Of a DNA stretch of 34,614 bases, positions 1-34,614 are shown one piece after another; position 1 is the stretch's first letter, and each line of letters begins with the position of its first letter. The position numbers and the translations under genes were made by a program. The notes beneath the pieces are model-generated. The model ran no database searches. It was not told the origin of the DNA and saw nothing but the letters and a program-made list of their open reading frames with translations. The stretch comes from Bacteroidota bacterium (GTDB lineage Bacteria > Bacteroidota > Ignavibacteria > UBA10030 > BY39): positions 1-34,614 of the forward strand of contig JASEGV010000031.1 in the NCBI GenBank assembly GCA_030017895.1. Direction: 5' to 3'.

Positions 1-1
1 A

Positions 2-286
2 AATCATCCAAACCCATTTAATCCTGTAACAATCATCAATTATCAATTGCCAATTAACAATTATACAACGCTAAAAGTTTACGATGTTTTAGGTCGTGAA
101 GTAGCTACTCTTGTTGATGAGTTTAAAGAAGCTGGGTATTACAATGTCGAATTTCGTCCCGCAAAAGCGGGATCGAATTACGAACTTTCGAGCGGTGTAT
201 ACTTCTATAGACTTGTAGTGAACGCAGTCGGACCATTACAGTCTGGTAGTTTTGTAATGACAAAGAAAATGCTGTTGGCGAGGTAA
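2..286 (+). CDS. C-terminal end of a secreted protein with type IX sorting domain (5' partial)
   Basis: The reading frame is open from the first bases of the window, so only the C-terminal ~94 residues are visible. It begins NHPNPFNPVTIINYQLP and continues with LKVYDVLGREVATLVDE, then SSGVYFYRL and a final K/R-rich MTKKMLLAR. This is the classic Por/type IX secretion system type A sorting domain: an NPFNP turn, a conserved YDVLGREV strand, a GVYFYRL strand and a basic last strand. In known T9SS organisms the domain directs the protein across the outer membrane and is then removed, leaving the protein surface-anchored or released. The catalytic or structural part of the protein lies outside the window, so its function cannot be told. 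A terminator follows 38 bp downstream. Calling only the stretch from the TTG at 47 would miss the NPFNP motif, so I read it as a continuing gene. Confidence 0.9.
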   Translation, partial: NHPNPFNPVTIINYQLPINNYTTLKVYDVLGREVATLVDEFKEAGYYNVEFRPAKAGSNYELSSGVYFYRLVVNAVGPLQSGSFVMTKKMLLAR

Positions 287-324
287 AAACCGAACTCACA
301 TCAAATCAATTTTCAATTTTATTT

Positions 325-359
325 CCCCTTCTTTTTCAAAAAGAGAAGGGGATTTTTGT
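325..359 (+). terminator. Rho-independent terminator after the T9SS gene
   Basis: CCCCTTCT (325-332) pairs with AGAAGGGG (344-351) around an A/T-rich loop and is followed by ATTTTTGTTT. It lies just downstream of the plus-strand stop codon at 284-286, as expected for an intrinsic terminator of that gene. Confidence 0.8.
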
Positions 360-399
360 TTATTCCAGAAAATTCATGATGAGTGATTAGTTTCTATTA

Positions 400-464
400 A
401 ACCCGTTAGATATTAACAATTTTTTGATACACTTAACCTTACTAAGAAAATTATCTAACGGGTT
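400..464. repeat. Inverted repeat, 13-bp perfect arms, 39-bp spacer
   Basis: AACCCGTTAGATA (400-412) and TATCTAACGGGTT (452-464) are exact reverse complements around an A/T-rich spacer. There is no coding potential. It sits between the terminator of the T9SS gene and the abrupt 5' edge of a gene remnant at 482. It could be a small MITE-like insertion or an RNA hairpin; no clear target-site duplication is visible. Confidence 0.6.
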
Positions 465-481
465 AAACTTTTTCCTAATGA

Positions 482-703
482 ATTTTTAGGGTTTATATAG
501 AAGATAGTGGTAGAACCCGCACAGAAATCGCAAACATATTATCCGAAAACGAATTTAATTTTTCGAAATTAAATATAGAAAAAATTGATACAAAAACTTC
601 AGTCCTTCAATTACATTACTGCGATAAACATCCATCCCATCATCGCTTTTTATCTGAACTTTGGAGAACTCCCGGTATAATCGAAATAACTAATCTCATA
701 TAG
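482..703 (+). pseudogene. Beheaded gene remnant with ACT-like C-terminal domain
   Basis: An open frame without any normal start codon runs from a stop at 479-481 to TAG at 701-703 (~73 codons). It reads VYIEDSGRTRTEIANIL, then NIEKIDTKTSVLQLHYCDK and ends ELWRTPGIIEITNLI. The pattern GRT..EIA.IL followed by an alternating strand and a final P-G-[VI]-x-x-[VI] element resembles the regulatory ACT-like fold found at the C-terminus of several enzymes and of MgtC/SapB-family membrane proteins. The upstream half is missing: the frame stops right after the 400-464 inverted repeat. It overlaps the 3' end of the convergent antiporter gene by 8 bp. I read it as the tail of a lost gene; the exact parent family is uncertain. 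Confidence 0.5.
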
Positions 704-2648
704 GAGGTTCGCTTACCTTTTTACCAAAGATATAAAGAACCAAAACCAAAATTGCTATCCCAATTGCAATTGAAATATAAGGTGATAAACCGAATGCTGT
801 CGGTATGTCGCCAACTAACATTCCGACAACAGCTACGATGATTGCGTAAGGAAGCTGCGTGCGAACGTGGTCAATATGATCGCAAGCCGAAGCCATCGAA
901 CTCATTATTGTAGTATCTGAAATCGGCGAGCAATGATCGCCAAAGACTGCCCCCGCCAACACCGAGCTGATATTGCCGTGCAAAATAAGCTGTATGGTTT
1001 CGGCACTCAACCCGGCATCAACCGACAAATTATAACCGAGTGGAATAACGAGGGGCATCATTATAGCCATTGTTCCCCAACTTGTGCCAGTTGCAAAACT
1101 GATAATTGCTGCAATCAAAAAAGTCAACACCGGTAAAAAATGAGGTTCAACAGCACCGCGCAAAGTTTGCACCAGATAGTTAGCTGTGTGCAATTCTTCA
1201 GTAACAGAACCAATCGACCAAGCCAACACAAGAATCAGAATTGCTAACAGCATCGACTTGATTCCGTTGAACCATGCTTCTACCGAATGTTTGAGACTTA
1301 AAATTCTTTGAAATACTGTAAGAATAATTGCAATAAACCCTCCGCTGAATGATGCCCAAAGCAGCGAAGAATATGAATCCGATTTACTTATAATATCACC
1401 TATCGAATAGTCTCTAATACCGTTTTCCAGCAAAGCTTGTACACCGGTGAAATATAATCCGCCGAGAGCAACAACAATCACAGAGAATATAGGAATTAAA
1501 CCATTGTACCAACGGATTTTGTTTGAATCAATTTCGTTTCCTGCAAGGTCGGTTAAATTTGCTGCCGGCTCAGCTCCATCGCGTAATACTTTAGCTTCGA
1601 AACGGGCGCGCCTTTCGGCTTTAAGCATCGAACCGAAATCACGATTCGTAAGTGCAACCAATAAAACAAATACCAATGTTAAAATCGGATAAAACCGGTA
1701 TGGAATTGTACTAATAAAAACAGAATATGCATCTTCCGGATAACCGATACTTTTAAGCCCCTGTTCGATTAATCCTACTTCGTAACCAATCCAAGTTGAT
1801 ATGATGAACACACTTGCAACTGTTGCAGCTCCCGCATCTACTATGTAGGAAAGTTTTTCCCTTGAAACCTTGAGCTTATCTGTAATCGGTCGCATCAGAT
1901 TGCCACGAATTAGAACATTGGCATAATCGTCAAAGAAAAATAAAAACGATAAAGCCCAGGTTGCAATCTGTCCGCGTTTCGGTGTTTTTGCAAATTTTAT
2001 TACTAAGTTTGCAATCCCTAAACTTCCGCCGTTCCTCGAAATTACTCCTACCATTCCACCAAATAACAAGCTGAAAACAATAATCTGCACATGACTTGTA
2101 GTTGCAATGGAATTAATAACAAAGTGGTCAACAACTCGTAGTACCCCACCAAAAATATCATAATTAAAAATTAATACAGAACCTAACCAAACACCAGCAA
2201 ACAAAGAAATAACAACTTCACGAACTAACAATGCTAAAATAATTGCGAGGAGTGGAGGTAAAATGCTAAGAATCCCGGGAATCGAACGGAGTGGTTTTGA
2301 AACTATGATTTCGTTGTATTGCAATTTAATTTCTTCAACACCTGAATAGTTAACAGCAGCATTTTCGACTATTAATTTTCCGTTTTGAAATTTTTGTTTT
2401 ATTGGAGTGAGTTTCCCTTTTTCGGAGGTGAAAATATTTTGAAGATAAACTGAATCAGAAAAGCTCTCAACAACATTACCCGATTTGTTAAGGACAGTAA
2501 TTTCTAATTTAAAAGGAATTTCTTTTAAAACGACAGGTGGAAGCGAAATCTCGAATCTCTCAATCTTTCCATTCGATTGGGAATGGCTATCAATAAATAA
2601 GATTGCAATAAATGTGATTAATAAGAAGAATCGAAAGAAAGCAGTCAT
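696..2648 (-). CDS. NhaC-family Na+/H+ antiporter with exported N-terminal domain
   Basis: A 650-residue inner-membrane protein. Residues 1-23 form a signal peptide or first membrane anchor. Residues ~24-122 are a soluble, beta-rich segment predicted outside the cytoplasm, and from ~125 on there are many hydrophobic helices. Typical NhaC-family stretches are visible: FFDDYANVLIRGN (238-250), IISTWIGYE (282-290), TGTSWGTMAI (520-529) and GDHCSPISDTT (570-580). The family exchanges Na+ for protons or couples such gradients to organic-ion exchange; the substrate is not fixed by sequence alone. Common NhaC proteins are ~450-530 residues and lack the exported N-terminal domain, so this version is enlarged. 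Start choice is supported by a GAGGT ribosome-binding site 5 nt before ATG. It stands alone, 64 bp downstream of the BrkB-like gene. Confidence 0.85.
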   Translation of the reverse strand: MTAFFRFFLLITFIAILFIDSHSQSNGKIERFEISLPPVVLKEIPFKLEITVLNKSGNVVESFSDSVYLQNIFTSEKGKLTPIKQKFQNGKLIVENAAVNYSGVEEIKLQYNEIIVSKPLRSIPGILSILPPLLAIILALLVREVVISLFAGVWLGSVLIFNYDIFGGVLRVVDHFVINSIATTSHVQIIVFSLLFGGMVGVISRNGGSLGIANLVIKFAKTPKRGQIATWALSFLFFFDDYANVLIRGNLMRPITDKLKVSREKLSYIVDAGAATVASVFIISTWIGYEVGLIEQGLKSIGYPEDAYSVFISTIPYRFYPILTLVFVLLVALTNRDFGSMLKAERRARFEAKVLRDGAEPAANLTDLAGNEIDSNKIRWYNGLIPIFSVIVVALGGLYFTGVQALLENGIRDYSIGDIISKSDSYSSLLWASFSGGFIAIILTVFQRILSLKHSVEAWFNGIKSMLLAILILVLAWSIGSVTEELHTANYLVQTLRGAVEPHFLPVLTFLIAAIISFATGTSWGTMAIMMPLVIPLGYNLSVDAGLSAETIQLILHGNISSVLAGAVFGDHCSPISDTTIMSSMASACDHIDHVRTQLPYAIIVAVVGMLVGDIPTAFGLSPYISIAIGIAILVLVLYIFGKKVSEPPI

Positions 2649-2712
2649 GATACCTCAAAAGAAGTTGCAGAATGATTTTAAGTCAATTTGAAACATTATT
2701 TTCATAAAACAA

Positions 2713-3603
2713 TTATATCTTTTGTTCTTGATTACGTTCGCGATAAAGTTGTCCCACGATTCCACCGATTATAAATACAATACTTGAGTAATAGATCCAA
2801 ATTAAAAGTACAAACAAAAAAGCGTATGTACCATATAGAATGCTTAACGAGTGAAACGTTTCAAGATACCATGCAAATAACTTGGCTGCTGATAGCCAAA
2901 GAATCGTTGCAGTAATTGAAGATATTATTGCAGTTCTCCAGGATATAGCCACATCAGGGATGAACCGATAAACAATTAAAAACATTATGAATGCAAGCAC
3001 AACAGTTAACAAAAAAGGAAGAGCCTCGTCGAAAAGCATGAATTCAAACCCAGAAAATCCTGGTATGGTGTGCATTAAAGTCGTTAACAGAGAGTATATC
3101 CAAGTTGAAACAATTATCACCAGAAATAAAACACCCACAACCAACACCCAAAGAAAATCTTCTAAAATTGTTAATATCATAAGTTTTGAAGATTTGATTT
3201 TGTAAACCCTGTTCAAAGCAGTTCGCATCGAACTGAAAAGTGAGGTCGCAGTCCAAGTTAGGATGGCAATACCGGCAATACCGAATGAAGTCCGATACTC
3301 GATGATGTCTTTTATGATTGTTTGTATCGAGTTTTTAATATTTTGTGCATAGGGTTGATTAGGGAATGCGGCGGCTAAAATTTCTTGAATTTTTTGTACA
3401 CCTAACTCGGATGAATTTAATACAATTCCGAACAACGAGGTAAATAATAATAATATCGGAATCAAACAAAGTACGCCATTAAAGGAAATCCCGGAAGCAA
3501 GGAACAATAGCTCATCGTCAAATAAATGTCTGAAAAAGTTTTTGATATAATACTCAGTCGAGTCAAAAGTATTTTTAAATGCAGTATTTATATTCCGTTT
3601 CAT
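2713..3603 (-). CDS. YihY/BrkB-family inner-membrane protein
   Basis: 296 residues with about six hydrophobic helices. The N-terminus (residues ~20-55) carries the family pattern LFLASGISFNGVLCLIPILL, followed by a second signature near WTATSLFSSMRTALNRVYK and a C-terminal YGTYAFLFVLLIWIYYSS. These mark the YihY/UPF0761 family, once mislabelled ribonuclease BN. Members are integral membrane proteins of unclear role, sometimes suggested to be transporters. It starts 8 bp after the stop of the helicase gene, on the same strand, so the two are probably cotranscribed. The length is normal for the family. Confidence 0.85.
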   Translation of the reverse strand: MKRNINTAFKNTFDSTEYYIKNFFRHLFDDELLFLASGISFNGVLCLIPILLLFTSLFGIVLNSSELGVQKIQEILAAAFPNQPYAQNIKNSIQTIIKDIIEYRTSFGIAGIAILTWTATSLFSSMRTALNRVYKIKSSKLMILTILEDFLWVLVVGVLFLVIIVSTWIYSLLTTLMHTIPGFSGFEFMLFDEALPFLLTVVLAFIMFLIVYRFIPDVAISWRTAIISSITATILWLSAAKLFAWYLETFHSLSILYGTYAFLFVLLIWIYYSSIVFIIGGIVGQLYRERNQEQKI

Positions 3604-3611
3604 CTTTTGTT

Positions 3612-5849
3612 CTATAAAACTTCTAAAGCAGCGTATTTTAACATTAATTGTTTACGACCTGCATTTTCAAAATCGATAACAGCTCTTGTTTCATCACCGT
3701 TTCCGTTTAACTGCAGGATTCTTCCCTTCCCGAAAGTAGAATGCCTAACAACGCTGCCGACGTGCAATTCTTCAGCAACTTGCGATTGCGATTCATAGTT
3801 TCGGAAGTGTTGAACAACTATCTTTTTTTCGCTGTAGTTTTTGGGTCTCTTGAAAGGAACTTGCGATTTAGTAGGTCTATCAAAAAAATCCAGTTCTTTA
3901 TTAAAACCTGATTCTTTACGAAGAGGACCATTCTCATATATGTATAAATCGTCCTTTATTTCTTTCATAAACCGGGATGGATTCGGATATGTTAATTCAC
4001 CCATTCGATAGCGGGAGTAGGCATAACTCAAATATAATTTCCGCATACAGCGTGTCATCCCAACGTAAAACAGGCGTCGTTCTTCTTCAACTTCGTTTGT
4101 ACTTTGTATAGCTTGAAAGATTGGGAACAAACCTTCTTCTAAACCCATAATAAAAACAACATCATACTCCAATCCTTTTGCGCTATGAACAGTCATCAAA
4201 GTAACAGCATTACGTTTATCGTCTAATCGATCTACATCAGCAACGAGTGATACTTCTTGCAGAAAAGCTTCCAGTCCTCCGTTTATATTTTTTTCAGAAA
4301 ACTCGGTTATCGCCGATAGCAACTCGTGAACGTTTTCCATTCGCGATAACGTTTCCACCGTTCCTTCTTCCTTAAATTCTTTTAAGATACCGATATCATC
4401 TACAAGAGAACGGGATAATTCGCTAGCCGACAAAATTGTTTTAAGACCAATAAATTTTTGGATGAGTTTGCGAAACTGTTTTAATTTTTCTATCGTATTT
4501 TTTGAAATCCCCTTTGCTTCAGTTGAGAAATCGACTGCCTCGAAAAATGAGCATTTGCATTCTTCTGCAACAGCTTTGAGATGATTTACGGTTACATCCC
4601 CGATTCCGCGAGCCGGATAATTCACTATCCTTTGAAAGCTGATATCATCTTTCGGATTTACAATCAACCGTAGGTAGGCAATTATATCCTTAATTTCTTT
4701 TCGCTTATAAAACTCGATACCACCTATAATCAGATATGGAATCCCACTGCGTCGTAGGGCATCTTCAATTGAACGGGATTGAGCATTAGTACGGTAGAGA
4801 ATGGCAATGTTCAGAAAATCTATTTTGTATTTTAATATCGCTTTTTTAATGTTTGCCGCTACCTTTTCGCTTTCGTCGGTGTCGCTCTGGCAACTTAAAA
4901 CAGATATCGGCTCGCCTTTTGGATTATCAGTCCACAAAGTTTTTTCGATACGGTTTACATTGTTTTTGATTACCTGATCGGCGGCTGTTAAAATAGTTTG
5001 TGTTGAGCGATAATTTTGTTCAAGATGGAAAATTTTGGCTTCCGGAAAATCTTTCTCAAAGTCCAAAATATTCCTGATATCTGCGCCTCGAAAACCATAT
5101 ATACTCTGAGCATCATCGCCGACTATGCAGATGTTTTTGTACTTCCCAGCTACCATCTTTATCAATTTATACTGAGCACGGTTTGTATCCTGATATTCAT
5201 CCACCAAAACAAATTTGAATCTATCCTGATACTTAGAAAGAATTTTGGAATGTCTTTCGAATAACTCAATCGGTTTTAGAAGCAGGTCATCGAAATCCAT
5301 AGCATTATTTTGCTTCAGCCGTTTTTGATACTCCTTAAAAATCAGGGCTGTCTTTTCCTCAAAAATATCTTTGGCTAATATTTCGAATTGATCGGGAGAT
5401 ACGAGTTTATTTTTAGCAGAACTTATTCGTGCTCGGATAGCATTAGGTTTAAAGGCTTGCGCGGAAATCTCAAGGTCGTGCTGAATATTTTTTATCAATC
5501 CTAAACTATCGTCTGTATCATAGATAGAAAAATTTTTTCCATAACCGATATGCTCGCTTTCGTATCGAAGTAAGCGTGCAAACATTGAATGGAAAGTACC
5601 AATCCAAGCACTTCCACTTTTATCGCCGACAAGTGAAACGATTCGTTTTTTCATTTCATCTGCAGCTTTATTTGTAAACGTAAGAACTAAAAGTTGATAC
5701 GGCGGAACACCGATGCTTAACAGGTAAGCTACCCGGTATGTAAGAACTCTCGTTTTGCCGCTTCCGGCTCCCGCAACTATCATAACAGGCCCTTCGACCT
5801 GTTTTGCGGCATTTTGTTGCACGGAATTTAATTGATTAATAAATGACAT
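3612..5849 (-). CDS. pcrA: ATP-dependent 3'-5' DNA helicase, UvrD/PcrA type
   Basis: 745 residues with the complete superfamily 1A motif set: Walker A GAGSGKT (27-33), Walker B DEYQDTN (217-223), motif III GDDAQSIYGFRGAD (244-257), motif IV QNYRST (278-283), motif V TVHSAKGLE (553-561) and motif VI EEERRLFYVGMTR (588-600). The C-terminal ~50 residues (GSVVRHSTFGKGRIL onward) match the small Tudor-like domain of PcrA/UvrD that contacts RNA polymerase in studied homologues. Expected role: unwinding in nucleotide-excision and mismatch repair, and clearing recombination or transcription complexes. Length and domain order are normal. The Ogt repair gene lies 70 bp upstream on the same strand. UvrD and PcrA cannot be told apart from sequence alone. 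Confidence 0.93.
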   Translation of the reverse strand: MSFINQLNSVQQNAAKQVEGPVMIVAGAGSGKTRVLTYRVAYLLSIGVPPYQLLVLTFTNKAADEMKKRIVSLVGDKSGSAWIGTFHSMFARLLRYESEHIGYGKNFSIYDTDDSLGLIKNIQHDLEISAQAFKPNAIRARISSAKNKLVSPDQFEILAKDIFEEKTALIFKEYQKRLKQNNAMDFDDLLLKPIELFERHSKILSKYQDRFKFVLVDEYQDTNRAQYKLIKMVAGKYKNICIVGDDAQSIYGFRGADIRNILDFEKDFPEAKIFHLEQNYRSTQTILTAADQVIKNNVNRIEKTLWTDNPKGEPISVLSCQSDTDESEKVAANIKKAILKYKIDFLNIAILYRTNAQSRSIEDALRRSGIPYLIIGGIEFYKRKEIKDIIAYLRLIVNPKDDISFQRIVNYPARGIGDVTVNHLKAVAEECKCSFFEAVDFSTEAKGISKNTIEKLKQFRKLIQKFIGLKTILSASELSRSLVDDIGILKEFKEEGTVETLSRMENVHELLSAITEFSEKNINGGLEAFLQEVSLVADVDRLDDKRNAVTLMTVHSAKGLEYDVVFIMGLEEGLFPIFQAIQSTNEVEEERRLFYVGMTRCMRKLYLSYAYSRYRMGELTYPNPSRFMKEIKDDLYIYENGPLRKESGFNKELDFFDRPTKSQVPFKRPKNYSEKKIVVQHFRNYESQSQVAEELHVGSVVRHSTFGKGRILQLNGNGDETRAVIDFENAGRKQLMLKYAALEVL

Positions 5850-5919
5850 GAAATAAGTGATAAATAAAATTTTGATCCCACAAACCGCTGCTCAAGTAAG
5901 TTGAGTGAAAACTTGTCCG

Positions 5920-6501
5920 CTAAAGTATTATTGCACCTTCGAGACGAAGCAAAAATTCTTTTGTTTTAACTCCGGCTGCATACCCAATCAGTGAGCCATC
6001 GGAACCGATAACCCTATGACAAGGCACCACAATAGGAACCGGGTTGGCGCCGTTAGCGCGACCGACTGCCTGGAAACCTTTCGGGACGCCTACTTTTTTT
6101 GCAAGTTGCCGGTACGATATTGTTGTACCATAAGGTATCTTACTCAATTCTTTCCATACACGAGATTGAAATGGGGTCCCTAATAAATCAAGTGGAAATG
6201 TGAATTGTACTAATTTCCCGTTTAAATACCTGTTTATCTGCTCGATATACTCTTTGTTTCTCGATTTGTTTTCTAACACTGCATCAATTTCGAAATGTGT
6301 ATTCAACCAATTAAAAAAATCTTTTTTCGTTTCCTTTGGGATACTAACGCGGCACAAACCTTCGTCGGTTGAAGCTATATAGATATGACCAATGCGAGAA
6401 TCGAAGGAAGTACAATAGACTTTACCATTTTCTTTCGGAGTTTCTTTCACTGATCTCATAAATGTTTTTTCCGTACTCGGATTCACAACAGTAAACTTCA
6501 T
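5920..6501 (-). CDS. ogt: Methylated-DNA-protein-cysteine methyltransferase
   Basis: 193 residues. It removes methyl or alkyl groups from O6-alkylguanine (and O4-alkylthymine) by irreversible transfer to its own cysteine. The active-site segment IVVPCHRVIG puts the acceptor at Cys161. Before it are FQSRVWKELSKIPYGTTISY (DNA-binding region, 111-130), the helix-turn-helix start RQLAKKVG and the AVGRAN segment carrying the Arg finger. After it comes the usual GSLIGYAAGVKTKEFLL tail. The N-terminal ~100 residues form the variable Ogt-type domain; there is no Ada-type regulatory region, so it is a stand-alone suicide repair enzyme. It lies upstream of the helicase gene. The 238 bp before the next gene are A/T-rich and show nothing definite. 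Confidence 0.92.
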   Translation of the reverse strand: MKFTVVNPSTEKTFMRSVKETPKENGKVYCTSFDSRIGHIYIASTDEGLCRVSIPKETKKDFFNWLNTHFEIDAVLENKSRNKEYIEQINRYLNGKLVQFTFPLDLLGTPFQSRVWKELSKIPYGTTISYRQLAKKVGVPKGFQAVGRANGANPVPIVVPCHRVIGSDGSLIGYAAGVKTKEFLLRLEGAIIL

Positions 6502-6739
6502 CTATTTTTTTTGCTAACGATTAAGGAAATAAATTCGAATTGCAACTTTAAATTTTATACAATTTAAACTTCCAATAAATTGCCGTTAATTATAATCATA
6601 AATGAAAATAGATGCAAGAGTTTTTTCACTTTTTTAGAAATAAATTTTTCCAAAAAATATTTTATTGATGTTTTTTATAAATTTATGAAACGTTGTGAAA
6701 CTCACTTAAATATTTCCTTAAAGTGTCTTTGCTAATTGA

Positions 6740-9700
6740 TTAAAAAAATGCACGAACTTCACCCCGCATCTGATGATTAGTTTTCAAATTAGCTTCTTTT
6801 CTGCCATCGTAATAGATGGAAGTTTGTATAAAACTTGTAACTCTGTACTCAACAGCCAATCTCCAAAGCCAGGTTTTTCCCAGAACACGTCCTGCCGTCA
6901 ACTCAAAAGGAATGTTTTGAGTTGCCCCGATAATTTGAACTTCCTCTCTGTTAAATTCAAAACGAGCCAATCCCCGGTCTTTAATTGAATAAATAATGCG
7001 CATACCTTGTGTGTTAATATCAGCGGTTGTGATATGTGTTGTAGATTTATTCTCTGCTTTTCCTAAACCAATTTTAAATCCAAATTCAAATCTTGGTTCA
7101 GGACGATACATCCAATCGGATATAACAAAATTACTTCCGATATTTCGTACACGATAATTTTCCTGACTTGCGATAACTTGATTGATTTTGTTTTCATAGT
7201 CAATCTGATTGGATATTTCTTTTACTAATTGCCAGCGCAAACGTACCGAACGATCGCGATTAAAACTTCTCTCAGTAGCTGCGGCGTATTGAATTAATCC
7301 CTTCCTTTCCTGATATCTCAAACGTATCGAGAAAGCCGGGTCATTTTCCAATATATTAATGTCTTGTGTAATTCCCCTGTTCCCGCTAATGGTAAACGAA
7401 TCGCTTAAAAACGAATTTAAATTTAATAAATAAATTTTCCGTTGATCCGGTATAGTAGATTTTTCTTCTATCCTGAGAAAAGTTTCCAACGAAATCATAT
7501 TTGATACTCTTCCTGCCAGAGTTTCGTTAGATATAAATTTTGCAGGTACAAGTTTCAACCTCCAGTTTGCCTTTAGATCGACTACCGGTGTTAATTTATC
7601 GGAAGGGATAGTCAGCGAAATATAATCGCCGTCGAAACGTGTAGGTCTGAATTCATCTTCCGTAGCAATTCCGTTACTATCGATATCTCCGATATACATA
7701 TATGATCCGCTCCCTTTATCGACCCGCTGAAATACGCGTTCCAATTTTGCAGATTTCTGTGTCGAAACATCATACAATAAATCTGTTTCAATGCCGCGGT
7801 TCAGTGCCGCATACCTCGTGAACCACCGCAGCAAAATTGTTTCGGTATTCCCGCCTGCCTGACTTTTAAACTCCTCGGTATAAATCCGCTTCCGGTAAGT
7901 AACATCTACATTTGCAGATAAATTTGAAATCGGGCGCAGCGCTGCTGAATAAATTTGTGTCAAGGTATTCGATTCCTTCCGGATTTGCTTTCTCGAAAAT
8001 AAATTATCAACCCGCCATTTATATTCAACACTGAATAAACTATTAAGAATATTTCTCAACAAAATCTTGGGCGAATATTCCTGAAAACTAAAGCTCCCGA
8101 CTTTCAACGTGTCTGTTTGCATCGAAAACGCTTTTCGAATCTCATTTTCGTATTTAAAATTTGTTGTAAAATTTGATTTAGAAAATTCTACACCCCCGAT
8201 TTGTCGTAACCAGTTGCTTCTTGAATCAATATATTTATCCTCGCTATTGATTGATTCAATTTTATATTGAAACTGAGGCATCGAAACTTTGCTCAAGCTA
8301 ATATTCCCTTCTAACCTATCCGAAGTAAATAAATCGCCGCGCCGCATCCGTCCATAACCAGTGCCGATTGCAAACTCATTAATTGGATTGTAAATCAATG
8401 AACCCTCAGTAATTTCTTCATTTGTTTTTGCAGATTGAATAAGATTCCACTTCCTGTCGAATTCAACATCACTCATCCGATCTATTGATTGGAATTGACT
8501 GGTAACAATCCGTTCGAGTATTTTAAAATCAAACCTTCCGAAATTTAAACCACCAAATTTTAGCTCCTTCGGATTGTATTGCAGCGAAAACTTGTAAGCT
8601 CCGCCGCGATTATCAACATCATTTATTTTCGAAAACCTGTTCGCATCGAAACTGCTAAGAGCGGCTTCACCTGTAAGTTTCAGTTCATCTGTAACTGCCG
8701 ATTTTATATCAACATCAAAAATAGTTTGGATTTGGGGTAACGGAAGAAACCGAATTGGCATATAACTTCCCAAACCTTCACCAACAAAATTGAAATTACC
8801 GATACTGATTTTTGCATATTCCCCACGACCTTCGCCAACGTATGAAAAATTTACACTATAATGAGCCGCCGAATCGCCCGGTGAATAACGAAAAATATGT
8901 TTGGGATGTGCTTGTATAATTGTATCAACACGAATGTATTGCCCTTTTCCTGAACCGATAAAGTTTGCCCCATCTTGAACTGCAGCAAAGCGATCGTCGC
9001 CAGCATTTCTGAGTATTGCTTTATCATTTTCGCTCAAAGATAAATCGATAGGATTATCGTAATCGTCCCCTTCACGTATAAAGGTAGTTGCGAGCGAAAT
9101 TTTATTCCGCAAAAAATTAGAGGAATTTTTACCAGAAATAAAGTTTCTTGTATATTGCCTGTCGGTATATTCGAAATCAACTACAATCCTTGAATTTCCG
9201 TGTACTAATTTTTTGGATGAGAAAGTTAGTTCGGCAAGGGCATAATCGATAATATAGTCGTTGTTGTCGCCGCGTTTCATCAACTCGCCATCAACATAAA
9301 CCCGTTCACTACCAGCGATTATGATAATTGCACGCTCCCGATTTTTTCCGAGAAGCCGATAAGGACCTTGAACTCCTTCGATTCCTATAAACTGATTCGT
9401 ATTGAACTTCCCTTTTGTAACAGCACCGGACATTACTATGTTTCCGTTTGAGAATCCTGCATCATATTTTGCAGTTCCCATACCTCCTTGCAGTTTGCGA
9501 TTGATCCGGCTGAATTCGTTTCCATCATAGCTGATGTTAAAATCGCCTAAAGTCGTACTCAAATTTTTTGTTTTTAACTCTATAAAAATTTTATCAATTT
9601 CTTGTAGCGTTTGGGTATTCCCTTCGGGTTGAATCGGAGTGTTCTCGTCTGTCAAAGCAGCCACAACATCGACTCCCTCCGAAAGTTTTCCCGACATCTG

Positions 9701-10246
9701 CATTCGGAAACCGGAGTTGAGCGACATATCGCGATTACTGCCAACGGTAAAGCCGCGTGTGAGACTTCCGTTTGCTTGCAGCTCTTTGCTAAAAATATTT
9801 TCTATCGAAAATGCAGAAGCTGATTCAATTGACTGGACTAACTTCCCCCTCAAACTGTCGTTACGAGTAATAAGTGCGCGTCTATAATATTTTTCTTTAA
9901 AAGTTAAAGGATATATTTTATAAGATACAAACAATTTATCATCGGCGTTCTTATTTATTTTTTCAAACGTCTCAGCAAGAAGTTTCAATTTGTTATTTTG
10001 GAAATCCCAGATGTAATCTTTCCCTAACAGAAGTTGTGTTGATTCAACATAAACATCCATTGTTTCTTTGATGATATACCGATCTTCAAGTTGATAAGAT
10101 GAATCTGGATGAGCGAGAGGAAAAGTAAATGACTTTTGCATCTCTGACGTTTTTAATTGCGAGAGGGTTGTACAAGCTATCAGAAATTGTAAGCCAATTA
10201 TAATAAATATGTTTTTGATCTGAAAATTTTTCATAACCATTAGCAA
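6740..10246 (-). CDS. Large probable outer-membrane beta-barrel protein, function unknown
   Basis: About 1168 residues. The N-terminus has a signal sequence (KNIFIIIGLQFLIACTTLS); LIAC fits a lipobox, so it may be a lipoprotein or an ordinary export signal. The body is rich in alternating aromatic and charged strands (for example FNFVGEGLGSY), and the protein ends RGEVRAFF, with the C-terminal phenylalanine typical of outer-membrane barrels. A recurring G-[SE]-G-x-G-x-Y motif occurs near residues 430, 470 and 488 (GSGKGQY, GEGRGEY, GEGLGSY). There is no T9SS C-terminal domain. I do not recognise a named family; a surface or barrel protein of FCB bacteria is the best guess. Start: TTG at 10246 has AGGTG 7 nt upstream; ATG codons at 10240 and 10234 are alternatives. 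Confidence 0.6.
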   Translation of the reverse strand: MLMVMKNFQIKNIFIIIGLQFLIACTTLSQLKTSEMQKSFTFPLAHPDSSYQLEDRYIIKETMDVYVESTQLLLGKDYIWDFQNNKLKLLAETFEKINKNADDKLFVSYKIYPLTFKEKYYRRALITRNDSLRGKLVQSIESASAFSIENIFSKELQANGSLTRGFTVGSNRDMSLNSGFRMQMSGKLSEGVDVVAALTDENTPIQPEGNTQTLQEIDKIFIELKTKNLSTTLGDFNISYDGNEFSRINRKLQGGMGTAKYDAGFSNGNIVMSGAVTKGKFNTNQFIGIEGVQGPYRLLGKNRERAIIIIAGSERVYVDGELMKRGDNNDYIIDYALAELTFSSKKLVHGNSRIVVDFEYTDRQYTRNFISGKNSSNFLRNKISLATTFIREGDDYDNPIDLSLSENDKAILRNAGDDRFAAVQDGANFIGSGKGQYIRVDTIIQAHPKHIFRYSPGDSAAHYSVNFSYVGEGRGEYAKISIGNFNFVGEGLGSYMPIRFLPLPQIQTIFDVDIKSAVTDELKLTGEAALSSFDANRFSKINDVDNRGGAYKFSLQYNPKELKFGGLNFGRFDFKILERIVTSQFQSIDRMSDVEFDRKWNLIQSAKTNEEITEGSLIYNPINEFAIGTGYGRMRRGDLFTSDRLEGNISLSKVSMPQFQYKIESINSEDKYIDSRSNWLRQIGGVEFSKSNFTTNFKYENEIRKAFSMQTDTLKVGSFSFQEYSPKILLRNILNSLFSVEYKWRVDNLFSRKQIRKESNTLTQIYSAALRPISNLSANVDVTYRKRIYTEEFKSQAGGNTETILLRWFTRYAALNRGIETDLLYDVSTQKSAKLERVFQRVDKGSGSYMYIGDIDSNGIATEDEFRPTRFDGDYISLTIPSDKLTPVVDLKANWRLKLVPAKFISNETLAGRVSNMISLETFLRIEEKSTIPDQRKIYLLNLNSFLSDSFTISGNRGITQDINILENDPAFSIRLRYQERKGLIQYAAATERSFNRDRSVRLRWQLVKEISNQIDYENKINQVIASQENYRVRNIGSNFVISDWMYRPEPRFEFGFKIGLGKAENKSTTHITTADINTQGMRIIYSIKDRGLARFEFNREEVQIIGATQNIPFELTAGRVLGKTWLWRLAVEYRVTSFIQTSIYYDGRKEANLKTNHQMRGEVRAFF

Positions 10247-10279
10247 TATACAACACCTGTATGAAATTGTAAAATGGCT

Positions 10280-10307
10280 TTGAAGTTTATGATGATTTTC
10301 TTATATT
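10280..10307 (+). promoter_or_regulatory. Probable sigma-70 promoter of tRNA-Leu
   Basis: TTGAAG (10280-10285), a 16-bp spacer and TATATT (10302-10307) end 13 bp before the first base of tRNA-Leu. Spacing and position are right for a primary sigma factor promoter; it resembles the proposed tRNA-Ser promoter on the other strand at 25437-25465. Confidence 0.5.
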
Positions 10308-10320
10308 GTAGCGGAAATTA

Positions 10321-10406
10321 GCCGAAGTGGTGAAATTGGTAGACGCGCTGGACTCAAAATCCAGTAGGGCTTACACCCTGTGCCGGTTCGAGTCCGGCCT
10401 TCGGCA
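10321..10406 (+). tRNA. tRNA-Leu (anticodon CAA)
   Basis: 86 nt. The acceptor stem GCCGAAG/CTTCGGC is perfect. The D arm is GTGGTGAAATTGGTAGAC, the anticodon stem CTGGA/TCCAG encloses loop CTCAAAA with anticodon CAA, a long variable arm (AGGGCTTACACCCT) marks a class II tRNA, and the T arm has GTTCGAGTC. The discriminator is A; CCA is not encoded (ACA follows). It reads UUG leucine codons. It is the only plus-strand gene in a long minus-strand stretch. Confidence 0.96.
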
Positions 10407-10410
10407 CAAA

Positions 10411-10472
10411 ATGTATTTATAATTTGCGATTTTAGATTTGGGATTTTAAATTTAGATTTCACCCGCCCGACA
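10411..10472. repeat. Dispersed non-coding repeat, copy 1
   Basis: ATGTATTTATAATTTGCGAT followed by TTTAGATTT and, 30 bp on, CACCCGCCCGAC matches 33004-33055 (ATGTATTTGTGATTGCAGAT, TTTAGATTTT, then ATACCCGCCCGACC). Both copies begin a few bases after the 3' end of a gene, here tRNA-Leu. No coding potential. Confidence 0.45.
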
Positions 10473-10529
10473 AAGCTGTTCTGGAGGGGGCAAGAATTTT
10501 AGATTGGACGAAATCCACAAACCATGTTA

Positions 10530-10603
10530 ATATATCAAACACTCCAATATTCTATCAAATCCAACACTCCATTAATCCATCACTCCATTTATCCAATATT
10601 CCA
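10530..10603. repeat. Degenerate short tandem repeat rich in TCCA words
   Basis: The tract repeats variants of ATCCAACACTCCATTA and ends ATCCAATATTCCA (10591-10603) just beyond the stop of the PhoU-like gene. The same 13-mer recurs at 12440-12452 beyond the amidase stop. On the minus strand it would be 3' untranslated sequence. Function unknown. Confidence 0.45.
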
Positions 10604-10604
10604 C

Positions 10605-11279
10605 TTATCGCTCTTCTCTGAATCCAACTTTGTCAAATGGATTTACAACGCTTGAGGCAACGTTCAAAAGATGAGCTGCAACTCGCTTGATATAGCGGCA
10701 GTAAAGTGCTGTGGTTACAGAGTCCTCAACGGGAATTGTTTCATCATAGTGTTGAATGAGATCGATGACGATTTTATCGCACGCTTTTGTAATCCATTCA
10801 TTCGAACTCATAATTACATGCCCCATCTCCCTATCCGACGAACGCAAACAAGGTAAAATTTTCTTGAACATTTCTGCAACTGCATCTTCAATTTTTTTAA
10901 CCTGCTCTTCATGTTTTCCACAAAATAAACGGCCGGGATGAGCCTTAGCAATGTCAGTAATATTTTTTGTGTAATCACCAATTCTCTCGACATCTATAAC
11001 AATACTGGTTAATACTAATCCCGGTATTATGTTCGCTCCACCGGTTACAGCAAGATGTTTAAAAACTTTACGACGAACCTCCTGCAGGTATGTGTTCACC
11101 GTTTTATCCATCGAGTAAACATCTCCGCTAATTTTTGCATTATCGGTATTTCGCAAAGAGTAAACCGATTTTTCAAACATTTCACGTGTAGTTTCGAGCA
11201 TCACATACGATTCTTCCCAAGCTTGTTTGAGGAAGTTATCGCGACGCCATAATTCATAAAGTTCTTTAAATTTTAACAT
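10605..11279 (-). CDS. PhoU-domain protein
   Basis: 224 residues, mostly helical. The stretch IVIDVERIGDYTKNITDIA (near residues 73-91) carries the E/D-R-x-x-D metal-binding signature of PhoU-family helical bundles. A second, weaker helical repeat follows with two further acidic helices. PhoU-like proteins modulate phosphate uptake; those encoded beside Na/Pi symporters are thought to regulate the adjacent transporter. Its start lies 6 bp downstream of the symporter stop, and GGAG of the ribosome-binding site overlaps the symporter end (GGAGTAATAAATTATG), indicating translational coupling. It is not part of a Pst/PhoR operon here. Length is typical (~215-230). Confidence 0.8.
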   Translation of the reverse strand: MLKFKELYELWRRDNFLKQAWEESYVMLETTREMFEKSVYSLRNTDNAKISGDVYSMDKTVNTYLQEVRRKVFKHLAVTGGANIIPGLVLTSIVIDVERIGDYTKNITDIAKAHPGRLFCGKHEEQVKKIEDAVAEMFKKILPCLRSSDREMGHVIMSSNEWITKACDKIVIDLIQHYDETIPVEDSVTTALYCRYIKRVAAHLLNVASSVVNPFDKVGFREER

Positions 11280-11285
11280 AATTTA

Positions 11286-12371
11286 TTACTCCAAAAAATA
11301 GATCAATAATAAAGGAATTAGGAAAAAAACTGAAATAATATAACCAATTGGAATCAATTTCGAACGAAGAGAATATTTAGCTAATTTTTCTGCAAAAAAT
11401 ATCGGAATCATTTTAAGGGGCCAGAAAATAACCATTCCGAACACATTGAAAAGGAAATGAGCAAATGCAACAGTTACTGCAGTAATTTGTCCGGTTACCA
11501 TAGCTGCAAGCATTGCGGTAACGGTTGTACCAATGTTAGCTCCTAACGTATAAGGATAAATCTGTTGAATTGAAAGGATGCCTGCACCCGCGAGCGGTAC
11601 GACGAGCGATGTAGTTATAGAACTGCTCTGGACAAGAACAGTAAAAACTATACCAATGAGAAAAGCTCGAGCGCCTGTTTTAAATAAAATCTCATCGAAA
11701 AACGCTTCAACTTTGCTAATCACTAATGCTTTTAGGTTTATAACGATATACCTTAGTGTAAGGAAGAGAAGAGCTAACGCAATTATTATAAGAATAACTC
11801 CTGATTTACCTACAACATTTACTATGAACTCAACTGAAGGTTTGATGATGACTTGAAGTGGATTAAATAATTCCATACCCCCCACATTGCCAAATAATGA
11901 TGCAAGGTATGATGAACTTATTCCAATAAAATCAGTTGCTAATTGGATGGGAAAAATAACTATAACTGCAAAGAGATTAAACCAATCGTGTACAGTTGAA
12001 ACAGCAAAAGCCCGGCGCATTTCTTCGGGCCGATAAATATGTGCGGTAGCTACCAGAGTGTTTGTGATAGTTGTTCCGATGTTCGCACCCATTATAATGG
12101 GAATGGCACCTTCAATTGTCAGTCCGCCGGCGGCCACAATTCCTACGGTAAGCGATGTCGTGGTAGAAGAACTCTGTACGATACTTGTAGCCAGTATTCC
12201 AATGAATAAGCCTATCATCGGACTTGCAGTGGTTTGTAAAAGTGTTTCAGCAAATCCCTTCCCCAAAAACTTAAAAGCTGAACCCATCAATGTGATGCTG
12301 ATAAAAAATAAATATAAGAGGACTATCAGGTAGAATAAACGCAGCACCATTTGTAAACGGGTTTCAGACAC
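11286..12371 (-). CDS. Na+/phosphate symporter family protein (PNaS)
   Basis: 361 residues with about eight hydrophobic helices. It contains the two inverted half-repeats that define the Na/Pi cotransporter family: QSSSTTTSLTVGIVAAGG with GANIGT (residues 66-100) and QSSSITTSLVVPLAGAG with GANIGT (248-282). The QSSS elements form the substrate and sodium site in homologues. It probably imports inorganic phosphate with Na+. Unlike many bacterial members it has no fused C-terminal PhoU domain; that function is supplied by the next gene, 6 bp downstream. The pair is an operon. About 100 bp separate it from the amidase operon upstream; no clear promoter was assigned. Confidence 0.85.
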   Translation of the reverse strand: MSETRLQMVLRLFYLIVLLYLFFISITLMGSAFKFLGKGFAETLLQTTASPMIGLFIGILATSIVQSSSTTTSLTVGIVAAGGLTIEGAIPIIMGANIGTTITNTLVATAHIYRPEEMRRAFAVSTVHDWFNLFAVIVIFPIQLATDFIGISSSYLASLFGNVGGMELFNPLQVIIKPSVEFIVNVVGKSGVILIIIALALLFLTLRYIVINLKALVISKVEAFFDEILFKTGARAFLIGIVFTVLVQSSSITTSLVVPLAGAGILSIQQIYPYTLGANIGTTVTAMLAAMVTGQITAVTVAFAHFLFNVFGMVIFWPLKMIPIFFAEKLAKYSLRSKLIPIGYIISVFFLIPLLLIYFLE

Positions 12372-12437
12372 GATGAAACAATTCCTTTTTAGTTTTAGAA
12401 AAAAAATTGTATTTAAATATAACGAAAAATGTTAAAA

Positions 12438-12470
12438 TTATCCAATATTCCATCAATCCCACACACCATT
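12438..12470. repeat. Second copy of the TCCAATATTCCA repeat
   Basis: TTATCCAATATTCCA (12438-12452) followed by TCAATCCCACACACC shares an exact 13-mer with 10591-10603 and has the same TCC spacing. It abuts the stop codon of the amidase gene, as the other copy abuts the PhoU-like gene. Confidence 0.4.
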
Positions 12471-12473
12471 CCC

Positions 12474-13865
12474 TTACTTCACCACTGGCTTTTGTTTATG
12501 CCAATCCGTAGCCATTTGATATGCCGCGGCGAGTTCCAATATTGTTTTCTCATCAAAATGCTTCCCGATAATTTTCAAACCGATTGGTAATTTCTTTTTA
12601 TCAAAGCCACAAGGGATAGAAATTGCCGGAATACCTATTAAGTTTTCAGCGGCCTCTATTACATTACCACCTTTAAACACGTCGCTCATCTTCGCATCAA
12701 TCGTAGGTGCGGTTGTAAGTGTGCTGGAACCTATTATTACATCGTAATTTGCAAAAATATTATCGAAGCCGGTACGCATTTGTGTTACCAAACGCAGGCA
12801 TTTCAGATAATCAACAGCCGTGATTGTTTGTCCACCCAACACTTCGCCTCGTCTTTCCGGGTCAATCAAGTCCTTCACTCTTCCATCACGAACAATCGGT
12901 TCAAAGATCGAAGCTTCTTCTGCAGTAATTATTGTTGTTGCAACCGGTTCGTATGGATATTCAGGGGGTTGGACTTCTTCAACATCGATACCGAATGTTT
13001 TAAAAACTTGTATTGCTTCGCTGAAAGCTTTTCCAACTCCAAACTCGCCAAATTTTTCGTAGTCTTCTTTCACAAAGCAAACTTTTAATTGAGAAACTCT
13101 TTCCATCAACTTTTTCTTATTGAAACTAAACGGCGCATCAATACTAAATGGATCATCGGGATAATGTCCCTGAATTGCTTTGAATACAATAGAACAATCT
13201 TCTGCCGACCGAGCCATCGGTCCGATTTTATCCATAGTCCACGAAAGCGGCATAGCACCTGTGCGTGGAACCCGGCCGAAAGTTGGTCGTAAACCTGTAA
13301 TTCCACAAAACGACGACGGACACATAATTGAGCCCCAAGTTTCAGTGCCGAGCGAAAACACGCAAAGTCCCGCAGCGACCGAAGCGCCCGAACCGCTTGA
13401 TGAGCCACCCGACCATCGTGAAATATCCCACGGTGTGCGACAAGCCCCCGTCGCTGTAGCAAATGGAGGTCCGCCCGCAAGCTCACTCATTGCTGTTTTA
13501 CCAATTAAAATTGCACCCGCATTACGAAGTCGCTTGATAACTTCAGCATCGTAATCAAATTGTTGTTCCTTGTAAACCCTTGAACCCCAAGTCGTAGGAT
13601 AACCTTTTACAGAAAATAAATCTTTAGCAGCATAAGGAATTCCGTGCATTTGCCCGCGATAGTTGCCGTTAGTAATTTCAGTTTCAGCAAGTTTGGCTTC
13701 TTTGAGTGCCAGCTCGGTTGCTACAGTTGCAAAAGCGTTTAACTTTGGTGAATCTTTTTCGATTGCTTTGAGATAATTTTGAGTAAGCTCGACCGGCGAT
13801 ACTTTTTTCGATTTGATTAGCTTTGCAAGTTCTGAGATAGTTTTGAATAATAAATCTCTATCCAT
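12474..13865 (-). CDS. Amidase-signature family hydrolase
   Basis: 463 residues. The Ser-cis-Ser-Lys triad region is present: Lys81 in PYAAKDLF, cis-Ser in GGSSSGSG (153-160) and nucleophile Ser179 in GTETWGSIMCPSSFCG (173-188). GatA subunits of the tRNA amidotransferase normally show GTDTGGSIRQPA, so this is a general amidase acting on an unknown amide rather than a confident GatA; no gatB or gatC lies nearby. The C-terminal NLIGIPAISIPCGF is usual for the family. Start is fixed by AGGAGGAG just before ATG. It follows the small Tat protein gene by 14 bp, so the two are cotranscribed. No signal peptide is seen on the amidase itself. Confidence 0.88.
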   Translation of the reverse strand: MDRDLLFKTISELAKLIKSKKVSPVELTQNYLKAIEKDSPKLNAFATVATELALKEAKLAETEITNGNYRGQMHGIPYAAKDLFSVKGYPTTWGSRVYKEQQFDYDAEVIKRLRNAGAILIGKTAMSELAGGPPFATATGACRTPWDISRWSGGSSSGSGASVAAGLCVFSLGTETWGSIMCPSSFCGITGLRPTFGRVPRTGAMPLSWTMDKIGPMARSAEDCSIVFKAIQGHYPDDPFSIDAPFSFNKKKLMERVSQLKVCFVKEDYEKFGEFGVGKAFSEAIQVFKTFGIDVEEVQPPEYPYEPVATTIITAEEASIFEPIVRDGRVKDLIDPERRGEVLGGQTITAVDYLKCLRLVTQMRTGFDNIFANYDVIIGSSTLTTAPTIDAKMSDVFKGGNVIEAAENLIGIPAISIPCGFDKKKLPIGLKIIGKHFDEKTILELAAAYQMATDWHKQKPVVK

Positions 13866-13879
13866 ATCTCCTCCTTTTT

Positions 13880-14197
13880 TTAATCTTCGGGTGATTCAGT
13901 TTTTCGTCTTGATTTTTTTGGGGGGTACTTCGGAATAAATGCAGGAATCAAATCGTGAGGTAAATCCGTTGCGCGAATAGCTTTCATTGATTCATCAAAA
14001 TTTTTAAAGAATTCAGACATCCACAATTTTTCATCATCCGACAACATTCTACCTGCGATTACATTGGGGATAGATGTATGAGTTTGGGAAATTCCCTCCT
14101 GAACATTTTTAAAACTTGCAATAGCTTCCGTTGGTTTTAACACGGCTGGAATCAGCGCAACCGCTCCTAAATATTTACCGAATGAACGCCTGTTCAT
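13880..14197 (-). CDS. Small twin-arginine-signal protein, function unknown
   Basis: 105 residues. It begins MNRRSFGKYLGAVALIPAVL: RRSFGK is a twin-arginine (Tat) motif followed by a hydrophobic stretch and a likely cleavage after ~residue 26. The mature ~80 residues contain MLSDDEKLWMSEFFKNFDE and a basic, proline-rich tail (PKYPPKKSRRKTESPED). I do not recognise a family. A perfect AGGAGG ribosome-binding site lies 7 nt before the ATG. It is the first gene of a two-gene operon with the amidase, so it may act with it or with an exported redox partner, but nothing in the sequence proves this. Confidence 0.7.
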   Translation of the reverse strand: MNRRSFGKYLGAVALIPAVLKPTEAIASFKNVQEGISQTHTSIPNVIAGRMLSDDEKLWMSEFFKNFDESMKAIRATDLPHDLIPAFIPKYPPKKSRRKTESPED

Positions 14198-14270
14198 ATA
14201 AACCTCCTTTTGTTTAATATGTTGAGATCTTTTTTTCTATTTTTTAGGAGGGTGACCCAAAAATAATATA

Positions 14271-14351
14271 CCTTAGTGGTAAAAATATTAATTTATTAAA
14301 AAGAAAAAAACATTCACCACTAAGGAACTTAGGACACTAAGATTCACTAAG
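14271..14351. repeat. Inverted repeat plus CACTAAG direct repeats
   Basis: CCTTAGTGGT (14271-14280) and ACCACTAAGG (14316-14325) form a perfect 10-bp inverted repeat. The right side continues with further CACTAAG words at 14335-14341 and 14345-14351. It occupies the 197-bp gap between thiI and the Tat protein gene. Similar CACTAAG-type interspersed repeats are seen in many bacterial genomes; role unknown. Confidence 0.5.
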
Positions 14352-14394
14352 TCTTTTGGATAGCCTCTTTTTTTTTCCACACGACTATAAATAT

Positions 14395-15567
14395 TTAATC
14401 AGGAAATTTGAATTCTGTTTTTTCTGTTTTTTCTAATAGTTTTTCAATCCAATCGTTCACATCAAATTGGGTTTCAGCATCAGCAATTGCTGCCGGGTCA
14501 GCCCAAGTTTCTGGATTACGCGGAGTTAAGAACGAGCAGCAGTCGTCGTATGGTTCTTTACAGATATCGTAAGTTTCTATTTTACGTGCAACGTCAATTA
14601 TTTCTTCCTTATCGCTGCCAACAAGTGGACGCAGTATTGGAAGCTTTGCAACATTATTAACGACACGGATGTTGCGAAGAGTTTGTGATGCTACCTGTCC
14701 CAAACTTTCCCCTGTAACAAGTGCATTTGCTTTTTCGTTGAGAGCAATCCTTTCGGCGACACGAACCATCATACGCCGGTACAAAATAACACGAAGCGGC
14801 TGCGGTGTTTTTAAAACAATATCCTGCTGACATTCGGCAAAAGGGACAAGGTACAATTTTGAAAAATATTGATACTGTGTTAGCAATTCTAATATTTTCT
14901 TAACCTGATCAATGGAGTTGTGCGACACAAAAGGATAGCTGTGAAAATGAACATATACTACATATGCACCACGCTTCATTATTTTGTAAGACGCAACAGG
15001 CGAATCGAAACCTGCTGAAATCAACGAAACAACCCGTCCGCTGATACCCGCCGGCAAACCACCGGCGCCGGGGATTTTTGAGAGATAAACATAAGCCAAC
15101 TTATCTACAATCTCAATGTAAATTGTTTCGTCGGGTTGTGATAAATTTGCCCGGACGTTGAACCGTGTGCAGAGAAACGCACCGACCTCCTTGTTTACCT
15201 CAACCGATGTTTTAGGGTATGCTTTGTTGGCACGGGATGTTTTTACACATATCGTTGAGAATGATTTGTTATTCAGGAGAGATTCAGCGATCGAGTTGAA
15301 ATCTTCTATCGTTTGTCCTGTTTCAAAACCAAAACAAATATTAGAAAGTCCGAAGACTTTTTTAAGCCTCAAAATGATTTCATCGGTTGCTTGTTGGTTT
15401 GAATCTGTATAAATAATAAATCTGCCGAAGCCGCCGGTAACAGCATTTTGCGGAAGTAGTCCCTTCAGGGTAAGCCTCACATTTCGAAGCAGGTGTTTTT
15501 CGAAGTAGCCGCGGTTTTTGCCTTTAAGACCGATTTCATGATGATGAACGGCAATGATTGGTTTCAT
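14395..15567 (-). CDS. thiI: tRNA 4-thiouridine synthase ThiI
   Basis: 390 residues: an N-terminal ferredoxin-like plus THUMP region (1-~165, starting MKPIIAVHHHEIGLKGKNRG), then the PP-loop adenylation site SAGFDSPVASYKIMKRG (184-200). The canonical PP-loop is SGGxDSPV; here the second position is Ala. The C-terminal YDICKEPYDDCCSFLTP matches the conserved cysteine segment of ThiI. There is no rhodanese extension, so it is the short form. It adenylates U8 of tRNA and inserts sulfur; some homologues also serve thiazole synthesis. No strong ribosome-binding site is visible. A remnant of the first ~19 codons of a second thiI copy lies at 16415-16471. Confidence 0.93.
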   Translation of the reverse strand: MKPIIAVHHHEIGLKGKNRGYFEKHLLRNVRLTLKGLLPQNAVTGGFGRFIIYTDSNQQATDEIILRLKKVFGLSNICFGFETGQTIEDFNSIAESLLNNKSFSTICVKTSRANKAYPKTSVEVNKEVGAFLCTRFNVRANLSQPDETIYIEIVDKLAYVYLSKIPGAGGLPAGISGRVVSLISAGFDSPVASYKIMKRGAYVVYVHFHSYPFVSHNSIDQVKKILELLTQYQYFSKLYLVPFAECQQDIVLKTPQPLRVILYRRMMVRVAERIALNEKANALVTGESLGQVASQTLRNIRVVNNVAKLPILRPLVGSDKEEIIDVARKIETYDICKEPYDDCCSFLTPRNPETWADPAAIADAETQFDVNDWIEKLLEKTEKTEFKFPD

Positions 15568-15586
15568 ATAGGAAATACCAAACCCT

Positions 15587-15775
15587 CTAAGCTACTTCCT
15601 GAATTTTATCTTTATTTGAAATTAGTTCTAATTTAATATTATTTTCTTTTAATAGCTTCTCGGCATCCGTTGTTATTTTTTCGATTAATTCTTTTTCGGA
15701 CAACCCTTGAATATCGTAAAAAACAGCTTCTTTCCATTTCCATACTTCAATCAGTGAATTATCATATTTCTTCAT
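15587..15775 (-). CDS. Small protein paired with the PIN toxin, candidate antitoxin
   Basis: 62 residues: MKKYDNSLIEVWKWKEAVF, then GLSEKELIEKITTDAEKLL and a charged tail. The EVWxWKE opening with a following amphipathic helix is the pattern of short proteins encoded next to PIN-domain genes. Its ATG overlaps the PIN gene by 14 bp, and a strong GGAGG site 6 nt upstream lies inside the PIN reading frame, so the two are translationally coupled. The function as antitoxin is inferred from this pairing; no DNA-binding fold is obvious. The order toxin first, partner second, is the reverse of most type II pairs. Confidence 0.65.
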   Translation of the reverse strand: MKKYDNSLIEVWKWKEAVFYDIQGLSEKELIEKITTDAEKLLKENNIKLELISNKDKIQEVA

Positions 15776-16241
15776 CAGAGACCTCCATAGGTGTTATTAA
15801 TTCTAATCTTTTTACGTAACCTTCTCTCATATTTATACCATTGATTAATTCCATTTTTTTGTAATTAGCTAGATGTTTTAAATTCCAACTAATAAGAGCA
15901 TCTAACTCAAAAACAGTGGCTGTAGCAGCGTGAAGTGCATCTTCAAATTTATTCTCTGGTAAAACTTTCTCTAAAATATATGTTTTTGCTAACTTAACAA
16001 CTTCTTCATTCAATTTTAATCTTATAGGTGAATATTTAGCAACAATACTCGTTAATAAAAATATTTTATTAGCGTCCGCTCGCGATATCTCTTCTAAAAC
16101 TATATCCGAAAAATAAATTTCGTAATCACCTTTTTCTACCCTTTCAAAAAATTTTAGGGTAGTTTCTTTTTTTTCGGGTGCATCATCTGCAAAGTAGAAA
16201 TTCCAAACAGACGTTTCAATATATAATTTAGGTTTTCGCAT
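15762..16241 (-). CDS. PIN-domain protein, probable ribonuclease toxin
   Basis: 159 residues. PIN-fold landmarks: KLYIETSVWNFYF at the N-terminus (Glu9 at the first acidic position, where most PIN proteins have Asp), FSDIVLEEISRA with a second acid, FEDALHAATATVFELDALISWN with the third acid and the terminal strand. These residues coordinate metal for RNA cleavage in studied PIN toxins. A 62-residue partner overlaps its 3' end. It sits between thiI and a fused remnant of thiI and rhomboid, in the same intergenic slot as the RelE pair. No ribosome-binding site is evident before ATG. Confidence 0.85.
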   Translation of the reverse strand: MRKPKLYIETSVWNFYFADDAPEKKETTLKFFERVEKGDYEIYFSDIVLEEISRADANKIFLLTSIVAKYSPIRLKLNEEVVKLAKTYILEKVLPENKFEDALHAATATVFELDALISWNLKHLANYKKMELINGINMREGYVKRLELITPMEVSDEEI

Positions 16242-16273
16242 TATTGTTAAGTTCTAACTAAATATAAGTAAAG

Positions 16274-16471
16274 TTATCTCCTTTTAAAAATAAAAAGTAA
16301 CACCGCCCCTGCCACGAAACCGCCGATGTGTGCCCACCAAGCAACTCTGCCGGAATCGGAACTAAATTACACGAGTAAGTGTAAGAAATTTCTAATGATG
16401 CGGTAAAAATTGTTGCGGTTTTTGCCTTTAAGACCAATTTCATGATGATGAACTACAATGATTGGTTTCAT
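16274..16471 (-). pseudogene. Fused remnant: thiI 5' end joined to rhomboid 3' end
   Basis: Read on the minus strand from ATG at 16471, the sequence gives MKPIIVVHHHEIGLKGKNR, nearly identical to the first 19 residues of the intact ThiI. After ~17 unrelated or diverged codons it meets TAA, and in the same frame continues SSDSGRVAWWAHIGG and FVAGAVLLFIFKRR, matching the last ~28 residues of the rhomboid protein, ending at a stop at 16274-16276. The fragments lie in the order expected if a rhomboid-slot-thiI block had been duplicated in tandem and the middle deleted. Homology breaks almost exactly at the thiI start codon and the rhomboid stop codon. Not expected to make a functional product. 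Confidence 0.85.
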
Positions 16472-16472
16472 A

Positions 16473-16736
16473 TTATAAATAAATATCTTTTCTATGACCA
16501 ACCGCGTGAATCATAATTACTTTTTCCTTTCGAATTATTTGATAGATAACGCGATAATCTCCTACTCTCAATTTTAAAAGCCCTGCTAATTTCCCTTTCA
16601 ATGAAATTGGCTTAATTAAATCGAAATTTTCAGCTAACGATTTTATCCGGACCATTTTTCGATGCGTTATTGTTTTATCAATGTGCCTTAAATCTTCTAT
16701 TGCATCATCTAGAAACTCTACGGTGTAAGCCGACAT
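16473..16736 (-). CDS. RelE/ParE-family toxin
   Basis: 87 residues: MSAYTVEFLDDAIEDLRHID, a helical middle, then LLKLRVGDYRVIYQI and a final HAVGHRKDIYL. The lRvGdYRviY strand pair and the HRkdiY end are the standard RelE/ParE superfamily marks. RelE members cut mRNA on the ribosome and ParE members poison gyrase; the sequence does not decide which. It starts directly at the antitoxin stop (TAA then ATG), a coupled pair. Its own stop is one base before the start codon of the thiI remnant. Confidence 0.9.
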   Translation of the reverse strand: MSAYTVEFLDDAIEDLRHIDKTITHRKMVRIKSLAENFDLIKPISLKGKLAGLLKLRVGDYRVIYQIIRKEKVIMIHAVGHRKDIYL

Positions 16737-16958
16737 TTATTTTATTCCCAACTGTTTTTCAACGTCTCCTAACTTCTTACCTCGTTTGCCTTTAGCGACT
16801 AACAACTTTTGTCGAATCAATCTTTTTTTCAAGTTATCTTGGAGTGATAAAGTTTCTTCAGGGTCTCCAAGAATCTCAAGCAATTTCTGTTCGATTGCAG
16901 AGGAAATTAATTGACTCAATTCTTCTTTTGTTATTTTCATAAGTGTGTCTGTAGGCAT
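16737..16958 (-). CDS. Probable antitoxin of the RelE pair
   Basis: 73 residues, charged and helical: ITKEELSQLISSAIEQKLLEILGDPEETL, then basic KKRLIRQKLLVAKGKRGKKL. The pattern of an amphipathic N-terminal helix followed by GDPEE is common in antitoxins upstream of RelE/ParE toxins. Its stop abuts the toxin start. The start may be the ATG at 16958 or the one at 16940 (MKITKEEL); no ribosome-binding site favours either. No known DNA-binding fold is evident, but antitoxins usually repress their own promoter. It begins 79 bp after the rhomboid stop. Confidence 0.75.
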   Translation of the reverse strand: MPTDTLMKITKEELSQLISSAIEQKLLEILGDPEETLSLQDNLKKRLIRQKLLVAKGKRGKKLGDVEKQLGIK

Positions 16959-17037
16959 AAGTAAACCAATCGTTTAGTTATAAATATCATTTAAATCTAA
17001 CCTAAATTTAATTTATTTTTACATTAGCTCAAAATTA

Positions 17038-17703
17038 TTATCGTTTTTTAAATAATAAAAGTAGCACTGCCCCCGCCACAAACCCGCCGATATGTGCCCA
17101 CCAGGCAACTCCGCCGGCATCGCTGCCAACTCCAAGCGATAATGTTCCACTTAAAAGTTGCATTAAAAACCAGATGCCTAAAAACAAAAATGCTGGTAGT
17201 TCCACAAATTGGATGAAGAAAAAGATTGGGATGAGAGTTAGAATTTTTGCACGCGGGAACATCAGAATATAAGCACCAAGCACACCGGCAATCGCACCGC
17301 TGGCGCCAATCATCGGAATTTCAGATGTGGGGTTAATTAGGATTTGTCCGGCGGCAGCACCAACTCCGGCAAGCAGATAAAAGAAAATATATCTAACGTG
17401 TCCTAAACGATCTTCGATATTGTCTCCAAAGACGTGAAGGAATAGCATATTCCCAATCAGGTGCATCCAACCGCCGTGCATAAACATTGAGCTGAAAATC
17501 GGCAAAAATGTCATCAAGCCAAAATCGAACATCTGCACATCGTTCATCAATCGAACGGGCACTAGTCCAAATTGATATATCGCTGTCTCATAAGATTTGC
17601 CAAGCGATATCTGCAGAAAAAATATTATTACGTTTGCACCAATGAAAAAATAGTTTACAATCGGAAATGTCCGGCGGGGATTTGTATCACGCAGTGGAAT
17701 CAT
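17038..17703 (-). CDS. Rhomboid-family intramembrane serine protease
   Basis: 221 residues with about six membrane helices. HGGWMHLIGNMLFLHVFG (76-93) is the rhomboid helix-2 signature, GASGAIAG (133-140) holds nucleophile Ser135, and WWAHIGGFVAGA (201-212) holds His204 of the Ser-His dyad. It should cut substrates within the inner membrane; targets are unknown. It overlaps the esterase gene by 4 bp (ATGA), so it is the last gene of the polysaccharide operon. Its 3' end is partly repeated in the remnant at 16274-16360. Confidence 0.92.
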   Translation of the reverse strand: MIPLRDTNPRRTFPIVNYFFIGANVIIFFLQISLGKSYETAIYQFGLVPVRLMNDVQMFDFGLMTFLPIFSSMFMHGGWMHLIGNMLFLHVFGDNIEDRLGHVRYIFFYLLAGVGAAAGQILINPTSEIPMIGASGAIAGVLGAYILMFPRAKILTLIPIFFFIQFVELPAFLFLGIWFLMQLLSGTLSLGVGSDAGGVAWWAHIGGFVAGAVLLLLFKKR

Positions 17704-18368
17704 TCGGTTTTATCCAATTGTTGAGTTAACCATTTTGAAAAATCGTTTAGACTTTCCTCGCTGATTTCGTGAGCCATAGGATATTCTTTGTAAGTCAAAT
17801 CTATATTGTATTTTGAAAAAAATTCTTTTGCTTGTCTGCTGATATGGATTGGGATAACCTGGTCGTGTGTGCCGTGTGAGATAAAGATAGAATGTTTTTT
17901 CAACGGCTTCAATATCATCGGTAAATTAAATATTTCTGAGAAATACCCGCTGTTCGCAATAAGTCCGCGAATTATTTCCGGTCTGGTTAATAAGAGCAGA
18001 TATCCCATAACCGTTCCCATACTAAAACCCAAAATGAAAATCTTAGCAGGGTCAGCCGGATATTGTTCAACAACATCATCTAAGAATTGTGTTAATATCT
18101 GGTGGCTTTCTTTTAGAGATGATAATTCGGGTTGAAAATTTTCTAACATTTCAAACCAAGTGTAACCAAAACCATAATCAAATGGGAAGGGAGCCCGAAT
18201 GCTAATTATCAGAAGACGCGGGTCTAAGTATTCTGCAAGGCCGAGTAAGTCGTTCTCATCCGCACCACGGCCGTGAAGTAAAATAAGGCATGGATGCTTT
18301 TCTGTTCCTTGAACCCGTGGTGGAATGATTTTATGAATTAAAGTTGAATCAATTGATTTAATTGTCAT
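17700..18368 (-). CDS. Alpha/beta hydrolase, phospholipase/carboxylesterase family
   Basis: 222 residues. LILLHGRGADENDLLGLAE (28-46) is the oxyanion-hole region of the EstB/YpfH-type carboxylesterases. The triad is Ser116 in GFSMG, Asp169 in GTHDQVIP and His200 in MAHEIS. No signal peptide, so it acts in the cytoplasm on an unknown short ester or acyl substrate. It overlaps the GT4 gene upstream and the rhomboid downstream by ATGA, both translationally coupled. In this context it could deacylate a sugar or lipid intermediate, but that is inference. Confidence 0.88.
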   Translation of the reverse strand: MTIKSIDSTLIHKIIPPRVQGTEKHPCLILLHGRGADENDLLGLAEYLDPRLLIISIRAPFPFDYGFGYTWFEMLENFQPELSSLKESHQILTQFLDDVVEQYPADPAKIFILGFSMGTVMGYLLLLTRPEIIRGLIANSGYFSEIFNLPMILKPLKKHSIFISHGTHDQVIPIHISRQAKEFFSKYNIDLTYKEYPMAHEISEESLNDFSKWLTQQLDKTE

Positions 18369-19525
18369 GCTTTTCGTTCTTTTAATAAATCACTAAATAG
18401 TTTATAATATTGTTCGCTGACTACTTCCACAGAGAATTTACTCTTAACCCGTTCAAGCCCTTTTTTAATCAGAACTTGTCTGAGTATTTTGTTTTGATAA
18501 ATCATTTGTATTTTATTTTTTAAATCTCCCACATTCTGCTCTTCAAAAATTAATCCAGCATCACCAATAACCCAAGGTATTTCGCCTGAGTTGGAACCGA
18601 TAACAGGCACTTCACAAGCCATTGCTTCTATTAATATTCTTCCAAATTGTTCTTTCCAATGAGAACTGGCATATGATGGTAAAACTATTAAATCTATTGC
18701 ATTTAATAGCTTTGGAATTTCAGCGTGTGGAACTGAATAATTCCAAATTATGCGGTCATTTATGCCAAGTTCGTTCGTAATTTGCAACCACGATTGCTTT
18801 GCTTTTCCATTGCCTACAAGAAGGATTTTATAATCGAAAGGTAAGTCTTTTACCGCATAAAGCAAAGTATCAATCCCTTTTTCGGGAATAAATCTTCCGA
18901 CAAAACCGATGGTAAACGATTTCAAATTAAATTCGTCTTTGACTGTTGAAGAGTCAATTTTATGGAATACGTTCAAATCTATTGCCGGGGGGATGATTGT
19001 AATGTCGTTAACCCCTTTTTTGTTAAAAATCTTTTTAGCTGTCTCGTTGTGAGCAACACAATGATCCATTTTGGCAAGCACTTTGCGTTCAACAAAACCA
19101 TTTAATTTTGGAAATTTATAGGGATATATATTTGAGGGATAATCGATATTTCGCCAAGACATTACAACTGTTTTTGCTTTCGGGGCAAGAATGTTTTTCA
19201 AAATCTGTACCTGAAGAGAAGCATAGCTCTCCGGCTCCGAGTCCATGAAAATTATATCTGGTTTTACTTTCAACAAAATGTGAATTATATTAGTGTATAA
19301 AACTCGATGAGCGCGGTATCCCATTATAAATCCTGACTTATGTAATATTAGGGAGGAATTAGTTTCCTCTTCACATTTAATGGGATAACCAGCTTCTTTC
19401 CATACTTTCGGAACTAATAAATGAACTTGAAATTCTTTTCGTTCTGCAAGTTTGCGATAAATAGATCTACGGGATGATTCAACACAAAGATTTTCAATAA
19501 TTAGGATTTTCTTAGGAATACTCAT
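18365..19525 (-). CDS. GT4-family glycosyltransferase
   Basis: About 386 residues in the two-lobed GT-B fold. The C-terminal lobe shows GFVGRFIPEKGIDTLL, VLPSYASSHWKEQFGRILIEAMACEVPVIG with the E-x7-E nucleotide-sugar motif (EQFGRILIE), and GEIPWVIGDAGLIF. It transfers a sugar from an activated donor with retention; donor and acceptor are unknown. Start ATG at 19525 overlaps the GT2 stop as ATGA; a start at 19540 would overlap further and is less likely. It is one of three glycosyltransferases in the operon. Confidence 0.88.
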   Translation of the reverse strand: MSIPKKILIIENLCVESSRRSIYRKLAERKEFQVHLLVPKVWKEAGYPIKCEEETNSSLILHKSGFIMGYRAHRVLYTNIIHILLKVKPDIIFMDSEPESYASLQVQILKNILAPKAKTVVMSWRNIDYPSNIYPYKFPKLNGFVERKVLAKMDHCVAHNETAKKIFNKKGVNDITIIPPAIDLNVFHKIDSSTVKDEFNLKSFTIGFVGRFIPEKGIDTLLYAVKDLPFDYKILLVGNGKAKQSWLQITNELGINDRIIWNYSVPHAEIPKLLNAIDLIVLPSYASSHWKEQFGRILIEAMACEVPVIGSNSGEIPWVIGDAGLIFEEQNVGDLKNKIQMIYQNKILRQVLIKKGLERVKSKFSVEVVSEQYYKLFSDLLKERKA

Positions 19526-20442
19526 AAATCCCATTTCCAATATTTGCCTTTAAAAAAATCTATTACTCCTCTCAAGAGCGATTGTGTTCTTTTCCATTCT
19601 CCTCGAAGTAAATGGATAACACCGAAGCCGCCTGCATACCACAAAATAGAAAATAAAACCCCTACCGACTTTTGAAATATATTTCCATACTTTCGTATCA
19701 TGTACAGACGATTCCTCATCGTATAATAGTCTCTAAAAACTTTTCCAGCAACTTTAATCACATTTTTAGACTCTCCATGTATAGCATTTGCCGTAGGAAC
19801 AAAAATTAGGTCATAACCTAAAAGTCTTACTTTCCAAGAAAGGTCAAGGTCTTCTGAATAATTAAAAAGTTTTTCGTCGAAACCACTAACTTGATTAAAA
19901 ATTTCGCGTCTAATTAATAAAACACAGCTCGAGGCATATTCGACAACTTTCGTTTGTAAGATATCGATGTTAGCTATTTTGCCCATGTTTTCGTGGTGCG
20001 CATTACCAAAAATAGTTATGCGACCTCCGCCGTACCAAATTGTACCTGATTTATTTTCAGAAAATATTAGTGGACATGCCATTCCATACTTAGGATTAGC
20101 ATCGATACTTTGAATAAGTGACGTTAAACAGGATGGCGCCAGGTATGCATCATTATCTAAAAATAAAATATATTGTGACTCTTCTTTAGCAGTAAACATT
20201 GCACCTACATTTGCTGCATGTGTGTGCCCATAATTTTCTTGAACATGGATAAGACGAACCCAAGGAAAATTTTCTTTTATTCTTTCACCTGAACCATCGC
20301 TGGAGCCACTATCAACCACAGTTACATAGTAATTTGAGTAATCAAGTTTCTGAATATGTTCTAAGCATTTTCTTGTAGTTTGTTCATCATTCCAATTTGC
20401 AATTACAATTTGGACTGCAGGTAATTTATTCATCGGATTCAT
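19522..20442 (-). CDS. GT2-family glycosyltransferase (rhamnosyltransferase-like)
   Basis: About 306 residues. The N-terminal GT-A fold reads VQIVIANWNDEQTTRKCLEH, VVDSGSSDGSGERI, a QENYGHTHAANVG segment and the metal-binding LDNDA. RREIFNQVSGFDEKLFNYSEDLDLSWKVRL holds the catalytic ED region typical of WbbL-like rhamnosyl and related transferases. A C-terminal hydrophobic patch (FSILWYAGGFGVIHLL) may touch the membrane. ATG at 20442 overlaps the methyltransferase stop (TAATG), which favours it over a longer frame from 20490. Confidence 0.88.
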   Translation of the reverse strand: MNPMNKLPAVQIVIANWNDEQTTRKCLEHIQKLDYSNYYVTVVDSGSSDGSGERIKENFPWVRLIHVQENYGHTHAANVGAMFTAKEESQYILFLDNDAYLAPSCLTSLIQSIDANPKYGMACPLIFSENKSGTIWYGGGRITIFGNAHHENMGKIANIDILQTKVVEYASSCVLLIRREIFNQVSGFDEKLFNYSEDLDLSWKVRLLGYDLIFVPTANAIHGESKNVIKVAGKVFRDYYTMRNRLYMIRKYGNIFQKSVGVLFSILWYAGGFGVIHLLRGEWKRTQSLLRGVIDFFKGKYWKWDL

Positions 20443-21113
20443 TATATTTTTCTTGCTTTTATTATCAAAGAGTAACTCATCCTGCCCCACGAAATATCGT
20501 AATCTATGTCGGCTACTTTATTCAAGAAATTGCTAAAATCCAACTTAAAATGTTTTAAACAAAAATGTTTCAGCCTAAAAGTAATCGGAAAAAGAAAAAG
20601 TCCACCGTAATGTTTGTGTTCAATTTTAAATAGTCTAAAAAGCAATCTTCGCAAATCGGTGAACGAATAATGTTTGTGGTACGGATAATATGTTTTGGAT
20701 TTTATTTTCGGGGATAAAATTTCAGGGGAAAGGAGGCGGAATAAACCTTTGTATGGTACCGAAAGTATTAACAAACCACCTGGTTTTAATATCCGCCACG
20801 CTTCGCTAATTACCATTTTATCATCTTGTGTATGGTCCAAAACATCCAGCAGCAAAACAGCGTCGGCAAAGTTCGATTGCAACGGTAAGTTTTCAGCTTT
20901 TGCTTGTATTAAATTTGTATTAGGGTTTTGATTATCTAACGTCTTCAACGTATCAATATCTGTAGCAACTCCAATAACATTTTCACTTTTTGATCGCAAT
21001 AACTTTATCAGGGGACGGTTTGAACATCCGATATCCACTATGTATTGTGTTTGTGGGAGCCACGCAAAAGCCCACTTATGATTGGCAAATAATTTTTCTT
21101 TTCGATCACTCAT
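20442..21113 (-). CDS. SAM-dependent methyltransferase, class I
   Basis: About 223 residues. The glycine motif VDIGCSNRPLIKLL, the adenine-loop segment AKAENLPLQSNFADAVLLLD and the post-motif LKPGGLLILSVPYKG identify a Methyltransf_11-type Rossmann enzyme. In this operon it most likely methylates a sugar or a lipid-linked intermediate, or caps the chain. Start at 21113 (MSDRKEK) overlaps the preceding GT4 stop by 8 bp; an upstream ATG at 21182 lies deep within that gene and is unlikely. Confidence 0.85.
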   Translation of the reverse strand: MSDRKEKLFANHKWAFAWLPQTQYIVDIGCSNRPLIKLLRSKSENVIGVATDIDTLKTLDNQNPNTNLIQAKAENLPLQSNFADAVLLLDVLDHTQDDKMVISEAWRILKPGGLLILSVPYKGLFRLLSPEILSPKIKSKTYYPYHKHYSFTDLRRLLFRLFKIEHKHYGGLFLFPITFRLKHFCLKHFKLDFSNFLNKVADIDYDISWGRMSYSLIIKARKI

Positions 21114-22215
21114 TATACAAAGATAAGGTTTTTTCAGATATATTTTTCCACGAATAATTTTTAGCTGAATTGATTGCATCAAAGCTTAATTGTTTCCGCA
21201 AGCCATTATTATCAATTAATTTGACAATATTATTGGCAATATCATCTGCGTCTCTATTAATGAAATAACCATTTTCTCCATCCTTCAAATAATCTTCCAC
21301 TCCGGGAACTTTAGTAATAAGTAGTGGCAATCCACACGCTGCCGCTTCCATTCCTGCGATTAAAAACGACTCGTGATAAGTAGGTAAAACAAAAATATCG
21401 CTTGCGTTGTAATATTGGGTTAGTGGGTTCTGTAATCCTTTAAATAAAATACGGTTTCCCAAATTTAATTTGGTGGCTAATTCATAATAGGGCTTAGGAT
21501 TATCTTTACCAACTACAAGAAGATTTACGTTTTTATGTTTTATCAAATCCATAGCTATAATAACAAGCTCAAGCCCTTTCCTATCAAATTCGTTCCCAAC
21601 AAAAAGAAGAACAATATCATCCTTAGAAAATCCAAGTTCTTTTCTCTTCAGGAATTTTTCTTCTTCAGCTATTGAATGAAATTCTTGTAAATTTACTCCA
21701 TTAGGAATCACGACTATATCTTCTGGAGGAACATTATAATATTCACATATTTCCTTTTTTAAGCCATTCGAGACTGCAATAATTTTTTTATAGTTACCTT
21801 TTGTAAACGATAATTTTTCTACATGTAACCTAATCGTATCTGCAATATGGAGATTCTTATTTGATAAAAAGTGTTTAGAAAGTTGTTGACGGATTTCCAT
21901 TCCCGCTTTATGACAACTTTGCGCAGTCAATACGTCGCAATTTTTTATATTTGCAGCATGAGAATGAATAATGTCATATTTCTCTTTTTTCAGCGCCCTC
22001 TGAAAATTAAACCTGAAACTTAAAAGTTTTGTTGACGTTTTAAAAGCCCAGGCAGGAACCCTTACCTTTGTAATCTGGTAATCCAAGTCCTGAAAAGATG
22101 AAGAAAAAACAGTCACATCTTCTCCACTATGAATGAAATTCCTGGTCAATTCATACGCAGCACGTTCAATTCCACCTTGTTTATTAAAGTCTAATACAAC
22201 TGTTGCAATTTTCAT
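21106..22215 (-). CDS. GT4-family glycosyltransferase
   Basis: 369 residues. It opens MKIATVVLDFNKQGGIERAA, with the glycine loop of the N-terminal GT-B lobe. The C-terminal lobe has LLFVGNEFDRKGLELVI and LPTYHESFLIAGMEAAACGLP with E-x7-E (ESFLIAGME), then GVEDYLKDGENGYF. Retaining transfer from a nucleotide sugar is expected. It starts 5 bp after the flippase stop. Confidence 0.88.
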   Translation of the reverse strand: MKIATVVLDFNKQGGIERAAYELTRNFIHSGEDVTVFSSSFQDLDYQITKVRVPAWAFKTSTKLLSFRFNFQRALKKEKYDIIHSHAANIKNCDVLTAQSCHKAGMEIRQQLSKHFLSNKNLHIADTIRLHVEKLSFTKGNYKKIIAVSNGLKKEICEYYNVPPEDIVVIPNGVNLQEFHSIAEEEKFLKRKELGFSKDDIVLLFVGNEFDRKGLELVIIAMDLIKHKNVNLLVVGKDNPKPYYELATKLNLGNRILFKGLQNPLTQYYNASDIFVLPTYHESFLIAGMEAAACGLPLLITKVPGVEDYLKDGENGYFINRDADDIANNIVKLIDNNGLRKQLSFDAINSAKNYSWKNISEKTLSLYNE

Positions 22216-22220
22216 TCGTA

Positions 22221-23693
22221 TTAATCAGTTAAGTTAAATATGTTCGCGTTGCGAAATAATAGTCGTCTAATCATCCAGATACCAAAAAACCAAAAGATTA
22301 TACAAAAGATTATAATCAGAATCAATTGATTCATTGTTGGGGAAATAAAAATCATCTTGCAAACTATCGTAGGCAAAAACCCGATAATCGTGGTAAACAG
22401 CCAGTTTATGATTTGAAGAGGTGTTCGTATACGCTTATATAGCAATAACCACGAACCAAAATTAACGAGGATGATAACCGCACTGGTTGCGATTGCCACA
22501 CCCAGCACACCGAATTTTGAAATTAGTAAGATATTTAGAATTATATTTAACAATGCACCATAAAGACTTAAAAGGAAAATTGATTTTTCTGCTCGTAGAG
22601 ATAGCAGAGCTTCCGCATTTTCGCCGCCTCCGAAAATACGGGCTACTAAGCGGGAAGCTAATAATAACTGAAAAAGAGAAACCGCTGGGATGAATTCTTT
22701 AGAATATAATAATGCTATAATTTCCTTAGCGTATATTATTGAAAAACAAAAAAGCGGAATGCTAATTTGAGATACAAGCGAAGTAAGTTTTATCCAAAAT
22801 TCTTTTATTTTATCTTTTTGTTCGGAGGCTAATTTTGCAAACATTGAAATTGTTATTCCAGCGAACCCCGCCCCGAATGCGAATGCGGGAATTTGTGCGA
22901 GTGCGTGTGCAATGTCATAATAACCAATTTCCGATTTGCTAATCCCAAAAATTCCTAAAACCGCAATATCGCCTTGTTTACCTAAAAAATATTCCATCAA
23001 TGTATTTAACCATAGCCAACCGCTGAATATAAAAATCGGTCGAAGATTTACTTTTTCACCACCATAAAATATATATCTTCTAACAACAATCAAATGGGCT
23101 ATCATAGATAGAGTAGAGCAAAGAAGCATAACTTGCAATACTTCATTTAATATTAATCCATTAGTTGAAAGAATGAAAATAAAAATTATTTGAATAGAAA
23201 GTGCGATGGTATTTATTACAAAAATTGGTTTTGTCCTTAGCTGTGAAACCCAAACAGATAAGATTGCAGACTGAAGTGACCTTAAACTTCCATATGCGAT
23301 GATGAAAAATAGAAATTGTTCCGACGGTGAATCCAAATGGAATAATGTTTGAACATCTGCCCAACCCAGCGTTAATAATGCTCCTAATGCGGACAGAATG
23401 AAAATTTTAATTAGGATTAATCTTTGTGTAATGTAATTGATTTTAGGGTGTGCATTGGATTCAGTATATTGTGGTAAGAACCTATTTAATGCAAGATCAA
23501 TCCCGGCTGACGATATGGCAATTAATAGTTGTGATATCGAAACAATACTTGCATATACTCCATTTCCGTGAGGACCGAGCGACCTTGCGACAAAGACCGA
23601 AAAGAAATAGATTAGCACATATTCTAAAACCCTTGCCGCGTGATTCCAAGCATATCCCTGAAGGAAAAATAAGTTTTGTTTATTTTTAATCAC
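22221..23693 (-). CDS. Wzx-type polysaccharide flippase
   Basis: 490 residues with 12-14 hydrophobic helices. The N-terminus has GYAWNHAARVLEYVLIYFFSVFVARSLGPHGNGVYA, the usual start of MOP-superfamily oligosaccharide flippases, and the helices repeat in two halves. It should move a lipid-linked oligosaccharide across the inner membrane. Start is GTG at 23693 with no clear ribosome-binding site. As first gene of the operon it ties the downstream glycosyltransferases to surface polysaccharide export; no Wzy polymerase or Wzz is present in the window. Confidence 0.88.
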   Translation of the reverse strand: MIKNKQNLFFLQGYAWNHAARVLEYVLIYFFSVFVARSLGPHGNGVYASIVSISQLLIAISSAGIDLALNRFLPQYTESNAHPKINYITQRLILIKIFILSALGALLTLGWADVQTLFHLDSPSEQFLFFIIAYGSLRSLQSAILSVWVSQLRTKPIFVINTIALSIQIIFIFILSTNGLILNEVLQVMLLCSTLSMIAHLIVVRRYIFYGGEKVNLRPIFIFSGWLWLNTLMEYFLGKQGDIAVLGIFGISKSEIGYYDIAHALAQIPAFAFGAGFAGITISMFAKLASEQKDKIKEFWIKLTSLVSQISIPLFCFSIIYAKEIIALLYSKEFIPAVSLFQLLLASRLVARIFGGGENAEALLSLRAEKSIFLLSLYGALLNIILNILLISKFGVLGVAIATSAVIILVNFGSWLLLYKRIRTPLQIINWLFTTIIGFLPTIVCKMIFISPTMNQLILIIIFCIIFWFFGIWMIRRLLFRNANIFNLTD

Positions 23694-23847
23694 ATGCTGG
23701 AATATTTAAAATTAAATTTTTATAAGCATAAGTTATCAATTGAAAAAAATATACAAAGAATTTTTGATTTATAACAGAAACGTGAAGGTCTTATAATTAA
23801 AGGATTTGTTATGCAGAAAGTCTCACCCAAAATAATTTTAATTAGGA

Positions 23848-24609
23848 TTAGATTAGATGGATGTCGTTGAGGAATGGGAATTTAGCTCGCGTATCTAAAA
23901 CTTGTTTAATCGAAATTTCAGCTTCGATTATCGATTCTAAGTGTGGATTCAACAATATTTCGTTTCCCAGTGGGTCGTATAAACTGCTATAGCCATTATA
24001 CTTAGCAAGTGGATCGGTGCCAACCCGGTTTACACCCGCTACAAAACATTGATTCTCGATAGCCCTCGCTTTCAACAATGTATTCCAATGTTCGATCCTT
24101 GTAACGGGCCAGTTAGCAATCACTATAATTAAATGTACTCTTTCCTTTGCATAGAACCGGAACAATTCAGGAAATCTAAGGTCGTAGCAAATCGAAAGTC
24201 CGATTTTAAAATCTTTTACAGTAGTGATTTTGTGTGCTACCCCCCTTTGATAAAATTTGTCCTCGCCCGCGAATGAAAACGGATGAATTTTTCGGTACGA
24301 TGTAACCAAGCCGCCAGATTCATCGATGTGAACAAGTGTGTTGTAAAAATGCTCGACATCTTTTTCGATTAAACCAGCTAAGACTTGGGTTTGAAAATTC
24401 TGGGCAATTCTCGAAAAGAAACGAAAGCTATCGCCGGATAAACTCTCGGCTAATTCTTTCGTGCGCATTGAAAACCCGGTAAGACTCATTTCCGGGAAAA
24501 TTATTAAATCCGATTTGGAGAACTTACATCTTAGTAATTCATCGATTCTTTTCTTGTTCAGCTCTTTATTTTCCCAGACAGGATTATATTGAAATAGAGA
24601 TATTTTCAT
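23848..24609 (-). CDS. Nitrilase-superfamily amidase (omega-amidase-like)
   Basis: 254 residues from ATG at 24609. The triad is Glu40 (IIFPEMSLTGFSM), Lys107 (YRKIHPFSFAGEDKFY) and Cys141 (SICYDLRFPELFR). CYDLRFPELFR and the PFSFAGE region resemble Nit2/YafV omega-amidases, which hydrolyse alpha-ketoglutaramate or similar amides. The open frame extends 60 codons further upstream, but that part is the tRNA-Ser gene read as protein (EWLNWHAWKACVP), so I reject the longer start. It lies 49 bp downstream of tRNA-Ser. Confidence 0.88.
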   Translation of the reverse strand: MKISLFQYNPVWENKELNKKRIDELLRCKFSKSDLIIFPEMSLTGFSMRTKELAESLSGDSFRFFSRIAQNFQTQVLAGLIEKDVEHFYNTLVHIDESGGLVTSYRKIHPFSFAGEDKFYQRGVAHKITTVKDFKIGLSICYDLRFPELFRFYAKERVHLIIVIANWPVTRIEHWNTLLKARAIENQCFVAGVNRVGTDPLAKYNGYSSLYDPLGNEILLNPHLESIIEAEISIKQVLDTRAKFPFLNDIHLI

Positions 24610-24657
24610 TAAAGTCTTTGCGTATAAATTAAGGTGAGCATCTGAGTAATAGTTTAG

Positions 24658-24744
24658 CGGAAAGGGAGAGATTCGAACTCTCGGTACCCTTTCAGGTACA
24701 CACGCTTTCCAGGCGTGCCAATTAAGCCACTCTTGCACCTTTCC
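24658..24744 (-). tRNA. tRNA-Ser (anticodon GGA)
   Basis: 87 nt on the minus strand. Acceptor GGAAAGG/CCTTTCC, D arm with GGCTTAATTGGCAC, anticodon stem CACGC/GCGTG enclosing CTGGAAA (anticodon GGA), a long variable arm (GTACCTGAAAGGGTAC) and T arm GAGAGTTCGAATCTCTC. The discriminator is G and no CCA is encoded. It reads UCC/UCU serine codons. The 5' 31 nt are also present, with an inserted palindrome, at 25022-25083 and 25360-25421. The reading frame of the upstream GIY-YIG gene ends at a TAA inside the D arm. Confidence 0.96.
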
Positions 24745-24988
24745 GTAAATCTGGTAGATGACGGTCAAGCCAAGTACGACCGACACCACTTTTTAAAAAT
24801 CTTTCTCTTCTATATGCTTCGCTTCTGGTTGAATACTGTTCTGTGTAAACCAGAATCCAAGGCATACCACCTTTTGTAAATCTGTTCCTACCTGCGTTGT
24901 GTTCGTTTAATCTTTGCTCAACATTATCAGTAGAACCAATATATCTTTTTTTTATCTTACTACTCCAAAGCACATAGATGGAAAACAT
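24722..24988 (-). CDS. GIY-YIG nuclease, copy A, ending inside tRNA-Ser
   Basis: 88 residues. GIY-YIG core: FSIYVL (the GIY element as SIY, 3-5), KRYIGST (YIG 16-18), Arg26 in QRLNEHN, and RRERFLKSG with the metal-binding Glu62. It resembles the short UPF0213/YhbQ-like GIY-YIG proteins. AGGTGA lies 4-5 nt before the ATG. The last six residues (KGARVA) and the stop are encoded by the first bases of tRNA-Ser. It differs from copy B by E24V and N28S. Likely role: a site-specific endonuclease acting near this tRNA locus, inferred from the repeat structure. Confidence 0.85.
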   Translation of the reverse strand: MFSIYVLWSSKIKKRYIGSTDNVEQRLNEHNAGRNRFTKGGMPWILVYTEQYSTRSEAYRRERFLKSGVGRTWLDRHLPDLRKGARVA

Positions 24989-25063
24989 AAATCACCTATA
25001 TCTAAGTTTTTTACTTTGGAACGTGCCAATTTGCGCCAAAGGCGCATCAGCCTTTGGCTGAAA
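24726..25063 (-). repeat. Tandem 338-bp unit A (GIY-YIG + tRNA fragment)
   Basis: Direct copy of 25064-25401 with about four mismatches (two in the coding region, two in the leader), ~99% identity. It begins in the intact tRNA-Ser at GCCACTCTTGCACCTTTCCG and holds GIY-YIG copy A, the leader, 10 bp of tRNA sequence and the 30-bp palindrome. Confidence 0.95.
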
Positions 25064-25326
25064 GCCACTCTTGCACCTTTCCGTAAATCTGGTAGATGAC
25101 GGTCAAGCCAAGTACGACCGACACCACTTTTTAAAAATCTTTCTCTTCTATATGCTTCGCTTCTGGTTGAATACTGTTCTGTGTAAACCAGAATCCAAGG
25201 CATACCACCTTTTGTAAATCTGTTCCTACCTGCGTTGTGTTCGCTTAATCTTTGCACAACATTATCAGTAGAACCAATATATCTTTTTTTTATCTTACTA
25301 CTCCAAAGCACATAGATGGAAAACAT
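24952..25326 (-). CDS. GIY-YIG nuclease, copy B, with read-through tail
   Basis: 124 residues. Residues 1-88 equal copy A except V24 and S28. Where copy A stops in the tRNA D arm, this copy meets a tRNA fragment interrupted by a 30-bp palindrome; the insertion is a multiple of three and removes the stop, so the frame runs on for ~36 residues (FSQRLMRLWRKLARSK onward) and ends within the start region of copy A, overlapping it by 37 bp. The tail is an accident of the repeat and probably not functional. Same AGGTGA ribosome-binding site. Confidence 0.8.
   Translation of the reverse strand: MFSIYVLWSSKIKKRYIGSTDNVVQRLSEHNAGRNRFTKGGMPWILVYTEQYSTRSEAYRRERFLKSGVGRTWLDRHLPDLRKGARVAFSQRLMRLWRKLARSKVKNLDIGDLCFPSMCFGVVR
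25032..25061. repeat. 30-bp double palindrome inside tRNA fragment (unit A)
   Basis: TGCGCCAAAGGCGCA followed directly by TCAGCCTTTGGCTGA. Each half is a 6-bp stem with a 3-nt loop, and GCCAAAGGC can also pair with GCCTTTGGC. It splits an otherwise exact 32-bp copy of the tRNA-Ser 5' end (25022-25031 and 25062-25083). Confidence 0.9.
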
Positions 25327-25401
25327 AAATCACCTATATCTAAATTTTTTACTTTGAAACGTGCCAATTTGCGCCAAAGGCGCATCAGCCTTTGGCTGAA
25401 A
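25064..25401 (-). repeat. Tandem 338-bp unit B (GIY-YIG + tRNA fragment)
   Basis: Second unit, head-to-tail with unit A. It starts with the same 20 bp of tRNA-Ser 5' sequence (25064-25083) and carries GIY-YIG copy B. A third copy of those 20 bp follows at 25402-25421, after which similarity ends. Confidence 0.95.
25370..25399. repeat. 30-bp double palindrome inside tRNA fragment (unit B)
   Basis: Identical to the palindrome at 25032-25061, in the same position inside the second tRNA 5' fragment (25360-25369 and 25400-25421). Confidence 0.9.
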
Positions 25402-25436
25402 GCCACTCTTGCACCTTTCCGAATTTTATACTTTTG

Positions 25437-25465
25437 AATATATCTCGATAATACATCATATCCAA
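25437..25465 (-). promoter_or_regulatory. Probable displaced promoter of tRNA-Ser
   Basis: On the minus strand, TTGGAT (25465-25460), a 17-bp spacer and TATATT (25442-25437) lie 16 bp before an orphan tRNA-Ser 5' end (first base at 25420). The geometry matches the tRNA-Leu promoter (TTGAAG-N16-TATATT, 13 bp). If real, transcription must cross both GIY-YIG units to reach the intact tRNA. Confidence 0.5.
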
Positions 25466-25497
25466 AACCATATAATTGTGATTTAAATACTACACAT

Positions 25498-26040
25498 TTA
25501 TCTTGTGCTATCTAATCCGTATTCGTAACCTTTATCAAATGCTTTCAAGTTTAATTCTTCAGTTCCTTTGGGGACTGAAGCAATAACTGCTTTACGCATT
25601 GCTTCGGGATCAATCAATTTTGTAACTGCTGTCATGAATCCCATCATTACAATATTAATTACTATTTTTTTCCCAAGGTCTTCAGCAAACCGCATAGCAG
25701 GAATCGAATAATGGACTACATCTTTCCTTAAATTATGTGGTACTACTAATTCTTCTTCAGTAATCAAAATACCACCCGTTACTAATTCAGGAGAAAATTT
25801 TGTGTATGCTTCCTGCGACATAACAATCAGGATTTGAGGTGTTGTAATGTAGGGGTAAGCGATAACTTCAATATCAACTATTACTTGAGCACTGCAAGCG
25901 CTTCCGCGAGCTTCAGGTCCGAATGCCTGAATCATAGTAGAATATTTATTGTCGTAAATAGCAGCAGCCCTTCCAATAATATAACCGCTAAGAATTACAC
26001 CCTGTCCACCAAAGCCGCCAATTTTTATTTCTGTTCTCAT
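25498..26040 (-). CDS. korC: 2-oxoacid:ferredoxin oxidoreductase, gamma subunit
   Basis: About 180 residues. MRTEIKIGGFGGQGV at the start and AFGPEARGSACSAQVIV near residue 40 are hallmarks of the gamma subunit/domain of pyruvate and 2-oxoglutarate ferredoxin oxidoreductases. ATG at 26040 with a GAGAG ribosome-binding site is preferred over a TTG at 26055 that would overlap the beta-subunit stop. It closes the four-gene kor operon. Confidence 0.88.
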   Translation of the reverse strand: MRTEIKIGGFGGQGVILSGYIIGRAAAIYDNKYSTMIQAFGPEARGSACSAQVIVDIEVIAYPYITTPQILIVMSQEAYTKFSPELVTGGILITEEELVVPHNLRKDVVHYSIPAMRFAEDLGKKIVINIVMMGFMTAVTKLIDPEAMRKAVIASVPKGTEELNLKAFDKGYEYGLDSTR

Positions 26041-26051
26041 AATATTCTCTC

Positions 26052-26927
26052 TCAACCTTTATATGTTGTATATTTATCGCCGAACTTTTTTTGATAATGT
26101 TCGTTCATTAATGTGAGATAATCGGGACGCTCTTTGTCCACAAATTTTCCAACGACGATTTTACTTTGGAAATCTAAAGTAGCTGTCTTTGTATCTATGT
26201 CATGACGAATTTCACTGTGCTCTTTATAGAATATCATCTGGTCTAACCCGTCTCCTAATTTATTTCGGCGACTGTAAAGTGTGGGGCAAGGAGCCAAAAC
26301 TTCTATGAAAGAGAACCCTTTTTTAGCTAATGCTTCTTTTATCGATTTAGTTAAATGGCGAACGTGATAAGCAGTCCAGCGTGCTACATACACAGCGCCG
26401 CACGATTCAGCAAGGTAAGGTAAATTAAAAGGCTGTTCAAAATTTCCGTGAGGAGCTGTTGTAGCAGTAGCAGAAATTGGTGTAGTGGGTGCAACCTGCC
26501 CGCCAGTCATTCCATAAATAAAATTGTTCACACAAATAACAGTCATATCCAAATTGCGCCGCGCTGCGTGTATAAAATGATTTCCACCGATAGCGGTCAA
26601 ATCGCCGTCGCCGCTGTAAACTACAACTTTCAATTCGGGATTTGCTAATTTCAATCCTGTAGCGAATGGAATGGGCCTTCCGTGAGTTGTGTGGAAAGAA
26701 TCTAAATTCAGATATCCTGCAACTCTTCCGGTGCATCCGATGCCCGATACGATTGCAACTTTATCCAAATCCAGTCCGCTTGTTTCTAAAGCCCGTGCGA
26801 AACAATTTACAGTTGTCCCAATTCCACAACTCGGACACCAAATATGCGGCATCCGATCCATCCTCAAAAACGATTCAACGGGATTCAGAGGCAGGGTTTC
26901 TTCTATTTCATACATCTGGTCTTCCAT
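26052..26927 (-). CDS. korB: 2-oxoacid:ferredoxin oxidoreductase, beta subunit
   Basis: 291 residues. It binds thiamine diphosphate through GDGDLTAIGGN (106-116) and NNFIYGMTGGQ (134-144). WCPSCGIGT (Cys31, Cys34) and Cys65 in SGIGCTG supply cysteines for an Fe-S cluster, as in the beta subunits of this enzyme class. With the alpha subunit it decarboxylates a 2-oxoacid and passes electrons to ferredoxin; 2-oxoglutarate is likely from the KorA type of the partner, but pyruvate or branched acids are not excluded. It starts 4 bp after the alpha-subunit stop. Confidence 0.92.
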   Translation of the reverse strand: MEDQMYEIEETLPLNPVESFLRMDRMPHIWCPSCGIGTTVNCFARALETSGLDLDKVAIVSGIGCTGRVAGYLNLDSFHTTHGRPIPFATGLKLANPELKVVVYSGDGDLTAIGGNHFIHAARRNLDMTVICVNNFIYGMTGGQVAPTTPISATATTAPHGNFEQPFNLPYLAESCGAVYVARWTAYHVRHLTKSIKEALAKKGFSFIEVLAPCPTLYSRRNKLGDGLDQMIFYKEHSEIRHDIDTKTATLDFQSKIVVGKFVDKERPDYLTLMNEHYQKKFGDKYTTYKG

Positions 26928-26931
26928 TTAT

Positions 26932-28095
26932 TTATGCACCTTTCAAACTACTTTTAATTGCGTTATATATTTCCTGGGGGTTATGAACAGTTCCACCGGG
27001 ATGCGGAACAAGTGTAACGGGAACTTTACCATAAGCATTACGTTCAACTTCGTAAAACATCTGTCCTAAATTAAGTTCGGGAACAACTAAAGCTTTTACT
27101 TTAGTAGCTAATTCTTGAATTTTCTTTTCAGGGAAGGGCCAAGCCACAACTAACCGCAGATGTCCTACTTTCATTCCTTCTTTGCGTGCTTGTTCGATTG
27201 CAGGAAGGGCAACCCGCGAAGTAATGCCATACGAAACCACTACAACATCGGCGCCTTCACCCTGGTCTTCTTTGTATTCAATAATTTTATCAGCGTTCAA
27301 TTTAATTTTATTTACGAGTCGTGGTATCAACTTGACCTGCGCCGTCGGCGACATGTGCGGATAACCTTTTTCGTCGTGAGTTAAACCCGTAACGTGTATT
27401 CGATACCCATCACCAGCTTTCACCATAGGAGGGACTAAATCAGCATCCGGTTTAAATAAAAGAAAATCTTCTTTCGGACCATTATAAAATCTTCGTTGTA
27501 CTACTTCAATTTCTTCGGCGGGAGGAATAATTACTCGTTCGGTCATGTGTCCGACACATTCATCCATCATTAATAAAACGGGAACGCGATATTGTTCTGC
27601 AAGATTAAATGCTTTTATTGTTAAGTCGTAACATTCCTGAGGTGAATTCGGACAGAGAGCAATAATTGCGTAATCGCCGTGTGAACCCCATCGTGCTTGC
27701 ATCATATCACCTTGAGCTGGCTGAGTCGGTAATCCTGTAGATGGACCGGCACGCTGAACGTCAACAATTACACAGGGTGTTTCGGTCATTGCTGCCAAAC
27801 CGATGTGTTCCATCATCAGCGAAAAGCCGGGACCCGATGTTACAGTCATTACTTTCTTTCCACCCCACGCTCCACCTAAAATAGCAATCGACGAAGCAAT
27901 TTCGTCTTCCATTTGGATGAAGACACCACCAACTAACGGAAAACGTTCTGCAATTCGCTCTACAACTTCAGTCGATGGAGTAATCGGATATCCGGCAACG
28001 AAGCGGCAGCCGGCTGAAATTGCACCTTCGCTGCAAGCATGGTCGCCATCGAGGAAGTGAGCGCCTGTTAAAACACCTTTTGGATCTGCTTTCAC
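26932..28095 (-). CDS. korA: 2-oxoacid:ferredoxin oxidoreductase, alpha subunit
   Basis: 387 residues. The KorA pattern DHACSEGAISAGCRF, GYPITPSTE (35-43) and VTSGPGFSLMMEHIGLA belongs to the pyrimidine-binding domain; the C-terminal half has VVSYGITSRVALPAI and PFPEKKIQELA of the transketolase C-terminal-type domain. No gamma domain is fused, so this is the four-subunit form. The start is GTG at 28095, decided by AAAGGAG 7 nt upstream. It is 11 bp after the ferredoxin gene. Confidence 0.92.
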   Translation of the reverse strand: MKADPKGVLTGAHFLDGDHACSEGAISAGCRFVAGYPITPSTEVVERIAERFPLVGGVFIQMEDEIASSIAILGGAWGGKKVMTVTSGPGFSLMMEHIGLAAMTETPCVIVDVQRAGPSTGLPTQPAQGDMMQARWGSHGDYAIIALCPNSPQECYDLTIKAFNLAEQYRVPVLLMMDECVGHMTERVIIPPAEEIEVVQRRFYNGPKEDFLLFKPDADLVPPMVKAGDGYRIHVTGLTHDEKGYPHMSPTAQVKLIPRLVNKIKLNADKIIEYKEDQGEGADVVVVSYGITSRVALPAIEQARKEGMKVGHLRLVVAWPFPEKKIQELATKVKALVVPELNLGQMFYEVERNAYGKVPVTLVPHPGGTVHNPQEIYNAIKSSLKGA

Positions 28096-28106
28096 AAAAA
28101 TCTCCT

Positions 28107-28352
28107 TTATTTATTTTTCTTTATTCTAAATCCGTAAATTGAAAAATCGGGACATAAAAGTCCGCACATATCGCATCCGTTGCATAAATCCTTTGAAATA
28201 AGAACGGGGGGGTGATATCCTTTCGAATTATATTGGTCAGAAAGTTTCAATGCATGAGTCGGACAGAATTCAACACAAAATCCGCAGCCCTTACAGCGTT
28301 CGACTGTAATTACAACATTGCCTTGAGCTTTCTTTTCAGCCGTTGGAGTCAT
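28107..28352 (-). CDS. korD: 2[4Fe-4S] ferredoxin-like delta subunit
   Basis: 81 residues with two cluster motifs: CKGCGFCVEFCP (Cys20, 23, 26, 30) and CNGCDMCGLLCP (Cys57, 60, 63, 67). Placed first in the operon, it is the delta subunit that carries electrons from the kor core to soluble ferredoxin. AAAGGA lies before ATG. The 190 bp upstream separate it from the divergent NfeD gene and hold the NfeD promoter. Confidence 0.9.
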   Translation of the reverse strand: MTPTAEKKAQGNVVITVERCKGCGFCVEFCPTHALKLSDQYNSKGYHPPVLISKDLCNGCDMCGLLCPDFSIYGFRIKKNK

Positions 28353-28488
28353 TTTTTATCCTTTAAATTTTTTCAAAAAATAATGTAGAACATATAATTA
28401 AACGATTCGGTAAAAAGTGCTACAAATATACTAAAATATTCTTTGAATTCCTCAAGGTCAGAAATATTTTCTTACACCATTCTGATTT

Positions 28489-28517
28489 TTGGAATCCGTT
28501 AAATTTTTACTTATAAT
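28489..28517 (+). promoter_or_regulatory. Sigma-70 promoter of the NfeD-slipin-polymerase genes
   Basis: TTGGAA (28489-28494), a 17-bp spacer and TATAAT (28512-28517), 26 bp before the ATG at 28544. AAGAAAGG (28533-28540) serves as ribosome-binding site. Confidence 0.7.
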
Positions 28518-28543
28518 TTATATAGAATAAACAAGAAAGGCTT

Positions 28544-29863
28544 ATGGAGAAAAATATTAAAATATCCGTTCTTATTTTTGGTCTTGTATTATTTGTATCG
28601 GGCATTTTTATCAAACAAATCCGCGCTGACAACCCGCAATCGGAGAACCGTGTATTTGTATTAAACGTTGATGGTGCCATTAATCCTTCCAGCGCCGAAT
28701 ATATTAGTTCAGGTATTAAGAAAGCAAAAGAAAAAAATGCCGAATGTTTAATCATCAAGCTAAACACACCCGGTGGACTTTTAAAATCGACGCGAGTTAT
28801 TGTTACCGATATTTTGAACTCCCCTTTGCCGGTAATTGTGTATGTATCACCTTCAGGTTCTCAAGCGGCTTCGGCGGGAGTATTTGTAACACTTGCGGCA
28901 CACATTGCTGTGATGGCACCCGGAACGAACATCGGCGCCGCACATCCGGTCGCACTTCAAGGGCAGCAGGATTCTATTATGAATGAGAAAGCAACGAACG
29001 ACGCGGCTGCATTCATCAGAACAATCAGCGAAAAGCGATCGCGGAATATTCAGTGGGCTGAAGATGCTGTCCGTAAAAGTTTATCAATCACCGAAACCGA
29101 AGCCCTCAATCTAAAAGTAATCGATACGATAACGACAACAATAAATGAGTTGCTTGAACAAGTAAACGGTAAGGAGGTTGATGTTCAAGGCAGCAAAAAA
29201 ATACTCAACACTAAAAATGCTGAAATTGTAAACATCGAAATGAATTTCCAGCAAGAATTTTTGAATTTATTGAGCGACCCGAACATCGCTTACATACTTT
29301 TGATGATTGGAATGTATGGAATAATGTTCGAGCTTTATAATCCCGGCTCAATTTTTCCCGGTGTTGTTGGTGTGATAAGCTTGGTATTGGCTTTTTACTC
29401 ATTACACACTTTGCCAATTAACTATGCGGGATTAGCGTTAATAATTTTTGCAATCATTTTATTTATATTGGAAATAAAGATAATCAGCCACGGGCTTTTA
29501 ACAATCGGTGGTGTAATATCATTAGTTCTTGGTTCAATAATGTTAATAGATACGGAGTCAACATTGGAAGTAATAGAAATATCCTGGCAAGTAATATTAG
29601 TAGCCGTAATACTGACTACAGCATTCTTTGTGTTTGCAATCAGCTTCGGCATTAAAGCCCAAATGCGAAAACCAACTACCGGAATCGACGGGTTAGTTGA
29701 TGAAACAGGTGAAGCATTAATCGACTTAAATCCTGATGGGCAAGTTCTCGTTCACGGCGAGTATTGGAAAGCAGAAAGTTTGGATGGTTTTATCGGCAAA
29801 GGCACAAAAGTTAAAGTTGCTCAAGTTTCAAATCTAAAATTAATGGTTCGTAAAATAGTATAA
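28544..29863 (+). CDS. NfeD-family membrane-bound ClpP-class serine protease
   Basis: 439 residues. A signal sequence (1-~29) leads to a ClpP-like domain (~35-200) with NTPGGLLKSTR, VSPSGSQAASAGVF holding nucleophile Ser110, and a probable general-base Lys149 in MNEKATNDAA. Four or five membrane helices follow (~245-360), then a C-terminal OB-fold NfeD domain (~375-439). This is the long NfeD form, whose archaeal homologue cuts the hydrophobic C-terminus of its stomatin partner. The partner gene begins 22 bp downstream. Confidence 0.92.
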   Translation: MEKNIKISVLIFGLVLFVSGIFIKQIRADNPQSENRVFVLNVDGAINPSSAEYISSGIKKAKEKNAECLIIKLNTPGGLLKSTRVIVTDILNSPLPVIVYVSPSGSQAASAGVFVTLAAHIAVMAPGTNIGAAHPVALQGQQDSIMNEKATNDAAAFIRTISEKRSRNIQWAEDAVRKSLSITETEALNLKVIDTITTTINELLEQVNGKEVDVQGSKKILNTKNAEIVNIEMNFQQEFLNLLSDPNIAYILLMIGMYGIMFELYNPGSIFPGVVGVISLVLAFYSLHTLPINYAGLALIIFAIILFILEIKIISHGLLTIGGVISLVLGSIMLIDTESTLEVIEISWQVILVAVILTTAFFVFAISFGIKAQMRKPTTGIDGLVDETGEALIDLNPDGQVLVHGEYWKAESLDGFIGKGTKVKVAQVSNLKLMVRKIV

Positions 29864-29885
29864 ACTAAACTGAAAGGATCTTGTT

Positions 29886-30644
29886 ATGCAAATATTTCAA
29901 ACATTAACGATGATGGGAATTGTTTTCCTGTTAATTATTTTAGCAAATTCGATACGAATACTACGTGAGTATGAACGCGGCGTAATATTCCGGTTAGGAA
30001 GATTAATCGCGGTTAAAGGACCCGGCTTGATTTTACTCATCCCCCTGATTGATAGGATGGTAAAAGTAAGTTTAAGAACAGTTGTGATGGATGTTCCCCC
30101 ACAAGATGTAATAACTAAAGACAACGTTTCTATTAAAGTTAATGCGGTTATATATTTCCGGGTAATGTTTGCCGACAAAGCAATCGTCGAAGTTGAGAAT
30201 TATCTATTCGCCACTTCGCAATTATCGCAAACAACACTGCGCAGTATATTGGGGCAATCAGAATTGGATGAATTACTTTCGCAGCGTGATAAAATAAATC
30301 AAGAGCTGCAGAAAATAATTGATAAACAAACCGAACCTTGGGGTATTAAAGTATCAAACGTTGAAGTGAAACATATAGATTTACCTCAAGAGATGCAGCG
30401 GGCTATGGCAAAACAAGCTGAAGCCGAGAGGGAACGACGTGCTAAAATTATACACGCAGAGGGCGAATTCCAGGCAAGTCAAAGATTAGCAGACGCTGCA
30501 GCGATAATAAGCATAAATCCGGCAGCTTTACAGTTACGGTTCTTACAAACCCTGACAGAAGTCGCTTCGGAAAAAAACTCGACTATCATCTTCCCCGTTC
30601 CGATAGATATTATTTCAAATTTTTTGCACAAGGAAAAGAAGTAA
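29886..30644 (+). CDS. SPFH/stomatin-like protein (slipin)
   Basis: 252 residues: one N-terminal membrane helix (~8-24), then the SPFH domain starting [12 protein letters not shown] with [25 protein letters not shown], a charged coiled-coil ([22 protein letters not shown]) and a hydrophobic C-terminal segment. It forms membrane scaffolds and is the usual partner of NfeD proteases. AAAGGAT precedes the ATG. Cotranscribed with the NfeD gene. Confidence 0.92.
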
Positions 30645-30651
30645 TTGATTT

Positions 30652-33003
30652 GTGACTGATATTCTTTACGGACATAACCCGCATTCGAAAATTGTCGCAG
30701 TCCATCCGACTGAGGATAACAAAATGCGGGTTTATGCTCGTGATGAAAAACAGGTTACTTTTGAAGACATCGATTTCTTTCCCTTCTTTTCAATTTCCGA
30801 AAATTATCTGTTAACAAATTTTCATCGCAGGCATTGGGTAAAACGGCTTGAAGGCAAGAATTATTTCGAACACATCGTTGCCTTCTCCCGATGGTTCGAT
30901 ATGTGGGTTTACATACATAATTTACTGAACAATCATAATCAGCAGACCGGAAAAAATCTTTCCTCATTTACCGACCTTCCATTTCTTCATTTGATACCTG
31001 ATCAGATTACTCAATTCCTGATTCAATCGGGCAGGACATTTTTTAAAGAAATGGACTTTGAAGATGTTCACAGAATGCAAATCAGTATCGAAACTTTTAA
31101 AAAGCCGGGAACAAGACTAAGCAATGCGAATCGTTCAGACGATAGAATTTTATACATCGCACTGACAGACAACAAAGGTTGGGAAAAAATAATCGGCAAA
31201 AAAGAGAAATCGGAAAAGGAAGTAATTGGTCTCCTAATAGAAATTATTAGAGACCGCAACCCGGATGTAATCGAAGGACACTATCTGCACAACTACATAC
31301 TTCCATATATTTTGAAACGTTGTGAACTTATGGAGTGCGAATTCAACATCGGGCGCGACGATAAATCGCCAACAGTTCGTGAAAATCTATTGTATCAACA
31401 GGACTTCCAACAGGATTCAAAAAAATATGAGATTAACGGACGGAATTTTGTAGATAGTGTAAGTTTATTGCACAATTTTGATGCGTCAGGTAAAATTTTG
31501 CACAGTTATAATCTTAAATATGTGAGCGATTTCTTTGGCTATCTTTCCATAACGAACCAACCAGATGAAGCAATATCAGATGCAGAATATGCGGATCCCG
31601 TCGCCGAATGTTTAGAGAATGCGAAACGATTAGGTTTTCTAACCGGCTTGTTGTTGCCAAATTATTTTAAACAGGTACAAATTTTTCCGTATAAGTTAGA
31701 TAGTTTGATTGATACAGGGTCAGCGGCAAAAATTGAAATGTTGCTGATACGGGAATATGTTCATCATAAATACTCGATCCCAAAACCACAGAGCCAGAAA
31801 CAAATTTCGGGAGGTCATACAGATATTTTCCTGCGAGGAGTAATAGGACCGGTTTTATATGCCGACGTCGAGTCGATGTATCCCACAATAATTATCAAAC
31901 AAAATATTGCACCGGCTTCAGATGTTTTAAATGTCTTCAACACAACTTTACAAGAATTGACTAAAATACGATTAGAGTATAAAAATAAATTTCAAGAGGA
32001 TAAAAACAATCAATTGCTGTATCATATCCAGAGGGATTTTAAACAACTCATCAATTCGTACTACGGTTATCTTGCCTATCACCGCGGACTATTTAATGAC
32101 TACGATAAGGCGGAAAAAGTTTCTGAAACAGGGAAAGATATTTTAAAAAATGTAATTGAGATAATTCAATCAAGAGGCGGAAAAATTATCGAAGTTGATA
32201 CAGATGGAATTTATTTTATCCCTCCCGAGCATATTACAGACGAATCAGGTGAAGAAAAATTTTTCCAAAGAATGAAGGATGATATTCCACCAGAATATAA
32301 TTTAATCCTTGATAGCAGATATAAAAAAATGTTGAGCTATAAAAAGAAAAACTATGCAACTTTAGATTATGAGAATAAAATTCAGATAAAAGGTTCAGCA
32401 TTAATTTCAAAAAACATTGAACGATTCGGAATAAATTTAATCCAGCAATGCATCGAACGTATATTGAACCACGACTTTACCGGGTTGCATATTTTTTATG
32501 TAAATCTTTTCCAGGATATTGCTAATCGTCGGTGGCAGGTTCAGGATTTTATGAGGATTGAAACTTTGAAAGAATCGTTATCTCGCTACAAAAAAGAAGT
32601 CGATGCAGAGAAAAGAAACCGGAGCGCCGTGTATGAATTAGCCCTTAAATCGGAAAGTAAATATAAAATCGGCGATAGGATCGCATACTACATAACAGGC
32701 ACCGACACCAACGTAACATCGTATGAGAACTGCAAAGTGGCTGATAAATGGGACCCGAATTTCCCCGATGAAAATACATCATATTATTTGAAACGATTGG
32801 AAGAACAGACTAAAAAGTTCAAACCATTTTTTGATGAACACGATTTTAATTTAATTTTCTCACTCGAAGAATCACTTGAAGACCTGAACAATATAGTTAA
32901 ATCTAAAATAATTGAGGTGAGTGAAGAAAAGGAACAAGAGGATGGAGAAATCACAAAAGACACATCCGCAGAGGACGTTGGGATTTGGCTTGCTAATGAT
33001 TGA
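30652..33003 (+). CDS. Family-B DNA polymerase with degenerate exonuclease site
   Basis: 783 residues. Polymerase motifs are intact: A YADVESMYPTI (403-413, Asp405), B KQLINSYYG (464-472) and C VDTDG (515-519, Asp516 and Asp518). DTDG is the variant seen in archaeal enzymes. The 3'-5' exonuclease domain is present but its acids look lost: Exo I reads ISIETF where DIET is usual (Ser145), Exo II reads GHYLHNYILPYI where NxxxFDxP is usual, and Exo III reads ECLENAK where YxxxDAK is usual (Asn323). It may be a non-proofreading repair or translesion enzyme; that is inference. Start is GTG at 30652, 7 bp after the slipin stop; an in-frame TGA lies 6 bp upstream of it. Confidence 0.88.
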   Translation: MTDILYGHNPHSKIVAVHPTEDNKMRVYARDEKQVTFEDIDFFPFFSISENYLLTNFHRRHWVKRLEGKNYFEHIVAFSRWFDMWVYIHNLLNNHNQQTGKNLSSFTDLPFLHLIPDQITQFLIQSGRTFFKEMDFEDVHRMQISIETFKKPGTRLSNANRSDDRILYIALTDNKGWEKIIGKKEKSEKEVIGLLIEIIRDRNPDVIEGHYLHNYILPYILKRCELMECEFNIGRDDKSPTVRENLLYQQDFQQDSKKYEINGRNFVDSVSLLHNFDASGKILHSYNLKYVSDFFGYLSITNQPDEAISDAEYADPVAECLENAKRLGFLTGLLLPNYFKQVQIFPYKLDSLIDTGSAAKIEMLLIREYVHHKYSIPKPQSQKQISGGHTDIFLRGVIGPVLYADVESMYPTIIIKQNIAPASDVLNVFNTTLQELTKIRLEYKNKFQEDKNNQLLYHIQRDFKQLINSYYGYLAYHRGLFNDYDKAEKVSETGKDILKNVIEIIQSRGGKIIEVDTDGIYFIPPEHITDESGEEKFFQRMKDDIPPEYNLILDSRYKKMLSYKKKNYATLDYENKIQIKGSALISKNIERFGINLIQQCIERILNHDFTGLHIFYVNLFQDIANRRWQVQDFMRIETLKESLSRYKKEVDAEKRNRSAVYELALKSESKYKIGDRIAYYITGTDTNVTSYENCKVADKWDPNFPDENTSYYLKRLEEQTKKFKPFFDEHDFNLIFSLEESLEDLNNIVKSKIIEVSEEKEQEDGEITKDTSAEDVGIWLAND

Positions 33004-33055
33004 ATGTATTTGTGATTGCAGATTTTAGATTTTATGAACTACATACCCGCCCGAC
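33004..33055. repeat. Dispersed non-coding repeat, copy 2
   Basis: Related to 10411-10472: ATGTATTTGTGATTGCAGAT, TTTAGATTTT and ACCCGCCCGACC in the same order and spacing. It starts at the polymerase stop. No hairpin terminator is obvious in this 74-bp gap. Confidence 0.45.
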
Positions 33056-33077
33056 CGAACACATTATGTCATATTTA

Positions 33078-33482
33078 CTACTCCCTATTTTTCAAGACCC
33101 ATTCACGAACATAGTTTACAATCTCGACAGTCGATGCACCCGGAGTAAATAACTTACCCACACCTATTTTGTTCAATTCTTGTATGTCTTGTTCGGGAAT
33201 AATTCCACCTCCAAAAATTAACACATTCTCCACCGACTTTTCCATAAAAAGTTTTTTGATGCGTGGGAAAATAGTCATGTGAGCACCGCTTAAAATGCTG
33301 ACACCGATTGCATCGACATCTTCCTGCAACGCAGCTTCGACAATCATTTCGGGAGTTTTACGCAAACCGGTGTATATTACTTCCATACCGGCATCGCGCA
33401 AAGCGGCAGCAATTACTTTAGCTCCGCGGTCGTGTCCATCTAAACCTGCTTTCGCAACTATAACTCGAATTTTTCTTTCCAT
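33078..33482 (-). CDS. B12-binding domain protein, methylmalonyl-CoA mutase C-terminal type
   Basis: 134 residues. [27 protein letters not shown] carries D-x-H-x-x-G with His17, the lower ligand of cobalamin, followed by ILSGAHMT and [12 protein letters not shown]. This is the small or C-terminal domain of methylmalonyl-CoA mutase-type enzymes, made here as a separate chain; the catalytic subunit is not in the window. It would act in propionate or succinyl-CoA interconversion. The adjacent maf gene is 9 bp upstream. Confidence 0.9.
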
Positions 33483-33491
33483 TATTATTCC

Positions 33492-34079
33492 TTATGCAAT
33501 TTTTTTTTGGAATTTTTGTAGAGTAATATAAAATTTTGTGAGCGGAAATCCAACCACGTTATAAAAACAACCGTTTATCCGTTCAACAAAAACAGCTCCG
33601 TAATCATCCTGAATTCCATAAGCACCTGCTTTATCGGCGGGCGATTTCGAATTTACATACTCAAGTATTTCTTCATCTTCTAAATCTCTGAATTTTACCG
33701 TGGTAATTTCAACGTTAGAAACAATTTTATTACTTGGTTTATCCACGATAGCGAATCCCGTAAAAACTTTATGCTCGCGTCCGCTTAATTTTTTAAGCAT
33801 ACGAAAAGCGTCTCCGTCATCTGCGGGTTTACCCATCATCTCGCCATTCAGAACTACAATTGTATCAGCCCCGACGATAAATGCATGTTCGATGTCTTTC
33901 GCTATATCGAGAGCTTTTGCTTCTGCAAGCCGGATTACGTTTTCTTCTGGTGTTTTAGTTTTTTCGAATACCTCCTCAACTGAACTGTGCCGAACTTCAA
34001 AATCAAATCCAATCTGTCGCAGTAAAGTTTGCCGTCGCGGCGAAGCCGATGCTAAAATTATTTTCTTTTTTACTTTCAT
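33492..34079 (-). CDS. maf: Maf-family nucleoside triphosphate pyrophosphatase
   Basis: About 195 residues. IILASASPRRQTLLRQIG, then VEEVF and IVGADTIVVLNGEMMGKP and FTGFAI follow the Maf pattern. These enzymes hydrolyse dTTP/UTP or modified nucleotides to monophosphates, as a housecleaning or division-linked activity. The start is ATG at 34079; a TTG at 34088 lies in the T-tract of the upstream terminator and is unlikely. Confidence 0.9.
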   Translation of the reverse strand: MKVKKKIILASASPRRQTLLRQIGFDFEVRHSSVEEVFEKTKTPEENVIRLAEAKALDIAKDIEHAFIVGADTIVVLNGEMMGKPADDGDAFRMLKKLSGREHKVFTGFAIVDKPSNKIVSNVEITTVKFRDLEDEEILEYVNSKSPADKAGAYGIQDDYGAVFVERINGCFYNVVGFPLTKFYITLQKFQKKIA

Positions 34080-34085
34080 AATTAA

Positions 34086-34117
34086 CAAAAAAAAAGCGAC
34101 TAATAAGATGTCGCTTT
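34086..34117 (-). terminator. Rho-independent terminator after the exported protein gene
   Basis: On the minus strand AAAGCGAC (34117-34110), a 9-nt loop and GTCGCTTT (34100-34093) are followed by a run of T. It ends the transcript of the gene at 34148-34555 just before maf. Confidence 0.85.
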
Positions 34118-34147
34118 CTCTGTTTCAATTTAAACTTTATAATTTTT

Positions 34148-34555
34148 TTATCTGAACATTGCTTTGATACTGCCCCAAGTTCGTTTGACGCTATTAACAG
34201 AGTGGGAAACTGAAATTGGTCCTAGTATATGATCAGGATTTCCATTATTAAAAATTATCCGAACTTGATATTCGTAAATGTTAGCCGTTGTTTTAAAAGC
34301 GGTTTGATCTTCGAATGTGTATTCAAACTTTCCTTCGGGATATTTAGTGCTGATTCGTATAAAGGCTCCACTAATTCCAGCCCTTCGTTCGATCACATAT
34401 TTTTCAATATTGATTTCGCTAGCAACCTCCCAAGTTACCTTGATGACCGAACCGTCGCTTGAAGCTCTTAATCTTACGTTATCATTAGCAAACTGACTTA
34501 CAGAAGCGACAAAAAATGTTAGCGAAAGCAGTAATATGGTGAACGATATTTTCAT
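34148..34555 (-). CDS. Small exported protein with fibronectin III-like strand pattern
   Basis: About 135 residues. A signal peptide (MKISFTILLLSLTFFVASVSQ) is followed by ~110 residues of alternating strands: VIKVTWEVASEINIEKYVIERR, a YTFEDQ turn and YEYQVRIIF. The order (W-E strand, Y-x-[VI]-E-R strand, Y-x-Y-x-[VL] strand) is that of a single Fn3-like domain as found near the C-terminus of FCB secreted proteins. There is no T9SS sorting domain. Function unknown. The start at 34555 gives a normal signal peptide; an ATG at 34576 would add seven residues. A CAAATATA (TATATTTG on the minus strand) at 34582-34589 may be its -10 box. Confidence 0.6.
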   Translation of the reverse strand: MKISFTILLLSLTFFVASVSQFANDNVRLRASSDGSVIKVTWEVASEINIEKYVIERRAGISGAFIRISTKYPEGKFEYTFEDQTAFKTTANIYEYQVRIIFNNGNPDHILGPISVSHSVNSVKRTWGSIKAMFR

Positions 34556-34614
34556 GTATTTTAAGGGCAGTTCCAAAAATTCAAATATAAGTTTAGTGTT
34601 ATAGATTTTATCGT

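Follow-up and report, generated by a model that had tools for sequence, protein, structure and literature searches.

Tandem GIY-YIG units beside tRNA-Ser(GGA) look like an undescribed minimal mobile element homing into tRNA genes

Why two nearly identical copies of a very small GIY-YIG nuclease gene should lie hard against a tRNA gene is the question raised by the window, by which is meant the whole stretch of 34,614 nucleotides analysed, one contig of a 176-contig draft genome of 3.2 Mb. The initial annotation had read the pair as a mobile element targeted to the tRNA. Comparison with relatives supported that reading and widened it to a family, in which the nuclease would itself cut the tRNA gene and drive the movement.

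The two units at tRNA-Ser(GGA)

The intact tRNA-Ser(GGA) (24657..24744, on the minus strand like all the features of the array) was called by ARAGORN, matched RF00005 and has stayed whole beside the units. The proximal unit (24724..25061) and the distal unit (25062..25399) lie immediately on its 5' side and form a direct repeat family (D1/D2) with a spacing of 338. The two 338-bp units differ by four mismatches (98.8% identity), so the initial description of a tandem pair about 99% identical is confirmed and the two-unit structure is real. The first 22 nt of the tRNA occur in a third copy at 25400-25421. A search of the genome with the tRNA gave a single full-length match, and the intact gene is therefore probably the sole copy.

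Both units carry a gene with a PF01541 domain, but the length of about 88 residues first given for each holds for the proximal gene (24722..24988, 88 aa, E 2.3e-16) and not for the distal one (24952..25326, E 4.5e-15), which has a read-through C-terminus and encodes 124 aa. In the same way, the nuclease stop codon was rightly placed inside the tRNA for the 88-aa ORF, which ends at nt 23 of the intact gene (stop in nt 21-23), but the upstream tRNA copy has no such stop, because a palindrome intervenes, and the distal ORF consequently reads on. Nucleotides 1-31 of the tRNA are present in each unit as described, though in the partial copies they are split between nt 21 and nt 22 by this 30-bp double palindrome. 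In the proximal unit the partial copy, detected as a chained tRNA match (nt 1-21 and 22-31, 25022..25082), has the palindrome TCAGCCAAAGGCTGATGCGCCTTTGGCGCA in its D-loop (25032..25061), and the partial copy of the distal unit (25360..25420) is split by the same palindrome (25370..25399). This palindrome (TCAGCC..GGCTGATGCGCC..GGCGCA) is also a repeat of the genome that is found away from tRNAs (L016, L018; contigs C6 and C65 of G000), on one occasion as a tandem pair, and in other genera variants of it were seen within partial copies of tRNA-Ser (L061, L104).

The window protein scored 60.3 bits against PF01541, for which the curated cut-off is 22.6, and is a member of the superfamily; in 41 relatives the catalytic columns Y5, Y16, G18, R26, H30 and E62 (protein numbering) are invariant. 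Pfam matches in the units were confined to GIY-YIG and an overlapping T5orf172 match, and no integrase or recombinase gene was found in them, the GIY-YIG gene being the sole ORF. No Rfam intron family was detected in the window and the tRNA is uninterrupted, so the units are not mobile group I introns. The protein (P0001) had no PHROGs match, no match in phage records, which would have been expected of a member of the phage SegB family, and no close relatives in phage and plasmid collections. Upstream of the array, matches to consensus promoters were no more frequent than in shuffled sequence.

The window's genome contains 13 GIY-YIG matches, several of them beside other tRNAs where a scar of the same kind is present. 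At tRNA-Val(TAC), read by eye, the gene begins at the 3' end of the tRNA, and beyond it comes a partial copy of the tRNA 3' part in which a palindrome takes the place of the anticodon arm; the tRNA itself contains a masked or unresolved run of N. Two degenerate 275-bp units are found at tRNA-Asp and a truncated gene at tRNA-Ala. Dozens of genomes show the same anatomy, at about 20 tRNA species in all, and that at tRNA-Ser(GGA) is therefore not a matter of chance.

Association with tRNA genes in the order and the phylum

Attempts to establish how far the nuclease is tied to tRNA genes were based on 61 genomes of the order to which the window belongs, from which GIY-YIG matches were chosen by E-value rank and not by context, with tRNAs called by ARAGORN. 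A tree of 116 GIY-YIG domains from this sample divided into two clades, one with a tRNA within 300 bp of 50 of its 66 members and the other with none in 50 (Fisher p 4e-19), while a random gene would be expected to lie this close to a tRNA with a chance of about 1%, as estimated from some 44 tRNAs in 3.2 Mb. The association of homologues with tRNA genes that the initial annotation had suggested checking is thus strong. Across the phylum, a profile of 41 clade members (E 1e-12) found relatives in 117 of 198 genomes, and 57 of 97 matches were 300 bp or less from a tRNA. When the order and phylum samples were merged and duplicates removed there were 106 tRNA-adjacent genes, every one of them co-oriented with its tRNA, 69 downstream and 37 upstream of it. 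Use of the 5' end of a tRNA, to which attention had been drawn at first, is real at tRNA-Ser(GGA), but the family is not limited to it and the 5' position is that of the minority (37/106).

Seven of the 66 members of the tRNA clade had no tRNA neighbour, a point against homing into tRNA genes, and six of these form a subclade with different ends. The subclade (L006 992-1276, L115, L126, L146, L043, L055) is nested in the tRNA clade and its genes have inverted ends of about 16 bp (TTCACCCCGTGAGATA ... TATCTCACGGGGTGAA) that also encode the last residues of the protein; the nuclease genes of L043 and L146 apparently disrupt tyrosine recombinase genes. When 40 GIY-YIG loci lacking a tRNA neighbour were scanned with Rfam, no other structured RNA emerged as a target. 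A scan of genome contigs with the single protein gave one distant match, in the phylum of an Alphaproteobacteria MAG, where about 32 GIY-YIG loci include 5 that closely follow a tRNA and are co-oriented with it. These five loci (L241, L245, L246, L251, L252), at tRNA-Ala or tRNA-Ser, have palindromes such as CTTCGCCCTTCGGGC. No partial tRNA copies were found at them; the full anatomy is therefore documented only in the window's phylum and the evidence for such elements outside it is thin.

Partial tRNA copies, nuclease lineages and occupancy

A partial copy of the same tRNA was found on the far side of 47 of the 56 tRNA-adjacent genes of the order sample, as judged from chained exact 7-mers, by which old copies can be missed. 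Where the gene is upstream the far copy is the 5' part of the tRNA, from nt 1 to about nt 30-50, and where it is downstream the far copy is the 3' part, which usually begins at nt 5-31 and is complete from there on. The rule is consistent and hence the gene sits within what is apparently a tRNA gene, one side of which has been rebuilt. Among the 37 upstream ORFs, 20 end within the tRNA, mostly at nt 10 or nt 21-24.

The initial annotation had described the units with the palindrome removed, but hairpin inserts recur in the partial tRNA copies, as a hallmark of them, and are not incidental. The 56 inserts had a median length of 31 nt; their folding z averaged -4.4 and was below -2 in 89% of inserts vs 7% of the control. 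They split the D-, anticodon or T-loop or replace the whole anticodon arm, and simple inserts favoured unpaired tRNA positions (27/38, expected 52%, p 0.013). Relative to far non-coding DNA the density of palindromes was about threefold beside genes of the tRNA clade and twofold beside those of the other clade. The partial copies are split by hairpins, yet an intact tRNA remains beside the gene.

Tandem arrays were seen 29 times, mostly with periods of 320-380 bp; on contigs of more than 3 Mb, one in G185 has three copies and one in G238 has four. At one locus (L066, on contig C44 of G003) tRNA-Leu(CAA) is followed by two genes, the second of them diverged, each with a tRNA copy after it; the first copy has five hairpins and the second nearly the same ones, which suggests copying or conversion between scars. 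At a remnant beside tRNA-Ser(GCT) (L222, 1540-1760) the duplication also takes in about 27 bp that precede the tRNA (TGAGTTCAGCACTGTTCCCATCC and its neighbours), and some elements therefore seem to carry a tRNA promoter region.

The history of the nucleases was followed on a tree of 98 tRNA-adjacent proteins, which with 66 columns is poorly resolved at depth. On it the amino-acid label of the tRNA changes 29 times, vs 64.1 when labels are shuffled (0 of 200 shuffles as low), while host family changes 62 times vs 71.7. Nuclease lineages are therefore specific for their target and cross host families, a tracking of target rather than host that would be expected of a free-standing homing element, here read from a weakly resolved tree. 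The window nuclease, for instance, groups with tRNA-Ser nucleases from three families (f2, f6, f14). The side of the tRNA that is used varies within one tRNA identity (24 changes vs 28.3 when shuffled).

Presence and absence at cognate sites among relatives, also to be expected of such an element, was found at three tRNAs in G000, G004, G001 and G002, although several of the key contigs end in repeats. The tRNA-Ser(GGA) site is filled in the window and without a unit in the same-genus genome G004, where the tRNA is inverted with respect to its flanks; at the same tRNA an element is present at the 3' end in G001, across a contig gap, and the site is empty in its congener G002. The empty sites for which the initial annotation had proposed to look thus exist, in G004 and in G002. 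Conversely, tRNA-Leu(CAA) is empty in the window (10321..10407, plus strand; ARAGORN) and occupied by a GIY-YIG element in G004, the alignment of the window to L063 breaking at the 3' end of the tRNA and resuming at 10565. The site at tRNA-Ser(GCT) holds a gene in G004; in G000 it holds a decayed remnant, the partial tRNA of which is split, and the same genome has a further decayed remnant at tRNA-Asn. The stretch 23730-25511 of the window is rearranged relative to G004, with the tRNA inverted relative to the flanks, and the corresponding interval of G004 contains nothing to match the part that holds a carbon-nitrogen hydrolase gene (23848-24702).

Homing and its alternatives

The anatomy, the association with tRNAs, the co-orientation, the target-specific lineages, the differences in occupancy, the decay and the tandem arrays are best explained by a family of minimal, intron-less homing elements that restore the tRNA they enter, a reading that can be given a probability of about 0.75, with cleavage and transfer as its conjectural steps. 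Each element would consist of a small GIY-YIG gene and the piece of the target tRNA needed for rebuilding. The nuclease would cut an unoccupied cognate tRNA gene roughly between the D-loop and the anticodon arm, probably at about nt 20-45, since this is the stretch common to both arrangements. Repair, with homology on both sides, would copy in the gene and the tRNA sequence, restoring one complete tRNA and leaving the other half across the gene as a partial copy. Co-orientation would place the gene within the transcription unit of the tRNA, with an upstream ORF often ending inside the tRNA, and suggests that this unit is used for expression. Unequal repair between partial and complete copies could give rise to the tandem arrays. 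The hairpin inserts break the partial copy and plausibly make it both uncuttable and non-functional as a tRNA. A difficulty for homing is that the intact tRNA beside the gene should retain the target, so self-cutting must be limited somehow.

A bolder version is put forward tentatively, at a little short of even odds. These would be phylum-wide autonomous elements of about 0.3-0.45 kb parasitising tRNA transcription units, each lineage keeping to one tRNA species, inserting on either side with the tRNA rebuilt and using the tRNA promoter, while a hairpin-armoured copy shields the site; the hairpins would then be active in the mechanism, and the elements would rank with the smallest autonomous mobile elements of bacteria that encode a protein.

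The nearest precedent is phage SegB, a GIY-YIG nuclease whose cleavage sites are inside tRNA genes and which causes tandem amplification via short homologies (PMC13096335). SegB and its relatives are free-standing homing endonucleases of T-even phages and resemble the units in the GIY-YIG domain, the lack of an intron and a position adjoining tRNA genes, but they are phage-borne and the accessible text describes no partial-tRNA and hairpin anatomy (PMC13096335). The units by contrast are chromosomal, about 340 bp long and leave a rebuilt tRNA. A small nuclease gene tied to a conserved target that still functions is also a feature of mobile group I introns carrying GIY-YIG genes (I-TevI type, including those in tRNAs), but beside the units the tRNA is complete and Rfam finds no intron. 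Integrase-type elements at tRNAs, such as genomic islands and prophages, also bring a piece of tRNA that rebuilds the gene and leave a direct repeat at the far edge; the units differ from them in having no integrase, in their size of about 0.34 kb, in the use of both tRNA ends and in being always co-oriented. UPF0213/YhbQ-like and SLX1 GIY-YIG proteins have the same domain and size class as the nuclease of the units, whose clade differs from its sister, presumably UPF0213-like, in that the latter is without tRNA neighbours (0/50).

The most serious of the rival explanations, although improbable, is that the nuclease acts in the manner of SLX1 on palindromic or cruciform DNA and not on tRNA sequence. 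The palindromes would be the moving part, tRNA genes would be targeted for their short inverted repeats and the tRNA duplications would be by-products. The solved structures nearest to the window protein are indeed UPF0213 proteins and SLX1 structure-specific nucleases (1zg2, 1ywl), and the strong folding of the inserts, their preference for unpaired positions and the density of palindromes near genes of both clades all fit. By itself, however, it leaves the tracking of tRNA identity by nuclease lineage and the constant orientation unexplained, palindromes of the same type occur elsewhere in the genome with neither tRNA nor nuclease, and several occupied sites are without a detectable partial copy.

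It is far less likely that the locus is a host-serving, locus-bound system, a tRNA-linked toxin, defence or RNA-processing nuclease with the hairpin-bearing partial tRNA as decoy or regulator. Co-orientation and frequent overlap, with 20 of the 37 upstream genes stopping inside the tRNA, would suit such a role, hairpin-bearing tRNA copies could serve as RNA decoys and PADLOC gave matches, if only weak ones (PDC-S14, E 7e-5). But the patchy occupancy among congeners, the decayed remnants and the tandem copies look selfish, many different tRNAs are used and within the units no other gene stands alongside the nuclease.

Passive hitch-hiking, with tRNA genes as insertion hot spots to which the units, inactive themselves, were brought by integrase-type elements or recombination, is already disfavoured and marginally less probable still. 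Genes for tRNAs are known integration sites of integrases, and the 5 of about 32 loci near tRNAs in the other sampled phylum might be taken in the same sense. Yet the unit lacks an integrase and is too small to hold one, no member of the sister clade (0/50, from the same genomes) lies near a tRNA, and co-orientation in 106 of 106 genes, target-specific lineages and the use of both tRNA ends would not be expected of passengers. An assembly artefact or a simple local tandem duplication at one locus, conceivable for a single contig of a 176-contig draft, is refuted as an explanation of the family by the same arrays inside contigs of more than 3 Mb (L201, L202, L219, L221) and the same anatomy at many other tRNAs.

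The homing elements proposed here appear to be undescribed. No description of chromosomal tRNA-linked GIY-YIG genes was found in the literature searched, though an unpublished or subscription-only one may exist, and a 2006 survey of the GIY-YIG superfamily holds three mentions of tRNA, one of them on a methyltransferase fusion (PMC1564403). If the homing reading is right, many small bacterial genes at present filed only as GIY-YIG nucleases would belong to one homing family within tRNA transcription units, and elements of this kind may explain the tRNA-fragment repeats and the odd C-termini of annotated GIY-YIG proteins. They would also offer a ready system for the spread of a nuclease gene without intron, intein or integrase, for target switching between tRNA species and for the instability of tRNA neighbourhoods.
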